Below the pieces are notes generated by a model. The model worked only from the letters and a program-made list of their open reading frames with translations. It was not told the origin of the DNA and did not search any database. A stretch of 64,000 nucleotides of DNA from NCBI RefSeq assembly GCF_030719295.1, contig NZ_CP120997.1, positions 5,529,501 to 5,593,500 on the forward strand, written 5' to 3'. Shown in pieces: positions 1-64,000 of the stretch; positions within the stretch are counted from its first letter, which is position 1; each line of letters opens with the position of its first letter. The translations under genes and the position numbers were made by a program. The DNA comes from Streptomyces sp. Mut1 (lineage in GTDB: Bacteria > Actinomycetota > Actinomycetes > Streptomycetales > Streptomycetaceae).

Positions 1-1766
1 CGCCCGAGCACGTCAACGGCTCACGCTCCCTCGTGCCCGCCTCCGACGTGTTCTGCCTGGGCGCGGTGCTGGCGTTCGCGGCGACGGGCCGGGGGCCGTT
101 CGACGACTCGGACATGGCGGCCGTCATCTACCGGATCTCCCGGGGCGAGGCCGAACTCTCCGGCGTACCGGACGGGTTGAGGGACGTGATCGAGTCCTGC
201 CTGCGCAGCGACCCCGCGGCCAGGCCCACCCCCCGGCGGCTGGCGGACCTGCTCCTGCCGGACGGCCCGGCTCCCGGCGCCTTCCCCTGGACCGACGCGG
301 TGCGCGGTCAGCTCGCCGCCCACGCGGCGGCGGCCGACGCCTGCGCGCGGGCGTCGGCACCCGCGTATCCGCCCCACCGGCCGGCGTACGCCCCGACGCC
401 CGCCGTGCCCGTGCGGGTGCCGGGCGAGCGCCCCGGCAGCAGGTCGCTGTGGACCGGGCTCGCGGCGGCGGCCGCGGTGGTGTGCCTCGCCCTGGTGGCG
501 GTGCTGCTGCCGGGGCTCCTCGACCGGGGCGACGAGAAGAACGACGCCGGCGCGTCCGGCGGCCGGCGGTCGGCCGCATCCGCCACGGACGCGGCCGGAG
601 TCCGGTCCGGGGCCGCCGTCTTCCCGGGCGCGGACCCCGGCCGTACCGGCGACTTCGGGGCGGCCGCCGCCGATGTCTCCACCCGGCCGAAGGACTGGAA
701 GGCGTGGCACACCCAGGTCGCCGACGGCCCGGTGGAGTGCGCGCTCGCGGGCGCCTCCCTGGTGTGCGCCGACGCGCGCCGGATCACCGCGCTGGACGCG
801 GCGGACGGCAAGCGGCGCTGGCGTGGCCCGCAGACGACGGCCGGGTCCGCGCCTGCCTCCGTGGGCGCCGTACTCGACACCACCGTCTACGCCTTCGAGG
901 GCAACGCCCTGGTGGCGCGCGACCTGTCCGACGGCAAGGAGCAATGGCGCGAACGGCTTCCGGCCGGCACCCGGGTGGCCGACTCCGCGCAGTCCGGCGA
1001 CGTCCTCTACTACGCCGTGAAGGCCACCGGCTCCGGCACCGGCCGGCTGATCGCCCAGCGGCTGACCGGCCAGCACGCGCAGGCGTGGGACACGGCCTGG
1101 CAGGAGCCGGCGGACGAGGCCGAACTGCTCTTCGCCGACGGCCGTCTCGTCGCGGTCGGTGCGGCCGTCACCGTCCTGAACAGCGCGGACGGCGCACGCC
1201 AGCCGGGTGTGCCGGCGGGCGGCCTCACCTGCCGTACACCGGTCCTGAAGGGGACGCAGCTGCTCTGTTCGGGCTCCGACGGCCTGACGGTCGTGAACGT
1301 GACGGACCCGGACAGGCGCCGCACCGAAGCCCCCGGCGTGGACATCGCCTACCGCCCCACGGTCTCGCGGGACGGCATCGTCGTGGCGAGCAGCACGAGC
1401 CAGGTGTACGCGTTCGGCCTGGCCGACGGGCAGCTGCGCTGGGTGACGTGCGACTGCGGGGACGGGCTGGAGACGGAGGGCGTGCCGTTCGTCGTCGGTG
1501 ACCACGCCGTCGTCGTGGAGGGATACGGGCCCGGAGCCATCCCGCTGAACGCCGAGGGCACTCCGCGGCCCACGAGCCCCGGGCTGATCAAGGACTGGCC
1601 GGGCGAGCCCGGAGACCCGCTCGACCCGGCGTCCGTCTCGGTCATCGCCGCGGGCGACGCGCTGTTCATGAGCTTCGAGGACGGGACGGTCGGTCCTCTC
1701 CGCCTACGCTCCCTGACGACCCGGGCCGGCGCTCAGTCGTCGTCCCGGTCGTCCCCGTCGTCGTAG
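1..1766 (+). CDS. Ser/Thr protein kinase with extracellular PQQ-repeat domain (5' partial)
   Basis: The reading frame is open at the left edge (first full codon at 3). It begins with a Pro-Glu pair and a SDVFCLG block, which match kinase subdomains VIII and IX, so the ATP site and catalytic loop lie outside the window. After the end of the kinase fold comes a Pro-rich linker, one membrane span (about nt 444-523), then roughly 400 residues with beta-propeller PQQ-like repeats such as ITALDAADGKRRW, LVARDLSDGKEQW and VYAFGLADGQLRW. The layout is that of a Pkn-type receptor kinase: cytoplasmic kinase, one span, extracellular propeller. What the propeller binds is unknown. The last 34 nt overlap the convergent PepSY gene, and the Ser/Arg-rich kinase tail is antisense to the Asp-rich tail of the PepSY protein. 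Confidence 0.88.
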   Translation, partial: PEHVNGSRSLVPASDVFCLGAVLAFAATGRGPFDDSDMAAVIYRISRGEAELSGVPDGLRDVIESCLRSDPAARPTPRRLADLLLPDGPAPGAFPWTDAVRGQLAAHAAAADACARASAPAYPPHRPAYAPTPAVPVRVPGERPGSRSLWTGLAAAAAVVCLALVAVLLPGLLDRGDEKNDAGASGGRRSAASATDAAGVRSGAAVFPGADPGRTGDFGAAAADVSTRPKDWKAWHTQVADGPVECALAGASLVCADARRITALDAADGKRRWRGPQTTAGSAPASVGAVLDTTVYAFEGNALVARDLSDGKEQWRERLPAGTRVADSAQSGDVLYYAVKATGSGTGRLIAQRLTGQHAQAWDTAWQEPADEAELLFADGRLVAVGAAVTVLNSADGARQPGVPAGGLTCRTPVLKGTQLLCSGSDGLTVVNVTDPDRRRTEAPGVDIAYRPTVSRDGIVVASSTSQVYAFGLADGQLRWVTCDCGDGLETEGVPFVVGDHAVVVEGYGPGAIPLNAEGTPRPTSPGLIKDWPGEPGDPLDPASVSVIAAGDALFMSFEDGTVGPLRLRSLTTRAGAQSSSRSSPSS

Positions 1767-2317
1767 CCGTCCGCCGTGACGCCACCCGTCCTCGCGTCCA
1801 CGTTCAGCTCGTGCTCCCTGCCGTCCTTGCCGCGCACGTCCACCTCCCAGTGCGCCGCGCCGCCGCGCCCGCCCTCCAGCTCCACCGACGTCACCGTGCC
1901 GGGGGCCGACTTCAGCGCGGTGGCCACCGCCTCGTCCAGCGTGACGGAGGTCTTCCGGGGCGCGCGCCGGTCGCCGTCGTCGTCGTGGTCGATGTGCTTG
2001 CCGAGCACCTTGCCGTTGCCCGCGTCCACCGTCACGTCGTGCCACGCCCGGTCGGAGCCGTACACATCGAGCTCCCAGACGAGCCCGCCGTTCTCGTGGT
2101 CGAGTTCCGCCTCGGTCACCGTCCCCGGGACGGCCCGCAGACCGGCCGCGACCGCGTCGCCGACCGTGACCCGGGCGGTGACACCGCTCGCGGCGCGGCC
2201 GCTGCGGCCGCCGTCGTCGTCGTGGCCGTCCCCGTCGGTGAGGGCGACCGCCGTGGCGGCCGTGCCGCCGGCGAGCACGGCCGCGGCGACGGCGGCGATG
2301 ACGATCTTGCGCTTCAT
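1733..2317 (-). CDS. Exported PepSY-domain protein with Asp-rich tail
   Basis: The 194-residue product has an N-terminal signal or anchor (MKRKIVIAAVAAAVLAGG) followed by two PepSY repeats, about residues 50-115 and 120-185. Their starts are ARVTVGDAVAAGL and VTLDEAVATALK, and both contain the PGTVT turn typical of the fold. The tail is acidic (DDGDDRDDD). The ATG at 2317 is chosen because GGGAGGAA lies 6 nt upstream and the signal peptide begins there; a longer frame exists but runs through the promoter. PepSY domains are extracytoplasmic and often sit beside proteases or sensor kinases. The gene is divergent from an OmpR-type two-component pair, so it is a likely target or modulator of that pair. 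The substrate is unknown. Confidence 0.85.
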   Translation of the reverse strand: MKRKIVIAAVAAAVLAGGTAATAVALTDGDGHDDDGGRSGRAASGVTARVTVGDAVAAGLRAVPGTVTEAELDHENGGLVWELDVYGSDRAWHDVTVDAGNGKVLGKHIDHDDDGDRRAPRKTSVTLDEAVATALKSAPGTVTSVELEGGRGGAAHWEVDVRGKDGREHELNVDARTGGVTADGYDDGDDRDDD

Positions 2318-2408
2318 GAGGGTTCCTCCCGCATCGGATGTCGCTGGTCGGACGATGTCGCCGGCCGGATTCCTCCGGTGCGACGCGGTCCACACTGCCG
2401 GGGCGATG

Positions 2409-2445
2409 CTGAACGCAGCCTGAAGCCACCTGAAGCCGTCTTCAG
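2409..2445. promoter_or_regulatory. CTGAA direct-repeat operator between PepSY gene and response regulator
   Basis: Three CTGAA pentamers start at 2409, 2420 and 2430, one helical turn apart. An inverted TTCAG follows at 2441-2445. Helically phased direct repeats are the usual binding pattern of OmpR/PhoB-type regulators, and this stretch lies in the 151-bp gap between the two divergent genes. Autoregulation and co-control of the PepSY gene are inferred. Confidence 0.55.
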
Positions 2446-2468
2446 CTTCGGTTTGCGACGCTGTGCAC

Positions 2469-3128
2469 ATGCGCCTGTTGATCGTGGAGGACGAGAAGCG
2501 GCTGGCGATCTCCCTGGCCCGGGGGCTCACCGCCGAGGGGTTCGCCGTGGATGCCGTGCACGACGGGGCCGAGGGCCTGCACCGGGCCCTGGATGGCGCC
2601 TACGACCTCGTGATCCTCGACATCATGCTGCCCGGGATGAACGGCTACCGGGTGTGCGCCGCCCTGCGCGCCGCCGGTCACGAGGTGCCCGTCCTGATGC
2701 TGACCGCGAAGGACGGCGAGTACGACGAGGCGGAGGGGCTCGACACGGGCGCCGACGACTACCTGACCAAGCCGTTCAGCTACGTGGTGCTGGTCGCCCG
2801 GGTCCGCGCCCTGCTGCGCCGCCGGGGCGGCTCCGCGTCGCCGGTGATCACCGTCGGCGCCCTGCGGATGCACACCGCGGCCCGCCGCGTGCACCTCGGC
2901 GACGACGAGATCACCCTGACCGCCAAGGAGTTCGCCGTGCTCGAACAGCTCGCGCTGCGGGCCGGGAACGTGGTGAGCAAGGCGGAGATCCTGGAGCACG
3001 TCTGGGACTTCGCCTACGACGGCGACCCCAACATCGTCGAGGTGTACGTGAGCACCCTGCGCCGCAAGCTCGGCGCCGCCGCCATCCGCACGGTGCGCGG
3101 CGCCGGTTACCGGCTGGAGGCGCTGTGA
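2469..3128 (+). CDS. OmpR/PhoB-family response regulator
   Basis: The 219-residue protein has an N-terminal receiver domain with acidic pocket (VEDEKR), phosphoacceptor Asp in VILDIMLPG, the Thr of MLTAKDG and the Lys of LTKPFS. A C-terminal winged-helix DNA-binding domain follows (LTAKEFAVLEQLALRAG to VYVSTLRRKLG). The ATG at 2469 is preferred over a GTG two codons earlier because the receiver fold starts MRLLIVEDE; no strong ribosome binding site is visible. It overlaps the downstream kinase gene by GTGA, so the two are co-translated. Its probable binding site is the CTGAA repeat array upstream. Confidence 0.93.
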   Translation: MRLLIVEDEKRLAISLARGLTAEGFAVDAVHDGAEGLHRALDGAYDLVILDIMLPGMNGYRVCAALRAAGHEVPVLMLTAKDGEYDEAEGLDTGADDYLTKPFSYVVLVARVRALLRRRGGSASPVITVGALRMHTAARRVHLGDDEITLTAKEFAVLEQLALRAGNVVSKAEILEHVWDFAYDGDPNIVEVYVSTLRRKLGAAAIRTVRGAGYRLEAL

Positions 3129-4588
3129 GATCCGTACGGGCCAGGGCCGCGCTCGGCGCCACCGTCGTCGTCGCCCTCGCGCTGGGCGCCGCCGGGCTCG
3201 CCGTCCTGCTCGTCCTGCGCGCCAACCTCACCGACCAGGCGGGCCTCCAGGCCGAGGTCGTCGCCCGCGAGGTCGCCGGGCAGCTGGCCCTCGACGTGCC
3301 GTACGACAAGCTGGAGACGGGCGACGAGGAGGAGCACCCGGTCCAGGTGACCGACGAGGACGGGCGCGTGGTGGCCGTCTCCGAGGACCTGGAGGCGATC
3401 TCCGGCACCGGCACCGACCGGGTCACCCCGCAGCGCCTGCCCGCTCCTTCGGCCGCCGGGGACGAGGACGATGACCGGGACGACGGTGACGACCGCGACG
3501 ACGACCGCGACGACGATGACGACCCGGGCCGGGGCGAGGTCTCCACGGACGAGCCGGACTTCAGCAACGGCACCGCGACCGTGGACGGCGACCGCGCCGA
3601 CTACCGGTTCGCCTCGGTCGAGGCGACGGACTCGGCGGGCCGCACCCTGACCGTCCACGCGGGCGCCCCGCTCGCCGCCGAGCAGCGGGCCATGCGCAGC
3701 GTGCGCTCCGCGATGCTGGCCGGGCTGCCCGTCGTGCTCCTCGTGGTCGCCGCGGTGACCTGGCTGGTGACCCGGCGGGCGCTGCGCCCCGTCGAGGGCA
3801 TCCGCCGCGAGATGGCCGCGATCACCGCGTCGAAGGACCTGGGCAGAAGGGTCCCGGAGCCGGACTCCCGCGACGAGATCGCCCGCCTGGCCCGGACCAC
3901 CAATGAGACGCTCACCGCGCTCGAAGCCTCCGTCGACCGCCAGCGGCGCTTCGTCGCCGACGCCTCGCACGAGCTGCGCAGCCCGATCGCCTCGCTGCGC
4001 ACCCAGCTGGAGGTGGCCGCCGCCCATCCCGGACTGCTGGACCTGCCGGGCGCGGTCGCCGACACCGTACGGCTCCAGACGCTCGCCGCCGACCTGCTGC
4101 TGCTGGCCAGGCTCGACGCGGGGGAGGGGCCGGCGCGGACCCGGCTGGACCTCGGGGCCCTGATCCGCGAGGAGGTGTCCCAGCGCGGCGGCGACCGCGT
4201 CCCCGTCACGGTGGCCGTGCCGGAGTCCGGCGGTCCGGAGGTGACGGGTTCGCGCGGTCAACTGGCCCGCGTCGTCGGCAACCTCCTGGACAACGCCCAG
4301 CGCCACGCGGACCGTTCGGTGACCGTCGGCGTGCACCGGGAGGGCGGCGGCGTGGTCGTCGCGGTCACCGACGACGGTGCGGGGGTGCCGGATGCGGAAC
4401 GCGAGCGCGTCTTCGAACGGTTCGTACGCCTCGACGACGCCCGCACCCGCGACGAGGGAGGCGCGGGCCTGGGCCTCGCCATCGCCCGCGACGTGGCCGC
4501 CCGCCACGGCGGCCGGCTCACCGTCACCGATGCCCCGGAGGGCGGCGCCCGCTTCGAACTGTGGCTGCCGGGCACGGGATCGGGCTGA
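3125..4588 (+). CDS. Sensor histidine kinase with Asp-rich extracytoplasmic loop
   Basis: Start GTG at 3125 overlaps the regulator stop (GTGA). The 487-residue product has a membrane span at the N-terminus, an extracytoplasmic domain, a second span (about residues 200-220), HAMP, HisKA with the phosphorylated His in DASHELRSPI, and HATPase motifs (NLLDNAQRHA, DDGAGVPDAE, GGAGLGLAIARD). Residues 113-133 of the sensor domain are unusual: 16 Asp and one Glu among 21 residues, interrupted by Arg and Gly. With the acidic PepSY protein next door this suggests a cation or cationic-peptide sensor, in the manner of PhoQ-like acidic patches. That role is inference; the kinase assignment is firm. Confidence 0.92.
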   Translation: MRSVRARAALGATVVVALALGAAGLAVLLVLRANLTDQAGLQAEVVAREVAGQLALDVPYDKLETGDEEEHPVQVTDEDGRVVAVSEDLEAISGTGTDRVTPQRLPAPSAAGDEDDDRDDGDDRDDDRDDDDDPGRGEVSTDEPDFSNGTATVDGDRADYRFASVEATDSAGRTLTVHAGAPLAAEQRAMRSVRSAMLAGLPVVLLVVAAVTWLVTRRALRPVEGIRREMAAITASKDLGRRVPEPDSRDEIARLARTTNETLTALEASVDRQRRFVADASHELRSPIASLRTQLEVAAAHPGLLDLPGAVADTVRLQTLAADLLLLARLDAGEGPARTRLDLGALIREEVSQRGGDRVPVTVAVPESGGPEVTGSRGQLARVVGNLLDNAQRHADRSVTVGVHREGGGVVVAVTDDGAGVPDAERERVFERFVRLDDARTRDEGGAGLGLAIARDVAARHGGRLTVTDAPEGGARFELWLPGTGSG

Positions 4589-4643
4589 CATCGGTGAAGT
4601 CGTGGGCCGCCCGCGCCGGCTGACGCGTGCGGCCCGCCGGGCG

Positions 4644-4822
4644 CTAGGGCCTGTCTTCACACTGCCGTCGTTGCCCGAAGGGCGGCCGGGCGGCGTCAGG
4701 TGTGTGCTCTCGGTGTGCCGGCCCCAGGCCCCTGTACTGGACGTACCGGGGGCTGGGGCCGGTGCGGCGAGAGTGCGTGCATGGCGTCGCCCGGCAGACG
4801 GCAGTTTGAAGACAGGTCCTAG
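4644..4822. mobile_element. MITE-like palindromic element, long form, flanked by CTAG
   Basis: Terminal inverted repeats of about 22 bp (left from 4648, GGCCTGTCTTCA; right ending 4818, TGAAGACAGGTCC) are bounded on both sides by CTAG (4644-4647 and 4819-4822). A second nested palindrome (arms CTCTCG at 4707 and CGAGAG at 4768, with a CCGGCCCCAG core) fills the centre. No transposase is encoded. A short form of the same element occurs at 60008-60070. The right CTAG contains the stop codon of the MarR gene at 4819-5289. Mobilisation by an IS5-type transposase with CTAG target is inferred. Confidence 0.7.
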
Positions 4823-5289
4823 CCCCGCTGTCCCCGCAGGTGCTCGGCGACCGGGGCCAGGGCCGCGTGCAGCTCGGCCAGGGCGTCCGGGGTGAGCAGG
4901 TCCATGAAGTGTTTGCGGACCGAGGCGACGTGGTGGGGGGCCACCTTCCGCATCGTCTCCGCGCCCTCGTCGGTGAGCACCGCGAACAGGCCGCGGCGGT
5001 CCGACTCGCAGTGCTCCCGGCGGACCAGGCCCGCGCTCTCCATGCGGGTGATCTGATGCGAGAGCCGGCTCTTGGACTGGAGGGTGGCGCCCGCGAGGTC
5101 GCTCATCCGCATCCGCCGGTCCGGCGACTCCGAGAGGTTCACGAGGATCTCGTAGTCGTTGTTGGTCAGGCCGAACGGCTGGAGGTCCTTCTCCAGCTGG
5201 TGCATCAGCAGCCTGCTGACGTCCAGGTGGGTGCGCCAGGCGCACTGCTCGGCGTCGCTCAGCCAGCGGGTGGCCGTCTCGGTCTCCAT
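4819..5289 (-). CDS. MarR-family transcriptional regulator
   Basis: The 156-residue protein has the MarR winged-helix layout: an N-terminal dimerisation helix (DVSRLLMHQLEKDLQPFGLTN), recognition region (MRMSDLAGATLQSKSRLSHQITRME), wing (GLVRREHCESDRRGLFAVLTDEG) and C-terminal helices. The wing sequence ESDRRGLFAVLT is typical. It probably represses itself and a nearby or unlinked exporter or stress gene. The stop codon lies in the CTAG border of the palindromic element downstream, so the last codons may have been shaped by that insertion. The upstream AIM24 operon runs in the same direction with a 170-nt gap, so a shared transcript is possible but unproven. Confidence 0.9.
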   Translation of the reverse strand: METETATRWLSDAEQCAWRTHLDVSRLLMHQLEKDLQPFGLTNNDYEILVNLSESPDRRMRMSDLAGATLQSKSRLSHQITRMESAGLVRREHCESDRRGLFAVLTDEGAETMRKVAPHHVASVRKHFMDLLTPDALAELHAALAPVAEHLRGQRG

Positions 5290-5459
5290 GTATGGATTCT
5301 ACCTAAGAAGTTGAAAGCCGGACGAAGTGTGGGGGTGTGACACCCGGCACGGCATGGGCCGCGCCGGGGCGCAGACGTTCGATGTCACACTCCGCAGACT
5401 ACCGTTCACCAAACGAAGCGACGCCGGAGGTCCCGGGCCGCGGGGTCCACGGGCGAGGA

Positions 5460-6167
5460 TCAGTGTTGACCCCCGCCGCCCGGCACCCCGGGCTGCGGCG
5501 GCACCGCCCCCACCGGCTGATCCGCCATCAGTGCCTCCGACGACTGGAGCAGCACCGTACCCGCGCCCACGAACTCGAACTGGTGCTCCTCGCCGGACGC
5601 CCCGCCGATCCCCGTGAGCGCGCGCAGCCCCCCTATGACACCGGTCATGTAGCCGTGGTCGTAGTGGTGGCACGGCGAGGGGCAGTCCGCCCAGCCCACC
5701 AGCGCCTGCGGGTCGACCCGCAGCGGCGGCTCCATGAAGACCACCGGACCGTTGGAGGCGGCGACGAACTTCCCCGTACCGATCAGCGTCAGGAACCCCG
5801 GCACGATCGACTGCTTCAGCGCCAGCGACGGCTGGTAGGCCAGCAGGTTGCCGGAGCGGATCGTCAGGTTCCCGTCCTCCAGGTCGTAGGAGTTCACATC
5901 GAACGCCCGGTCCGCGAGCAGCATCTTGCCGCTGCCCTCGGCCACCACCCAGTCGCTCGCGTGCAGCGGCGAGTGGAAGCTCGACCGGACCAGCCGCTCG
6001 AAGCGGCCGTGCCCGATGCCGTCGAAGCCGATCTGCCCGTAGTAGGCGATCATCTTGCCCTTCTGGAGGAACCACTGGCTCCCCTTGAGCTCCACGCAGA
6101 AGGTGTACGAGTTGACGTTGTCGTCCGACGGCAGCGTCATCGGGTCGAAGACCACGGGGCCGTTCAC
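5460..6167 (-). CDS. AIM24-family protein, third of three tandem paralogues
   Basis: The 235-residue protein starts with GTG at 6167 in a GTGA overlap with the preceding gene. It carries the AIM24 (formerly DUF124) beta-barrel pattern: KGKMIAYYGQIGF, VAEGSGKMLLA, LTIRSGNLLAYQPSL, GLFxT-like VGAGTVLLQSS. Compared with its two neighbours it is longer, with a Cys/His-rich segment (CPSPCHHYDHGY) and a Gly/Pro-rich C-terminus. AIM24 proteins are widespread in bacteria without an agreed biochemical role; the mitochondrial relative affects inner-membrane organisation. No signal peptide or membrane span is visible, so it is presumably cytosolic or membrane-associated. Confidence 0.85.
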   Translation of the reverse strand: MNGPVVFDPMTLPSDDNVNSYTFCVELKGSQWFLQKGKMIAYYGQIGFDGIGHGRFERLVRSSFHSPLHASDWVVAEGSGKMLLADRAFDVNSYDLEDGNLTIRSGNLLAYQPSLALKQSIVPGFLTLIGTGKFVAASNGPVVFMEPPLRVDPQALVGWADCPSPCHHYDHGYMTGVIGGLRALTGIGGASGEEHQFEFVGAGTVLLQSSEALMADQPVGAVPPQPGVPGGGGQH

Positions 6168-6814
6168 AGCTTCTCCTCCGACGCCTGGACGTACACCGCA
6201 CCATTGCCGCTCAGCTCCAGCTGGAACCCCTCGCCCGAGCCGCGCCCCACCATCTCGCGCCAGCCGATCGCGGTCGAGAGCTTGTTGCGCACCTCGCCGT
6301 GGTGGGCGACGTACGCCTGCGGGTCCACGTGCACGTCACGCCCCGGGGCGATCGGCAGCTCGATGACCCCGCCGTGCGCCATCACCGCCACCGCGCCGTG
6401 CCCGGTGAGCGTCGTGGTGAACAGGCCCTGTCCGGTCACCTGCCCGCGCACCATGCCCATCACCCCGCCCTGCGAGCCCATGAACATCGTGCCCTGCTGG
6501 AGCGTCCCGTCGAAGGCGAGCAGCCGGTCCGCCTCCACGTACAGCGTGTCCCCGGACAGGTTGATCACCTGGATGTGATGGCCGCCGTGGCCGAACATCA
6601 CCGTGCCGTTCCCCTCGACCGTCATCAGCGGGGTCGCCTCGTTCGCCATCCGGCGGCCGATCATCGACATCATCCCGCCCTGGCCGCCCTGGATGTTCGG
6701 CGTGAACGCCACCTCGCCGCGGTAGGCGAGCATCGCCCCGCGCTGGCTGAACATCTTCTGGCCGGGGACCACCGTCGCCTCGACCATCTTCGAGTTGATC
6801 TCACGGAACGGCAT
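6164..6814 (-). CDS. AIM24-family protein, second of three tandem paralogues
   Basis: The 216-residue protein has the family signatures RGAMLAYRGEVAFTPN, GNGTVMFGHGGHHIQVINL, LYVEADRLLAFDGTL and GQGLFTTTLTGHGAVAVMAHG. It lies between the two paralogues: its ATG at 6814 shares one nucleotide with the stop of the first gene (TGATG), and its end overlaps the start of the third by 4 nt. The three are therefore translationally coupled, which argues for a fixed stoichiometry or a mixed complex. The biochemical function is unknown. Confidence 0.88.
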   Translation of the reverse strand: MPFREINSKMVEATVVPGQKMFSQRGAMLAYRGEVAFTPNIQGGQGGMMSMIGRRMANEATPLMTVEGNGTVMFGHGGHHIQVINLSGDTLYVEADRLLAFDGTLQQGTMFMGSQGGVMGMVRGQVTGQGLFTTTLTGHGAVAVMAHGGVIELPIAPGRDVHVDPQAYVAHHGEVRNKLSTAIGWREMVGRGSGEGFQLELSGNGAVYVQASEEKL

Positions 6815-7446
6815 CAGACGTTGCCCCCGATCGTGTTCCGCTCGCTGGGCTGCACGTAGACGAGTCCCTCGCCCTCGAAACGGATCTGGAACGACTCGCC
6901 CGAGCCCTCGCCCATGAACGTCCGGAAGTTCACCCCGGACTGGAAGTGCTGCTGGAGATTGCCCTGGTGGGCGATGTAGGCGCCCGGGTCGACGAACAGC
7001 GGGTACTGGGCGGAGACCCGCAGCACCACGGCCGTTCCGTCCGACATGATCGCCGCCTGCCCGGTGCCCTCGACGGTGGTGGTGAACAGGCCGTTGCCCG
7101 TCGCGCCGCCGCGCAGCCCGGTGAACGTGGTGCCCGTGCGCAGCCCCGCGTCGGTGCAGAGCAGATTGCTCGCCTCGACGTACAGCTTGTCGCCGTGCAG
7201 CGAGACGAGGTTGATCTCGCTCGCGCGGTCCGCGAAGTAGCAGGTGCCCTTCCCGGACACCTGCATCACCGCCATCGATTCGCCGGCCAGTCTGCGCGTC
7301 ACCATCCCGCGCAGCCCCTCACCGCCGCCCGTCATCTTCTTGAACGACATCTGGCCCTCGTAAGCGACCATGGAGCCGTTCTTCGCCTTGACGGCGTCGC
7401 CGTTCAGATCGACGGCGAGCGTCTTGCTCTCCTGGAGCCGGAACAT
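6814..7446 (-). CDS. AIM24-family protein, first of three tandem paralogues
   Basis: The 210-residue protein begins MFRLQESKTLAVDLNGD; this ATG is preferred because the AIM24 domain starts here and the longer upstream frame is low-complexity. Family features are KNGSMVAYEGQMSFKK, VSGKGTCYFADRASEINLV, LYVEASNLLCTDAGL and GNGLFTTTVEGTGQAAIMSDG. The ribosome site is weak (GGGTGG). It heads the three-gene AIM24 operon, transcribed leftward from the 259-nt gap shared with the divergent DUF3817 gene. No catalytic motif is visible. Confidence 0.86.
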   Translation of the reverse strand: MFRLQESKTLAVDLNGDAVKAKNGSMVAYEGQMSFKKMTGGGEGLRGMVTRRLAGESMAVMQVSGKGTCYFADRASEINLVSLHGDKLYVEASNLLCTDAGLRTGTTFTGLRGGATGNGLFTTTVEGTGQAAIMSDGTAVVLRVSAQYPLFVDPGAYIAHQGNLQQHFQSGVNFRTFMGEGSGESFQIRFEGEGLVYVQPSERNTIGGNV

Positions 7447-7705
7447 TGCCACCCGGCGAAAATAGCGGCACGCACTGCCGGCGGAACAGGGGCAGTGGTG
7501 CGCCGGACCGTCCCGGACCGCCCCTGATACGCATCCGGTACGGGACCCGGACGCAATCGGGACGTACTTCTTACGGGGGACGGGTTCCGCGCTCTCCCGG
7601 GTGCGGCCGCCCCCGCCGCCGGGCGGTCCGGGCCGCGATGTCACAATGGTGCCGCTTGTGCGTGCGTTCACAAGCCGTCACGACCCTCCCACCGAAGGTG
7701 CCCCC

Positions 7706-8056
7706 GTGGACATCAAGACCGCTACCGCCCTGCACCGGCTGCGCCTCATCTCGATTCCCGAGGCGCTGTCCTTCCCCGCGCTGATCCTCTTCGGCTCGGT
7801 GCTGAGCCGGATCTCCGACATCGACTTCCTGATGATGCCGCTCGGCATGCTGCACGGCGTGCTCTTCGTGATCTACGTCGTGGCCCTGCTGGACGTCTGG
7901 GCGAAGACCAAGTGGCCGCTCAAGCGGGTCGCCTTCTTCTTCCTGCTCTGCGTGCTGCCCTTCGGTGGCCTCTACGGCGACAAGGTGCTCAAGCGTTACG
8001 AGGCCGACAGCGTCATCGCCGCCCGCGCCCGCCGGGAAGGCACGGTCAGCGCATGA
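7706..8056 (+). CDS. DUF3817-family small integral membrane protein (copy 1)
   Basis: The 116-residue product has about three membrane spans ([55 protein letters not shown]). The DUF3817 hallmark is the G-x-LHG-V-L-F-x-x-Y motif before a KTKWPL turn. The GTG at 7706 is chosen because GAAGG lies about 8 nt upstream and the family N-terminus ([10 protein letters not shown]) begins there. It is coupled to the downstream MTH1187 gene by an ATGA overlap. A paralogue lies at 11599-11934. The role is unknown. Confidence 0.85.
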
Positions 8057-8346
8057 TCGTCGCCTTCTCCGTCAGCCCGCTCGGCGTCGGCGAGGACGTC
8101 GGTGAGTACGTCGCCGACGCCGTCCGGGTCGTCCGCGAGTCCGGGCTGCCCAACCGCACGGACGCGATGTTCACCTCCGTCGAGGGGGAGTGGGACGAAG
8201 TCATGGACGTCGTCAAGCGGGCGGTCGCGGCCGTCGAGGCGCGTGCCGGACGGGTCTCCCTCGTCCTGAAGGCGGACATCCGCCCCGGCGTCACCGACGG
8301 CCTGACCTCCAAGGTCGAGACGGTCGAGCGCTACCTCGCGGACTGA
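8053..8346 (+). CDS. MTH1187-family thiamine-binding-type protein
   Basis: The 97-residue single-domain protein shows the MTH1187/YkoF fold pattern: [33 protein letters not shown] and [18 protein letters not shown]. Family members bind thiamine or related pyrimidines in structures, but their physiological role is not settled. It starts inside the stop of the DUF3817 gene, so the pair is translated together. This suggests a small ligand-binding protein working with a membrane protein. A terminator hairpin follows at once. Confidence 0.85.
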
Positions 8347-8365
8347 CCTCGTACACCCGTACGCG

Positions 8366-8399
8366 GAGCCCCCGCTGCCCGAGCACGGCGCGGGGGCTC
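8366..8399 (+). terminator. Rho-independent-type hairpin after MTH1187 gene
   Basis: A 10-bp perfect stem (GAGCCCCCGC / GCGGGGGCTC) with a 14-nt loop begins 20 nt after the stop codon. It lies between two convergent genes and can serve both strands. Confidence 0.75.
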
Positions 8400-8402
8400 T
8401 CG

Positions 8403-9386
8403 TCATTCCGGCACAGCCAGCGCGATCCCCAGCGGCGTCCGTTCGTACAGCACCTGGTGGCCGTAACGGCGCGACGTCAGCAGTCCGGCCGCCCGCAGCA
8501 CCGACAGGTGCTCCGACACGGAGGACGGGGCGAGCCCGAGCCGGTGGGCGAGCGCCGTGGTGCCCGCCGGCTCGTCCAGCGCGCACAGGACGTCGGCCCG
8601 GACCCGGCCGAGCAGCCGGGCGAGCGCGTCCGGGGTGCTGTCGGCGGGCTCCGTCCACAGCCCGCCGATGCCGCGGGCCGGGTAGATCACCGCGGGCAGC
8701 CAGGGTGGCTCGAACCCGCCGACCACGTCCGGCCAGGCGAAGACGGACGGCATGAGCACGAGACCCTGTCCGCCGAGCACCCGGGCGTGCCGGCCGGACG
8801 TGCGGGCGATGGTGAGGGTCGAGTCCGCCCAGCTCAGCTGCGGACTCAGCTCGCCCAGCAGCCGTTCGAAGCCGACCGCCGCCAGCCGCCGTGAGTGGTA
8901 GGCCACATCGGCCTCCAGGAGGGCGCGCAGCCGGGGCCAGTGCGGCTCGATCAGCACCCGCCAGGCCAGCTCCAGCAGATCGGCCAGCTCCCGCACGGCC
9001 CGCGCGGGATCGGCCAGCAGCGCGCGCCCGGCGGCGGAGTCCGACGCCCCGGGCCGCCCGGAGAGCGCCGCGGCCATGTCCTGCCGCGCCAGCGCCGGGT
9101 CGACCGCCCGCACCCCCGCGATCTCCTCCTCGAACGAGGTGAGGGGCCCCAGCGGTGGCGGGCAGAAGAAGTCGGGGCTGTGACCGCGCTCGTTCATCAG
9201 CAGCCACAGGGGCCCGAGACCGAGACCGGCGGCCGCGTCCCGGATCCTGCGCAGCCACGGCAGGTGATAGCCCTGCCGCTCCGGCGAGGCCAGCACCCGT
9301 ACGGCGGCCTGGGTCTCCCCGAGCGGGGAGAGCGCGAACCGGCAGCGCAGCAGATCGCTCTCGTCGAAGTGCAGATGGAAGGGCAT
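8403..9386 (-). CDS. ArsR-type winged-helix regulator with large N-terminal domain
   Basis: The 327-residue protein has about 230 residues of unassigned N-terminal domain (starting MPFHLHFDESDLLRCRFALSP), which resembles the DUF5937 region I recall from Streptomyces regulators. A C-terminal ArsR-like winged helix follows (DVLCALDEPAGTTALAHRLGLAPSSVSEHLSVLRAAGLLTSRRYGHQVLYERTP). No metal-binding Cys pair is seen, so a small-molecule ligand is more likely than a metal. It stands divergent from an MFS exporter with 72 bp between start codons and probably controls that gene. The start at 9386 is preferred over a longer low-complexity frame. Confidence 0.85.
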   Translation of the reverse strand: MPFHLHFDESDLLRCRFALSPLGETQAAVRVLASPERQGYHLPWLRRIRDAAAGLGLGPLWLLMNERGHSPDFFCPPPLGPLTSFEEEIAGVRAVDPALARQDMAAALSGRPGASDSAAGRALLADPARAVRELADLLELAWRVLIEPHWPRLRALLEADVAYHSRRLAAVGFERLLGELSPQLSWADSTLTIARTSGRHARVLGGQGLVLMPSVFAWPDVVGGFEPPWLPAVIYPARGIGGLWTEPADSTPDALARLLGRVRADVLCALDEPAGTTALAHRLGLAPSSVSEHLSVLRAAGLLTSRRYGHQVLYERTPLGIALAVPE

Positions 9387-9458
9387 CCGGGCCTCGGGAA
9401 GATTCGGGTGGAGCCGAAAGTCTACGGACCCGGACAGGGGCTGCCGCACGCTGCGTCC

Positions 9459-11024
9459 ATGCCGAGAGACACCGAGCCCCCGACGGGCCGCGCCCGCGAC
9501 GCGACGGACACCCCTGGCGACCGGACCCCGCGCGGGCCCACGCCGCCCACCGCGCGTACCACGAGCCCCGCCGCGGGACCGGCCGCTCTCCCGGCCCCGC
9601 CCCCGGAGCGCGACGGTCCCCCCGACCCGAGCGGACCGCCCGCGCTCCGGGCGCCGACGAAGGGCGCGCCCACCGGGGGCGCGCCGGCCGAAGACACGCC
9701 GGCCGGGGGTGCGCCCACCGGGGGCGCGCCTGCCGGGGGTGCGCCCGCTAGGGGCGTGCCCCCAGGCGGCTACCGGGCCGTCTTCGCCGTACGCGAGTTC
9801 CGGGCCGTCTTCGCCGCGCACCTGCTCTCGCTGCTCGGAGTGGTCGTCAGCGAACTCGCGCTCACCGTCCTCGTGTACGACCTCACCGCGTCGCCCCTGC
9901 TCAGCGCCCTCACCTTCGCGCTCGGGATGCTGCCCTACCTCGTCGGCGGCACCCTCTTCGCCGGGATCGCCGACCGCTACCCCGCGCGCCGCGTCCTGGT
10001 CACCTGCGACCTGATCTGCGCCGGCTGCGTCGCCGTGATGGTGCTGCCGGGCACCCCGGTCGCCGGACTGCTCGTGCTGCGCTGTCTCGTCGCCGCCGTC
10101 TCGCCCGTCTTCACCGGGACCAGGATGGCCGCGCTCACCGACATCCTGGGCGAGGGCGACCTGTTCGTCCTGGGACGCTCACTGCTGCGGATCATCTCGC
10201 AGAGCGCCCTGCTCGCCGGCTTCGGCGTGGGCGGGCTGCTGCTCGCGGTGGTCTCCCCGCGCGGTGCGATCACGATCACCGTCGCCACCTTCCTGTGCTC
10301 GGCCGCCCTGCTGCGCCTAGGCACCCGCGCCCGGCCCGCCCGCGCCACGGCCGGCGGCGGCGGCACCCTGCCGGCGGAGTCGGTCGCCGGGGCCCGGCTG
10401 GTGCTGGGCGACCGCCGGATCAGGGCGCTGATGCTGCTGTTCTGGCTGCCCCCGGTGTTCGTCGTCGCGCCGGAGGCGCTGGCCGCCCCGTACGCCGACG
10501 AGATCGGTGTGGGCAGCGCCGCGCTCGGGCTGCTGATGTGCGCGATGCCGGTCGGCTCCATCGCCGCCGAGCTGTACGTGGGCGCAGCACTGAGCCCCCG
10601 TATCCGCTCGCTGGTCGTCCTGCCGCTCGCCGCGGCCGGGCTGCTGCCCCTCGTGCTGTACGGCCTGCGGCCCGGGGTCGCCCTGGCCGCCGTCGCGCTG
10701 GTGCTGGCCGGTGCGGGATCGGCGTACGTCATCGGCCTCGACCAGTGGTTCGTCGCGGCCGTGCCCGACGAGCTGCGCGGCCGGGCCATGACCCTGCTCA
10801 CGGCCGGACTGATGACGCTCCAGGGCGTCGGCATGGCCCTGGCCGGCCTGGCAGCCGAGTTCTTCCCCGTCCACCGGGTGGTCGCCGGGGCCGGGGTCGT
10901 GGGCACCCTGTGTCTGCTGCTGCTCGTCGCCGAGGTCCGCAGGACGGCGCCCGCGTCCGTACCCGCTTACCGGATTCGGACCGAAGTGCGAGACGGGGAG
11001 GACCGGCAAGTTCCCCATGGGTAA
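9459..11024 (+). CDS. MFS transporter with repetitive N-terminal extension
   Basis: The 521-residue protein has twelve probable membrane spans from about residue 110 onward (start YRAVFAVREFRAVFAAHLLSLLG). It carries an MFS loop motif (GIADRYPARRVLV) and resembles drug-efflux members. The first 105 residues are Pro/Gly/Ala-rich with GGAPT/GGAPA repeats; this is unusual for MFS proteins, and the true start could be an internal GTG near 9759. The ATG at 9459 is kept because the frame is uninterrupted and lies 72 bp from the divergent regulator. The downstream MarR gene starts inside its last codons, so the two form an operon. The substrate is unknown. Confidence 0.85.
   Translation: MPRDTEPPTGRARDATDTPGDRTPRGPTPPTARTTSPAAGPAALPAPPPERDGPPDPSGPPALRAPTKGAPTGGAPAEDTPAGGAPTGGAPAGGAPARGVPPGGYRAVFAVREFRAVFAAHLLSLLGVVVSELALTVLVYDLTASPLLSALTFALGMLPYLVGGTLFAGIADRYPARRVLVTCDLICAGCVAVMVLPGTPVAGLLVLRCLVAAVSPVFTGTRMAALTDILGEGDLFVLGRSLLRIISQSALLAGFGVGGLLLAVVSPRGAITITVATFLCSAALLRLGTRARPARATAGGGGTLPAESVAGARLVLGDRRIRALMLLFWLPPVFVVAPEALAAPYADEIGVGSAALGLLMCAMPVGSIAAELYVGAALSPRIRSLVVLPLAAAGLLPLVLYGLRPGVALAAVALVLAGAGSAYVIGLDQWFVAAVPDELRGRAMTLLTAGLMTLQGVGMALAGLAAEFFPVHRVVAGAGVVGTLCLLLLVAEVRRTAPASVPAYRIRTEVRDGEDRQVPHG
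9668..9772 (+). repeat. Degenerate 15-bp tandem repeats in the MFS gene
   Basis: About seven imperfect 15-bp units encode Gly-Gly-Ala-Pro-Thr/Ala pentapeptides in the N-terminal extension of the MFS transporter. Such tracts can expand or contract by slippage. Confidence 0.6.
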
Positions 11025-11544
11025 GGTCGTGGCCGTGCCGAAGCCGCTCAGTCTCCCCTTCGATCCCATCGCCCGCGCCGACGAGCTCTGGCAGCAGCGC
11101 TGGGGCCCGGTCCCTTCCATGGGGGCGATCACCTCGATCATGCGGGCGCAGCAGATCCTGCTCGCCGAGGTCGACGCCGTCGTCAAGCCGTACGGGCTGA
11201 CGTTCGCGCGGTACGAGGCGCTGGTGCTGCTCACCTTCTCCAAGGCCGGCGAGCTGCCGATGTCCAAGATCGGCGAGCGGCTGATGGTGCACCCGACCTC
11301 GGTGACGAACACGGTGGACCGGCTGGTGCGTTCCGGCCTGGTCGACAAGCGCCCGAACCCCAACGACGGCCGCGGCACGCTCGCCTCCATCACCGACAAG
11401 GGCCGCGAAGTGGTCGAGTCGGCCACCCGCGACCTGGTCGCGATGGAGTTCGGACTCGGGGTGTACGACGCCGAGGAGTGCGCCGAGATCTTCGCGCTGT
11501 TGCGGCCCCTGCGCATCGCCGCGCAGGACTTCGAGGAGATGTAG
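11017..11544 (+). CDS. MarR-family transcriptional regulator
   Basis: The protein has up to 175 residues. It contains the MarR fold: dimerisation helix (GAITSIMRAQQILLAEVDAVVKPYGLT), recognition helix region (LPMSKIGERLMVHPTSVTNTVDRLVRSG) and wing (VDKRPNPNDGRGTLASITDKG). It overlaps the end of the MFS gene by 8 nt if the ATG at 11017 is used; a GTG a few codons later, with AAGG in front, is an alternative. Operon position suggests control of the MFS exporter. It differs clearly in sequence from the MarR protein at 4819-5289. Confidence 0.88.
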   Translation: MGKVVAVPKPLSLPFDPIARADELWQQRWGPVPSMGAITSIMRAQQILLAEVDAVVKPYGLTFARYEALVLLTFSKAGELPMSKIGERLMVHPTSVTNTVDRLVRSGLVDKRPNPNDGRGTLASITDKGREVVESATRDLVAMEFGLGVYDAEECAEIFALLRPLRIAAQDFEEM

Positions 11545-11598
11545 GGGGGTCCGAGCCCGCTGCAAGATCGCGCCGGACGTCCGGTTACGCTCGATGGC

Positions 11599-11934
11599 AT
11601 GAAACGCAGTGTGCTGACCCGTTATCGGGTGATGGCTTACGTCACCGCCGTCATGTTGCTGATCCTCTGCCTCTGCATGATCTTCAAGTACGGCTTCGAC
11701 AAGGGTGAGGGACTGACGCTCGTCGTCTCCCAGATCCACGGCGTGCTGTACATCATCTACCTGATCTTCGCCTTCGACCTGGGCTCCAAGGCGAAGTGGC
11801 CGATCGGCAAGCTGCTGTGGGTGCTGATCTCCGGCACGATCCCGACGGCCGCGTTCTTCGTGGAGCGCAAGGTCGTCCGCGAGGTCGAGCCGCTGGTCGC
11901 GGACGGGACGCCCGCGGCCCCCGCGAGCGTCTGA
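11599..11934 (+). CDS. DUF3817-family small integral membrane protein (copy 2)
   Basis: The 111-residue product has three probable spans (YVTAVMLLILCLCMIFKYG, IHGVLYIIYLIFAFDLG, LLWVLISGTIPTAAFFVE). It carries the DUF3817 signature (HGVLYIIY, SKAKWPIGKLL) found also in the protein at 7706-8056; identity is moderate and the two are paralogues. It stands alone after the MarR gene, 54 nt away, and is followed by a hairpin. The role is unknown. Confidence 0.83.
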   Translation: MKRSVLTRYRVMAYVTAVMLLILCLCMIFKYGFDKGEGLTLVVSQIHGVLYIIYLIFAFDLGSKAKWPIGKLLWVLISGTIPTAAFFVERKVVREVEPLVADGTPAAPASV

Positions 11935-11946
11935 CCGCCCGGTCCG

Positions 11947-11976
11947 AACCGCCCCGCGCGAAGCGCCGGGCGGTTT
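11947..11976 (+). terminator. Hairpin terminator after DUF3817 copy 2
   Basis: AACCGCC and GGCGGTT form a stem around a GC-rich loop and are followed by TTTGT. It lies 12 nt after the stop codon. Confidence 0.6.
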
Positions 11977-11985
11977 GTCATCGAC

Positions 11986-12009
11986 ATTTACTAGGACGTC
12001 CTAGTAAAT
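11986..12009. promoter_or_regulatory. Perfect 24-bp palindrome in the icmA promoter
   Basis: The half site ATTTACTAGGAC is followed directly by its exact reverse complement GTCCTAGTAAAT. The palindrome ends 7 nt before the icmA start codon, overlapping the ribosome-binding region, and is AT-rich against a very GC-rich background. The shape is that of a TetR-family operator. The cognate regulator is not known; the TetR gene at 13741-14370 is the nearest candidate. Confidence 0.75.
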
Positions 12010-12016
12010 TGGTGGC

Positions 12017-13717
12017 ATGGACGCTCACGAGATCGAGGAAGGCCGCCGCCGCTGGCAGGCCCGTTACGACAAGGCCCGCAAGCGTGACGCGGACTTCACC
12101 ACGCTCTCCGGAGACCCGGTCGAGCCCGTCTACGGGCCCCGCCCCGGGGACGCGTACGAGGGCTTCGAGCGGATCGGCTGGCCCGGTGAGTACCCCTACA
12201 CCCGGGGGCTCCACCCGACCGGCTACCGGGGCCGCACCTGGACCATCCGCCAGTTCGCCGGCTTCGGCAACGCCGAGCAGACCAACGAGCGCTACAAGAT
12301 GATCCTGGCCGCCGGGGGCGGCGGGCTGAGCGTGGCCTTCGACATGCCGACCCTGATGGGCCGCGACTCCGACGACCCGCGCGCGCTCGGCGAGGTCGGC
12401 CACTGCGGGGTGGCCATCGACTCCGCCGCCGACATGGAGGTCCTCTTCAAGGACATCCCGCTCGGCGACGTCACCACGTCGATGACGATCAGCGGTCCGG
12501 CCGTGCCGGTTTTCTGCATGTACCTGGTCGCCGCCGAACGCCAGGGCGTCGACCCGGCCGTCCTGAACGGCACGCTCCAGACGGACATCTTCAAGGAGTA
12601 CATCGCGCAGAAGGAGTGGCTCTTCCAGCCCGAGCCCCATCTGCGCCTCATCGGCGACCTGATGGAGCACTGCGCGAGCTCCATCCCCGCCTACAAGCCG
12701 CTCTCCGTCTCCGGCTACCACATCCGCGAGGCCGGGGCGACGGCCGCGCAGGAGCTGGCGTACACCCTCGCCGACGGCTTCGGCTACGTCGAGCTCGGCC
12801 TCTCGCGCGGCCTCGACGTCGACGCCTTCGCGTCCGGCCTGTCCTTCTTCTTCGACGCCCACCTCGACTTCTTCGAGGAGATCGCCAAGTTCCGCGCCGC
12901 CCGCCGGATCTGGGCCCGCTGGATGAAGGAGACGTACGGCGCGAAGACCGACAAGGCGCAGTGGCTGCGCTTCCACACCCAGACCGCCGGTGTCTCGCTC
13001 ACCGCGCAGCAGCCGTACAACAACGTCGTACGGACCGCGGTCGAGGCCCTGTCCGCCGTTCTCGGCGGCACCAACTCGCTGCACACCAACGCCCTCGACG
13101 AGACCCTCGCGCTCCCCTCCGAGCAGGCCGCCGAGATCGCGCTGCGCACCCAGCAGGTGCTGATGGAGGAGACCGGCGTCGCCAACGTGGCCGACCCGCT
13201 GGGCGGTTCCTGGTACGTGGAGCAGCTCACCGACCGCATCGAGGCCGACGCCGAGAAGATCTTCGAGCAGATCAAGGAGCGCGGCACCCGCGCCCACCCC
13301 GACGGGCAGCACCCGGTGGGGCCGATGACCTCCGGCATCCTGCGCGGCATCGAGGACGGCTGGTTCACCGGCGAGATCGCCGAGTCCGCCTTCCGCTACC
13401 AGCAGGCCCTGGAGAAGGGCGACAAGCGGGTCGTCGGCGTCAACGTCGCGCACGGCTCGGTCACCGGCGACCTGGAGATCCTGCGGGTCAGCCACGAGGT
13501 CGAGCGCGAGCAGGTCCGCGAGCTGGCCGCCCGCAAGGCGGGCCGCGACGACGCCGGGGTCCGCGCCGCGCTGGACGCGATGCTGGCCGCAGCCCGCGAC
13601 GGCTCCAACATGATCGCGCCGATGCTCGACGCGGTGCGCGCCGAGGCCAGCCTCGGCGAGATCTGCGGGGTCCTGCGCGACGAGTGGGGCGTCTACACGG
13701 AGCCGCCGGGCTTCTGA
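12017..13717 (+). CDS. icmA: Acyl-CoA mutase large subunit, isobutyryl-CoA mutase type
   Basis: At 566 residues it matches the size I recall for IcmA, the TIM-barrel substrate-binding subunit of coenzyme-B12-dependent isobutyryl-CoA mutase (isobutyryl-CoA to n-butyryl-CoA, valine and fatty acid metabolism). Seen motifs are [68 protein letters not shown] and [28 protein letters not shown]. The protein stops without the DxHxxG cobalamin-binding domain, so a separate small subunit (IcmB) must be supplied from elsewhere; none is present in this window. A related hydroxyisobutyryl-CoA or MeaA-type specificity cannot be excluded. Start ATG at 12017 has GGTGG upstream and sits just behind the 24-bp palindrome. 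Confidence 0.88.
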
Positions 13718-13740
13718 CGTACGTACGCGCGGCCCCGCCG

Positions 13741-14370
13741 CTATTCGGCGGCGGCCGCGCCCACGCCCGCGAGCAGCAGCAGTGTGAAGCGCCGGGCCCA
13801 GTCGGCGTCGACGGGCTCGGCGCTCACCAGCGTCCGGTGCACGACCGCGCCGGCGATCACATCGAAGATCAGGTCGGCGGTCAGCGCCGCGGTGGCCTCG
13901 TCCGCTTCGACGGGCAGCTCACCGCGCTCCTGCGCCCGCCGCCGGCCCTGGAGCACGAGGCGCTTCTGCCGGTTCACGATGGAGTCGCGGATACGGGTGC
14001 GCAGCGCCTCGTCGCGGGTCGACTCCGCGACCACCGCCATCAGCGCGGTCCGCGTCTCCGGCCGGTCCAGCAGCGCCGCGAACTGGAGCACCACCGCCTC
14101 CACATCGGCGGCCAGGCTGCCCAGGTCCGGCATCTCCAGCTCGTCGAAGAGGACCGCGACCGCGTCCACGACCAGCTCGTTCTTGCCCGCCCAGCGCCGG
14201 TAGAGGGTCGTCTTGGCGACCCCGGCCCGCGCCGCCACGTCGCCCATCGTCAGCTTCGACCAGCCGAGGTCCACCAGCGAGGCTCTGGTCGCCTCAAGGA
14301 TCGCCTCGTCGGCGGCGGCGCTGCGCGGACGTCCCGATCGTGCGGGTTTGGGGTGGCTGCGGCTGAGCAT
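13741..14370 (-). CDS. TetR-family transcriptional regulator
   Basis: The 209-residue protein has an N-terminal TetR helix-turn-helix (AILEATRASLVDLGWSKLTMGDVAARAGVAKTTLYRRWAGKNELVVDAV) followed by an all-helical ligand domain of the TetR_C type. ATG at 14370 gives a normal TetR length and leaves the palindrome at 14379-14398 outside the gene; a GTG at 14439 would add 23 unconserved residues. It converges with icmA (23 nt between stops). Likely autoregulated, and possibly the regulator of icmA or of the thioredoxin/TPR gene. The ligand is unknown; an acyl-CoA is a reasonable guess from context. Confidence 0.87.
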   Translation of the reverse strand: MLSRSHPKPARSGRPRSAAADEAILEATRASLVDLGWSKLTMGDVAARAGVAKTTLYRRWAGKNELVVDAVAVLFDELEMPDLGSLAADVEAVVLQFAALLDRPETRTALMAVVAESTRDEALRTRIRDSIVNRQKRLVLQGRRRAQERGELPVEADEATAALTADLIFDVIAGAVVHRTLVSAEPVDADWARRFTLLLLAGVGAAAAE

Positions 14371-14378
14371 GCCGTGAC

Positions 14379-14398
14379 CATACCCGCCAGTAGGTATG
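14379..14398. promoter_or_regulatory. Inverted repeat upstream of TetR gene
   Basis: CATACC and GGTATG are separated by 8 nt and lie 9 nt upstream of the TetR start codon. The position suggests an autoregulatory operator. Confidence 0.55.
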
Positions 14399-14465
14399 CC
14401 CGGCCGGTCCCTCAACCCGTGAGACAGATCACCGGACACTCCTGTGCGCGAGGGGCCCCGGCCAG

Positions 14466-14488
14466 TTACGCTACGGGTCGTAGCGTAA
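14466..14488. promoter_or_regulatory. Perfect 9-bp inverted repeat between TetR and thioredoxin/TPR genes
   Basis: TTACGCTAC, 5-nt spacer, GTAGCGTAA. The form is typical for TetR-type operators, for example of regulators of fatty-acid genes. It lies between divergent genes, about 200 nt before the thioredoxin/TPR start and about 95 nt before the TetR start. Confidence 0.65.
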
Positions 14489-14686
14489 GGATGACGGCCT
14501 GGGCCGGCATCGCGTTACGACGAACGACAGCCACAGGCGCCGGGTGGGGACCGGGTGCCGAACCGGGTCTTCAGGGGCCCAGTGGCCGTGTCTGTCCGTG
14601 CGCCTCGCACACCGGCGAGGGCTGCGGACGGGCGCGGTTCACGTATCGCTTTCCGGAACAGTGCGCCGAGGGGGGAGGATGTACGT

Positions 14687-15667
14687 ATGCAGCCCAGAAA
14701 CATGTCCATGAGCGGCGTCGTCGACCTCGCCGCGGTGAAGGCGGCCGGTGAGGCCAAGGTGAAGGCGGAGCAGGCCCGCGCCGAGTCCGCCCGGCAGGGC
14801 GGCCCCGCGGCCGTGCCCGCCTCGTCCCTCGTGATCGACGTCGATGAGGCCGGCTTCGAGAGCGACGTCCTCCAGCGCTCCGCCGAAGTGCCCGTCGTCA
14901 TCGACTTCTGGGCCGAGTGGTGCGAGCCGTGCAAGCAATTGGGCCCGCTCCTGGAGCGCCTGGCCCACGAGTACAACGGCCGTTTCCTGCTGGCCAAGGT
15001 CGACGTCGACGCCAACCAGATGCTGATGCAGCAGTTCGGCATCCAGGGCATTCCCGCCGTCTTCGCGGTCGTCGCCGGACAGGCGCTGCCGCTCTTCCAG
15101 GGCGCGGCCCCCGAGGCCCAGATCCGCCAGACCCTGGACCAGCTGATCCAGGTCGGCGAGGAGCGCTTCGGGATCACCGGCATCGCGGTCGACCCCTCGG
15201 CGGCCGGCGCCGAGGCCCAGGCCCAGGCCCCCGCTCCGGTGCCCCCGGGGCCCTACGACAGCCTTCTGGAGGCGGCCGCGCGGGCGCTGGACGCCAATGA
15301 CTTCCCCGGTGCGGTCCAGGCGTACAAGAACGTCCTGTCCGACGACCCGGCCAACACCGAGGCCAAGCTCGGCCTCGCCCAGGCCGAACTGCTGGCCCGG
15401 GTCCAGAAGACGGACCCGCAGCAGGTCCGCAAGGACGCCGCCGAGAAGCCGGCCGACGTGGACGCGCAGCTGGCGGCGGCCGACCTCGACCTCGTCGGCG
15501 GCCATGTCGAGGACGCCTTCGGCCGGCTCGTGGAGACGGTGCGCCGCACGTTCGGCGACGACCGCGACCGGGTACGGCTGCGGCTGCTCGATCTCTTCGA
15601 GGTGATCGGCCCGGAGGACCCGAGGGTCGGTGCCGCGCGCACCGCGCTCGCGCGCGTCCTGTTCTGA
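14687..15667 (+). CDS. Thioredoxin-domain/TPR protein (YbbN/CnoX type)
   Basis: The 326-residue protein has an Ala/Lys-rich N-terminal helix, a thioredoxin fold (about residues 50-155) with a complete WCEPC redox site (Cys79, Cys82) and cis-Pro loop GIQGIPAV. A C-terminal tetratricopeptide region follows (YDSLLEAAARALDANDFPGAVQAYKNVLSDDPANTEAKLGLAQAEL onward). This is the architecture of the CnoX/YbbN holdase, which hands oxidised proteins to GroEL and DnaK; the E. coli protein lacks the full CXXC, while this one keeps it. GGAGG lies 8 nt before the ATG at 14687. It appears monocistronic with a strong terminator downstream. Confidence 0.9.
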   Translation: MQPRNMSMSGVVDLAAVKAAGEAKVKAEQARAESARQGGPAAVPASSLVIDVDEAGFESDVLQRSAEVPVVIDFWAEWCEPCKQLGPLLERLAHEYNGRFLLAKVDVDANQMLMQQFGIQGIPAVFAVVAGQALPLFQGAAPEAQIRQTLDQLIQVGEERFGITGIAVDPSAAGAEAQAQAPAPVPPGPYDSLLEAAARALDANDFPGAVQAYKNVLSDDPANTEAKLGLAQAELLARVQKTDPQQVRKDAAEKPADVDAQLAAADLDLVGGHVEDAFGRLVETVRRTFGDDRDRVRLRLLDLFEVIGPEDPRVGAARTALARVLF

Positions 15668-15704
15668 GCCGATTGTTCCGACCCGATTGTTCTGAACTGA
15701 CAAC

Positions 15705-15740
15705 ACGGCCGCGACTGCCCCCGGGCGTCGCGGCCGTTTT
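15705..15740 (+). terminator. Rho-independent terminator after thioredoxin/TPR gene
   Basis: An 11-bp perfect stem (ACGGCCGCGAC / GTCGCGGCCGT) with an 11-nt loop is followed by TTTT. Confidence 0.85.
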
Positions 15741-15910
15741 CGCGATCAGGCGATAAGAGTGGGCTCCGCTTTACCAAATCTTGATAAAAGCGCGCCCTGT
15801 TACCCACAGTAAATCGATCTTTGTGAACTGTCCCGTTTCGCTCATTCTTCCTCCCTTTCGTCCGTCACTGCGGGGCAACCCTGTGTGGCCACCCGGTGTC
15901 GCGATGTCGT

Positions 15911-15943
15911 GGCCCGGTTATCGGGCCGTTACTAGCGAGTAAC
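15911..15943. promoter_or_regulatory. Two abutting palindromes upstream of the DUF6230 cassette
   Basis: GGCCCG-gttat-CGGGCC (15911-15927) is followed with no gap by GTTACT-agcg-AGTAAC (15928-15943). The second has the form of a TetR-type operator. They lie about 350 nt upstream of the first gene, so a promoter with a long leader would be needed for direct control. Confidence 0.55.
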
Positions 15944-16293
15944 GAACCCCCTTGTGCCACGGGCGGGAATGGACCACGATCGGCCACGCTCGGTCCAATG
16001 ACGCCAGTCCGGCAGCCAGTCGGTGCGGCGGCTCCGTTGGGTCCCCGCCGGGCGGGCCGGCGGCAGTGGCGCCGGCTCCGGACAGGGGGGTTCCTGCCGA
16101 CCGGCAGGGCCTGTCCGATGAGGTCGCGCGAACGCGTGGCCAGTGGTTGTCGCTCGGGGGTGATCGCCGGTGATACGGACGCTTTACAGGCCTCTGTACG
16201 CGGGCGCTCTCTTTCCGAGGACGTAGCACTTCTCCCATCCCAGGTCGGGCAGGATGCCAGACCGGAGATGTACGTCCGAGAAGGAGGAAAAGT

Positions 16294-16947
16294 ATGAGTT
16301 CCCAGGTTCGCGGTGGCACGAGATGGAAGCGTTTCGCTGTCGTCATGGTGCCGAGCGTCATAGCCACCGCCGCCGTCGGCGTCGGTCTGGCCCAGGGCGC
16401 GCTCGCCGCGTCCTTCAGCGTGTCGGGGCAGGAGTTCAAGGTCACGGCCGATGAACTGAACGGCGAGAACTTCGTCCAGTACGGCAGCATCGCGACCGAG
16501 GACGGCGCGGACCCCACGAAGAGCGGCAAGGCGCACGCCGTGGCCGTCTCGGGGTTCAGCCACGCCACCATCACCAACATGTGCCAGTCGGTCGTCACGC
16601 CCAACCTGCCGTTCGGTCTCGGCAGTGTGACGCTGAGGCTCAAGGCAGGCGACCCGAAGGACACCGACAAGAAGGTCGACGCCACCGGCCTGTACCTCGA
16701 CGTCTCGGAGCTCAAGGGCGACGCCGAGTTCAGCAACATCGACATCGGTGTGCGCACGGGCGATCTGAAGAACCCGGGCGTCCAGCCCGACGCCGGGAAG
16801 TACGTCAACCCGAACGGGTTCTCGCAGCGGGCCGAGAGGGCCAAGCTGACGGGCGTGCAGCAGAAGGCGTGGGCCACCACGGCGGGCACGTTCAAGCTGC
16901 CGGGTCTGCACCTGTCGCTGGCCAAGGGCGTCAAGGAGTGCTACTAG
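16294..16947 (+). CDS. DUF6230-family exported protein
   Basis: The 217-residue protein has a charged N-terminus and one hydrophobic segment (about residues 14-38, ending in ALAASFSVSG) that can act as a signal peptide or anchor. A beta-rich exported domain follows (FKVTADELNGENFVQYGSI, ATITNMCQSVVTPNLPFG, LYLDVSELKGDAEFSNIDIG, FKLPGLHLSLAKGVKECY) with a conserved-looking Cys pair. GGAGG lies 7 nt before the ATG. It is first in a three-gene cassette with a DUF6114 membrane protein and a long exported protein. I know of no function for this family; a cell-envelope role is inferred from export. Confidence 0.85.
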   Translation: MSSQVRGGTRWKRFAVVMVPSVIATAAVGVGLAQGALAASFSVSGQEFKVTADELNGENFVQYGSIATEDGADPTKSGKAHAVAVSGFSHATITNMCQSVVTPNLPFGLGSVTLRLKAGDPKDTDKKVDATGLYLDVSELKGDAEFSNIDIGVRTGDLKNPGVQPDAGKYVNPNGFSQRAERAKLTGVQQKAWATTAGTFKLPGLHLSLAKGVKECY

Positions 16948-17043
16948 GGCACTCGCCCGGGCGGTCGGGGGCGCACAGCGGGTCCCCGGCCGCCCACCCT
17001 TCTCCTTCTCACAGCAGTACCGGTTCCCAGGGAGCTGTTTTCC

Positions 17044-17622
17044 ATGAGCCCCGAATCCCAAGGGCAGAACGAGCACTACCTCTCCGTCGCCCGGCGAGGC
17101 TTCCGCACCTGGCGGGGTGACCGGCCGTTCTGGGCCGGACTGTTCACCATGCTGGGCGGCTTGCCCATCATGTACTTCCCGTACGCGAACATGCACCTCG
17201 GCAACGTGACGCTGGCGATGTCCACCACGGCCGGCGCCGGTTCGCTGATCATCGGTGTCCTGCTCGTCACGCTGGGCCTGACGATGTGGTTCCACAGCAT
17301 CGTCCGCGTGTTCTCCGGTGTCGCGGCGATTCTGCTGGCCCTCATCTCCATACCCGTCGCCAACATCGGCGGCTTCCTGATCGGCTTCATCTTCGCCCTG
17401 CTCGGCGGCGCGCTCTCCGTGTCGTGGGCCCCGGGCGAGCCGCAGGCGGAGGAGCCCGCGCCGGTCGCGGCCGCTCCCGCCGAGGAGGCCCCGGAGACCG
17501 TCTCGTTCGCGAAGGGCGAGCCGCTTCCCGAGGGTGCGCTCCACGGTGCGGGCGTCCCCGAGCAGCAGGCCGCCTACGACACCACGGTCGAGGCCGACGG
17601 CGGGAGGCATCGTGCGGGGTGA
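17044..17622 (+). CDS. DUF6114-family multi-span membrane protein
   Basis: The 192-residue protein has four probable membrane spans in the first 130 residues (PFWAGLFTMLGGLPIMYFPYA, MSTTAGAGSLIIGVLLVTLGLTMWF, VFSGVAAILLALISIPVANIGG, FLIGFIFALLGGALSVSWAP). An acidic, Pro/Ala-rich cytoplasmic tail follows. The ATG at 17044 has GGGAG upstream. It overlaps the next gene by 11 nt, so translation is coupled. The pairing with DUF6230 is one I recall as recurrent in Streptomyces, but its function is not established. Confidence 0.85.
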   Translation: MSPESQGQNEHYLSVARRGFRTWRGDRPFWAGLFTMLGGLPIMYFPYANMHLGNVTLAMSTTAGAGSLIIGVLLVTLGLTMWFHSIVRVFSGVAAILLALISIPVANIGGFLIGFIFALLGGALSVSWAPGEPQAEEPAPVAAAPAEEAPETVSFAKGEPLPEGALHGAGVPEQQAAYDTTVEADGGRHRAG

Positions 17623-18949
17623 CGACAAGCAGGTGAACGCCGCGGACGAGAGCGGGTTCCAGGAACGCCGGGGGCCGCGCCACGCAGCCCCGAAGAAGTC
17701 GCTGCTGACGAAGCTGCACATGCCCTCGGGCAAGAAGGCGTTCGCGCTCGCCGCGATGCCGACAGCGGTGTTCGTCGGCATGGGGCTCACCCCGAGGCTG
17801 GCGATGGCCGACGACAGCGCGGACATCCCCTTCGCGCCGGGCCCGTGTGTGACCCGCTCCGACGAGCCGAGCGAGTCGGCCGACCCGACGCCCTCCGCGT
17901 CGAAGACGCCGTCCCCGTCGGCGAGCGAGAGCGGAAAGCCGACGCCGGGCACGAGCGGCGAGGCGACCCCGAAGCCGACCGCCACGGGCTCCCCGTCCGA
18001 TGCGGCGTCCGACCCGGCCAAGGACTCGGCCGACAGCGCCGACTCCGCCGACACGGCGAAGAAGAGCACCGACGCCGCCCCGGCCGAGACCCCCGCCGCC
18101 ACGCCCTCGCCCACCAAGTCGACCAACCCGCTCGACCCGCTGGGCCTCGGCGACGCGCTCAAGAAGCTCTTCGAGGGCCCGGACAAGGAGACGGCGAGCC
18201 CGTCCACGAGCGCCACCGCCGAGTCCCCGAAGCCGTCGGCGTCCGCCACGGCGGAGGACAAGGCGCCGGAGAAGTCCACCGAGAAGGCCACGGACGCGGC
18301 GAAGGACACGGCGAAGGACACGGCCGACAAGACCACCGAAGCCATCCGCGAGGCGGCCGGCAAGGCGGGCAAGACGGTCGAGGAGCTGGACGAGGACGTC
18401 AAGGGCACCGACGCCAAGAAGGACGAGGACATCCCGGACGGCGCCAAGCAGCCGTTCCCTTGCCCGACCGCGGACCCGCAGGCCCTGGCCGACGCGAAGG
18501 CGGAGCCCGGCATCCCGCTGCTGCCCAGCGACCCGTGGATCCTGGAGAGCTCGATGCTCACCCTGAACGGGCTCGACTACAAGGGCATCGTCGAGGTGAA
18601 GAAGGGCGACGGCAGCACGAAGAAGGTGCTGAAGTTCACCGCGTCCTCGATCGACATCAAGGACCTGCACCAGCTGACGGTCGGCCCGATGCCGGGCACC
18701 ACCGGCCATGTGCAGGCGCGGAAGGGCTCCACCTCCACGATCCGCAACGGCACGGTGACGATGTACACGGAGGAGCTGAAGGGCAACCTCTTCGGCCTCA
18801 TCCCGATCACCTTCAGCCCGGAGACCCCGCCCCCGCTGAACGTCCCGTTCGCCTTCTTCACCAAGGTGAAGGTGACCCAGGCGGGCCAGTTCGGCGGCAC
18901 GCTGACGATCCCGGGCCTGCACAACTACTTCACGGAGGGCACCGGCTGA
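17612..18949 (+). CDS. Long exported Pro/Ala/Lys-rich protein with C-terminal beta domain
   Basis: The 445-residue product starts with GTG at 17612 (GGGAGG 4 nt upstream), overlapping the DUF6114 gene. About 50 charged residues precede a hydrophobic segment (KKAFALAAMPTAVFVGMG). Some 250 residues of low-complexity Ser/Pro/Thr/Ala then Lys/Asp/Ala-rich sequence follow, which could span the cell wall. Last is a globular domain of about 150 residues (MLTLNGLDYKGIVEVKKGDG to GGTLTIPGLHNYFTEG). The final domain echoes the DUF6230 protein (IPGLH versus LPGLH near the C-terminus), so the two may be distant relatives. No enzymatic motif is visible. Confidence 0.8.
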   Translation: MRGDDKQVNAADESGFQERRGPRHAAPKKSLLTKLHMPSGKKAFALAAMPTAVFVGMGLTPRLAMADDSADIPFAPGPCVTRSDEPSESADPTPSASKTPSPSASESGKPTPGTSGEATPKPTATGSPSDAASDPAKDSADSADSADTAKKSTDAAPAETPAATPSPTKSTNPLDPLGLGDALKKLFEGPDKETASPSTSATAESPKPSASATAEDKAPEKSTEKATDAAKDTAKDTADKTTEAIREAAGKAGKTVEELDEDVKGTDAKKDEDIPDGAKQPFPCPTADPQALADAKAEPGIPLLPSDPWILESSMLTLNGLDYKGIVEVKKGDGSTKKVLKFTASSIDIKDLHQLTVGPMPGTTGHVQARKGSTSTIRNGTVTMYTEELKGNLFGLIPITFSPETPPPLNVPFAFFTKVKVTQAGQFGGTLTIPGLHNYFTEGTG

Positions 18950-18969
18950 CGCCGTAGTGCTCCGCACAA

Positions 18970-19009
18970 CGGCGACGGGCCGCACCCCTCGGGGCGCGGC
19001 CCGTCGCCG
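18970..19009. terminator. Bidirectional terminator between the cassette and pyk
   Basis: A 14-bp perfect stem (CGGCGACGGGCCGC / GCGGCCCGTCGCCG) lies between two convergent genes and can end both transcripts. Confidence 0.85.
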
Positions 19010-19027
19010 TACGCGGTGCGGGTGCGG

Positions 19028-20458
19028 TCAGCCCTGGTCCTGGCCGCCCACGTGGTGGACGCGGACCATGTTGGTGGTGCCGGGGACGCCGGGGGGCGAG
19101 CCGGCCGTGATGACCATGGTGTCGCCGGCGTTGTAGCGGTTGAGCTTCAGCAGCTCCGAGTCGACCAGGTCCACCATCGCGTCCGTGTTGTCCACGTGCG
19201 GGACGACGTGGGCCTCGACGCCCCAGCTGAGGGCCAGCTGGTTGCGCGTGGCCTCGTCCGTGGTGAAGGCCAGGATCGGCTGGGCGGCGCGGTAGCGGGA
19301 GAGGCGGCGGGCGGTGTCACCGGACTTGGTGAACGCGACCAGGGCCTCGCCGCCCAGGAAGTCCGCGATCTCGCAGGCCGCGCGGGCCACCGAACCGCCC
19401 TGGGTGCGGGGCTTCTTGCCCGGGACCAGCGGCTGGAGGCCCTTGGCGAGCAGCTCCTCCTCGGCGGCGACGACGATCTTCGACATCGTCTTGACCGTCT
19501 CGATCGGGTACGCGCCGACCGAGGACTCCGCGGAGAGCATGACCGCGTCCGCGCCGTCCAGGATCGCGTTGGCGACGTCGGACGCCTCGGCACGGGTCGG
19601 CCGGGAGTTGGTGATCATCGACTCCATCATCTGGGTCGCCACGATCACCGGCTTGGCGTTGCGCCGGCACAGCTCCACCAGGCGCTTCTGCACCATCGGG
19701 ACCCGCTCCAGGGGATATTCGACGGCGAGGTCGCCGCGGGCGACCATCACACCGTCGAACGCCATGACGACGCCCTCCATGTGCTCGACGGCCTGCGGCT
19801 TCTCCACCTTGGCGATGACGGGGACCCGGCGGCCCTCCTCGTCCATCACCTTGTGGACGTCCTTGACGTCGTCGGCGTCCCGGACGAAGGAGAGCGCGAC
19901 CATGTCGGCGCCCATCTTCAGCGCGAAGCGGAGGTCCTCGACGTCCTTCTCCGACAGGGCCGGGACGTTGACCGCGGCGCCCGGCAGGTTGATCCCCTTG
20001 TGGTCGGAGATCACCCCGCCCTCGATGACGATGGTGTGGACCCGGGGGCCCTCGACGGAGACGACCTTGAGCTCGACGTTGCCGTCGTTGATCAGGATCG
20101 GGTCGCCCTTGGTCACGTCGCCGGGCAGGCCCTTGTAGGTCGTGCCGCAGATCGACTTGTCGCCGGGCACGTCCTCGGCGGTGATGACGAACTCGTCCCC
20201 GCGGACCAGTTCGACCGGACCCTCGGCGAACTTCGCCAGACGGATCTTCGGGCCCTGGAGGTCGGCGAGCACGCCGACCGCCCGCCCGGTCTCGGCGGCG
20301 GCCTTGCGGACCCGGTCGTAACGACCCTGGTGTTCCGTGTGGGAGCCGTGACTGAAGTTGAAGCGGGCCACGCTCATGCCGGCCTCGATCAGAGCGACGA
20401 GCTGCTCATGGGAGTCGACGGCGGGGCCGAGGGTGCAGACGATTTTGGAACGGCGCAT
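19028..20458 (-). CDS. pyk: Pyruvate kinase
   Basis: The 476-residue enzyme catalyses phosphoenolpyruvate plus ADP to pyruvate plus ATP. Motifs are KIVCTLGPA at the N-terminus, MSVARFNFSHGSHTEH, VGVLADLQGPKIR, the catalytic Lys region VIAKVEKPQA, the metal site (VMVARGDLAVEYP) and NAKPVIVATQMMESM. The C-terminal domain (IADFLGGEALVAFTKSGDTARRLSRYR) carries the allosteric site. The ATG at 20458 gives the conserved N-terminus. It is separated from ackA by 74 nt, in the same direction, and from the upstream cassette by a shared terminator. It belongs to the lower-glycolysis/acetate group with ackA, pta and pfkA. Confidence 0.97.
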   Translation of the reverse strand: MRRSKIVCTLGPAVDSHEQLVALIEAGMSVARFNFSHGSHTEHQGRYDRVRKAAAETGRAVGVLADLQGPKIRLAKFAEGPVELVRGDEFVITAEDVPGDKSICGTTYKGLPGDVTKGDPILINDGNVELKVVSVEGPRVHTIVIEGGVISDHKGINLPGAAVNVPALSEKDVEDLRFALKMGADMVALSFVRDADDVKDVHKVMDEEGRRVPVIAKVEKPQAVEHMEGVVMAFDGVMVARGDLAVEYPLERVPMVQKRLVELCRRNAKPVIVATQMMESMITNSRPTRAEASDVANAILDGADAVMLSAESSVGAYPIETVKTMSKIVVAAEEELLAKGLQPLVPGKKPRTQGGSVARAACEIADFLGGEALVAFTKSGDTARRLSRYRAAQPILAFTTDEATRNQLALSWGVEAHVVPHVDNTDAMVDLVDSELLKLNRYNAGDTMVITAGSPPGVPGTTNMVRVHHVGGQDQG

Positions 20459-20487
20459 GAGGCGGATCCTATCGGTTTGTTTCGCTG

Positions 20488-20499
20488 CGGAATATTCCG
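20488..20499. repeat. 12-bp perfect palindrome between ackA and pyk
   Basis: CGGAATATTCCG lies 30 nt upstream of the pyk start codon. It could be a small operator in the pyk promoter or coincidental. Confidence 0.35.
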
Positions 20500-20532
20500 G
20501 CTGGTGGAAGATACAAAGGGGCGCGGGGGCGC

Positions 20533-21774
20533 TCAGTTGTCGACCAGTGCGAAGGTCTGGTTGGCGATCTCCAGCTCTTCGTCCGTCGGCACCACGGCGA
20601 CCGCGACCCGTGCGTAATCCGGCGAGATCAGCCGCGGCACCCCGGACCGTACGGCGTTCAGATCCGCGTCCACCACCAGGCCGAACTCCTCCAGACCGGC
20701 CATCGCAGCTTCCCGTACCGGGCCCGAGTTCTCCCCGACCCCCGCCGTGAACACCACCGCGTCCACCCGGCCGAGGACCGCCGAATAGGCGCCGATGTAC
20801 TTCTTCAGACGGTGGATGTAGATGTCGAAGGCGAGCGTGGCCCGCTCGTCGCCCTCGTCGACCCGGCGCCGGATCTCCCGCATGTCGTTGTCGCCGCACA
20901 GCCCCACCAGGCCGCTCTTCTTGTTGAGCAGGACATCGATCTCGTCCGCCGACATTCCCGCCACCCGCTTGAGGTGGAAGGTGACGGCCGGGTCGATGTC
21001 TCCCGAACGCGTACCCATCACCAGCCCCTCCAAGGGGGTCAGCCCCATCGACGTCTCCACGCACCGCCCGCCCGCGACCGCCGACGCGGACGCCCCGTTG
21101 CCCAGGTGCAGCACGATGACGTTGACCTCCGCCGGCTCCTTGCCCAGCAGCGCCGCCGCCTTGCGGGAGACGTACGCGTGCGAGGTGCCGTGGAAGCCGT
21201 AGCGCCGGATGCGGTGCGCGTCGGCCGTCTCCACGTCGATCGCGTACCGCGCCGCGTACTCCGGCATCGTCGCGTGGAACGCCGTGTCGAACACCGCCAC
21301 CTGCGGCAGGTCCGGGCGCAGTGCCCGTGCGGTACGGATGCCGGTGATGTTGGCCGGGTTGTGCAGGGGAGCCACCGGGACCAGGCGTTCGATCTCCTTG
21401 AGCACCTCGTCGGTGATCACGGTCGGCTCGGTGAACCGCAGCCCGCCGTGCACCACCCGGTGGCCGATCGCCGCCAGGTCGGGGGAGTCCAGGCCGAGCC
21501 CGTCGGCCGCCAGCTCCTCGGCCGCCGCCCTGAGCGCCTCGTCGTGGTCCGCGATCCGGCCCTCGCGCTCCCGGACCGCGCCCGCGCCGGGCGGCGGGGT
21601 GTGGACGAGCCGGGAGGTCTCCTCGCCGATCCGCTCGACGAGCCCGGAGGCGAGCCGGGAGCGGTCGCTCATGTCGAGCAGCTGGTACTTCACGGAGGAG
21701 GAGCCGGAGTTGAGCACGAGCACCCGGCTCGGGCTCCCGGCCGCCGCCGTGCCTTCGGTGTTCGGGGTGGTCAT
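20533..21774 (-). CDS. ackA: Acetate kinase
   Basis: The 413-residue enzyme interconverts acetyl phosphate plus ADP and acetate plus ATP. Motifs: VLVLNSGSSSVKYQL (phosphate-binding), HRVVHGG, FDTAFHATMP, RRYGFHGTSHAYVS, HLGNGASASAV, TPLEGLVMGTRSGDIDP, and VFTAGVGENS near the C-terminus. The ATG at 21774 is preferred over an overlapping GTG because GGCGAGGAG lies 8 nt upstream; it begins 6 nt after the pta stop. With pta it forms the acetyl-CoA to acetate overflow route and makes ATP. Confidence 0.97.
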   Translation of the reverse strand: MTTPNTEGTAAAGSPSRVLVLNSGSSSVKYQLLDMSDRSRLASGLVERIGEETSRLVHTPPPGAGAVREREGRIADHDEALRAAAEELAADGLGLDSPDLAAIGHRVVHGGLRFTEPTVITDEVLKEIERLVPVAPLHNPANITGIRTARALRPDLPQVAVFDTAFHATMPEYAARYAIDVETADAHRIRRYGFHGTSHAYVSRKAAALLGKEPAEVNVIVLHLGNGASASAVAGGRCVETSMGLTPLEGLVMGTRSGDIDPAVTFHLKRVAGMSADEIDVLLNKKSGLVGLCGDNDMREIRRRVDEGDERATLAFDIYIHRLKKYIGAYSAVLGRVDAVVFTAGVGENSGPVREAAMAGLEEFGLVVDADLNAVRSGVPRLISPDYARVAVAVVPTDEELEIANQTFALVDN

Positions 21775-21779
21775 GCGGG

Positions 21780-23906
21780 TCACTCCTCGCCCTGCGCCTG
21801 GATCGCCGTAATGGCCACGGTATTGACGATGTCCTGGACGAGCGCGCCCCGGGACAGGTCGTTGACGGGCTTGCGCAGCCCCTGGAGCACCGGGCCGACC
21901 GCCACGGCGCCCGCCGAGCGCTGCACGGCCTTGTAGGTGTTGTTGCCGGTGTTCAGGTCCGGGAAGATCAGGACCGTCGCCTGGCCCGCGACCTTCGACC
22001 CGGGCAGCTTGGTCGCGGCCACGCTCGGCTCGACCGCCGCGTCGTACTGGATGGGGCCCTCGATGCTCAGGTCGGGCCTGCTCGCGCGCACCCGGTCCGT
22101 CGCCTCCCGCACCTTGTCGACGTCGGCGCCGCTGCCCGAGGTCCCCGTCGAGTACGACAGCATCGCGATCCGGGGCTCCACGCCGAAGCGGGCCGCGGTC
22201 GCCGCGGACTGGATGGCGATGTCCGCGAGCTGCTCGGCGTCCGGGTCCGGGTTGACCGCGCAGTCCCCGTACACCAGCACCTTGTCGGCGAGGCACATGA
22301 AGAAGACCGAGGAGACGATCGAGGCGTCTGGCTTCGCCCTCCCGTCGCCCGCCGCCGCCCTGCCTGACGAGCTGCGCTCGGCCCCCTTTGTTCTGATGAT
22401 CTCGAAGGCGGGGCGGATCGTCGCCGCCGTGGAGTGCACGGCCCCGGAGACCATGCCGTCGGCCAGGCCCTCCTGGACCATCAGGGTGCCGAAGTAGTTG
22501 ACGTCCGAGACGACGTCGTACGCCAGCTCGACCGTCACCCCCCGGTGGGCGCGCAGCTGCGCGTACCGCTCCGCGAACGTCTGGCGCAGCTCCGAGGTCT
22601 GCGGGTCGATGAGCTGGGTGGCCGCCAGGTCGATGCCGAGGTCCGCGGCCTTCTTGCGGATGACGTCGGGGTCGCCGAGCAGGGTGAGGTCGCAGACGTC
22701 CCGCCGCATCAGGACGTCGGCCGCCCGCAGCACGCGCTCCTCGGTGCCCTCCGGCAGCACCACCCGGCGGCGGTCCGCGCGGGCCTGCTCCAGCAGCTCG
22801 TGCTCGAACATCATCGGCGTGACCCGGCCGCTGCGGGCGACCGAGACCCGGTCGAGGAGGGCGCCGGTGTCCACATGGCGCTCGAAGAGGCCGAGCGCGG
22901 TCTCCGCCTTGCGCGGGGTCGCCGCGTTGAGCTTGCCCTCCAGGGCGAAGAGTTCCCCGGCGGTGGGGAAGGAGCCGCCGGCCACCGAGACGACCGGGGT
23001 GCCCGGTGCGAGCCGTGCGGCCAGCGTGAGTATCTCCTCGCCGGGCCGTTCGTCCAGCGTCAGCAGCACGCCCGCTATGGGCGGCGTCCCGGCGCTGTGC
23101 GCGGCGAGCGAGCCGACCACCAGGTCCGAACGGTCCCCGGGCGTGACCACCAGGCACCCCGGGGTCAGCGCCTTCAGCAGGTTCGGCAGCATCGCGCCGC
23201 CGAAGACGAAGTCCAGCGCGTCCCTGGCCAGCCCCGCGTCGTCGCCCAGCAGCACGGTGCCGTCCAGCGCCGCGGTGATCTGGGCGACCGTCGGCGCCGC
23301 GAGGGCCGGCTCGTCCGGCAGCACCGAGCAGGGCACCGGCAGGGTGGCGGCGAGCCGTTCCGCGACGGCCTCGCGGTCGTCCGGGGCGACCCGGTTCACG
23401 ATCATCGCGAGGACGTCGCAGCCGAGCCCCGAGTACGCGCGGTAGGCGTTGCGGGTCTCGGCGCGCACCGACTCCGCGTTCTGGTCCTTGCCGCCGACCA
23501 CCGCGATCACCGAGGCGCCGAACTCGTTGGCCAGGCGGGCGTTGAGCGCCAGCTCGTCCGGGAGCTGGGTGGCGGCGAAGTCGGTGCCGAGGACGAGCAC
23601 CACCTCGTAGTCGACGGCCACCCGGTGGAAGCGCTCCACGAGCCGGGAGACCAGCTCGTCGGTACCCTGCTCCGCCTGGATCGCGGACGCCTCGTGGTAG
23701 TCCATCCCGTAGACGGTGGCCGGGTCCTGGGACAGCCGGTAGCGGGCCCGCAGCAGCTCGAACAGCCGGTCGGGGTCGTCGTGGACCAGGGGCCTGAAGA
23801 CCCCGACCCGGTCCACCTGACGCGTCAGGAGCTCCATCACGCCCAGATCGACCACCTGGCGGCCGTCTCCCCGGTCGATCCCGGTCACGTACACGCTGCG
23901 CGTCAC
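21780..23906 (-). CDS. pta: Phosphate acetyltransferase (long form)
   Basis: The 708-residue enzyme converts acetyl-CoA and phosphate to acetyl phosphate. It is the long Pta form. The N-terminal P-loop-like domain (MTRSVYVTGIDRGDGRQVVDLG) lacks a classic Walker A lysine. A DRTGG-type middle domain (about residues 215-330) follows, then the C-terminal PTA_PTB catalytic domain (VVLPEGTEERVLRAADVLM, MVSGAVHSTAATIRPAFEI, AMLSYSTGTSGSGADVDKV). The GTG at 23906 has GGGAG 7 nt upstream. It is co-transcribed with ackA. The intergenic region with pfkA carries an inverted repeat. Confidence 0.97.
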   Translation of the reverse strand: MTRSVYVTGIDRGDGRQVVDLGVMELLTRQVDRVGVFRPLVHDDPDRLFELLRARYRLSQDPATVYGMDYHEASAIQAEQGTDELVSRLVERFHRVAVDYEVVLVLGTDFAATQLPDELALNARLANEFGASVIAVVGGKDQNAESVRAETRNAYRAYSGLGCDVLAMIVNRVAPDDREAVAERLAATLPVPCSVLPDEPALAAPTVAQITAALDGTVLLGDDAGLARDALDFVFGGAMLPNLLKALTPGCLVVTPGDRSDLVVGSLAAHSAGTPPIAGVLLTLDERPGEEILTLAARLAPGTPVVSVAGGSFPTAGELFALEGKLNAATPRKAETALGLFERHVDTGALLDRVSVARSGRVTPMMFEHELLEQARADRRRVVLPEGTEERVLRAADVLMRRDVCDLTLLGDPDVIRKKAADLGIDLAATQLIDPQTSELRQTFAERYAQLRAHRGVTVELAYDVVSDVNYFGTLMVQEGLADGMVSGAVHSTAATIRPAFEIIRTKGAERSSSGRAAAGDGRAKPDASIVSSVFFMCLADKVLVYGDCAVNPDPDAEQLADIAIQSAATAARFGVEPRIAMLSYSTGTSGSGADVDKVREATDRVRASRPDLSIEGPIQYDAAVEPSVAATKLPGSKVAGQATVLIFPDLNTGNNTYKAVQRSAGAVAVGPVLQGLRKPVNDLSRGALVQDIVNTVAITAIQAQGEE

Positions 23907-23952
23907 GCGTGCTCTCCCGTCATCTCTGTCCGGTACCTTGCCCGGTTCGGGT

Positions 23953-23975
23953 GGTATCGCCCGTTTGACGATACC
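23953..23975. promoter_or_regulatory. Inverted repeat in the pta-pfkA divergent promoter region
   Basis: GGTATCG and CGATACC are separated by 9 nt, 47 nt upstream of the pta start codon. It is a candidate operator for coordinated control of acetate overflow and phosphofructokinase. Confidence 0.5.
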
Positions 23976-24168
23976 TGCGGGGGCCGAGTGGCCGCCCGCC
24001 GGACGCCTGCCCCGTCCGCGCCCCCGCAGGCGGCCCCGGAACGGCCGGGAGCGCGAGGTGTGCGCCGGGCGTGGGACACTCGTCGTGACTCACGGTACGG
24101 GGGAGGCGGAAGAAGCCCCCGCCCCGCATGCCGACGGACGGACCCCAGCGAGCAGGAGATACAGCAGG

Positions 24169-25194
24169 ATGCGCATCGGAGTTCTCACCGCAGGCGGCGA
24201 CTGCCCAGGCCTGAACGCAGTGATCCGCTCGGTCGTGCACCGCGCCGTGGTGGGCCACGGCGACGAGGTCATCGGATTCGAGGACGGCTTCAAGGGCCTC
24301 CTCGACGGGCACTTCCGCCCCCTCGATCTCAACGCGGTCAGCGGCATCCTGGCCCGGGGCGGCACGATCCTCGGCTCGGCCCGCCTGGAGCGCGACCGGC
24401 TGCGCGAAGCGGCCGAGAACTGCGCCGAGCTGAGCCGGCGCTACGAGATGGACGCGCTGATCCCGATCGGCGGCGAGGGCACGCTCACCGCCGCCCGGAT
24501 GCTCTCGGACGCCGGGATGCCCGTCGTCGGTGTCCCCAAGACCATCGACAACGACATCTCCTCCACCGACCGCACGTTCGGCTTCGACACCGCGGTGGGC
24601 GTCGCCACCGAGGCCATAGACCGTCTGAAGACCACCGCCGAGTCCCACCAGCGCGTGATGGTGGTCGAGGTGATGGGCCGCCACGCGGGCTGGATCGCGC
24701 TGGAGTCCGGCATGGCCGGCGGCGCGCACGGGATCTGCCTGCCGGAGCGGAAGTTCGAGGTCGACGACCTCGTCAAGATGGTCGAGGAGCGCTTCGCGCG
24801 CGGCAAGAGGTTCGCGGTCATCTGCGTCGCCGAGGGCGCGCACCCGGCCGAGGGCTCCATGCCGTACGCCAAGGGCGAGATCGACCAGTACGGGCACGAG
24901 CGCTTCCAGGGCATCGGCAACCGCCTGGCCGTCGAGCTGGAGAAGCGGCTCGGCAAGGAGGCCCGGCCGGTCATTCTCGGCCATGTCCAGCGCGGTGGCA
25001 CGCCGACCGCGTACGACCGGGTGCTCGCCACCCGTTTCGGCTGGCACGCGGTGGAGGCGGCGCACCGCGGCGACTTCGGCCGGATGACCGCCCTGCGCGG
25101 CAACGAGATCAGGATGGTGCCGCTCGCCGAGGCGGTCACGCAGCTCAAGACGGTCCCCCTGGACCGGATGCACGAGGCCGAGTCGGTCTTCTGA
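24169..25194 (+). CDS. pfkA: 6-phosphofructokinase, ATP-type active site
   Basis: The 341-residue enzyme phosphorylates fructose-6-phosphate. Motifs by residue: GGDCPGLN (9-16), GGEGT (101-105, Gly104 marks ATP rather than pyrophosphate use) and PKTIDNDI (123-130, catalytic Asp and Lys124), with MGRHAGWIALESG and GHVQRGGTPTAYDR further on. Gly104 combined with Lys124 is the group III pattern that I recall for the ATP-dependent Streptomyces enzymes. ATG at 24169 has AGGAG upstream. It is divergent from pta-ackA-pyk and followed by a clear terminator. Confidence 0.96.
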   Translation: MRIGVLTAGGDCPGLNAVIRSVVHRAVVGHGDEVIGFEDGFKGLLDGHFRPLDLNAVSGILARGGTILGSARLERDRLREAAENCAELSRRYEMDALIPIGGEGTLTAARMLSDAGMPVVGVPKTIDNDISSTDRTFGFDTAVGVATEAIDRLKTTAESHQRVMVVEVMGRHAGWIALESGMAGGAHGICLPERKFEVDDLVKMVEERFARGKRFAVICVAEGAHPAEGSMPYAKGEIDQYGHERFQGIGNRLAVELEKRLGKEARPVILGHVQRGGTPTAYDRVLATRFGWHAVEAAHRGDFGRMTALRGNEIRMVPLAEAVTQLKTVPLDRMHEAESVF

Positions 25195-25212
25195 CCGCGC
25201 CGGATTCTCAGG

Positions 25213-25240
25213 AAGGGGCCCGCGACGCGGGCCCCTTTTC
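25213..25240 (+). terminator. Rho-independent terminator after pfkA
   Basis: An 11-bp perfect stem (AAGGGGCCCGC / GCGGGCCCCTT) is followed by a T run, 18 nt after the stop codon. Confidence 0.9.
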
Positions 25241-25308
25241 CGCTGGGTGCCGCCGGGCGTCAGGTCCCGCCGGGCGTCGCGGGCCGGCGAAGGTCCGCCG
25301 GACAGGCC

Positions 25309-25998
25309 CTAATCCCGCGGGTCGGCCGCTTCCCAGAACCTGGGCACGATCCGGGCCAGGAACGCCCGGCCCGCCTCACCCGTGCCGCCCGCCCGGTCCG
25401 TGCCGGTGCTGTTCCAGCTGAGCGTGGACGCCATGAGCGCCTGGTAGTCGCCGTGCAGCTGTTCCAGCGCCTCCTGGAGGCGGCCCCGGTCCAGCGGCAC
25501 CAGCTTGGTCACCGGCCGGATGTACGCCTGCCAGCGCGTCGTCACCGCGCTGCGCAGCAGCCCGGCCAGCTCCTCGTCGCGCCCGGTCGCCGTCACGAAG
25601 TCGGCGGGCGTCAGCCCCAGGGTCTTACTGAGCGCGGCGGACTGGCGCTCGTTGCCCCGCCACCGCCCCGACTCCTCCATCCGCAGATACGCGGAGGTGG
25701 CCATCCCCACCTCGGCGGCCAGCTCGTCCGGCGCCAGGTCCCGGGAGACCCGGTGCTCGCGGAGGCTGCGCGCGGCGGTCAGCAGCTCGCCCGGGGCGCA
25801 CCACAGCACCCCGGCGAGCGCGGTGAGCTCGTATTCGGTGGGGAGGGCGAGTCCCCGCTCCCATGCGGCCACCGTCTCGGCGGTGATCCGTAGTCCGTAC
25901 TGAGCGCCGAGGCCGTAGGCGACATGACCGGGAGCCATTCCCAGGGCCTCGCGAAGTCTTCGGGCGGCGGGGGCGTTGAAAGGTGGAGTGGGGTGCAC
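25309..25998 (-). CDS. XRE-like helix-turn-helix regulator
   Basis: The 229-residue protein has two XRE-like HTH blocks: LREALGMAPGHVAYGLGAQYGLRITAETVAAWERG near the N-terminus, and LAPDELAAEVGMATSAYLRMEESGRWRGNERQSAALSKTLGL in the middle. A helical C-terminal domain follows. GTG at 25998 (GGTGGGG upstream) is chosen; the longer frame reads through a non-conserved region. Its TAG stop is followed directly on its own strand by GGCCTGTCC, the same end sequence as the MITE-like elements at 4644 and 60008. Targets are unknown; the divergent DeoR gene is 379 nt away. Confidence 0.8.
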   Translation of the reverse strand: MHPTPPFNAPAARRLREALGMAPGHVAYGLGAQYGLRITAETVAAWERGLALPTEYELTALAGVLWCAPGELLTAARSLREHRVSRDLAPDELAAEVGMATSAYLRMEESGRWRGNERQSAALSKTLGLTPADFVTATGRDEELAGLLRSAVTTRWQAYIRPVTKLVPLDRGRLQEALEQLHGDYQALMASTLSWNSTGTDRAGGTGEAGRAFLARIVPRFWEAADPRD

Positions 25999-26377
25999 GG
26001 CCCCACCGTAGGAGGCCGGAGCCGGTCTGACTACGGTGTTTCCGTCCGGAATTGAGGCTTGTAGGAAGCTCCCAGGGCCTGTATGGGGCCGGCCGGACGC
26101 CCTTCTGACGGAAACGGGCAGCCGCCCCGGGGCCCGGCGGGGCACTGCCGACCGTCGCGGGCGCCGTTCGGGCGCGGTCCCGGCCTCATTCGGGCAGCGG
26201 TCCGGACGGGGGCAACCGGCCCACGCGGACTGACCAGGCGATACGGTCCCCGCGAAACGGGCACGAACGGGCACAGGCGGAGCAGTGAAGAGCCTGGTCG
26301 CAGTGGGTCCCTTGCTTGTACAAACGACTCATGAGCCCGAACGGGGCCTGAGCCGCAGCAATACAGGGAAGTGTGCC
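25999..26377. promoter_or_regulatory. Divergent intergenic region between XRE and DeoR genes
   Basis: No gene is supported in these 379 nt. They hold a 9-bp direct repeat with 10-nt period (AACGGGCAC at 26256 and 26266), a TTGTACAA palindrome near 26315-26322 and the DeoR ribosome site AGGGAA at 26365. The direct repeat and palindrome are candidate DeoR operator elements. Confidence 0.45.
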
Positions 26378-27139
26378 GTGGACACCGACGAGCGCCGACG
26401 AGAGATCCTCAAGACGGCCCGACGCGACGGGTCGGTGGAGGTCACCGCGCTGGCCGCAGCGCTTCAGGTGGCCAAGGAGACCGTCCGGCGTGATCTGCAC
26501 ATCCTGGAGGAGCACGGTCTCGTACGCCGCACGCACGGCGGCGCGTATCCGGTGGAGAGCGCCGGCTTCGAGACGACGCTGGCCGCACGCACCAGCCGGC
26601 TCGTTCCGCAGAAGTCGAGGATCGCGGCGGCAGCGGCCGACCTCCTCGGTGACGCGGAGACGGTCTTCGTGGACGAGGGGTACACGCCCATGCTCGTCGC
26701 CGAGGTACTGCCCAGGGACCGGCCCCTGACCGTGGTGACCGCGTCCCTCACCGTGGCGACCGTCCTCGCCGACGTGGAGAAGATCACCGTGCTTCTCCTC
26801 GGCGGCAGGCTCCGCGGTTCCACCATGGCCACGGTCGACCACTGGACGACGCGGATGCTCGCCGGTTTCGTCATCGACCTGGCATACGTCGGGGCGAACG
26901 GCATCTCCCGTGAGTACGGCCTGACCACGCCCGATCCGGCGGTGAGCGAAGTGAAGGCCCAGGCCATGCGCAGCGCCCGACGCCGGGTCTTCGCCGGTAT
27001 CCACACCAAGTTCGGCGCCGTGAGCTTCTGCCGCTTCGCCGAGGTCGGCGAATTCGAGTCCATCGTCACCGACACGGGTCTGTCCTCGGCCGAGGCGCAG
27101 CGCTACGCGCGTCTCGGGCCGCAGGTCATCCGCGTCTGA
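26378..27139 (+). CDS. DeoR-family repressor of the polyol operon
   Basis: The 253-residue protein has an N-terminal DeoR HTH (RRREILKTARRDGSVEVTALAAALQVAKETVRRDLHILEEHGLVRRTHGGAYPVE) and a C-terminal DeoRC sugar-phosphate sensor domain (VFVDEGYTPMLVAEVL, LLLGGRLRGSTMATV, DLAYVGANGISREYGLTTPDPAVSEVKAQAM). GTG at 26378 is preferred, with AGGGAA 7 nt upstream. DeoR proteins usually bind phosphorylated sugars and repress the adjacent catabolic operon. Here that is the polyol-type uptake and dehydrogenase operon 170 nt downstream. Confidence 0.9.
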   Translation: MDTDERRREILKTARRDGSVEVTALAAALQVAKETVRRDLHILEEHGLVRRTHGGAYPVESAGFETTLAARTSRLVPQKSRIAAAAADLLGDAETVFVDEGYTPMLVAEVLPRDRPLTVVTASLTVATVLADVEKITVLLLGGRLRGSTMATVDHWTTRMLAGFVIDLAYVGANGISREYGLTTPDPAVSEVKAQAMRSARRRVFAGIHTKFGAVSFCRFAEVGEFESIVTDTGLSSAEAQRYARLGPQVIRV

Positions 27140-27309
27140 CCACCCGCGATCCACCCCCGCACCCCGCTCCCGCACCCCCGGTCTCCGCTTCCCCCCAGTC
27201 TCCGCCCAGCAGTCTTCGGTTCGAGTGCCCGGACCCGCCGCCCGCCGACCGGGCGGATGGCATGCCCCTTACAACCAGTCCCTCAATGACGAGCGGTCAG
27301 GAGAACCAC

Positions 27310-28674
27310 ATGTCCCAACTCCAGGAACGCCGAATCGGCCTGAGCGCGCGGCTGGGCGCGGGCGTCGCCCTCGCGGCCCTGCTCGCCGGCTGCAGCGGCG
27401 CGGGCGGCGCCGGCTCATCCGGCGCCGACGACGAGATCAACGTGCTCATGGTGAACAACCCGCAGATGGTCGAGTTGCAGAAGCTCACCGCGGACCACTT
27501 CACCAAGGACACCGGCATCAAGGTCCACTTCACGGTCCTGCCCGAGAACGACGTCCGCGACAAGATCACCCAGGACTTCTCCAACCAGGCGGGGCAGTAC
27601 GACGTCGCCACCATCAGCAACTTCGAGGTGCCGTTCTACGCGAAGAACGGCTGGCTCCACCCGCTCGACACCTACTCGGCCGAGGACAAGGCCTTCGACC
27701 AGAAGGACATCCTGGAGCCGCTCCAGGAGTCCCTCACCGCCGAGGACGGCAAGCTCTACGCCGAGCCGTTCTACGGCGAGTCCTCCTTCCTCATGTACCG
27801 CAAGGACGTCTTCGCCGAGAAGAACCTGAAGATGCCCGAGAAGCCCACCTGGCAGCAGGTCGCCGACCTGGCGGCCGCCACCGACGGTGCCAGGAAGGGC
27901 ATGAAGGGCATCTGCCTGCGTGGCCTGCCCGGCTGGGGCGAGGTCATCGCCCCGCTGACCACCGTCGTCAACACCATGGGCGGCACCTGGTTCGACAAGG
28001 ACTGGAACGCGAAGCTCGACACCCCCGAGTTCAAGAAGGCCGTCGAGTTCTACGTCGACCTGGTGAGGAAGCACGGCGAGGCGGGCGCGCCCCAGGCCGG
28101 CTACGCCGAGTGCCTCAACAACATGACGCAGGGCAAGTCGGCCATGTGGTACGACGCCACCGCGGGCGCCGGGTCGCTGGAGGCGTCCGGCTCCCCGGTC
28201 AAGGGCAAGATCGGATACGTCGCCGCGCCCGTCGAGAAGACCGACAGCTCCGGCTGGCTCTACACCTGGGCCTGGGGCATGCAGAAGGCGTCCAAGAAGA
28301 CCGACAGCGCGTGGAAGTTCATCTCCTGGGCCTCCGGCAAGGAGTACGAGAACCTCGTCGGCAGGACGGTCGGCTGGTCCGATGTGCCCGCCGGCAAGCG
28401 CGCGTCGACATACGCCAACCAGGACTACCTGAAGGAGGCCTCCGCGTTCGCGAGCGTCACCCGGCAGGCCATCTCCAGCGCGAACCCCCGTGACCCCGGC
28501 ACCCAGCCGCGCCCGACCGTCGGCATCCAGTTCGTCGACATCCCGGAGTTCACCGACCTGGGCACCAAGGTCTCCCAGGAGATCAGCTCCGCCATCGCCG
28601 GACGTCAGTCGGTGTCCTCGGCCCTGAAGAACGCGCAGGCGCTCGCCGAGAAGGTCGGCAAGGAGCAGAAGTGA
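27310..28674 (+). CDS. ABC transporter solute-binding lipoprotein, polyol/sugar type
   Basis: The 454-residue protein has a lipoprotein signal with lipobox LAGC (Cys28), then a type 1 extracellular binding domain (EINVLMVNNPQMVELQKLTADHF, QYDVATISNFEVPFYAKNGWLHPLD, YAEPFYGESSFLMYRKDVF, MYRKDVFAEKNLKMPEKPTW). It resembles binding proteins of polyol transporters of the SmoE/MtlE type. AGGAG lies 6 nt before the ATG. It is first gene of the operon and overlaps the first permease by GTGA. The dehydrogenase and kinase downstream suggest sorbitol, mannitol or a similar polyol, though the ligand is not proven. Confidence 0.9.
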   Translation: MSQLQERRIGLSARLGAGVALAALLAGCSGAGGAGSSGADDEINVLMVNNPQMVELQKLTADHFTKDTGIKVHFTVLPENDVRDKITQDFSNQAGQYDVATISNFEVPFYAKNGWLHPLDTYSAEDKAFDQKDILEPLQESLTAEDGKLYAEPFYGESSFLMYRKDVFAEKNLKMPEKPTWQQVADLAAATDGARKGMKGICLRGLPGWGEVIAPLTTVVNTMGGTWFDKDWNAKLDTPEFKKAVEFYVDLVRKHGEAGAPQAGYAECLNNMTQGKSAMWYDATAGAGSLEASGSPVKGKIGYVAAPVEKTDSSGWLYTWAWGMQKASKKTDSAWKFISWASGKEYENLVGRTVGWSDVPAGKRASTYANQDYLKEASAFASVTRQAISSANPRDPGTQPRPTVGIQFVDIPEFTDLGTKVSQEISSAIAGRQSVSSALKNAQALAEKVGKEQK

Positions 28675-29651
28675 GTGCCTCCGTCTCCGACCCGGAACTG
28701 TCTCCTTCCGGCGCGCGCGGCGCCTCCGCACCCCGTAAAGCCGGCAAGGCCCCCGGCCGGGCCCGCGTCTGGGCCACCCGTGCCCCGCTGCTGCCCGCCC
28801 TGATCTTCCTGATCGCCGTCACCCAGCTCCCGTTCGTGGCGACGGTGGTGGTCTCGTTCTTCGACTGGAACTCGCTCTCGCCCGACGACCGCGCCTTCAG
28901 CGCGTTCTCCAACTACGGGGAGGTGTTCAGCGATCCGAGTCTGCGGGAATCGGTGTTCACCACGGTTCTGCTCACCGCGAGCGTCGTGATCGTGAGCGTC
29001 GTACTCGGACTCCTCCTCGCCCTGCTGCTCGACCGCGAGTTCATCGGCCGGGGGTTCGTCCGCACCCTGCTGATCACGCCCTTTCTGCTGGTGCCCGTCT
29101 CGGCGGCGCTGCTGTGGAAGCACGTGCTGTACAACCCCGAGTACGGCCTGCTGAACGGGGCCTGGGCGTGGTTCACCGGACTGTTCGGCGTCGACAGCCC
29201 CGGGCAGCCCGACTGGATCTCCGAAATGCCGCTGGCCGCCGTCGCCGCCGCCCTCGTCTGGCAGTGGACCCCGTTCATGATGCTCATCCTGCTCGCCGGG
29301 CTGCAGAGCCGGTCCGCCGAGCAGATGGAGGCCGCCCGGCTGGACGGTGCGAACGCCTGGCAGATGTTCTGCCACCTGACGCTGCCGCACCTGCGCCGCT
29401 ACCTGGAGCTGGGCGTACTGCTCGGGTCGATCTACATCGTGCAGAACTTCGACGCGGTGTTCACCATCACCGCCGGCGGACTCGGCACGGCCAACCTCCC
29501 CTACACGATCTACCAGACCTTCTACCAGGCGCACGAATACGGACTGGCGTCCGCCGCGGGTGTGGTCGTGGTGATCGGCACCATCGTCGTCGCGACCTTC
29601 GCCCTGCGCGTGGTCTCGTCACTCTTCCGCGAGGAGGCCGGCCGCGCATGA
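28671..29651 (+). CDS. ABC sugar transporter permease (MalF-like)
   Basis: The 326-residue protein has six probable membrane spans after a charged cytoplasmic N-terminus. The EAA loop that contacts the ATPase is EQMEAARLDGANAWQMFCHL followed by TLPHL. GTG at 28671 overlaps the binding-protein stop, and its own stop overlaps the next permease (ATGA). It is the first membrane subunit of the importer. Confidence 0.92.
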   Translation: MSASVSDPELSPSGARGASAPRKAGKAPGRARVWATRAPLLPALIFLIAVTQLPFVATVVVSFFDWNSLSPDDRAFSAFSNYGEVFSDPSLRESVFTTVLLTASVVIVSVVLGLLLALLLDREFIGRGFVRTLLITPFLLVPVSAALLWKHVLYNPEYGLLNGAWAWFTGLFGVDSPGQPDWISEMPLAAVAAALVWQWTPFMMLILLAGLQSRSAEQMEAARLDGANAWQMFCHLTLPHLRRYLELGVLLGSIYIVQNFDAVFTITAGGLGTANLPYTIYQTFYQAHEYGLASAAGVVVVIGTIVVATFALRVVSSLFREEAGRA

Positions 29652-30514
29652 GCACCCCGACCGCTCCCAAGCCGCCCGAGGCGGCCCGCAGGGGCAGGCG
29701 CCGCTCCACCGCTCTCGGCCTGCTCGCCTGGGCCGTCGGCATCATCTTCTGCGCGCCCGCGCTCTGGATGCTGCTCACCTCCTTCCACGCGGAGAGCGAC
29801 GCGGCGACCAACCCGCCGTCGCTCGGCGCGCCCCTCACGCTCGACGGCTACCGGGTGTTCTTCGGCGCAGGCGGCGGGGCGAGCCCCTGGCCGCCGCTGA
29901 TCAACTCCCTGACCGCGTCCCTCTGCTCCACGCTCCTCGTACTCCTGCTGGCGCTCCCCGCCGCGTACGCGCTCTCCATCAAGCGGGTGGAGAAGTGGAC
30001 GGACGTCATGTTCTTCTTCCTGTCCACGAAGATGCTGCCGGTCGTCGCCGGGCTGCTGCCCGTGTACCTCTTCGCCAAGAACACCGGGATGCTGGACAAC
30101 ATCTGGTTCCTCGTCATCCTCTACACCTCGATGAACCTGCCGATCGCGGTATGGATGATGCAGTCGTTCCTGGCGGACGTGCCCGTCTCCATCATCGAGG
30201 CCGCACAGGTCGACGGCGCCCGGCTGCCGACGGTGCTGGCCCGGGTCGTGGCACCGGTGGCCGCGCCCGGCATCGCGGCCACCTCGCTGATCTGCTTCAT
30301 CTTCAGCTGGAACGAGCTGCTCTTCGCCCGGGTGCTCACCGGCGTGGCGGCCCAGACCGCCCCGGTCTTCCTGACCGGCGTCGTCACCAGCCAGGGGCTC
30401 TTCCTCGCCCAGCTGTGCGCCGCCTCCGTCGTCGTCTCCCTGCCGGTGCTCGCCGCCGGCTTCGCCGCCCAGGACAAACTCGTCCAGGGCCTTTCTCTTG
30501 GAGCTGTCAAATGA
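29648..30514 (+). CDS. ABC sugar transporter permease (MalG-like)
   Basis: The 288-residue protein has six probable spans and the EAA loop motif IIEAAQVDGARLPTVLARVV followed by AP. ATG at 29648 lies in an ATGA overlap with the first permease, and its stop overlaps the dehydrogenase start. With the preceding permease it forms the membrane channel. No ATPase subunit is encoded in the operon, so an unlinked multi-operon ATPase such as MsiK must energise it. Confidence 0.92.
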   Translation: MSTPTAPKPPEAARRGRRRSTALGLLAWAVGIIFCAPALWMLLTSFHAESDAATNPPSLGAPLTLDGYRVFFGAGGGASPWPPLINSLTASLCSTLLVLLLALPAAYALSIKRVEKWTDVMFFFLSTKMLPVVAGLLPVYLFAKNTGMLDNIWFLVILYTSMNLPIAVWMMQSFLADVPVSIIEAAQVDGARLPTVLARVVAPVAAPGIAATSLICFIFSWNELLFARVLTGVAAQTAPVFLTGVVTSQGLFLAQLCAASVVVSLPVLAAGFAAQDKLVQGLSLGAVK

Positions 30515-31500
30515 GGGCTGCGATCATCGAGTCCATCGGCAAGGTGTCGGTCGAGACCGTCCCCGACCCCACCCCGGGCCCCCGGGACGTCGTCGTCGCC
30601 GTCAAGGCGTGCGGACTGTGCGGTACCGACCTCCACATCCTCCAGGGCGAGTTCGCACCCGCCCTGCCGATCGTCCCCGGACACGAGTTCGCCGGCGAGA
30701 TCGTGGAGACCGGCTCCGAGGTGACCGAGCTGGCCGTCGGCGACAACGTCGCCGTCGACCCGTCGCTGCACTGCCACGAGTGCCACTACTGCCGCAGCGG
30801 GCGCGGCAACCTCTGCGACAACTGGAACGCGATCGGCGTCAGCAGGCCCGGCGGAGCCGCCGAGTTCGCCGTCGCCCCGGTGGCCAACTGCGTGAAGCTC
30901 CCGGACCACGTCGACGTGACCACCGCGGCGCTGATCGAACCGCTGTCCTGCGCGGTGCGCGGCTACGACGTGCTCAGCTCCACGCTGGGAGCCGAGGTGC
31001 TCATCTACGGTTCCGGCACCATGGGCCTGATGATGCTGGAGCTCGCCAAACGGACCGGCGCCGCGTCCGTGGACGTGCTGGACGTCAATCCGGACCGGCT
31101 GACCACCGCGGTCGAGCTCGGCGTCTCCCGCTCCGCCGCGTCCGCCGACGAGCTGGAGACGGTACGGGGCTGGGACGTCGTCATCGACGCCACCGGCAAC
31201 GCTTCCGCCATCCAGGACGGGCTCGGCAGGGTCGCCAAGGGCGGCACGTTCCTCCAGTTCGGGGTCGCCGACTACGCGACGACGGCCGTCATCGAGCCGT
31301 ACCGGATCTACAACCAGGAGATCACGATCACCGGCTCGATGGCCGTGCTGCACAGCTACGAGCGCGCCGCCGCGCTGTTCGCCGGGGGAGTGATCGACCC
31401 CGGGGTCTTCATCAGCGACCGGCTGCCGCTGGAGCGGTACGCCGAAGCCCTGGAGCGGTTCAAGGCGGGCAAGGGCCGCAAGATCGTGGTCGAGCCGTGA
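30511..31500 (+). CDS. Zinc-dependent polyol (sorbitol-type) dehydrogenase
   Basis: The 329-residue medium-chain dehydrogenase has catalytic zinc ligands in KACGLCGTDLH and PGHEFAGEI, and a structural zinc cluster (CHECHYCRSGRGNLC). A Rossmann GSGTMG motif (VLIYGSGTMGLMMLELAK) and a downstream Asp (VLDVNPDRL) suit NAD(H). In context it should oxidise the imported polyol to a ketose. It starts in an ATGA overlap with the permease and ends in a GTGA overlap with the PfkB kinase, so all five genes are coupled. Exact substrate is unknown; sorbitol, mannitol or xylitol are candidates. Confidence 0.9.
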   Translation: MRAAIIESIGKVSVETVPDPTPGPRDVVVAVKACGLCGTDLHILQGEFAPALPIVPGHEFAGEIVETGSEVTELAVGDNVAVDPSLHCHECHYCRSGRGNLCDNWNAIGVSRPGGAAEFAVAPVANCVKLPDHVDVTTAALIEPLSCAVRGYDVLSSTLGAEVLIYGSGTMGLMMLELAKRTGAASVDVLDVNPDRLTTAVELGVSRSAASADELETVRGWDVVIDATGNASAIQDGLGRVAKGGTFLQFGVADYATTAVIEPYRIYNQEITITGSMAVLHSYERAAALFAGGVIDPGVFISDRLPLERYAEALERFKAGKGRKIVVEP

Positions 31501-32549
31501 CCGGTGGCCCCGACGCCGTCCTGGTGATGGGCGAGGCGCTCATCGACCTGGTGCCGAGCGCGGACGATCCGCTGACGCACCGGGCCCAGCCGGGCGGCGC
31601 CCCCGCCAACGTCGCCGCCGGACTGGCCCTGCTCGGCACACCCAGCTGGTTCGCGGGAGCGCTCGGCGGCGACGGGTTCGCCCGCCTGATCGAGGAACGG
31701 CTGGTCCTGGCCGGTACGGAACTGGGCCTGTGCGCCCGCTCGGAGCTGCCCACCGCGCTCGCGGTCGCCGACCCGGGCCCCGACGGCACCGGCTACCACT
31801 TCCACCTCCAGGACACCGCCACCTTCCGGCTGCCGGAGCGCGTGTCGGACGTGGGCCGCTTCGGCGCCGTGTACGCGGGCGGACTCGCCGCCGTCGTCCC
31901 GCCCGCGGCCGACGCGGTGGCCGCGACCGCGCGCGCCGGGGCCGAGCACTCCGTGCTGGTGGTCGACCCCAACGTGCGCGAGGACCGCACGCTGGACGGG
32001 TCCGCCGCGCACCGGCTGCGGGAACTGTGCGCACGGGCCCATGTCCTCAAGGTCAGCGACGAGGACGTGACCGCGCTCTGGCCGGGCACGGCCCCCGACG
32101 AGACCTGCGCACGGCTGGCCGCGGAGAACCGGCTCGTGGTGCTCACCCGCGGCGCGGCCGGCAGCACGGCGTTCACCCGGGACGGGGCGCGGACATCCGT
32201 ACCCGCGGTGCGCGTGGACGTGGTCAACACGATCGGGGCGGGCGACGCGTTCATGGCGGCGGTGCTCAGCTGGCTGGCGGACGCCGGAGCGTTCCGCGAC
32301 GGCGGCGCCGCACGGCTGCCGGGCGGACGGGCCGCCGAGATGCTGGCATTCGCCTCGCAGGTGGCGGCCTCCGTCGTCGCGCGGTCGGGGACCGAGCCGT
32401 CACGGCCGCGCCCCGGCGGCCGCACCCCGCTCAGCGCCCCTCGGCCCGCCACCGGTACTGCAGCTCGGGGCGCCCGACCTGCCCGTACTGCGGACTGCGC
32501 ACCGCCCGCCCCACCGTCACCAGGTGCTCCAGATAGCGGCGTGCGGTGA
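31497..32549 (+). CDS. PfkB-family carbohydrate kinase (fructokinase-like)
   Basis: The 350-residue protein has PfkB signatures: VMGEALIDLVPS at the N-terminus, GGAPANVAAGLALLG and the C-terminal anion-hole and catalytic base VVNTIGAGDAFMAAVLSWL. It would phosphorylate the ketose made by the preceding dehydrogenase and feed it into glycolysis. The fold ends near VAASVVARSG; the last 45 or so residues are Pro/Arg-rich, unlike family members, and are antisense to the 3' end of the convergent response-regulator gene (119-nt overlap). The tail may be a read-through extension after loss of an earlier stop. Confidence 0.88.
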   Translation: MTGGPDAVLVMGEALIDLVPSADDPLTHRAQPGGAPANVAAGLALLGTPSWFAGALGGDGFARLIEERLVLAGTELGLCARSELPTALAVADPGPDGTGYHFHLQDTATFRLPERVSDVGRFGAVYAGGLAAVVPPAADAVAATARAGAEHSVLVVDPNVREDRTLDGSAAHRLRELCARAHVLKVSDEDVTALWPGTAPDETCARLAAENRLVVLTRGAAGSTAFTRDGARTSVPAVRVDVVNTIGAGDAFMAAVLSWLADAGAFRDGGAARLPGGRAAEMLAFASQVAASVVARSGTEPSRPRPGGRTPLSAPRPATGTAARGARPARTADCAPPAPPSPGAPDSGVR

Positions 32550-33105
32550 TGCGGGAGATCCCGAGCGCCTGGCCGGCCGCTGCGGCCGTCACCCCGTCCG
32601 GGGCCGCCCGCAGCGCACCGGTCACCGCCTCCAGCGTCGGACCGCTCAGCCCCTTGGGCAGCCGCGCCGGCCCCGGGGCGCGCAGCGTGGCGAGCGCCCG
32701 GTCCACCTCGTCCTGGCCGCTCGCCTCACCGGCCGCCGCCCGGAACTCCGCGTACCGCGCCAGCCGGTCCCGCAGGGTGGCGAAGGTGAACGGCTTCAGG
32801 ACGTACTGGACGACACCCAGCGACACCCCCTCGCGGACCACGGCCAGATCGCGGGCCGAGGTCACCGCGATCACGTCCGCCGAATGGCCCGCCGCGCGCA
32901 GCGAGCGCAGCAGCGTCAGACCGTGCCCGTCGGGCAGGTACAGATCCAGGAGCAGCAGATCGACCGGGGTGCGCTCCAGCGCCCGCACCGCCTCGGCGCG
33001 CGAGTGCGCCACGGCGGCCACCGTGAACCCGGGGACCCGGCCCACGTACAGCTGATGGGCGTCGGCGGCGACGGGGTCGTCCTCGACGACCAGGACCCGG
33101 ATCAC
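32431..33105 (-). CDS. CitB/DcuR-type response regulator
   Basis: The 224-residue protein has a receiver domain (VLVVEDDPVAADAHQLYV, phosphoacceptor Asp in LLLLDLYLPDG, Lys in VLKPFTFATL). A C-terminal HTH of the CitB type follows (LSGPTLEAVTGALRAAPDGVTAAAAGQALGISRITARRYLEHLV). GTG at 33105 overlaps the sensor kinase stop (GTGA). It probably activates the dicarboxylate carrier gene divergent from the kinase. Its 3' end overlaps the PfkB kinase gene on the other strand by 119 nt. Confidence 0.92.
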   Translation of the reverse strand: MIRVLVVEDDPVAADAHQLYVGRVPGFTVAAVAHSRAEAVRALERTPVDLLLLDLYLPDGHGLTLLRSLRAAGHSADVIAVTSARDLAVVREGVSLGVVQYVLKPFTFATLRDRLARYAEFRAAAGEASGQDEVDRALATLRAPGPARLPKGLSGPTLEAVTGALRAAPDGVTAAAAGQALGISRITARRYLEHLVTVGRAVRSPQYGQVGRPELQYRWRAEGR

Positions 33106-34757
33106 GGGGCTCCCGCCACGCGCACGCCGCCGCGCTCGGGCAGCGGCAGCCGTACGGTGAACACCGCGCCCCCGTCCGCACCCTGCTCCAGCGCCACCGT
33201 CCCGCCGCCCCGGTGGACGGCCTGCCGGACCAGGGCCAGGCCCAGACCGCGCCCGGCGCCGTGCGTCGACCAGCCGCTGCGGAACACCTCGGCGGCGTCC
33301 GCCGGGTCGACCCCGGCCCCGTTGTCCGCGACCCGCAGCAGCAGCTCCCCGTCCCCGGCGAGCGCGGTGACCGTGACCCGCCCGCGCCGGGGCGCCTCGG
33401 GTGCGCGCTGTCCGGGAACGGCCGCCTCCCGCGTGCCGGTGACCGCGTCCACCGCGTTGTCGATCAGATTGCCGAGGACGGTCACCAGATCGCGGGCGGG
33501 CAGCGTCGCGGGCAGGGCGCCGTCGTCGATCAGGCTGTCGTCGGCGAGGACCAGCTCCACGCCCCGCTCATTGGCCTGCGCCGCCTTGCCCAGCAGCAGC
33601 GCGGCGAGCACCGGTTCGCCGACCGCGCCCACCACCCGGTCGGTGAGGGTCTGGGCCAGCTCCAGCTCCGCCGTGGCGAAGCCCACCGCCTCGTCCGCCC
33701 GGCCCAGCTCGATCAGCGAGACCACCGTGTGCAGCCGGTTCGCCGCCTCGTGCGCCTGGGAGCGCAGGGCCCGGGTGAAACCGCGCTCGGAGTCCAGCTC
33801 ACCGGACAGCGCCTGGAGCTCGGTGTGGTCGCGCAGGGTCACCACGGTGCCGCGCCGCTCACCGCCCACCACCGGGCGGGTGTTGACGACGATGACCCGG
33901 TCCGCCGTCAGGTGCACCTCGTCCACCCGCTCCTCGGAGGCGAGCAGCGCCCCGGTCAGCGGGGCCGGCAGGTCGAGATCGGCGACCCGGCGGCCGACCG
34001 TGCCCGGGGCCAGGCCGAGCAGCTCCCGGCCCGCGTCGTTGATGAGGGCGATCCGGCGCTGCCCGTCCAGCATCAGCAGCCCCTCGCGCACCGCGTGCAG
34101 GGTGGCCTCGTGGTAGTCGTGCAGCCGGCTCAGCTCCGCCGCGTTCATCCCGTGGGTGTGCCGTCGCAGCCGGGCGTTGATCACGTACGTGCCGAGGCCG
34201 CCGAGCACGAGCGCCGCGCCCGCCGCGAGCCCCAGCGCGCCCAGCTGGGCCCGCACCTGCGAGGAGACCCGGTCCACGGTGATGCCCGCGCTGACCAGTC
34301 CGACGATCCGGCCGTCGTCCAGGACCGGGGTGACCACCCGGATCGAGGGGCCGAGCGTGCCGGTGTACGTCTCCGAGAAGGTCTCGCCGCGCAGCGCCCG
34401 CGCGGTGTGTCCGAGGAAGGTAGCGCCGATCTGGCCGGAGTCCGGGTGCGTCCAGCGGACCCGGTCCGGATTCATGATGGTGATGAAGGCGATACCGGTG
34501 TCCTCGCGGACCCGCTCCGCGTACGGCTGGAGCGCGGCCGACGGGTCCGGGGTGCGGAACGCCTCCCGTACCGACGGCGATCCGGCCACCGCGACGGCCA
34601 CCGCCCGCGCCTGCCGCGTCGCCGTCTCCCGGGCCTGGCTCCGGCCCGAGACGTACGCGAAGAACGCGCACCCCGCGACGACGGCGGCCACCAGCACCAC
34701 CTGCATCGCGAACAGCTGACCGGCCAGGCTGCGCGGGCGGGTACGGGGGAAACGCAT
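33102..34757 (-). CDS. CitA/DcuS-type sensor histidine kinase
   Basis: The 551-residue protein has span 1 (LFAMQVVLVAAVVAGCAFFAYVSG), an extracytoplasmic PAS-like ligand domain of about 130 residues (TGIAFITIMNPDRVRWTHPD, GPSIRVVTPVLDDGRIVGLVSAGIT), span 2 and a cytoplasmic PAS. The H-box SQAHEAANRLHTVVSLIELG and HATPase motifs (VLGNLIDNAVDAV, DNGAGVDPADA, GRGLGLALVRQAV) complete it. The NRLH variant of the H-box is characteristic of the DcuS/CitA family, which senses C4-dicarboxylates or citrate. ATG at 34757 is the family start. The gene pair is divergent from a DctA-like carrier, which fits a C4-dicarboxylate signal. Confidence 0.92.
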   Translation of the reverse strand: MRFPRTRPRSLAGQLFAMQVVLVAAVVAGCAFFAYVSGRSQARETATRQARAVAVAVAGSPSVREAFRTPDPSAALQPYAERVREDTGIAFITIMNPDRVRWTHPDSGQIGATFLGHTARALRGETFSETYTGTLGPSIRVVTPVLDDGRIVGLVSAGITVDRVSSQVRAQLGALGLAAGAALVLGGLGTYVINARLRRHTHGMNAAELSRLHDYHEATLHAVREGLLMLDGQRRIALINDAGRELLGLAPGTVGRRVADLDLPAPLTGALLASEERVDEVHLTADRVIVVNTRPVVGGERRGTVVTLRDHTELQALSGELDSERGFTRALRSQAHEAANRLHTVVSLIELGRADEAVGFATAELELAQTLTDRVVGAVGEPVLAALLLGKAAQANERGVELVLADDSLIDDGALPATLPARDLVTVLGNLIDNAVDAVTGTREAAVPGQRAPEAPRRGRVTVTALAGDGELLLRVADNGAGVDPADAAEVFRSGWSTHGAGRGLGLALVRQAVHRGGGTVALEQGADGGAVFTVRLPLPERGGVRVAGAP

Positions 34758-34806
34758 GGACACAAGTGTGCCTGGCCGAAATCGTGTGAACGAAATGCAC
34801 GTAAGG

Positions 34807-34820
34807 GTGACCGGTGTCAC
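34807..34820. promoter_or_regulatory. Inverted repeat in the kinase-dctA divergent promoter
   Basis: GTGAC-CGGT-GTCAC lies midway in the 131-bp gap, 69 nt before the carrier start codon. A second weak repeat (CGTG...CACG) lies just to its left. It is a candidate site for the CitB-type regulator. Confidence 0.45.
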
Positions 34821-34888
34821 AGCGGGCGGGATAGTCGCCGGGACCCCCAGGGACGGGGGTGGGACAAGGATGACCCGAGGAGACCCCC

Positions 34889-36274
34889 GTGGCAGTGGCC
34901 GCCGCCGAGCCGGACCGTACGAAGCCGGACCGCACGAAGTACCTGTATCTCGCCGTGATCGTGGCGGTGGGCCTCGGCATCCTCGTGGGCTTCGTCGCTC
35001 CCGACGCCGCCGTCGAGCTCAAGCCCATCGGCACCGGGTTCGTGAACCTGATCAAGATGATGATCTCGCCCATCATCTTCTGCACGATCGTGCTGGGCGT
35101 CGGCTCGGTGCGCAAGGCCGCCAAGGTCGGTGCCGTCGGCGGTCTCGCCCTCGGCTACTTCCTGGTGATGTCCACCGTCGCGCTGGCCATCGGCCTCGTC
35201 GTCGGCAACCTCCTGGAGCCCGGTTCCGGCCTCCACCTCACCGAGGCCGTCCGCGCCGCCGGCGAGAAGCAGGCCGCGGGGGCGGGGGAGTCCACCACGG
35301 ACTTCCTGCTGGGCATCATCCCGACCACCATCGTGTCCGCCTTCACCGCGGGCGAGGTCCTCCAGACCCTGCTGATCGCCCTGCTCGCCGGCTTCGCCCT
35401 CCAGGCCATGGGCTCGGCCGGTGAGCCGGTGCTGCGCGGCATCGGGCACATCCAGCGCCTCGTCTTCCGCATCCTCGCCATGATCATGTGGGCCGCCCCC
35501 GTCGGCGCGTTCGGCGCGATGGCCGCGGTGGTCGGGGAGACCGGCGTGGACGCGCTGAAGTCCCTCGCGATGATCATGGTGGGCTTCTACGTCACCTGTG
35601 CGCTCTTCGTCTTCCTGGTGCTGGGCGCGATCCTGCGCCTGGTGGCGGGGCTCAACATCTTCTCGCTGCTGAAGTACCTCGGCCGTGAGTTCCTGCTGAT
35701 CCTCTCCACGTCCTCGTCCGAGTCGGCCCTGCCCCGGCTGATCGCGAAGATGGAGCACATGGGCGTGAGCAAGCCCGTCGTCGGCATCACCGTGCCGACC
35801 GGCTACTCCTTCAACCTGGACGGCACCGCCATCTACCTGACGATGGCCTCGCTGTTCATCGCCAACGCGACGGGCGACCCGCTGAGCATCGGCGAGCAGA
35901 TCTCCCTGCTGGCCTTCATGGTGATCGCCTCCAAGGGCGCGGCGGGTGTCACCGGAGCCGGCCTCGCCACCCTCGCCGGCGGCCTCCAGTCGCACCGCCC
36001 CGAGCTGGTCGACGGCGTCGGTCTGATCGTCGGCATCGACCGCTTCATGAGCGAGGCCCGCGCCCTGACGAACTTCGCGGGCAACGCGGTGGCCACGGTC
36101 CTCGTCGGCACCTGGACCAAGGAGATCGACCGCGAGCGGGTCGACCAGGTGCTCTCCGGGGCGATCCCCTTCGACGAGAAGATGCTCACCGACGAGGGCC
36201 CCGCCGAGCCGCACCTCCCCGAGGCCAGGGACGGCGGCCACGAGCAGGCGCCGGAGCCGGCGAAGGCGCTCTGA
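34889..36274 (+). CDS. dctA: C4-dicarboxylate/cation symporter (DctA, DAACS family)
   Basis: The 461-residue membrane protein of the DAACS/glutamate transporter fold has about eight spans and two re-entrant loops. Motifs are IKPIGTGFVNLIKMMISPIIF near the N-terminus, TSSSESALPRLIAKME (Ser-rich re-entrant loop) and GYSFNLDGTAIYLTMASLFIANA (substrate and cation site). It should import succinate, fumarate or malate with protons or sodium. GTG at 34889 has GAGGAGA upstream. It is divergent from the CitA/CitB-type pair that probably controls it. Confidence 0.93.
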   Translation: MAVAAAEPDRTKPDRTKYLYLAVIVAVGLGILVGFVAPDAAVELKPIGTGFVNLIKMMISPIIFCTIVLGVGSVRKAAKVGAVGGLALGYFLVMSTVALAIGLVVGNLLEPGSGLHLTEAVRAAGEKQAAGAGESTTDFLLGIIPTTIVSAFTAGEVLQTLLIALLAGFALQAMGSAGEPVLRGIGHIQRLVFRILAMIMWAAPVGAFGAMAAVVGETGVDALKSLAMIMVGFYVTCALFVFLVLGAILRLVAGLNIFSLLKYLGREFLLILSTSSSESALPRLIAKMEHMGVSKPVVGITVPTGYSFNLDGTAIYLTMASLFIANATGDPLSIGEQISLLAFMVIASKGAAGVTGAGLATLAGGLQSHRPELVDGVGLIVGIDRFMSEARALTNFAGNAVATVLVGTWTKEIDRERVDQVLSGAIPFDEKMLTDEGPAEPHLPEARDGGHEQAPEPAKAL

Positions 36275-36291
36275 GGGTCCGCGTCCCTCCC

Positions 36292-36322
36292 TTGCCTTGA
36301 CGCCGACGTCAAGGATTACGGT
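36292..36322 (+). promoter_or_regulatory. MerR-type promoter with 19-bp spacer and operator palindrome
   Basis: Candidate -35 TTGCCT (36292-36297) and -10 TACGGT (36317-36322) are separated by 19 bp. The spacer is largely filled by the palindrome CCTTGACG-CCGA-CGTCAAGG (36295-36314). The long spacer with central palindrome is the hallmark of MerR-activated promoters. The -10 box ends 6 nt before the ATG at 36329, so the transcript is probably leaderless. Confidence 0.7.
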
Positions 36323-36328
36323 CGCGGT

Positions 36329-36733
36329 ATGCGAATCGGGGAGCTGGCCGAACGGGCCGGGACGACCACACGGACGCTGCGCTACTACGAGTCGCGCGGG
36401 CTGCTGCCCGCGCGACGGGCGGTGAACGGCTACCGCACGTACGACGAGAGCGACCTGCGGCTGATCCAGCAGATCCGGACCCTCCAGGACTTCGGCTTCG
36501 ACCTGGAGGAGACCCGCCCCTTCGTGGAGTGCCTGCGGGCGGGGCATCCGGCGGGGGACTCCTGCCCCGGTTCGCTGGCCGTCTACCGGCGCAAGCTCGG
36601 TGAGCTCGACGCGCTCATCGAGCAGCTGCGGACGGTCCGCTCGGAGGTGGGCGCCCAGCTGGCCCGTGCCGAGCTGGAGGCCTCCGCCGGACTGCCCGGC
36701 GGCCCCGAACCACGCTGCGAACTGGGAGGATGA
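36329..36733 (+). CDS. MerR-family regulator
   Basis: The 134-residue protein has an N-terminal MerR winged helix (MRIGELAERAGTTTRTLRYYESRGLL, NGYRTYDESDL) and a coiled-coil dimerisation helix. Three Cys (68, 79, 130) could sense thiols or metal, but the pattern does not match SoxR or MerR metal sites exactly. It has no room for a ribosome site and sits directly behind the MerR-type promoter. It ends 3 nt before a thioredoxin gene, so the two form an operon and the signal may be redox. Confidence 0.92.
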   Translation: MRIGELAERAGTTTRTLRYYESRGLLPARRAVNGYRTYDESDLRLIQQIRTLQDFGFDLEETRPFVECLRAGHPAGDSCPGSLAVYRRKLGELDALIEQLRTVRSEVGAQLARAELEASAGLPGGPEPRCELGG

Positions 36734-36736
36734 CAG

Positions 36737-37069
36737 ATGATCCACATGATGGGTGTCGACGAGGTCACCGACGCGACCTTCGACACCGAGGTGCTGGGCG
36801 AGGGGCGGCCCGTCCTGGTGGAGTTCACCGCCGACTGGTGCGGACCCTGCCGCCAGCTCGCCCCCGTCCTCGGCGCCATCGCCGACGAGGAGCGCGAACG
36901 GCTCCGTATCGTCCAGATCGACGTCGACCACAACCCGGGGACCGCCGCCCGGTACGGCGTCCTGTCGATGCCCACCCTGATGGTGTTCCGCGCGGGCGAG
37001 CCGGTGAAGTCCATGGTGGGCGCCCGCCCGAAGCGCCGGCTCCTCCAGGAGCTGGCGGACGTGCTCTGA
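36737..37069 (+). CDS. Thioredoxin
   Basis: The 110-residue thioredoxin has the classic WCGPC site (Cys35, Cys38), FTADWCGPCRQLAP context, conserved VDHNPGTAARYGVLSMPTL with cis-Pro, and a C-terminal helix. It reduces protein disulfides using thioredoxin reductase, which is not in this window. It is co-transcribed with the MerR regulator upstream, which suggests inducible rather than housekeeping expression. Confidence 0.95.
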   Translation: MIHMMGVDEVTDATFDTEVLGEGRPVLVEFTADWCGPCRQLAPVLGAIADEERERLRIVQIDVDHNPGTAARYGVLSMPTLMVFRAGEPVKSMVGARPKRRLLQELADVL

Positions 37070-37080
37070 ACCGCCCGGGG

Positions 37081-37104
37081 GCGGGGGCCACCTGCGGCCC
37101 CCGC
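37081..37104. terminator. Terminator between thioredoxin gene and glgB
   Basis: A 9-bp stem (GCGGGGGCC / GGCCCCCGC) with a 6-nt loop lies between the two convergent genes. Confidence 0.75.
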
Positions 37105-37126
37105 CCCCCCTCGGTCCGTCAGCCGG

Positions 37127-39595
37127 TCACACGGGCCTGAACCACACCGTCGCCAGCGGCGGCAGCGTCGGCGTCACGCTCGACGCCCTGCCGTGCGCCG
37201 CCACGTCCTGCGGCTTCAGCGGCTCACCGTTGAGCACATCGCTGCCGCCGTAGCGGGCCGCGTCCGTGTTCAGGACCTCCTCCCACGCCCGGGGCCCCTC
37301 CGGCACCCCGACGCGGTACTCGTGCCGCACCACCGGCGAGAAGTTGCAGACGGCCAGCAGCGGCGCACCCTTCGCGTCGTGGCGCAGGAACGCGAACACG
37401 TTGTCCTCGGCCGCGCCCCCGTCCACCCAGGCGAAGCCCTCCGGCAGGGTGTCGCGCTGCCAGAGCGCGGGCGTCGCCCCGTACACCCTGTTGAGGTCGC
37501 TCACCAGCGTCCGCACCCCGCGGTGGTCGCTCTCCGCCGCGTACGAGGGGTCCAGCAGCCACCAGTCCGGGCCGTGGCCCTCCGACCACTCGGCGCCCTG
37601 CGCGAACTCCTGGCCCATGAACAGGAGTTGCTTGCCCGGGTGGGCCCACATGAAGCCGAGGTAGGCGCGGTGGTTGGCGCGCTGCTGCCACCAGTCGCCG
37701 GGCATCTTGCTGACCAGGGCCCGCTTGCCGTGCACCACCTCGTCGTGCGAGATCGGCAGCACGTAGTTCTCGCTGTACGCGTACACCATCGAGAACGTCA
37801 TCTCGTTGTGGTGGTACTTGCGGTGCACCGGCTCCTTGGAGACGTACACCAGCGAGTCGTGCATCCAGCCCATGTTCCACTTCAGGCCGAAGCCCAGGCC
37901 GCCCCGGTCGGTGGCCCGGGTCACCCCGTCCCAGGCGGTCGACTCCTCGGCGATGGTCACGACGCCCGGACTGCGGCGGTAGACCGTGGCGTTCATCTCC
38001 TGGAGGAAGGCGACCGCGTCCAGGTTCTCCCGGCCCCCGAACTCGTTGGGCGACCACTCGCCGTCCTCGCGCGAGTAGTCCAGGTAGAGCATCGAGGCGA
38101 CCGCGTCCACCCGCAGCCCGTCGATGTGGAACTCCTCGCACCAGTACGTGGCGTTGGCGACCAGGAAGTTGCGCACCTCGGTCCGCCCGTAGTCGAACTC
38201 CAGGGTCCCCCAGTCCGGATGCGCGGCCCGCCTCGGGTCCGCGTGCTCGTACAGCGGGCGGCCGTCGAACTCCGCGAGCGCCCAGTCGTCGCGCGGGAAG
38301 TGCGCCGGCACCCAGTCCACGATGACGCCGATCCCCGCCCGGTGCAGCGCGTCGACCAGGAAGCGGAAGTCGTCCGGCGAACCCATCCGGGAGGTGGGGG
38401 CGTAGAAACCGGTGACCTGATAGCCCCAGGAACCCCCGAAGGGGTGCTCGGCCACCGGCATCAGCTCCACATGAGTGAAGCCCAGATCCCTTACGTAGGC
38501 CGGGAGCTGCTCGGCGAGCTGCCGGTAGGTCAGGCCGGGCCGCCAGGAAGCCAGGTGCACCTCGTACACCGAGAGCGGCGCCTCGTGCACGGGGACGTCC
38601 CCGCGCTTCGCCATCCACTCCTGGTCCCGCCAGACGTGGTGCGAGGCCGTCACGACCGAGGCGTTGGCCGGCGGCACCTCGGTGTGGCGGGCCATCGGGT
38701 CGGCGCGCATCGTGTGCGAACCGTCCGGGCGGCAGACGTCGAACTTGTACAACGCGCCCTCGCCGGTCCCGGGCAGGAACAGCTCCCACACCCCGGACGA
38801 ACCGAGCGACCGCATCGGGAAGCCCGTGCCGTCCCAGTAGTTGAAGTCACCGCACACCCGGACGCCCCGGGCGTTGGGCGCCCACACCGTGAACCGGGTC
38901 CCGGCCACGCCCTGGTGCTCCATCGTCCGGGCACCGAGCGCCGTCCACAGCTCCTCGTGCCGGCCCTCCCCGATCAGGTGCAGATCCAGCTCCCCGAGCG
39001 CGGGCAGGAAGCGGTACGGGTCGTGGATCTCGATCTCGTTGTCCTCGTACGCCACCAGCAGCCGGTACTCCGGGACCGCCGGCACCGGCAGCAGACCGGA
39101 GAACAGCCCGTCCCCGTCGTTGTGCAGCGGCGCCCGCAGCCCCTTGGCCAGCACGGTGACGGACCGGGCGAACGGGCGCAGCACCCGGATCTCCACCCCG
39201 CCGCGCACCTGATGCGCGCCCAGCAGGTCGTGCGGGGAGTGGTGCCCGCCCGCCAGGAGCCGGCCCCGGTCCCCGGCGTCCAGCTCACCGGCCGGGCGCA
39301 GGCCCTGGTTGCCCGCGCTACGGGGGCGGGGCGGCGCGGCGGCCTTCTTCGCGCGCTTGGCCGGGGCGGCGGCGGCCGTCGGCGCGGGCTTCTTCGCGGC
39401 CCGGGTGGCGCGCTTCTTCGCGGGCGGCGCGGCCGGCTCCGCCGATGCCAGGGCCCCGGCCGCCGGAGCGGCGACGGCCTCCGCGTGCTCGGCGGCCGCG
39501 GCGGCGACCTGGGGGGAGGAGAGGGTGGCGGCGAGCGGGGTCTCGGGGGCGGGAGCGGCGGGCTCGGGCTTGCGGGACGGCTTGCGGGCGGTCAC
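37127..39595 (-). CDS. glgB: 1,4-alpha-glucan branching enzyme with Lys/Ala-rich N-terminal tail
   Basis: The 822-residue GH13 enzyme makes alpha-1,6 branches in glycogen-like glucan. The order is an Ala/Pro/Lys-rich tail (residues 1-95, with [13 protein letters not shown] and [12 protein letters not shown]), an N-terminal CBM48-type region, the (beta/alpha)8 domain and the C-terminal beta domain. Catalytic residues are the nucleophile Asp497 ([17 protein letters not shown]), Glu550 ([11 protein letters not shown]) and the transition-state Asp in [15 protein letters not shown] at 39595 has GAGGAGG 8 nt upstream. The tail looks like a histone-H1 C-terminus and is not part of the core enzyme. 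It acts with GlgE on the linear alpha-glucan and lies 65 nt downstream of pep2. Confidence 0.96.
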
Positions 39596-39660
39596 AGGGA
39601 CAGCCTCCTCGGAGGTGTTGGGGGGTGGGGCGGACGAGGGGGTACGGGGCGTCGCGGTGC

Positions 39661-41058
39661 TCAGCGGACGGTGCCGGAGGCCAGGCGGTGGATGGCGGCC
39701 ATCGGGACCGGGAGCCAGTCGGGCCGGTGCCGTGCCTCGTACAGCACCTCGTACACCGCCTTGTCGGTCTCGTGGGCGCGCAGCAGCTCCGGCTCGGCGC
39801 GCGGGTCGGCGCCCGCCGCCTCGGCGTAGCCGTCGCAGTAGGCGTCCCGGCAGCGGGCCGCCCACTCGGGCTTCCAGGGCCGGTGCGAGCGGGCCGCGTA
39901 GTCGAAGGAGCGGAGCATGCCGGCCACGTCGCGCACCGGGGGCTGCGGGCTGCGGCGCTCCGGGAGCGGCCGGGCCGGCTCGCCCTCGAAGTCGATCAGC
40001 GACCAGAAGCCGTCGGCGCCGCGCAGGGTCTGGCCGAGATGGAGGTCGCCGTGCACCCGCTGGGCGGCCCAGCTGCGCCCCCGGTGCCCGAGCGCGGCGA
40101 CCGCGTCGAAGGCGGTACGCAGCCCGGGGACGTACGGGACCAGCTCGGGCACCGCGTGGGCGGCCGCCTCCAGGCGCTCCACCATGGCGGCGGCCAGCTC
40201 GTCGGTCTGGGAGCGGCGGAGCACCGGGGTGGGCAGGGCGGCGGCGAGCGCGGTGTGGACCTCGGCGGTGGCCCGGCCCAGCGCGTGGGCCTCGGCCAGG
40301 AAGTCGTGCCCGGTGGCCAGGGCGCGCAGGGCGAGCTGCCAGCCGTCCTGGGCGCCCGGCAGGAACGGCTGGAGCACCCCGAGCGTCAGCCGTTCCGGCG
40401 TCGCGGCCTCGAACCAGGCGACGGGCGCGGGCACCCGCCCGCACCCCTCGCGGGAGAGCGCGAGCGGCAGTTCGAGGTCGGGGTTGGTGCCGGGGAAGAC
40501 CCGGCGGAAGATCTTCAGGATGTAGGAGTTGCCGTACACCAGTGAGGAGTTGGACTGCTCGGTGTCCAGCACGCGCGGCGGCAGGTCCTGGGGGATGGGC
40601 TCGGGGCCCCGGTCGAAGCAGACGGCGCCGAGCCGGCCGGGGGTGCGCAATCGTTCCAGCAGAAGGGCCGCCAGGTGCGGATCGTGCAGGCCCTCGTAGA
40701 CGGTCAGCCCGGCCAGCGGCCCGTCCGGCACCCGGCCGATGAGGGCGGGCGCCAGGTGCTGCGGCGGCGCGGAGCGTACGCCGAGGAGCAACTGGTAGCA
40801 GTCGACGGGCGGCTGGGCGGGCATGGTGGGCTGATGGACCCGCACCAGCAGGTGCAGGAGCCCGGGTGCGCGGTCGTCGTCGGCGCGGTCCACCGGCAGT
40901 ATCTCGGTGGCCGAGACGAGCGAGAACGCGGTGATGGACCGGCCCTTCCCCGCGAACCACCGCTGCCGGGGCAGCCATTCGTGGAGCAGCGGTCCGAGAG
41001 ACGGAAGCAGGGCTGTGCTGTTCGCCAGGGTGACCTGAGCGGATGCAGCCTCCGACAT
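39661..41058 (-). CDS. pep2: Maltokinase (Pep2/Mak)
   Basis: The 465-residue enzyme phosphorylates maltose with ATP to alpha-maltose-1-phosphate, the GlgE substrate. The start region [17 protein letters not shown] is typical of Pep2. Kinase-like motifs are [20 protein letters not shown] (nucleotide lobe), [16 protein letters not shown] (catalytic loop) and [13 protein letters not shown] (metal-binding Asp). ATG at 41058 has AAAGGA 9 nt upstream. It is the middle gene of the GlgE pathway cluster but is separated from treS by 240 nt with a hairpin, so it probably has its own promoter. In some organisms it is fused to TreS; here it is separate. Confidence 0.95.
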
Positions 41059-41247
41059 GGCATCGCGTCCTTTCCCCGGGCACACCACAGGATGCGAAGA
41101 GTGTCCCGGATTGCGGCATTGGCTGTCCGGCTGTGCGGGACGTGTCGGGTCAGGATGATCCGTACGGACTCGACATGAGGGGATCGAAACGCCAGGAGAA
41201 TCCAGGAAGCTTCCTGAACCACCCGGTATCGGGGGAGAGTGCCCCGT

Positions 41248-41271
41248 GCGGGGCGGCGGAAACCGCCCCGC
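41248..41271 (-). terminator. Hairpin between treS and pep2
   Basis: A perfect 9-bp stem (GCGGGGCGG / CCGCCCCGC) with a 6-nt loop lies 28 nt past the treS stop codon on the minus strand. It may terminate or attenuate transcription from glgE-treS into pep2-glgB. Confidence 0.65.
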
Positions 41272-41298
41272 GGTGGCGCCGGGCGGCCCGGCGCGGGG

Positions 41299-43005
41299 TC
41301 AGCTCGGCGGCGCGTCCTTGCGCAGCCGGAACCAGTAGAAGCCGTGTCCCGCGAGCGTCAGCAGGTAGGGCCACTGACCGATGGGGGGAAAGCGCACCCC
41401 GCCGATCAGCTCCACCGGATGACGCCCGTTGAAGGACCTGAGATCGAGCTCGGTCGGCTGCGCGAACCGCGAGAAGTTGTGGACGCACAGCACCAGATCG
41501 TCCCCGTGCTCCCGGGTGAAGGCGAGCACCGCCGGGTTGGACGACGGCAGTTCGTTGTACGTGCCGAGGCCGAACGCCGGGTTCTGCTTGCGGATCTCGA
41601 TCATCCGCCGGGTCCAGTGCAGCAGCGAGGACGGGGAGGCCATCGACGCCTCGACGTTGGTGACCTGGTAGCCGTAGACCGGGTCCATGATCGTGGGCAG
41701 GAAGAGCCGTCCCGGATCGCTGGAGGAGAAGCCGGCGTTGCGGTCGGGCGTCCACTGCATCGGGGTGCGTACGGCGTCCCGGTCGCCCAGCCAGATGTTG
41801 TCGCCCATCCCGATCTCGTCCCCGTAGTAGAGGATCGGGGAGCCCGGCAGCGACAGCAGCAGCGCGGTGAACAGCTCGATCTGGTTGCGGTCGTTGTCCA
41901 GCAGCGGGGCGAGGCGGCGGCGGATGCCGATGTTGGCGCGCATCCGCGGGTCCTTGGCGTACTCCGCGTACATGTAGTCGCGTTCTTCGTCCGTGACCAT
42001 TTCGAGGGTCAGCTCGTCGTGGTTGCGCAGGAAGATGCCCCACTGGCAGCCCGAGGGGATCGCCGGTGTCTTGGCCAGGATTTCCGAGACCGGGTAGCGG
42101 CTCTCCCGCCGTACGGCCATGAAGATCCGCGGCATCACGGGGAAGTGGAACGCCATGTGGCACTCGTCGCCGCCGCCCCGGTAGTCGCCGAAGTAGTCGA
42201 CGACGTCCTCCGGCCACTGGTTGGCCTCGGCGAGCAGGACCGTGTCCGGGTAGTTGGCGTCGATCTCCTTGCGGACCCGCTTGAGGAAGTTGTGGGTCTC
42301 GGGGAGGTTCTCGCAGTTGGTGCCCTCGCGCTGGTAGAGGTAGGGCACGGCGTCGACCCGGAAGCCGTCGATGCCGAGGTCCAGCCAGAAGCGGAGCGCG
42401 GAGATGATCTCCTCCTGCACCGCCGGGTTCTCGTAGTTGAGATCGGGCTGGTGCGAGAAGAACCGGTGCCAGTAGTACTGCTTGCGCACCGGGTCGAAGG
42501 TCCAGTTGGACGTCTCGGTGTCGACGAAGATGATCCGGGCGTCCTGGAACTGCTTGTCGTCGTCGGCCCAGACGTAGTAGTCGCCGTACGGCCCGTCCGG
42601 GTCGGTCCGGGACTGCTGGAACCAGTCGTGCTGGTCGCTGGTGTGATTCATGACGAAGTCGATGATCACGCGCATGCCGCGCTGGTGGGCGGCGTCGACG
42701 AACTCCACGAAGTCGGCGAGGTCGCCGAACTCCGGCAGCACGGCGGTGTAGTCGGAGACGTCGTAACCGCCGTCGCGCAGCGGCGACTTGAAGAACGGCG
42801 GCAGCCAGAGGCAGTCGACGCCCAGCCACTGGAGGTAGTCCAGCTTGGCGGTGATCCCCTTCAGGTCTCCGATGCCGTCGCCGTTGGAGTCCTGGAAGGA
42901 CCGGACGAGGACCTCGTAGAAAACGGCACGCTTGAACCAGTCGGGATCGCGGTCCTTGGCCGGGGTGTCCGCGAACAGGTCGTGGACGGGCTCATTGACG
43001 ATCAT
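41299..43005 (-). CDS. treS: Trehalose synthase (maltose alpha-D-glucosyltransferase)
   Basis: The 568-residue GH13_16 enzyme interconverts trehalose and maltose. Catalytic residues are Asp218 ([10 protein letters not shown]), Glu260 (LLAEANQW) and Asp330 (FLRNHDELT). The first region is [24 protein letters not shown] and the domain B loop carries the [18 protein letters not shown] block typical of TreS. Its ATG overlaps the glgE stop (ATGA), so the two are translated together. It supplies maltose to Pep2 and GlgE from trehalose. Confidence 0.97.
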
Positions 43006-45041
43006 GGTGTGGGTGACCCTCCGGTCGGCGGGGACGGTCGCAGGACGGCGATGTGCGCGGGCGTCACGCCCGGCTCCAGACGCACATAGAAGGTCCTGCC
43101 CCAGTGATAGGAAGTGCCGGTGAGCTCGTCGCGCACCGGCACGCTCTCGTGCCGGTCGAGGCCGAGTCGCGGCATGTCCAACGAGACGGTCGCCTCCTGG
43201 GTGTGGTGCGGGTCGAGGTTGACGACCACCAGAAGGATGTTCGAACCGGAGCGCTTGCTGTACACGATCAGGGCGTCGTTGTCGGACGTGTGGAAGTGCA
43301 CGTCACGCAGCTGTTGCAGCGCCGGGTGGCGGCGCCTGATCCGGTTGAGCGAGGTGATGAGCGGGGCCAGCGAACGGCCCTCACGCTCTGCGGCTTCCCA
43401 GTCCCTGGGCCGGATCTCGTACTTCTCCGAGTCGAGGTACTCCTCACTGCCGTGGTCGGTCGGGGTGTTCTCGCACAGCTCGAACCCCGCGTACACCCCC
43501 CAGGAGGGGGAGAGGGTCGCCGCGAGCACCGCCCGTGCCTCGAAGGCCGGCCTGCCGCCCTCCTGAAGGTATCCGGGAAGGATGTCGGGGGTGTTCACGA
43601 AGAAATTCGGCCTCATGAACGAGGCGGTCCCACCGGCCAGTTCGGTCACGTAATCCGTGATTTCCTGCCTGCTGTTGCGCCAGGTGAAATACGTGTACGA
43701 CTGCTGGAATCCGATGGTGGCCAGGGTGTGCATCATCGCGGGCCGGGTGAATGCCTCGGCCAGGAAGATCACATCGGGATCGGTACGGTTGATCTCGGTG
43801 ATCACTTTCTCCCAGAAGATCACCGGTTTCGTGTGCGGATTGTCGACGCGGAAGATCCGCACACCCCGGTCCATCCAGAACCGGAGGATGCGCACGCTCT
43901 CCGTGACGATTCCCGGGAGATCCTTGTCGAAGGCGATCGGGAAGATGTCCTGGTATTTCTTCGGCGGATTCTCCGCATAGGCGATGCTGCCGTCCGCCCG
44001 GTGCTGGAACCACTCGGGGTGTTTCTCCACCCACGGATGGTCCGGCGAGCACTGGAGCGCGAAATCCAGGGCCACTTCCATCCGCAGGTTGCGGGCCGTC
44101 TCCACGAAATGGGCGAAGTCCTCCAGCGTGCCGAGATCCGGGTGGACCGCGTCGTGGCCGCCCTCGGCCGAACCGATCGCCCACGGCACGCCCACGTCGT
44201 GCGGAGCGGGCGTCAGCGAGTTGTTCGGGCCCTTGCGGTGGCTCGTGCCGATGGGATGGATGGGCGGCAGATAGACCACGTCGAACCCCATCGCGGCGAC
44301 CGCGGGCAGCCGCTCGGCCGCCGTGCGGAACGTGCCGCTGACGATCCGGGGCGCCTCCGGCGCGGCGGCGGCCTTCGCCCTGCGCCCCTTGCGCGGCGCC
44401 TTCGCGGGTTCGACCGAGGCCCCCTCGGAGCGCGGGAACATCTCGTACCAGGAGCCGTACAGCGCGCGCCGTCGCTCGACGACCAGCGGGTGCGGGCGCG
44501 AGGCCGTGACCAGCTCGCGCAGGGGGTGGCGGGCCAGCGCGTCGGCGGCCTCGGGGGCCAGGGCCGCCGCGAGCCGCGCCCCGGCCGGCCGGGCCTCGTC
44601 GCGCAGCGCGTCGACCGCGGCCAGCACCGCCTCGCGGCCGTCCCGCTTGGGCACACCCTCGGCGGCCCGTTCGTACAGCTCGGCGCCCTCGGCGAGCACC
44701 AGCGCGGTGTCGATGCCCGCCGGGATCTTGATCAGCGCCGCATGCCGCCAGGTGGCGACCGGATCGCTCCACGCCTCGACGGTGTACGTCCAGCGGCCCT
44801 CGGCGTCCGGGGTCACATCGGCGCCCCAGCGGTCGGTGCCCGGGGCCAGTTCGCGCATCGGCGTCCACGGGCCCGGACGCCCGCCCGGACCGCGCAGCAC
44901 CACATTGGCCGCCACCGCGTCGTGGCCCTCCCGGAAGACGGTCGCGGTGACCTGGAAGGTCTCACCGGCAACGGCCTTCGCTGGCCTTCTGCCGCAATCG
45001 ACGAGCGGATGGACGTCGAGGACGGGAATGCGACCGATCAT
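43002..45041 (-). CDS. glgE: Alpha-1,4-glucan:maltose-1-phosphate maltosyltransferase (GlgE)
   Basis: The 679-residue GH13_3 enzyme extends alpha-1,4-glucan with maltosyl units from maltose-1-phosphate. After an N-terminal beta domain ([23 protein letters not shown]) there is a helical insertion, a short basic Ala-rich linker ([16 protein letters not shown]) and the catalytic barrel. The nucleophile is Asp400 ([14 protein letters not shown]) and the acid/base Glu429 ([10 protein letters not shown]); the 29-residue spacing matches the Asp394/Glu423 pair I recall from the structurally studied S. coelicolor GlgE. ATG at 45041 has AGGTGA 5 nt upstream. It is first gene of the minus-strand GlgE pathway operon. 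Confidence 0.97.
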
Positions 45042-45617
45042 GGAATCACCTGGGGACTGGATCTCGGACTCGACAAGGCGTGCGGCGGGCGCCGAAGGCT
45101 GAACGCGCGCGCCGCGAGGGTGGGGTCGCGTCCTTTCTAGTCGCTCGGTGGATGGCTGGTGGGGTGTGGGCATGGCCGCTCCTGTCCGCGTTCACTCGAA
45201 TGGCAGCCGAAACAGGTCGTATACAAACCGGGGGCCGATCACCGGCGGTCCGGGAATGAATCGCGCGCCTGCCGGAAATGAACCCTCGCCGGCTGCCATC
45301 CGAATGCATTCGTACCGGGTACCGGAGAAGCCTTCCCCCGCATCACGGTGGGCCAATCCGGTGACAAGTCGTCCGCTCGGGCGCACGGGGGCGTTCCGAT
45401 AACGCCTGTGCCGGCCGGGTCCGGTTGTGTGTGCGGTGGCGAAAGGGGCGTACGGGACCGGAGCGCACGGATGCCCGGACGCACCGGTCGCACTCCGCCC
45501 GGTATGCGCGCGCCGTGCCGCGGCCGGCGGCCCGCGGCTACCGTCGAGGGTGACGGAGCGGCGCACATGGTGGTGCGTCCCGCTCCGATTCGTACGTCCC
45601 CTGTAAAGGTGGAACGC
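45042..45617. promoter_or_regulatory. Divergent promoter region between glgE and glgP
   Basis: No gene is supported in these 576 nt, although open frames exist by GC bias. It must hold the promoters for glgE-treS and glgP. I see no strong palindrome. Weak features are a GGTACCGG-type repeat near 45319-45331, a locally less GC-rich stretch at about 45200-45310 and the glgP ribosome site AAAGGTGGAA at 45605. The length is large for a simple divergent promoter. Confidence 0.5.
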
Positions 45618-48221
45618 GTGAAGGCCATTCGTCGATTCACCGTGCGTCCCGTCCTCCCCGACTCCCTCCAACCCCTCAGCGAGCTGGCGCGCAACCTGCG
45701 CTGGTCCTGGCACACCGAGACCCGTGAGCTCTTCCGTGCCGTCGACCCGGCGGCCGGCCCCGCGGCGGAGTGCGACCCCGTACGCCTGCTCGGTTCCGTC
45801 TCCGCGGGGCGGCTCGCCGAGCTGGCCGGGGACGAAGCGTTCCTGCACCGGCTCGCCGAGGCGTCCGCCGACCTCCGGGAGTACCTCCAGGGACCCCGGT
45901 GGTATCAGGAGCAGCGTGAACAGGGCGGCGCGCTCCCCGCCGCCATCGCCTACTTCTCACCCGAATTCGGGGTGACCGCCGCCCTCCCGCAGTACTCCGG
46001 CGGGCTCGGCATCCTCGCCGGCGACCACCTCAAGGCCGCCAGCGACCTGGGCGTCCCGCTCATCGGGGTCGGCCTGCTCTACCGCCACGGCTACTTCCGC
46101 CAGAGCCTGTCCAGGGACGGCTGGCAGCAGGAGCACTATCCCGTCCTCGACCCCAACGAGCTGCCGCTCACCCTGGTCCGGGAGGCCGACGGCACCCCCA
46201 GCCAGGTCGTCCTCGCGCTGCCCGGCGGCCGCTCCCTGCACGCCCAGATCTGGCAGGCCCACGTCGGCCGGGTCCCGCTGCTCATGCTCGACTCCGGCGT
46301 CGAGGAGAACGCCCCGGGCGAACGCGAGGTCACCGACCGGCTGTACGGCGGCGGCAGCGAGCACCGGCTGCTCCAGGAAATGCTGCTGGGCATCGGCGGG
46401 GTCCGCGCGGTGCGCACCTACTGCCGGCTCACCGGCCACCCCGCCCCCGAGGTGTTCCACACCAACGAGGGCCACGCCGGCTTCCTCGGCCTCGAACGCG
46501 TCCGCGAGCTGGCCACGACGGGCCTGGACTTCGACGCGTCGGTGGAGTCCGTCCGCGCCGGGACCGTCTTCACCACCCACACCCCGGTCCCGGCCGGAAT
46601 CGACCGCTTCGACCGCGAGCTCGTCGCCCGCCACTTCGGCGAGGACGGCGAACTCCCCGGCGTACCCGCCGACCGGGTCCTGGAACTGGGCACCGAGACC
46701 TACACGGGCGGTGACCCCGGCGTCTTCAACATGGCGGTGATGGGGCTGCGGCTCGCCCAGCGCGCCAACGGCGTCTCCACGCTGCACGGCGAGGTGAGCC
46801 GGGAGATGTTCGCCGGGCTCTGGCCGGGCTTCGACGCCCCCGAGGTGCCCATCACCTCCGTCACCAACGGGGTCCACGCACCCACCTGGGTCGCCCCCGA
46901 GGTCTACCGGCTGCGGACCGAGTCCGGCGGCACACCGGGGCGGTGGGACTCCGTGGCGTCCATCCCCGGCCGGCAGCTGTGGGAGCTGCGCCGGACCCTG
47001 CGCGAACAGCTGGTGACCGAGGTACGGCAGCGGCTGCACGCCTCCTGGCTCACCCGGGGCGCGCTCCCCGCCGAGCTGGGCTGGATCGACGGCGTGCTGG
47101 ACCCCGGCGTCCTCACGATCGGCTTCGCCCGCCGCGTCCCCTCGTACAAGCGGCTGACGCTGATGCTGCGGGACCGGGACCGGCTGCGCGGGCTGCTGCT
47201 GCACCCCGAGCGGCCGATCCAGATCGTCGTCGCGGGCAAGGCGCACCCGGCCGACGACAGCGGGAAGCGGCTGGTCCAGGAGCTGGTCAGGTTCGCCGAC
47301 GACCCCCGCGTCCGCCACCGCATCGTCTTCCTGCCCGACTACGGGATGGCGATGGCCCAGAAGCTCTACCCGGGCTGCGACGTCTGGCTGAACAACCCGC
47401 TGCGCCCGCTGGAGGCCTGCGGGACGAGCGGGATGAAGGCCGCGCTCAACGGCTGCCTCAACCTGTCCGTGCTGGACGGCTGGTGGGACGAGTGGTTCGA
47501 GCCGGACTTCGGCTGGGCGATCCCGACGGCCGACGGCAGCGCCCTGGACGAGGACCGGCGCGACGACCTGGAGGCCAACGCCCTGTACGAGCTGATCGAG
47601 GACCGGGTCGCGCCGCGCTTCTACGACCGGGGCGACGAGGGGCTGCCGGGACGCTGGATCGAGATGGTCCGCCGCACGCTGGGCACGCTGGGGCCCAAGG
47701 TGCTCGCCGACCGGATGGTCCAGGAGTACGTGGAGCGGCTGTACACCCCGGCCGCCGTCGCCCAGCGGTCCCTGGGCGTGCCGCAGGCCCGGGAGCTGGC
47801 CGTCTGGAAGGCGAAGGTCACGGCGGCCTGGCCGCGGGTGGCCGTCGACCATGTGGAGGCGGTGACGCCGACCGGGGCCGGTACGTCGGCGGAGCTGGGC
47901 TCCACGCTGGCGCTGCGGGTCCGGATCACCCTCGGCGCCCTGGAGCCGGACGACGTCGAGGTGCAGGCGGTGGCCGGGCGGGTGGACTCGGCCGACGCCA
48001 TTTTCGACGCCCAGGTCTTCCCGCTGAAGCCGGCGGGCGGCCAGGATCTGGAGGGCCGCTGGCTGTACGAGGGCCCGCTCGCCCTGGACCGGACGGGACC
48101 GTACGGCTACACCGTGCGGGTGCTGCCCGCCCACCGGCTGCTGGCCCATGGCGCCGAACTGGGCCTGGTCGCGCAGCCGACGGGCGCGGCGGGCGAGGGC
48201 GCGGGCGTGCTGATGCGCTGA
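45618..48221 (+). CDS. glgP: Alpha-1,4-glucan phosphorylase
   Basis: The 867-residue GT35 enzyme releases glucose-1-phosphate from alpha-glucan. It has the N-terminal DUF3417 domain of actinobacterial phosphorylases (RRFTVRPVLPDSLQPLSELARNLRWSWH). Further motifs are AIAYFSPEFGVTAALPQYSGGLGILAGDHLKAASDLG, FHTNEGHAGFLGLER, TTHTPVPAGIDRF and TNGVHAPTW. The PLP-binding Lys607 lies in EACGTSGMKAALNGCLNLSVLDGWWDE. GTG at 45618 is chosen because AAAGGTGGAA precedes it and the DUF3417 domain starts there. It is divergent from the glgE operon, so synthesis and breakdown can be tuned from one intergenic region. Confidence 0.95.
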   Translation: MKAIRRFTVRPVLPDSLQPLSELARNLRWSWHTETRELFRAVDPAAGPAAECDPVRLLGSVSAGRLAELAGDEAFLHRLAEASADLREYLQGPRWYQEQREQGGALPAAIAYFSPEFGVTAALPQYSGGLGILAGDHLKAASDLGVPLIGVGLLYRHGYFRQSLSRDGWQQEHYPVLDPNELPLTLVREADGTPSQVVLALPGGRSLHAQIWQAHVGRVPLLMLDSGVEENAPGEREVTDRLYGGGSEHRLLQEMLLGIGGVRAVRTYCRLTGHPAPEVFHTNEGHAGFLGLERVRELATTGLDFDASVESVRAGTVFTTHTPVPAGIDRFDRELVARHFGEDGELPGVPADRVLELGTETYTGGDPGVFNMAVMGLRLAQRANGVSTLHGEVSREMFAGLWPGFDAPEVPITSVTNGVHAPTWVAPEVYRLRTESGGTPGRWDSVASIPGRQLWELRRTLREQLVTEVRQRLHASWLTRGALPAELGWIDGVLDPGVLTIGFARRVPSYKRLTLMLRDRDRLRGLLLHPERPIQIVVAGKAHPADDSGKRLVQELVRFADDPRVRHRIVFLPDYGMAMAQKLYPGCDVWLNNPLRPLEACGTSGMKAALNGCLNLSVLDGWWDEWFEPDFGWAIPTADGSALDEDRRDDLEANALYELIEDRVAPRFYDRGDEGLPGRWIEMVRRTLGTLGPKVLADRMVQEYVERLYTPAAVAQRSLGVPQARELAVWKAKVTAAWPRVAVDHVEAVTPTGAGTSAELGSTLALRVRITLGALEPDDVEVQAVAGRVDSADAIFDAQVFPLKPAGGQDLEGRWLYEGPLALDRTGPYGYTVRVLPAHRLLAHGAELGLVAQPTGAAGEGAGVLMR

Positions 48222-48236
48222 CGGTCCGTGTCACCT

Positions 48237-48264
48237 GGGTCCGGCACCGCGGGGTGCCGGACCC
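48237..48264 (+). terminator. Rho-independent-type hairpin after glgP
   Basis: A 12-bp perfect stem (GGGTCCGGCACC / GGTGCCGGACCC) with a 4-nt loop begins 16 nt after the stop codon. Confidence 0.85.
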
Positions 48265-48447
48265 TTCGGCTGCCCGGGTGCGGGTCCTTCGCTTCCTGAA
48301 CACAAGTCCTTGACGTGTCCATGGGATGCCTTTAGGTTCCTCACTCATCGCGGCGTTCACAGCTCGACCCGATGTTCACAGATATGAACTCCCTGTGATC
48401 CGGGCCGAGTTGTGGGCCCCTCCCTCCGCACCGGAAGGCAGCCCCAC

Positions 48448-49671
48448 ATGCGCACCGGAACCATCGGACGCGGCCTCGGCCTCGCCGCCGCCCTCGCGGC
48501 CCTGCTCACCGGCATCTCCATGACCCCGGCCTCGGCCGGCCGGGCCGGGCCGGACGCCGCCCCGGCAGCGGCGGGGGCCGCCGCCCCCGCGTCCTTCACC
48601 CATCCCGGCGTACTCGTCAGCCGCCCCCAGCTCGACTTCGTACGCGCCAAGGTGCAGGCCGGGGCGCAGCCCTGGAAGAGCGCGTACGACCAGATGATGG
48701 CGAGCAAGTACGCCTCGCTCGGCCGCACGGCCAAGCCCCGCGCCGTCGTGGAGTGCGGCTCCTACTCCAACCCCAACAACGGCTGCACCGACGAGCGCGA
48801 GGACGCGATAGCCGCCTACACCCTCTCGCTGGCCTGGTACATCACCCAGGACAGCCGCTACGCCGCCAAGGCCGTCGAGATCATGGACGCCTGGTCGGCC
48901 GTGATCCGGGACCACACCAACAGCAACGCCCCGCTCCAGACCGGCTGGGCCGGCTCGTCCTGGCCCCGGGCCGCCGAGATCATCAAGTACACGTACGGCG
49001 ACTGGCCGGACTCCGGCCGTTTCGCCACCATGCTGCGCGACGTCTATCTGCCCGAGGTCATCAACGGCTCGAACAGCAACGGCAACTGGGAACTCAGCAT
49101 GACCGAGGCCGCGATCGGCATCTCGGTCTTCCTGGAGGACCGCGCCTCGTACGACAAGGCCGTCACCAAATTCCGCGGACGTGTCCCCGCGTACATCTAT
49201 GTGACCGAGGACGGAGCGCTGCCGAAGACCGCGCCGGGCAGTGGCCTCGACACCCGCGAGAAGATCATCAACTACTGGCAGGGCCAGTCGACCTTCATGA
49301 ACGGCCTCTCGCAGGAGACCTGCCGGGATCTGACCCACACCGGATACGGGATCTCCGCCATCTCGCACATCGCCGAGACCAGCCGGATCCAGGGGCAGGA
49401 CCTCTACCCGGAGATCGCCGAACGGCTGCGCCACGCCCTCGGTCTGCACGCCACGTACCAGGTCGGCAACCCCGTTCCGCCGAACCTGTGCGGCGGGAGC
49501 CTCAAGGACAGCCTCGGCCCGGTCACCGAGGTCGGGTTCAACGCGCTGCGCAACCGGATGGGCATCGCGATGACCAACACCGCGACGCTGACCGAGCGGC
49601 AGCGGCCCGCCGGGTCCAACAACCTGTTCGTCGCCTGGGAGACCCTGACCCACGCGGACAACCCGAACTGA
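48448..49671 (+). CDS. Secreted alginate-lyase-fold polysaccharide lyase
   Basis: The 407-residue protein has a Sec signal peptide (RTGTIGRGLGLAAALAALLTGISMTPASAG), then an (alpha/alpha) toroid of the alginate lyase superfamily (PF05426 type). Seen blocks are HPGVLVSRPQLDFVRAKVQAG, AYTLSLAWYITQDSRYAAKAVEIMDAWS, NGSNSNGNWELSMTEAAIGISVFLED and HTGYGISAISHIAETSRIQG. The N-N-W and H-Y-type positions fit the catalytic centre, but the substrate (alginate, glucuronan or another uronate) cannot be read from sequence. ATG at 48448 has GGAAGG 9 nt upstream. It appears monocistronic. Confidence 0.85.
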   Translation: MRTGTIGRGLGLAAALAALLTGISMTPASAGRAGPDAAPAAAGAAAPASFTHPGVLVSRPQLDFVRAKVQAGAQPWKSAYDQMMASKYASLGRTAKPRAVVECGSYSNPNNGCTDEREDAIAAYTLSLAWYITQDSRYAAKAVEIMDAWSAVIRDHTNSNAPLQTGWAGSSWPRAAEIIKYTYGDWPDSGRFATMLRDVYLPEVINGSNSNGNWELSMTEAAIGISVFLEDRASYDKAVTKFRGRVPAYIYVTEDGALPKTAPGSGLDTREKIINYWQGQSTFMNGLSQETCRDLTHTGYGISAISHIAETSRIQGQDLYPEIAERLRHALGLHATYQVGNPVPPNLCGGSLKDSLGPVTEVGFNALRNRMGIAMTNTATLTERQRPAGSNNLFVAWETLTHADNPN

Positions 49672-49771
49672 CCGCACACAGCGCAGCCGCCCGGGAGGAG
49701 ATGTCTCCTCCCGGGCGGGATGCCGCGTCAGCGGCGGATCGTGCGGTGGGGGATGGTGCGTTGCGTCCGGA

Positions 49772-51826
49772 TCAGAAGGTCAGCTTGAAGCTGTTGATCT
49801 GACCGCCGTAGTAGTAGTAGAGGTCCTGGACCTTGAGCTTCCAGGTGCCGTTGGCCGTCTCCGACGAGGCGTTGACCGTGTAGGTCGTCTTGACGTCGTC
49901 CGCCGAGTCGTTGATGTTGGCGTTCTTCAGCCGGTAGGTGCTGCCGTCCGGGGCGACGAGGTCGATGACCAGGTCACCGCGCCAGCTGTGGGTGATGTCC
50001 ACGCCGACCTTGAGGGCGCTGGGCGCGTTGCCGGTGCGGCCGGTGACGGTGACCGAGCTGGTGACCGCGGCGCCGGCGTCCGGGATGGACACGGCGGCCT
50101 TGTTCTCGAAGACCGTGCCGTCACCGGGCTCGCCCGGGTCCGTGCCGCCGCCGGAGCGCTCACCGACGTTGATGCCGGCCCACGCGTCCTGCACCGCCTT
50201 GTACTCGGTGCTGGTGGCGCCGTACAGGTCGGCGGCCACGGCGAGCGTGCCGGTGCGGGCCGCCGCGTAGTTGGTGGTGGAGGTGAACTTGGTGGTGAGC
50301 GCCTTGAACCAGATCTGCTCGGCCTTGGCGCGGCCGATGCCGGTCACCGGCAGGCCGTCGGAGGTCGGGGAGTCGTAGCTGACGCCGTTGATGGTCTTGG
50401 CGCCGCTGCCCTCCGAGAGGAGGTAGAAGAAGTGGTTGGCCGGGCCCGACGAGTAGTGCACGTCGATGTTGCCGAGGCCGGAGTACCAGGCGTCCTTCGA
50501 GATCCCGTCCCGGCTGGGCTTGTCCTGGTAGCGCAGCGGCGTGCCGTCGCCGTTGATGTCGATCTTCTCACCGATGAGGTAGTCGCCCTTGTCGGTGGCG
50601 TTGTTCGCGTAGAACTCGACGGCGGTGGCGAAGATGTCGCTGGTCGCCTCGTTGAGGCCGCCGGACTCACCGCTGTAGTTCAGGCCGGCGGTGTTGGAGG
50701 TGACACCGTGGCTCATCTCGTGGGCCGCGACGTCCAGTGCGGTCAGCGGCGCGGCGTTGCCGCTGCCGTCGCCGTACGTCATGCAGAAGCAGCTGTCGCT
50801 CCAGAAGGCGTTCACGTAGTTGTTGCCGTAGTGGACGCGGGAGTACGCGCCGACGCCGTCGCCCTTGATGCCGGTCCGGCCGTGGACGTTCTTGTAGTAG
50901 TCCCAGGTCTCGGCCGCACCGTAGTGGGCGTCCGCCGCCGCGGTCTCCGGGCTGCTGCCGTTGCCGTCGCCCCAGACGTCGTCGGCGCCGGAGAAGAGGG
51001 TGCCGGTGCCGGACGTACCGTGGTTCAGGTTGTACGTCTTGTGGTTGCCGCGCGTGGTGTCGGTCAGGTTGTACGAACCGGCGGTGCCCGAGGTGTTCAG
51101 GGTGACCTGGCCGCTGTACTCCGTGTTGCCGATGCCGTTCTCGATCGCCTGCCACTCGTAGAGCTTGGCGCCGGAGCTGGCGTCGGTGATCACGTGCAGC
51201 TCGTTGGGGGTGCCGTCCTCCTGGAGGCCGCCGACCACGGTCTCGTAGGCGAGCTGCGGGGTGCCGGAGGCCAGCCAGACGACCTTGCGGGGGGCCTTGT
51301 CGGCGGCGGTCCTGGACGAGCCGTCGGCCTTGGCCAGGCCGACGGCCTGCTTCTCGGCGGCCGCGGGGGTCACGTCCGCGGTCAGGCCGACGGCCTTGAG
51401 CTGCTTCGTGGTGGCGTTGGACGCCTTGGTGATGCTCTGGGTCACGCCGGCCTTCGACTCCTGGACGACCAGGTCGCCGCCGAGGACGGGGAGTCCGTCG
51501 AGGGTGCGCTCGTACCGGGTGTGCGTGGTGCCGTCGACGTCCTGGATGACGTCCTTGACGAGGAGCTTCTCCTGCGCGCCGAGACCGAGGTCCTTGGCGG
51601 TGGCCGCCGTGCTCGCGGTGGCCTCGCGGATCAGCTCGGCACGCTGCGAGGGCGAGAGCTGCTTGGGCAGGGCGCCGGGGTTCGCCGTGGAGGCGGTGGA
51701 GGCCTTGGTGGTGCCCGCGTCCGGTGCGGCCGAGGCCGACCCGGTCTGCACTCCTACGGCGAGGAGGGCTGCTGCGGCTATCAGAGCGCCGGTCGCGGTG
51801 GTACGACGGCTGGGCGTGGATCTCAC
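49772..51826 (-). CDS. Secreted M4-family neutral metalloprotease with P/Homo B domain
   Basis: The 684-residue preproenzyme has a signal peptide (residues 1-34), then an FTP/PepSY propeptide that inhibits until cleaved (about 45-200). The thermolysin-like domain has zinc ligands His369, His373 (HEMSH) and Glu393 (GGLNEATSD) and the protonating His in NIDVHYSSGPANHFFYLL. A Gly/Pro linker and a C-terminal P/Homo B domain (GRTGNAPSALKVGVDITHSWRGDLVIDLVAPDGS) end the protein. GTG at 51826 has AAGGAG 5 nt upstream. It acts outside the cell in protein degradation. The C-terminal domain is shared with subtilisin-like and other secreted proteases. Confidence 0.95.
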   Translation of the reverse strand: MRSTPSRRTTATGALIAAAALLAVGVQTGSASAAPDAGTTKASTASTANPGALPKQLSPSQRAELIREATASTAATAKDLGLGAQEKLLVKDVIQDVDGTTHTRYERTLDGLPVLGGDLVVQESKAGVTQSITKASNATTKQLKAVGLTADVTPAAAEKQAVGLAKADGSSRTAADKAPRKVVWLASGTPQLAYETVVGGLQEDGTPNELHVITDASSGAKLYEWQAIENGIGNTEYSGQVTLNTSGTAGSYNLTDTTRGNHKTYNLNHGTSGTGTLFSGADDVWGDGNGSSPETAAADAHYGAAETWDYYKNVHGRTGIKGDGVGAYSRVHYGNNYVNAFWSDSCFCMTYGDGSGNAAPLTALDVAAHEMSHGVTSNTAGLNYSGESGGLNEATSDIFATAVEFYANNATDKGDYLIGEKIDINGDGTPLRYQDKPSRDGISKDAWYSGLGNIDVHYSSGPANHFFYLLSEGSGAKTINGVSYDSPTSDGLPVTGIGRAKAEQIWFKALTTKFTSTTNYAAARTGTLAVAADLYGATSTEYKAVQDAWAGINVGERSGGGTDPGEPGDGTVFENKAAVSIPDAGAAVTSSVTVTGRTGNAPSALKVGVDITHSWRGDLVIDLVAPDGSTYRLKNANINDSADDVKTTYTVNASSETANGTWKLKVQDLYYYYGGQINSFKLTF

Positions 51827-52223
51827 GCGGACTCCTTCTGCGAGGGGGGTACCGGCGGCTCGGTGAGCCGTCCGGGCAGAGCAAGCAGTGCGCAGAACGG
51901 GGTGAAGCGTGTCAGCCGATGGCCGGTCCTGTCAGGGCCTCGTCAAGAAGTTGGCCGGAACTCGTCCGTTACCGGAAGGGGCATGTTCGTTAAGCGGACG
52001 TTTCGCCGGTGTTCACGGCAGGCCCCCGGGGGAGGGCTCGGGGGCCTTCGTGGCCCCAACGTGCAGGGGCGCGTCGAGATCGTGACGGACTTGACCATGT
52101 GCTACGGGATTGTGAAGAACCGGAAAGTTCCCACCTGGCGAGACGGCCGGCAAGTGTGGCGCGTTCCCGGCCGTCCTCCCTCGTACGGCGAAGGAGGACG
52201 GCCGGGCACCGGCGCCGGGAACG
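51827..52223. promoter_or_regulatory. Non-coding region between metalloprotease and ABC exporter genes
   Basis: No gene is supported in these 397 nt. They contain the metalloprotease promoter (leftward), a 9-bp hairpin at 52020-52047 (AGGCCCCCG / CGGGGGCCT) and, at the right, the large ABC-operon terminator hairpin at 52166-52206. Confidence 0.55.
52166..52206 (-). terminator. Strong terminator of the heterodimeric ABC operon
   Basis: A 14-bp perfect stem (CCCGGCCGTCCTCC / GGAGGACGGCCGGG) has a 13-nt loop. An overlapping outer repeat (CGTTCCCGGC / GCCGGGAACG, 52162-52223) could form a competing or extended structure. Confidence 0.85.
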
Positions 52224-54113
52224 TCAGGCCAGGCTCTCCCGCCAGGCGCGGTGCAGGCCGGCGAACCGGCCCGTGCCGGCGATGAGTTCGGCGGGCGATC
52301 CGTCCTCCACGATCCGCCCGTGCTCCATCACCAGCACCCGGTCCGCGACCTCCACGGTCGACAGCCGGTGCGCGATCACCATCGCGGTGCGGCCGTGCAG
52401 CACGGTGTCCATCGCCTGCTGCACCGCCCGCTCGCCGGGGATGTCGAGCGAGCTGGTCGCCTCGTCGAGGATCAGCACAGCCGGGTCCGCGAGCAGGGCG
52501 CGGGCGAACGCCACCAACTGGCGCTGACCTGCGGAGATCCGACCGCCCCGCTTGCGTACGTCGGTGTCGTAGCCGTCGGGCAGACCGGTGATGAAGCCGT
52601 GGGCGCCGATCGCCTTCGCCGCCTGCTCGATCTCCTCGCGGCTCGCCTCCGGCCGGCCGATCGCGATGTTCTCGGCGACCGTCCCGGAGAACAGGAACGC
52701 CTCCTGCGTCACCATCACCACCCCGCGCCGCAGTTCGGGCATGGCGAGGTCCCGCAGGTCGGTGCCGTCCAGCAGGACCCGGCCCTCGGTCGGGTCGTAG
52801 AAGCGGGCCAGCAGCTTGGCGAGCGTCGACTTGCCCGCGCCCGTGGAACCCACCACCGCCACGGTCTGCCCGGCCGGGACGGCCAGGTCGAAGGCGGGCA
52901 GCACCTCACCACCCGTGCGGTACGCGAAGCTCACCGAGTCGAAGACCACCTCGCGGCCCGGCCGGCCGCCCTCCCTGGCCGGCAGCTCGCGCGGCTCCAG
53001 GGCCTCCGGGACCGTGGGCCGCTGGGCCAGCAGGCCGGCGACCTTCTCCAGCGAGGCGGCGGCCGACTCGAAGGAGTTGAGGAACATGCTCAGGCGGTCG
53101 ATCGGGTCGTAGAGCCGCCGCAGATAGAGCACCATCGCGGCCAGCACGCCGAGCGCGAGCCCGCCGGAGGCGACGCGGTAGGCGCCCCACAGTACGATTC
53201 CGGCCACCGCCGTGTTGGCGACCAGCCGCGAGCCGACGACATAGCGGGCGTTCTCCAGCATCGCGTCGCCGTTGGTGCCCTGGTGACGCACGTTCAGCTC
53301 CCGGAAGGCCGCGTCGTTGACGGGCTCGCGGCGGAAGGCCTGGACGGGCCGGATGCCGTTCATCGTCTCCGCGAACTTCACGATGACCGCGGCGATGGCC
53401 GTCGAACGGGCCGCGAAGATCACCGAGGAGCGGCGCCGGTAGAGCCGCACCAGCAGGTACAGCGGCACGAACGACGCCACGGCCGCCGCGCCCGTGGCGA
53501 GGTCTAGCCAGAGCAGCAGCACGGCGATGGAGATGAACGACAACAGGACGTGGATCAGTTCCTGGAGCCCCTCGTCCAGCAGCTCCCGCAGCGACTCCAG
53601 GTCCGTGGTGGAACGCGAGATCAGCCGCCCCGAGGTGTACCGCTCGTGGAAGTCCACGCTCAGCGCCTGCGCATGCCGGAAGATCCGGCCGCGCAGGTCG
53701 AGCAGCACGTCCTGGTTGACCAGCGCGGACATCCGGATGAACGCGTACTGGAGGGCCCCCGCGCCGGCCGCGCACAGCGCGTAGCCCACCGCCACGGCGA
53801 TCAGCGGCCCGTAGTCGTTGTCGCGGAACGCGGGCACCCCGCTGTCGATCGCGTAGGCCACCAGCAGCGGGCCCGCCTGCACCGCGGCCTGCTGCACCAG
53901 CAGGAACAGGGCGGAAGCGGCGACCCGGCCCCGCATCGGGCGCAGCAGCGAGCGGAGCAGCTGCCAGGTGGCGCCGCGCGGGGCGGGCAGGTCGTCGCGG
54001 TCGAAGGGGTCGCCGTCCCCCTTCGCGGGCGGCCCGTCCGCCGACGGCGCGAGGCGCTCGTCCTCGTCGCCGCCGCCCGGCTCCGCCGGCCGTCCGGTCG
54101 TGGTGCTCGTCAT
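52224..54113 (-). CDS. ABC exporter half-transporter, catalytically canonical subunit
   Basis: The 629-residue protein has a cytoplasmic acidic N-terminus of about 65 residues, a six-span exporter domain (LFLLVQQAAVQAGPLLVAYAID onward) and an NBD. Walker A is VVGSTGAGKSTLAK, the Q-loop VTQEAFLF and Walker B LILDEATSSLD, with the catalytic Glu present; the H-loop is VIAHRLSTV. Its signature is ISAGQRQ rather than LSGGQ. This fits the partner subunit of a heterodimer in which one ATP site is degenerate. Its ATG lies in an ATGA overlap with the other half-transporter gene. The substrate is unknown; multidrug or lipid export are typical. Confidence 0.92.
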   Translation of the reverse strand: MTSTTTGRPAEPGGGDEDERLAPSADGPPAKGDGDPFDRDDLPAPRGATWQLLRSLLRPMRGRVAASALFLLVQQAAVQAGPLLVAYAIDSGVPAFRDNDYGPLIAVAVGYALCAAGAGALQYAFIRMSALVNQDVLLDLRGRIFRHAQALSVDFHERYTSGRLISRSTTDLESLRELLDEGLQELIHVLLSFISIAVLLLWLDLATGAAAVASFVPLYLLVRLYRRRSSVIFAARSTAIAAVIVKFAETMNGIRPVQAFRREPVNDAAFRELNVRHQGTNGDAMLENARYVVGSRLVANTAVAGIVLWGAYRVASGGLALGVLAAMVLYLRRLYDPIDRLSMFLNSFESAAASLEKVAGLLAQRPTVPEALEPRELPAREGGRPGREVVFDSVSFAYRTGGEVLPAFDLAVPAGQTVAVVGSTGAGKSTLAKLLARFYDPTEGRVLLDGTDLRDLAMPELRRGVVMVTQEAFLFSGTVAENIAIGRPEASREEIEQAAKAIGAHGFITGLPDGYDTDVRKRGGRISAGQRQLVAFARALLADPAVLILDEATSSLDIPGERAVQQAMDTVLHGRTAMVIAHRLSTVEVADRVLVMEHGRIVEDGSPAELIAGTGRFAGLHRAWRESLA

Positions 54114-56128
54114 CGGGTGCTGCCCTCCTCGGCAGGGGCCATCGCGCCCAGGGAATCGTCTTCGGCCGTCCGTGTACCGGGCGGACCGTCGCCTGTCCGC
54201 GTACCGGGCGCCTCGGCGCCGGGCCCGGTGCTTCCGTCCTCGCCGACCGGAACGTGCTCGCCGGCCGGGATGTCCTCGCCGACCGGAACCTTCTCGCCGG
54301 CCGGGATGTCCTCGCCGGCCGGAGCGTGCTCGCCGGCCGGAACGTCCTCGGCTCCGGTGCCCGTGCCGGACATCAGCCAGGCGTACTCGGCGCTGGTGCG
54401 CAGCAGCTCCTGATGGGTGCCGACCATGCTGATCCGGCCCTCGGACAGCAGCGCCACCCGGTCCGCGAGCATCACAGTGGACGGCCGGTGCGCGACGACC
54501 ACCGCCGTGGTCTCCTCCAGGACGCGCCGCAGCGCCGCCTCCACCCGCGCCTCCGTGTGCACGTCGAGCGCCGAGAGCGGGTCGTCCAGCACCAGGAAGC
54601 GCGGCCGGCCCACCACGGCCCTGGCCAGGGCGAGGCGCTGGCGCTGGCCGCCGGACAGGCTCAGGCCCTGCTCGCCGACCTCGGTCCCGACGCCGAGCGG
54701 TAGCTCGTGGACGAAGTCGGCCTGGGCGACCGACAGCGCCCGCCGCAACTCCTCGTCGCCCGCCCCTGCCGCGCCCATCAGCACGTTCTCCCCGACGCTC
54801 GCCGAGAAGAGCGTCGGCTCCTCGAACGCCACCGACACCAGCTCCCGCAGCCGGGCGCGCGGCATGGCGGTGATGTCCTCGCCGTCCAGGGTGATCCGCC
54901 CCGCCGTGGCCTCGTGCAGCCGGGGCACCAGGGAGGTCAGTGTCGTCTTGCCGGAGCCCGTCGCCCCGACCAGGGCCATCGTCTCGCCGGGCCGGATGTG
55001 CAGATCGATCCGGGCGAGGACGGGCGCCGAGCCCTCCTCCGCGTCGGGGTAGCGGAACTCGACGCCCTCGAAGCGCATGCCGCCCGCCTCCGGGGCCGCT
55101 TTGGTGCCGTCCCCGGCCGCCGCCGCGGCGTCCTCCTCCTCGGCGACGTCCATCACCTCGAAGAACCGCTCGGTCGCCGTCGCCGACTCCTGGCTCATCG
55201 CCAGCAGGAAGCCGATCGACTCGACCGGCCAGCGCAGCGCGAGCGCCGTGGAGAGGAACGCGACCAGGGTGCCCGCCGACAGGCCCCCGTCCGCGACCTC
55301 GATCGTGCCGAAGACCAGCGCCGCCCCGATGGCGAGTTCCGGCAGCGTCGTGATGACGGCCCAGATCCCCGCGAGCAGCCGGGCCTTGCCCAGCTCCGTG
55401 GTGCGCAGCCGCTGCGCGAGGACGCGGAAGGCCTGCGCCTGGCTGCGGTGCCGGCCGAAGCCCTTGATGATGCGGATGCCCAGCACGCTCTCCTCGACCA
55501 CGGTCGTCAGATCGCCGACCTGGTCCTGCGCCGCGCGCGCCACCTTCGCGTACTTCGTCTCGAAGGCCGAGCAGATGATCACGAGCGGGACGACGGGCGC
55601 GAGCAGCACCAGGCCCAGCGTCCACTCCTGGAACAGCAGGATCACGAAGCCGACCAGGATCGTGGTGCCGTTGACCAGCAGGAAGGTCAGCGGGAAGACC
55701 AGGAACATGCGCAGCAGCATCAGGTCCGTCGTCCCGCGCGACAGCAGCTGCCCCGAGGGCCAGCGGTCGTGGAAGGAGACGGGCAGGCGCTGGAGGTGCC
55801 GGTAGAGGTCGGCCCGCATCGACGCCTCGAAACCGGCCAGCGGACGCGCCACCAGCCATCGCCGCACCCCGAACAGCACCGCCTCCGCGATGCCCAGGAG
55901 CAGCAGGAACAGCGCGCCGAGCCAGACCCCGCCCGGGTCCCCGTCGGCGACCGGGCCGTCCACGATCCACTTCAGGATCAGCGGGATCACCAGCCCCAGA
56001 CAGGAGGCGACGACCGCCACCAGCGCCGCGCTGAACAGCCGGGTCCGTACCGGCTTCACATATGGCCACAACCGCAGAAGAGAACGTACGGCGGACCGGT
56101 CCTTGGGCTCTACATGTTCCTGGTGCAT
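54110..56128 (-). CDS. ABC exporter half-transporter with degenerate Walker B site
   Basis: The 672-residue protein has six spans (RLFSAALVAVVASCLGLVIPLILK onward), then an NBD with Walker A LVGATGSGKTTL and a good signature LSGGQRQRLALARA. Walker B is FLVLDDPLSALD, where the catalytic Glu is replaced by Asp; the His-loop is VVAHRPSTV. This is the non-hydrolysing site pattern of heterodimeric exporters such as TM287/288 or LmrCD. A C-terminal extension of about 75 residues carries six hexapeptide repeats rich in PAGE/PVGE, encoded by 18-bp tandem repeats. ATG at 56128 is chosen for the family start; no strong ribosome site is visible. Confidence 0.92.
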   Translation of the reverse strand: MHQEHVEPKDRSAVRSLLRLWPYVKPVRTRLFSAALVAVVASCLGLVIPLILKWIVDGPVADGDPGGVWLGALFLLLLGIAEAVLFGVRRWLVARPLAGFEASMRADLYRHLQRLPVSFHDRWPSGQLLSRGTTDLMLLRMFLVFPLTFLLVNGTTILVGFVILLFQEWTLGLVLLAPVVPLVIICSAFETKYAKVARAAQDQVGDLTTVVEESVLGIRIIKGFGRHRSQAQAFRVLAQRLRTTELGKARLLAGIWAVITTLPELAIGAALVFGTIEVADGGLSAGTLVAFLSTALALRWPVESIGFLLAMSQESATATERFFEVMDVAEEEDAAAAAGDGTKAAPEAGGMRFEGVEFRYPDAEEGSAPVLARIDLHIRPGETMALVGATGSGKTTLTSLVPRLHEATAGRITLDGEDITAMPRARLRELVSVAFEEPTLFSASVGENVLMGAAGAGDEELRRALSVAQADFVHELPLGVGTEVGEQGLSLSGGQRQRLALARAVVGRPRFLVLDDPLSALDVHTEARVEAALRRVLEETTAVVVAHRPSTVMLADRVALLSEGRISMVGTHQELLRTSAEYAWLMSGTGTGAEDVPAGEHAPAGEDIPAGEKVPVGEDIPAGEHVPVGEDGSTGPGAEAPGTRTGDGPPGTRTAEDDSLGAMAPAEEGSTR
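54239..54346 (-). repeat. Six 18-bp tandem repeats in the ABC exporter C-terminus
   Basis: Six units of 18 bp begin CTCGCCGACCGG or CTCGCCGGCCGG on the plus strand. On the gene strand they encode hexapeptides of the form (P)AGE(D/H/K). The units are close in sequence, so copy number could vary between strains. Confidence 0.85.
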
Positions 56129-56306
56129 CAGAGTGAGCCTACGGTCCGTCCGGGGAATCGTTCCTGTGTTTTTATCCCGCCGTCCGACGCCCCGCACGCG
56201 GCGTACGGCGGGCGGGGTCGTAGAGCCGCGTCAACCGATCGGACGATGCGGGTCCGAGCGCGATGGCGGATGCCGCCGCGGGCCACGGACGCGGATGCTC
56301 GGTGCC

Positions 56307-57263
56307 ATGGCAGTCATCGAAGCGAACGGGGTGCGCAAGGCCTACGCCGGCCGCCCCGTGGTCGACTCAGTGAGCTTCACCGTCGACGAGGGGGAGATCT
56401 TCGGGATTCTCGGTCCCAACGGCGCGGGCAAGACCACCACCGTCGAGTGCGTCGCGGGGCTGCGGGTCCCGGACGCCGGGACCGTCCGGGTCGCCGGGCT
56501 CGACCCCGTCGCCGAACGCGACCGGGTGACCCGGCTGCTCGGCGTCCAGCTCCAGGAGAGCGAACTCCAGCCCAAGATCACCGTACGCGAGGCCCTGGAC
56601 CTGTACAGCGCCTTCCACCCCAGCCCCGCCGACTGGCGGCCGTTGGCCGAACGGCTCGGCCTGGACACCAAGCTCGACACCCGCTTCGCCCGGCTCTCCG
56701 GCGGCCAGAAGCAGCGCCTGTCCATCGCGCTCGCCCTCGTCGGCCGGCCCCGCGTCGTCATCCTGGACGAGCTGACCACCGGCCTCGACCCCCGCGCCCG
56801 GCGCGACACCTGGCAGCTCATCGAGGACGTACGCGACGGCGGTGTCACCGTCGTGCTCGTCACGCACTTCATGGAGGAGGCCCAGCGCCTCTGCGACCGC
56901 ATCGCCGTGATCGACAAGGGCCGCGTCGTCGCCCTCGACACCCCCGCCGGGCTGGTCGCCGGCGCCGACGGCTCCACCGTCATCTCCTTCACCCCGTCCG
57001 CGCCGCTGCCCGAGGCCGAACTCGCCGCGCTGCCCGAAGTCGCCTCGTACGAGGACCGGGACGGCCAGGTCGTCATCAACGGCACCGACGAGACCGTCAA
57101 CGCCGTCATCTCGCTGCTGGCCCGGCTCCGCGTCACCGCCCACCGGCTCCGCGTCGCCGAGGCCACCCTGGACGACGCCTTCCTCGGCCTCACCGAACAC
57201 CCCGACCTCACCGAACACCCCGGCCCCGCCGACGGGCGCGGCCTCGCAGAACGGACAGCCTGA
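56307..57263 (+). CDS. ABC-2 type exporter ATP-binding protein (DrrA-like)
   Basis: The 318-residue ATPase has Walker A GILGPNGAGKTTTVE, Q-loop LLGVQLQESELQ, signature RLSGGQKQRLSIAL, Walker B VVILDELTTGLD and H-loop VLVTHFMEEAQ. A C-terminal extension with the DrrA-type regulatory region follows. ATG at 56307 is used; an ATG four codons earlier is possible and neither has a good ribosome site. It is followed after 1 nt by the ABC-2 permease and then a NarL-type sensor/regulator pair, an arrangement typical of antibiotic or lantibiotic detoxification modules. Confidence 0.92.
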   Translation: MAVIEANGVRKAYAGRPVVDSVSFTVDEGEIFGILGPNGAGKTTTVECVAGLRVPDAGTVRVAGLDPVAERDRVTRLLGVQLQESELQPKITVREALDLYSAFHPSPADWRPLAERLGLDTKLDTRFARLSGGQKQRLSIALALVGRPRVVILDELTTGLDPRARRDTWQLIEDVRDGGVTVVLVTHFMEEAQRLCDRIAVIDKGRVVALDTPAGLVAGADGSTVISFTPSAPLPEAELAALPEVASYEDRDGQVVINGTDETVNAVISLLARLRVTAHRLRVAEATLDDAFLGLTEHPDLTEHPGPADGRGLAERTA

Positions 57264-57264
57264 G

Positions 57265-58053
57265 ATGGCCACAGCGCACCCCGCCCCCGCCGCCCCGCAC
57301 CCCGCCACCGCGTCCGGCGCGACGCTCGCCGTCCTCAAGTCGGAGACCCGGCTCTTCCTGCGCGAACCGGGCAGCCTGTTCTGGATCGTGATCTTCCCGA
57401 CCGTGCTCCTGACGATCCTGGGCCTGGTCCCGTCGTTCCGGGAACACGACGACGGGCTCGGCGGCCGCCGCGTCATCGACCTCTACGTCCCCGTCGCGGT
57501 GCTGCTCGCCCTGATCATGTCCGGGCTCCAGGCCATGCCGCCCGTACTGACCGGATACCGCGAACGCGGCATTCTGCGCCGCATGTCCACCACCCCCGTG
57601 CGGCCCTCCGCCCTCCTCGGCGCGCAGATCGCGCTGCACGGCGCCGCGTGCCTCGTCTCCGCCCTGCTGGTCACCGTCGTCGGGCGGATCGCCTTCGGAG
57701 TGCGGCTGCCCGGCCAGGCGCTCGGCTATCTGCTCGCCCTGCTGCTGGCCGTCGCCTGCGTCCTGGCCCTCGGCTCGCTGATCTGCGCCCTCTCCCGTAC
57801 GACGAAGATCGCCGCCACCGTCGGCTCGGTCGTCTACTTCTCGATGATGTTCACCGCGGGCGTCTGGGTCCCCGTCCAGGCCATGCCCGACGCGCTCCGC
57901 CGCATCGTCCAGGTCACCCCCTTCGGCGCGGCCTCCCAGGCACTGGACCAGGCGGCCCGGGGCGACTGGCCCGGCTGGGCGTACCTCGGAGCGGTCGCCG
58001 CCTGGACGGCGGTGGCGGCCTGGGTGGCCAACCGTACGTTCCGGTGGCAGTAG
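57265..58053 (+). CDS. ABC-2 type exporter permease
   Basis: The 262-residue protein has six probable membrane spans (LFWIVIFPTVLLTILGLVP, YVPVAVLLALIMSGLQAMP, CLVSALLVTVVGRIAFGV, LGYLLALLLAVACVLALGSLICAL, VGSVVYFSMMFTAGVWVP, YLGAVAAWTAVAAWVAN). The ABC-2 signature region is RERGILRRMSTTPVRPSALLGAQ. It begins 1 nt after the ATPase gene. The pair forms an efflux pump of DrrAB type; the substrate is unknown. Confidence 0.9.
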   Translation: MATAHPAPAAPHPATASGATLAVLKSETRLFLREPGSLFWIVIFPTVLLTILGLVPSFREHDDGLGGRRVIDLYVPVAVLLALIMSGLQAMPPVLTGYRERGILRRMSTTPVRPSALLGAQIALHGAACLVSALLVTVVGRIAFGVRLPGQALGYLLALLLAVACVLALGSLICALSRTTKIAATVGSVVYFSMMFTAGVWVPVQAMPDALRRIVQVTPFGAASQALDQAARGDWPGWAYLGAVAAWTAVAAWVANRTFRWQ

Positions 58054-58073
58054 GCGCGGGGGAGACTCCTCCC

Positions 58074-59336
58074 ATGAGCGCGCACGAGGACGCCGGGACG
58101 GCGGTCGAGCTGTGGTGGGGCCGGTTCTTCCGGTACGGGCCGTACGGGCTGCTCGGCCTCGCCACCGTCATCGCGGTCGTGACCCGCGACCTCGTCATGA
58201 CCCACGCCGACGAGCGCGGCGCCCTCGTGCTGCTCCCGGCGGCGCTCGTTCTCCAGCTCTGGTGGACCAGCGCCGGCATCCGCCCGGAGAGCAGGCCCGC
58301 CCAGTGCTACTTCGTCGCCCGCACCCTGCTGGCCCTCGGGCTCACCTGGTGCAACCCCTTCTACTCGATCTACGCGGTGCTCGGCTACTTCGACGCCGCC
58401 CGGGTGCTCCCGTACCGAGGCATGAGGGCGGGGCTGCTGGCCACCGCCGTCATCATGGCGGGCGCGCAGAGCGGCAGCCCCCTGCCGCCCGCCACCCTCA
58501 TGAACTGGGTCGTCTTCGGCGTCGTGCTGGCGGTGCACGCGACGCTCGCCATGGTCTTCGCCCAGATCGGCAACCGGGAGGCCGAGCAGGCCCGTTCGCA
58601 GACCGACGCCATCGCCGCCCTGGAGTCCGCCAACGCCCGCCTCGAACAGGCCCTCGCGGAGAACGCCGGACTGCACGCCCAACTCCTCGTCCAGGCCCGC
58701 GAGGCCGGGGTGGCCGACGAGCGGCGCCGGCTCGCCGCCGAGATCCACGACACCATCGCCCAGGGCCTCACCGGCATCATCGCCCAGCTCCAGGCCGTCA
58801 CCTCCACCGCCGACAGCGCCCCCGGCCTCGCCCGCGAACACCTGGCGCGGGCCTCGGACCTGGCCCGGGAGAGCCTGGGCGAGGCCCGCCGCTCGGTGCA
58901 CAACCTGCTGCCCGCCGCCCTGGAACACGACGACCTGCCCGGCGCGCTGAAGAAGACGGTCGCCACCTGGTCGCGCCGCACCGGGGTCCGCGCCGACTTC
59001 ACCGTCACCGGAACCGTCGAGCCGCTGCACGACGAGGTCGGCGCCACCCTGCTCCGGATAGCCGAGGAGGCCCTCGCCAACGCGGGCCGGCACGCCGGGG
59101 CGAGCCGGGCCGGGGTCACGCTCTCCTACATGGGCGACGAGATCACGCTCGACGTCCGCGACGACGGCCGCGGCTTCGACCCGGTCGCGCTGCCGCCGTA
59201 CCGGGGTGCCGGGGGCTTCGGCCTCGGCGGGATGCGGGCCCGCGCCGAACGCATCGCCGGCACCGTCGAGGTGGAGACCGGGCCCGGCCTCGGCACCGCG
59301 GTCTGCGCCCGCGTCCCGATGGTCCCCGACCAGTGA
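58074..59336 (+). CDS. NarL-type sensor histidine kinase
   Basis: The 420-residue protein has five or six membrane spans with short loops (no large extracellular domain), then a coiled coil (EAEQARSQTDAIAALESANARLEQALAENAGLHAQL). The HisKA_3 motif is RRRLAAEIHDTIAQGLTGI with His225, and the HATPase motifs are IAEEALANAGRHA, DDGRGFD and GFGLGGMRARAERI. Kinases with only spans for a sensor often read their partner transporter, as in bacitracin-type systems. It lies 20 nt after the permease gene and 24 nt before the regulator gene. Confidence 0.92.
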   Translation: MSAHEDAGTAVELWWGRFFRYGPYGLLGLATVIAVVTRDLVMTHADERGALVLLPAALVLQLWWTSAGIRPESRPAQCYFVARTLLALGLTWCNPFYSIYAVLGYFDAARVLPYRGMRAGLLATAVIMAGAQSGSPLPPATLMNWVVFGVVLAVHATLAMVFAQIGNREAEQARSQTDAIAALESANARLEQALAENAGLHAQLLVQAREAGVADERRRLAAEIHDTIAQGLTGIIAQLQAVTSTADSAPGLAREHLARASDLARESLGEARRSVHNLLPAALEHDDLPGALKKTVATWSRRTGVRADFTVTGTVEPLHDEVGATLLRIAEEALANAGRHAGASRAGVTLSYMGDEITLDVRDDGRGFDPVALPPYRGAGGFGLGGMRARAERIAGTVEVETGPGLGTAVCARVPMVPDQ

Positions 59337-59360
59337 GACCGTCCCGTACCGTGGTGCGCC

Positions 59361-60011
59361 ATGGACCGGGAACCCGCGCGCGTCATCACGCTGATCGTCG
59401 TCGACGACCACCCCGTCGTGCGGGACGGGCTGCGCGGCATGTTCGCGTCCGCGCCGGAGTTCCGGGTGCTCGGTGAGGCGGCCGACGGGGTCGAGGGCGT
59501 CGAGATGGCCGCCCGGCTCGACCCCGACGTCGTGCTGATGGACCTGCGGATGCCGGGCGGCGGCGGGGTCGCCGCGATCACCGAGCTGACCCGGCGCGGT
59601 GCCCGCTCCAAGGTCCTGGTCCTCACCACGTACGACACCGACTCCGACACCCTGCCCGCGATCGAGGCGGGCGCGACCGGCTATCTCCTCAAGGACGCCC
59701 CGCGCGAGGAGCTGTTCACCGCCGTGCGGGCCGCCGCCGACGGCCGGACGGTCCTGTCACCGGCCGTCGCCTCCCGCCTGGTCTCCGCCGTCCGCACCCC
59801 GGCCCCCGCCGGCAACGAGACGCTGTCCGCCCGCGAGCGCGAGGTGCTGGCGCTCGTCGCCAAGGGGACCTCCAACCGGGAGATCGCCGCCGAGCTGTTC
59901 ATCAGCGAGGCCACCGTGAAGACCCACCTCACCCATCTGTTCGCCAAACTGGGCGCCAAGGACCGGGCCGCGGCCGTCGCCCTCGCGTACGAACGCGGCA
60001 TCCTGGGCTAG
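59361..60011 (+). CDS. NarL/FixJ-family response regulator
   Basis: The 216-residue protein has a receiver (LIVVDDHPVVRDGL, phosphoacceptor Asp61 in VVLMDLRMPG, Lys in YLLKDAPREEL). A LuxR-type HTH follows (LSAREREVLALVAKGTSNREIAAELFISEATVKTHLTHLFAKLGAKDR). It is the output of the adjacent kinase and probably controls the ABC-2 exporter genes. Its TAG stop codon is part of the CTAG border of the short MITE-like element. Confidence 0.93.
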   Translation: MDREPARVITLIVVDDHPVVRDGLRGMFASAPEFRVLGEAADGVEGVEMAARLDPDVVLMDLRMPGGGGVAAITELTRRGARSKVLVLTTYDTDSDTLPAIEAGATGYLLKDAPREELFTAVRAAADGRTVLSPAVASRLVSAVRTPAPAGNETLSAREREVLALVAKGTSNREIAAELFISEATVKTHLTHLFAKLGAKDRAAAVALAYERGILG

Positions 60012-60070
60012 GGCCTGTCTTCAAACTGCCGTCGTCGCCCGGCAGACGGCAGTTTGAAGACAGGTCCTAG
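60008..60070. mobile_element. MITE-like palindromic element, short form, flanked by CTAG
   Basis: The same terminal repeats as at 4644-4822 (GGCCTGTCTTCA from 60012; TGAAGACAGGTCC ending 60066) enclose an 11-nt centre (GTCGCCCGGCA type), with CTAG at both borders (60008-60011 and 60067-60070). It can fold as one long hairpin and lies between two convergent genes, where it may act as terminator. A third GGCCTGTCC end copy follows at once (60071-60079). Confidence 0.7.
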
Positions 60071-60085
60071 GGCCTGTCCGGCCGC

Positions 60086-62332
<2,247 letters not shown>

Positions 62333-62482
62333 CTGCTCGCCTCCCGCGGCTCGTGGGACCGGCACCGGAGGGGCGGCGCGGCGTCCCGGCCGCGGCTCCC
62401 CGGGTGGGGCCGTCCCCTGTGTTCTGCCCACGACTGGCCCCGCCCTCACGTTTCCCCCGGCCCGCCCCGTCGTTGGGGGGAC

Positions 62483-63715
62483 GTGACTCACGTAGCGAAG
62501 AAGGCAGGGGCGAGCCCGGCCACCGCGCCGGTCAGGCCGGGACTGCTCGCCGTACTGGTCCTACTGGCCGTTCTGACCGGCTGCTCGGGCACGGGCTCGA
62601 TCATCGGAGGCAAGCCGAGGTCGCCGCAGGAGGCGATCCGGATCATCCCGGCCGACCGGGCCGAGGACGTCCGGGCGGACAGCCAGGTGGAGGTGACGGT
62701 CCCCGACGGCCGGCTGGAGAGCGTCCGGGTGCGGCGGATCGAGGACGCGCGGGAGGAGGAGGTGCGGGGCGGCATCGCGAAGGACGGCCGGTCCTGGGCG
62801 CCGAACGAGGGAGCGGGGCGGCTCGGGCTGGCCGCCAAGTACAGCGTCGACGCGGTCGCCGTGGACGGCGGCGGCCACCGCTCGGCCCGGCACACCACCT
62901 TCACCACGGTGGTCCCGGCCGACCGTTTCATCGGGTACTTCAAACCGGAGAACCGCTCGACGGTGGGCACCGGCATGATCGTCTCCTTCGAGTTCAACCG
63001 CCCGGTCACCCGCCGCGCGGCGGTGGAGCGGGCCATCCGGATCACGGCCGATCCGGCGGTGGCGGTGGCGGGCCACTGGTTCGGCAAGGACCGCCTGGAC
63101 TTCCGCCCGGCCGGTTACTGGGAGCCGGGCACCGAGGTCACCGTCGACATCGGGCTGCGCGATGTGGAGGGGGCGCCGGAGGTGTACGGCAGCCAGCGCA
63201 AGACGGTGCGGTTCACGGTGGGCCGGGAGCAGATCTCCCGCGTCGACGCGGCCGCGCACACGATGGAGGTGCGCCAGGACGGGCGGCTCGTCTCCACCGT
63301 CCCGATCACCGCGGGCTCCCCGACGACCACCACGTACAACGGCAGGATGGTGGTGAGCGAGATGCACGACGTGACGCGGATGGACGGGCGGACCGTCGGC
63401 TTCGGCGGCGAGTACGACATCAAGGACGTGCCGCACGCCATCCGGCTGACCGAGTCCGGCACCTTCCTGCACGGCAATTACTGGTCCGACGAGGACGTCT
63501 TCGGCTCCACCAACGTCAGCCACGGCTGCATCGGGCTGCGTGACGTCCAGGGCGGCAGCGGCTCATCCCCGGCCGGCTGGTTCTTCGACCGGACACTCAT
63601 CGGGGACGTCGTCGAGGTCGTCAACTCCAAGGACAAGAAGGTCGCACCTGACAACGGCCTCAGCGGCTGGAACCTCACCTGGGCCCAGTGGAAGGCGGGT
63701 TCGGCGCTGCACTGA
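62483..63715 (+). CDS. L,D-transpeptidase lipoprotein
   Basis: The 410-residue protein has a lipoprotein signal with lipobox LTGC (Cys34), then two Ig-like domains (about residues 50-255). A YkuD L,D-transpeptidase catalytic domain ends it, with His330 (FLHGNYW), His347 and the nucleophile Cys349 (STNVSHGCIGLRD). It forms 3-3 cross-links in peptidoglycan on the outer face of the membrane; the architecture is that of mycobacterial LdtMt2-type enzymes. GTG at 62483 is the only start before the signal peptide, with a G-run very close upstream. It is divergent from glgX with a 150-nt gap. Confidence 0.93.
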   Translation: MTHVAKKAGASPATAPVRPGLLAVLVLLAVLTGCSGTGSIIGGKPRSPQEAIRIIPADRAEDVRADSQVEVTVPDGRLESVRVRRIEDAREEEVRGGIAKDGRSWAPNEGAGRLGLAAKYSVDAVAVDGGGHRSARHTTFTTVVPADRFIGYFKPENRSTVGTGMIVSFEFNRPVTRRAAVERAIRITADPAVAVAGHWFGKDRLDFRPAGYWEPGTEVTVDIGLRDVEGAPEVYGSQRKTVRFTVGREQISRVDAAAHTMEVRQDGRLVSTVPITAGSPTTTTYNGRMVVSEMHDVTRMDGRTVGFGGEYDIKDVPHAIRLTESGTFLHGNYWSDEDVFGSTNVSHGCIGLRDVQGGSGSSPAGWFFDRTLIGDVVEVVNSKDKKVAPDNGLSGWNLTWAQWKAGSALH

Positions 63716-63950
63716 GAACGGCGCCGGGAGCGGGGGCGGGGCGGCGCCGGGAGCGATGTCAGGAGCGTGCGCCCCGGACCCGTGGCCTCCGGGGCCACTT
63801 GGAACGGAACGGTGACAATTCCGGGGCGATCTGCCCGCAGTCGGTGTGATTATCTCTTTGCTGAGCGCGCATGTGCAGCGCGCGGGGGTGGGAACCTACG
63901 GGTTCCCGGGGCCTAGGCGGGGCCGGGCCGTGTGAGGGGAGACGACCACA

Positions 63951-64000
63951 TTGAACGGGCATCCGATATCGGGGACATCGGCCGGGGCGCGCGGCAGGCG
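63951..64000 (+). CDS. Start of an unidentified gene (3' partial)
   Basis: A TTG at 63951 has GAGGGGAGA 8 nt upstream and opens a frame (NGHPISGTSAGARGR) that runs to the right edge. The strong ribosome site in an otherwise gene-free 3' region supports a start here. Too little is visible to name it. The 235 nt before it hold only a small stem-loop (GTGGCC / GGCCAC near 63782-63797) and a G-rich tract. Confidence 0.45.
   Translation, partial: MNGHPISGTSAGARGR

What the first reader, a model, noticed from the sequence alone, without database searches (positions are those of the whole stretch)
15911..18949. Uncharacterised envelope cassette: DUF6230 + DUF6114 + long exported protein behind paired palindromes
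Three consecutive genes encode an exported beta-rich protein, a four-span membrane protein and a 445-residue exported protein. The last has a 250-residue low-complexity spacer long enough to cross the wall, plus a C-terminal domain that echoes the first protein (PGLH near both C-termini). The second and third genes overlap by 11 nt. None has an enzymatic motif. Two abutting palindromes lie 350 nt upstream. The set looks like one envelope machine with no described function.
Basis: partly seen in the sequence, partly recalled or inferred. Interest (0 to 1): 0.72.

Follow-up and report, generated by a model that had tools for sequence, protein, structure and literature searches.

The report
Fatty-acid-linked envelope cassette of Streptomyces
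Three neighbouring Streptomyces genes, the first of a family in which some members are named cholesterol esterase, look like one cell-surface assembly controlled together with fat-burning genes and may help the bacterium take up fatty substrates, though no experiment here proves that.

Summary
Genes A (DUF6230), B (DUF6114) and C (spacer protein) lie as described. They are one unit: 27 of 28 DUF6230 places in 296 phylum genomes have DUF6114 next downstream; A and C occur in 121 of 121 Streptomyces genomes; B and C are fused in 16 of 20 fetched secondary loci. The "echo" is real: C's end domain is a diverged relative of DUF6230 (hhalign E 1.1e-6; 60 shuffles far lower).

"No described function" is wrong for A: some members are named cholesterol esterase, the S. 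coelicolor gene so named rises about 37-fold on Tween, and the leader holds the known che1 RNA.

New here: one of the two palindromes is an operator-like site (TTACT-N4-AGTAA), 65 sites against 2 for a control pattern in 21 genomes, shared with fatty-acid oxidation loci but also with other genes. A lacks a lipase motif and a conserved histidine and has no significant PDB fold match.

I read it as a fatty-acid-linked lipid-acquisition assembly: regulon link good, uptake inferred. Main rival: A is a new-type esterase and B-C its anchor.

The parts
15769..15813 (.). Upstream conserved block: CTTTACCAAATCTTGATAAAAG, then GTTACCCACAGTAAA, a degenerate copy of a second operator-like site (GTTACT-N3-AGTAA in 6 of 8 orthologues)
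15911..15927 (.). First palindrome GGCCCG-N5-CGGGCC; arms not conserved in orthologues, probably chance
   Evidence: (by eye)
15927..15944 (.). Operator-like palindrome CGTTACT-N4-AGTAACG, conserved before gene A
16079..16169 (+). che1 RNA (Rfam RF02935)
   Evidence: cmscan 105 bits, cut-off 54.1, E 2.3e-16; fold z -2.81
16294..16947 (+). Gene A: exported all-beta DUF6230 protein, 217 aa, cysteines 97 and 216
17044..17622 (+). Gene B: DUF6114 membrane protein, 192 aa
17612..18949 (+). Gene C: N-terminal hydrophobic stretch, cysteine-flanked low-complexity spacer, C-terminal DUF6230-related domain; 445 aa; overlaps B by 11 nt
18512..18946 (+). C-terminal domain of C, related to A by profile-profile comparison

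Best explanation
The cassette is a lipid-acquisition assembly of the actinobacterial envelope, controlled with fatty-acid oxidation genes. Shown by sequence: A and B are one conserved unit; C joins it in Streptomyces and some relatives and is often fused to B in secondary copies; C's outer domain is related to A; and an operator-like site in front of A recurs at loci for acyl-CoA synthetase, thiolase/FabG/MaoC, acyl-CoA dehydrogenase/SCP2 and a membrane Fe-S reductase. Inferred: long-chain acyl substrates relieve a TetR-type repressor at that site; A is exported and carries (or frees) long-chain acyl lipid in the wall or outside; the tethered A-like domain of C receives it; B passes it to or through the membrane, where acyl-CoA synthetase traps it. 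The che1 leader adds an unknown layer of control.
For: Unit: 27 of 28 DUF6230 places have DUF6114 next downstream; A and C in 121 of 121 Streptomyces genomes, own genome included; B and C in one open frame in 16 of 20 fetched secondary loci plus L067 and L074. Related domain: hhalign prob 82.6, E 1.1e-6, score 35.7 against at most 7.1 in 60 column shuffles. Regulon: TTACTN4AGTAA 65 sites in 21 Streptomyces genomes, control pattern 2. Of the 55 loci that hold the 56 sites outside the own genome: 17 at the cassette (17 of 20 genomes), 13 at loci with an acyl-CoA-synthetase-type gene, 10 of these also with some of thiolase/FabG/MaoC, 1 at SCP2 plus acyl-CoA dehydrogenase, 2 at a membrane Fe-S reductase. 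In a second lineage (family f18, read as Rubrobacteraceae) the A-B pair lies near a FadJ-type gene in 5 of 7 loci and beside TetR genes in 7 of 7 (Pfam-checked in two and two loci, the rest by matching sequence starts). Induction: S. coelicolor SCO5420 up almost 37-fold on Tween40 against glucose, other genes of the fatty-acid pathway 3- to 12-fold (passages, 12, 96); SCO5420 equated with A by gene order and name. Non-lipase hint: GxSxG in 5 of 120 A proteins, no conserved histidine.
Against: No lipid-binding or transport evidence. No PDB fold reaches significance for A or the C domain, so a lipid-binding fold is not shown; the lipocalin, FABP, LolA and LptF rows are insignificant. The name given to some members is an enzyme's. 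22 of the 55 site loci are not obviously fatty-acid genes: 8 luciferase-like/aldo-keto reductase, 8 TetR plus secreted propeller, 1 universal stress protein, 5 unassigned; own-genome sites also lie by enolase and a universal-stress-like gene. The operator is absent from the f18 loci and the repressor is unidentified. A 'putative cholesterol esterase' SACTE_4612 of another Streptomyces rises on xylose and xylobiose against glucose (passage; family not checked), and a DUF6230 gene of S. albulus is listed among moderate constitutive promoters (passage), so the Tween effect may be partly relief from glucose. The first, smaller A-C comparison was weak (prob 8.4).
Confidence: 0.5

Rival explanations
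1. A is a real secreted ester hydrolase of a new, non-alpha/beta type (an actinomycete cholesterol esterase); B and C anchor or display it, and the cassette serves breakdown of lipid esters outside the cell.
For: At least 5 of the 120 listed homologues are named cholesterol esterase (P0012, P0025, P0039, P0105, P0117); title of Xiang et al. 2007 seen in a reference list; the authors of the Tween study read the rise of SCO5420 as ester hydrolysis (passage). Same regulon evidence.
Against: GxSxG in only 5 of 120; no conserved histidine (H81 86 of 121, H90 21, H206 22). I see no shared candidate catalytic set between A and C domain (by eye). That the purified enzymes were DUF6230 proteins is recalled, not verified.
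Confidence: 0.3
2. The cassette is a wall or surface structure used on hydrophobic substrates (wetting or membrane protection), not a carrier or enzyme.
For: Envelope topology; in one f18 locus (L080) a neighbouring 843-aa protein carries SLT and M23 peptidoglycan-hydrolase domains, and the matching neighbour in L084 hits the A profile at residues 41-165 of its frame (27.6 bits, E 4.2e-7).
Against: The site shared with intracellular fatty-acid catabolism loci fits nutrient use better.
Confidence: 0.15
3. Three unrelated genes that happen to be neighbours.
For: The 96-nt gap between A and B leaves room for separate promoters; a terminator-like match sits at 17021-17037, though shuffles give about as many (2 found, mean 1.5).
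Against: Co-occurrence, adjacency, B-C fusions and A-C relation.
Confidence: 0.02

Closest known systems
DUF6230 (PF19741), some members named cholesterol esterase
   Same: A is over the DUF6230 cut-off; at least 5 of 120 listed homologues carry the esterase name, most others 'DUF6230 family protein' or none
   Different: The name ignores DUF6114, C, the operator and the lack of a conserved triad; the biochemistry could not be read here
che1 RNA (RF02935)
   Same: Full-length match in the leader, and in 3 of 3 orthologous Streptomyces loci scanned (L060, L062, L064)
   Different: No match at the 9 other loci scanned (paralogues and other families); its function is called unknown in one passage seen
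Fatty-acid oxidation regulons under TetR repressors
   Same: Palindromic site at loci of acyl-CoA synthetase, thiolase and acyl-CoA dehydrogenase genes
   Different: Repressor unknown; an envelope cassette is a main target. One paper search (7 papers listed) and passages of one of them gave a different motif; a wider literature check was not made
Envelope lipid carriers such as Lpt, Lol and Mce systems (recalled)
   Same: Works-like only: free and tethered copies of one beta domain plus a membrane partner
   Different: No significant fold match; sequence kinship was not tested beyond Pfam and NCBIfam

Membership tests
DUF6230 (PF19741) | Pfam profile over curated cut-off | tested here: met
   A: 186.3 bits against 27.5
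DUF6114 (PF19609) | Pfam profile over curated cut-off | tested here: met
   B: 113.8 bits against 27.9
DUF6230, for the C-terminal domain of C | Pfam profile over curated cut-off | tested here: not met
   C has no Pfam match; so it is called related to, not a Pfam member of, DUF6230
DUF6230, for the C-terminal domain of C | Profile-profile relation along the full domain | tested here: met
   prob 82.6, E 1.1e-6, columns 12-175 with 1-143; 60 shuffles at most 7.1 against 35.7. With fewer rows prob 8.4, E 0.004
che1 RNA (RF02935) | Covariance-model score over gathering cut-off | tested here: met
   105 bits against 54.1
Serine lipase/esterase (alpha/beta hydrolase) | Conserved GxSxG nucleophile motif | tested here: not met
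   5 of 120 A proteins
Serine lipase/esterase (alpha/beta hydrolase) | Conserved Ser-His-Asp triad | tested here: not met
   None of the window's three histidine columns is conserved in 121 sequences; best H81, 86 of 121
Serine lipase/esterase (alpha/beta hydrolase) | Alpha/beta hydrolase fold | tested here: inconclusive
   After an N-terminal helix the predicted model has strands and no helix of 4 or more residues; no significant fold match
Cholesterol esterase (actinomycete type) | Hydrolysis of cholesteryl esters by the purified protein | not testable with these tools
   Paper not held
Lpt/Lol/lipocalin-like lipid carriers | Shared fold with a solved member | tested here: inconclusive
   Only insignificant matches

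The most novel reading that the evidence does not exclude
DUF6230-DUF6114-C is an undescribed class of envelope lipid importer in Actinomycetota: one beta fold, possibly new, used twice, once free outside and once tethered to a membrane base, delivering long-chain acyl lipids across a thick wall, under one fatty-acid operator with the oxidation pathway; the cholesterol esterase name is then a misreading or a side activity.
Probability: 0.3. Interest if true: 0.85.

Novelty: new variant of a known kind. Interest (0 to 1): 0.6.

Why it matters
How Streptomyces, with a thick wall, takes up long-chain fatty acids and sterol or Tween esters is, to my knowledge, not settled. This gives a testable candidate found in 121 of 121 Streptomyces genomes sampled, ties two domains of unknown function and an RNA of unknown function to fatty-acid use, and offers an operator-like site for a regulon whose regulator can be looked for.

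Full report
What is there. In a Streptomyces chromosome (window = G000:C1:5529501-5593500; genus from homologue names) three genes run in one direction: A 16294-16947, B 17044-17622, C 17612-18949, the last two overlapping by 11 nt. A is DUF6230, B is DUF6114, C has no Pfam match. Upstream lies a thioredoxin/TPR gene and downstream, on the other strand, a pyruvate-kinase-like frame (read by eye). In S. coelicolor SCO5420 is called cholesterol esterase and SCO5423 is pyk2 (passages of PMC7494193); equating A with SCO5420 rests on this spacing and the name, not on an alignment.

One unit. In 296 genomes drawn from the phylum, DUF6230 occurs in 19 and DUF6114 over its cut-off in 21. Of 28 DUF6230 places, 27 have DUF6114 next downstream; the exception is the third copy in G062. 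The two DUF6114 genomes without a Pfam DUF6230 hit (G026, G098) have one beside it with a broader profile (L084, L085). Two more DUF6114 genomes (G274, G292) are below the cut-off. C's end domain is found in 12 of 296 genomes, one of them (G033) partial and marginal. In 121 Streptomyces genomes, own included, DUF6230 and the C domain are in 121 each. In the eight Streptomyces orthologous loci fetched (L059 to L066) A, B and C follow in order and B and C are separate frames. I also fetched 20 secondary loci, 19 chosen for weak C matches and one (L195) for two DUF6230 matches side by side: B and C share one open frame in 16 (in L195 the C match is weak and split, in L192 the B match is partial), are separate in 3 (L190, L191, L193), and L203 has neither A nor B. 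L067 (another family) and L074 (a Streptomyces paralogue) are fused, L068 is not. Other copies are A-B with no C match (for example L069 to L073).

Enzyme or not. GxSxG occurs in 5 of 120 A proteins. In 121 Streptomyces A sequences none of the window's three histidines is conserved (best 86 of 121), while S99, D136, C97 and C216 are, at 95% or more. All 120 A and all 120 C proteins have exactly two cysteines; in C they flank a spacer of 175 to 215 residues, median 193. A disulfide there would loop out the spacer, which weakens the wall-crossing reading; it is untested. These sets are the 120 listed best hits of 2755 and 2635, so they are close relatives; the f18 A proteins show no cysteine (by eye).

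Control region. The second palindrome, CGTTACT-N4-AGTAACG, is exact in 7 of 8 orthologues. Its core TTACTN4AGTAA occurs 9 times in the own genome with 0 for the backward-read control, and 65 times in 21 genomes with 2 for the control. I fetched the 56 sites outside the own genome in 55 loci. Assigned by homology: 17 before A (17 of 20 genomes; 350 to 381 nt from the site to the start of the A match, with a second piece at 229 in L130; 16 of 17 keep the full CGTTACT-N4-AGTAACG), 10 at loci with an acyl-CoA-synthetase-type gene and some of thiolase, FabG and MaoC, 3 with the synthetase-type gene alone, 1 at SCP2 plus acyl-CoA dehydrogenase, 2 at a membrane Fe-S reductase resembling EtfD (recalled), 8 at a luciferase-like/aldo-keto reductase pair, 8 at a TetR plus secreted propeller-like protein, 1 universal stress protein, 5 unassigned. 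In the own genome the nine sites lie at a thiolase/FabG pair, SCP2 plus acyl-CoA dehydrogenase (two sites), a biotin carboxylase, the luciferase-like pair, enolase beside an Rpf-like gene (by eye), a universal-stress-like gene (two sites) and A. Between the site and A lies che1 RNA. A passage of PMC8079986 lists it before SLIV_11405 in S. lividans among elements validated by RNA-seq, under cholesterol metabolism; a passage of PMC8388888 reports it in S. ambofaciens; a passage of PMC11678152 says its function is unknown.

A second lineage. In the seven f18 loci (L079 to L085; read as Rubrobacteraceae) the operator is absent, but a TetR gene lies beside the A-B pair in 7 of 7 and a FadJ-type gene within 6 kb in 5 of 7 (L080 to L084; not in the stretches of L079 and L085), with thiolase-like frames in L082 and L083. 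Pfam confirmed FadJ in L080 and L084 and TetR in L079 and L080; the others are read from matching sequence starts. In S. coelicolor SCO5420 rises almost 37-fold on Tween 40 against glucose, other genes of the pathway 3- to 12-fold (passages).

Against. 22 of 55 site loci have no evident fatty-acid role. A 'putative cholesterol esterase' in Streptomyces sp. SirexAA-E rises on xylose and xylobiose against glucose (passage of PMC12772271), and a DUF6230 gene of S. albulus is listed as a moderate constitutive promoter source (passage of PMC12835213); neither was checked to be this gene. They suggest that glucose relief, not fatty acid alone, may raise expression.

Judgement. The unit and the A-C relation are shown by sequence, the regulon link is good but incomplete, and lipid handling is inference. 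Whether A cleaves or carries lipid is open: the name given to some members says the first, the lack of a conserved triad leans to the second. Xiang et al. 2007 (Biochim Biophys Acta 1774:112-120) could not be read; I saw its title in a reference list of PMC4098958 and recall the rest.

Noticed in passing
L080 2509-5040, L084 2646-5087, L083 2224-4647 (family f18): Large exported protein beside the A-B pair; in L080 it has SLT and M23 peptidoglycan-hydrolase domains, in L084 its frame hits the A profile (27.6 bits); L083 by eye.
   Followed up: partly
L075 5646-8649: A Streptomyces A-B pair followed by a gene that reads like a phytoene/squalene synthase joined to an undecaprenyl diphosphate synthase (by eye).
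   Followed up: no
L077 5113-12116: Tandem A-B-A-B copies followed by an exported protein, a flavin/2Fe-2S reductase and a fatty acid desaturase.
   Followed up: partly
window 15769-15813: Conserved block CTTTACCAAA..TTGGTAAA next to a 3-nt-spaced copy of the operator, about 130-160 nt upstream of the main site.
   Followed up: partly
L127, L133, L136, L138, L143, L145, L152, L170: These 8 site-bearing Streptomyces loci hold a TetR gene and a secreted beta-propeller-like protein gene (in L136 the site lies between them).
   Followed up: partly
L098, L123, L129, L146, L155, L158, L164, L165, L175: The operator-like site lies between a luciferase-like monooxygenase and an aldo-keto reductase gene, centre GATC in 7 of these 9.
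   Followed up: no
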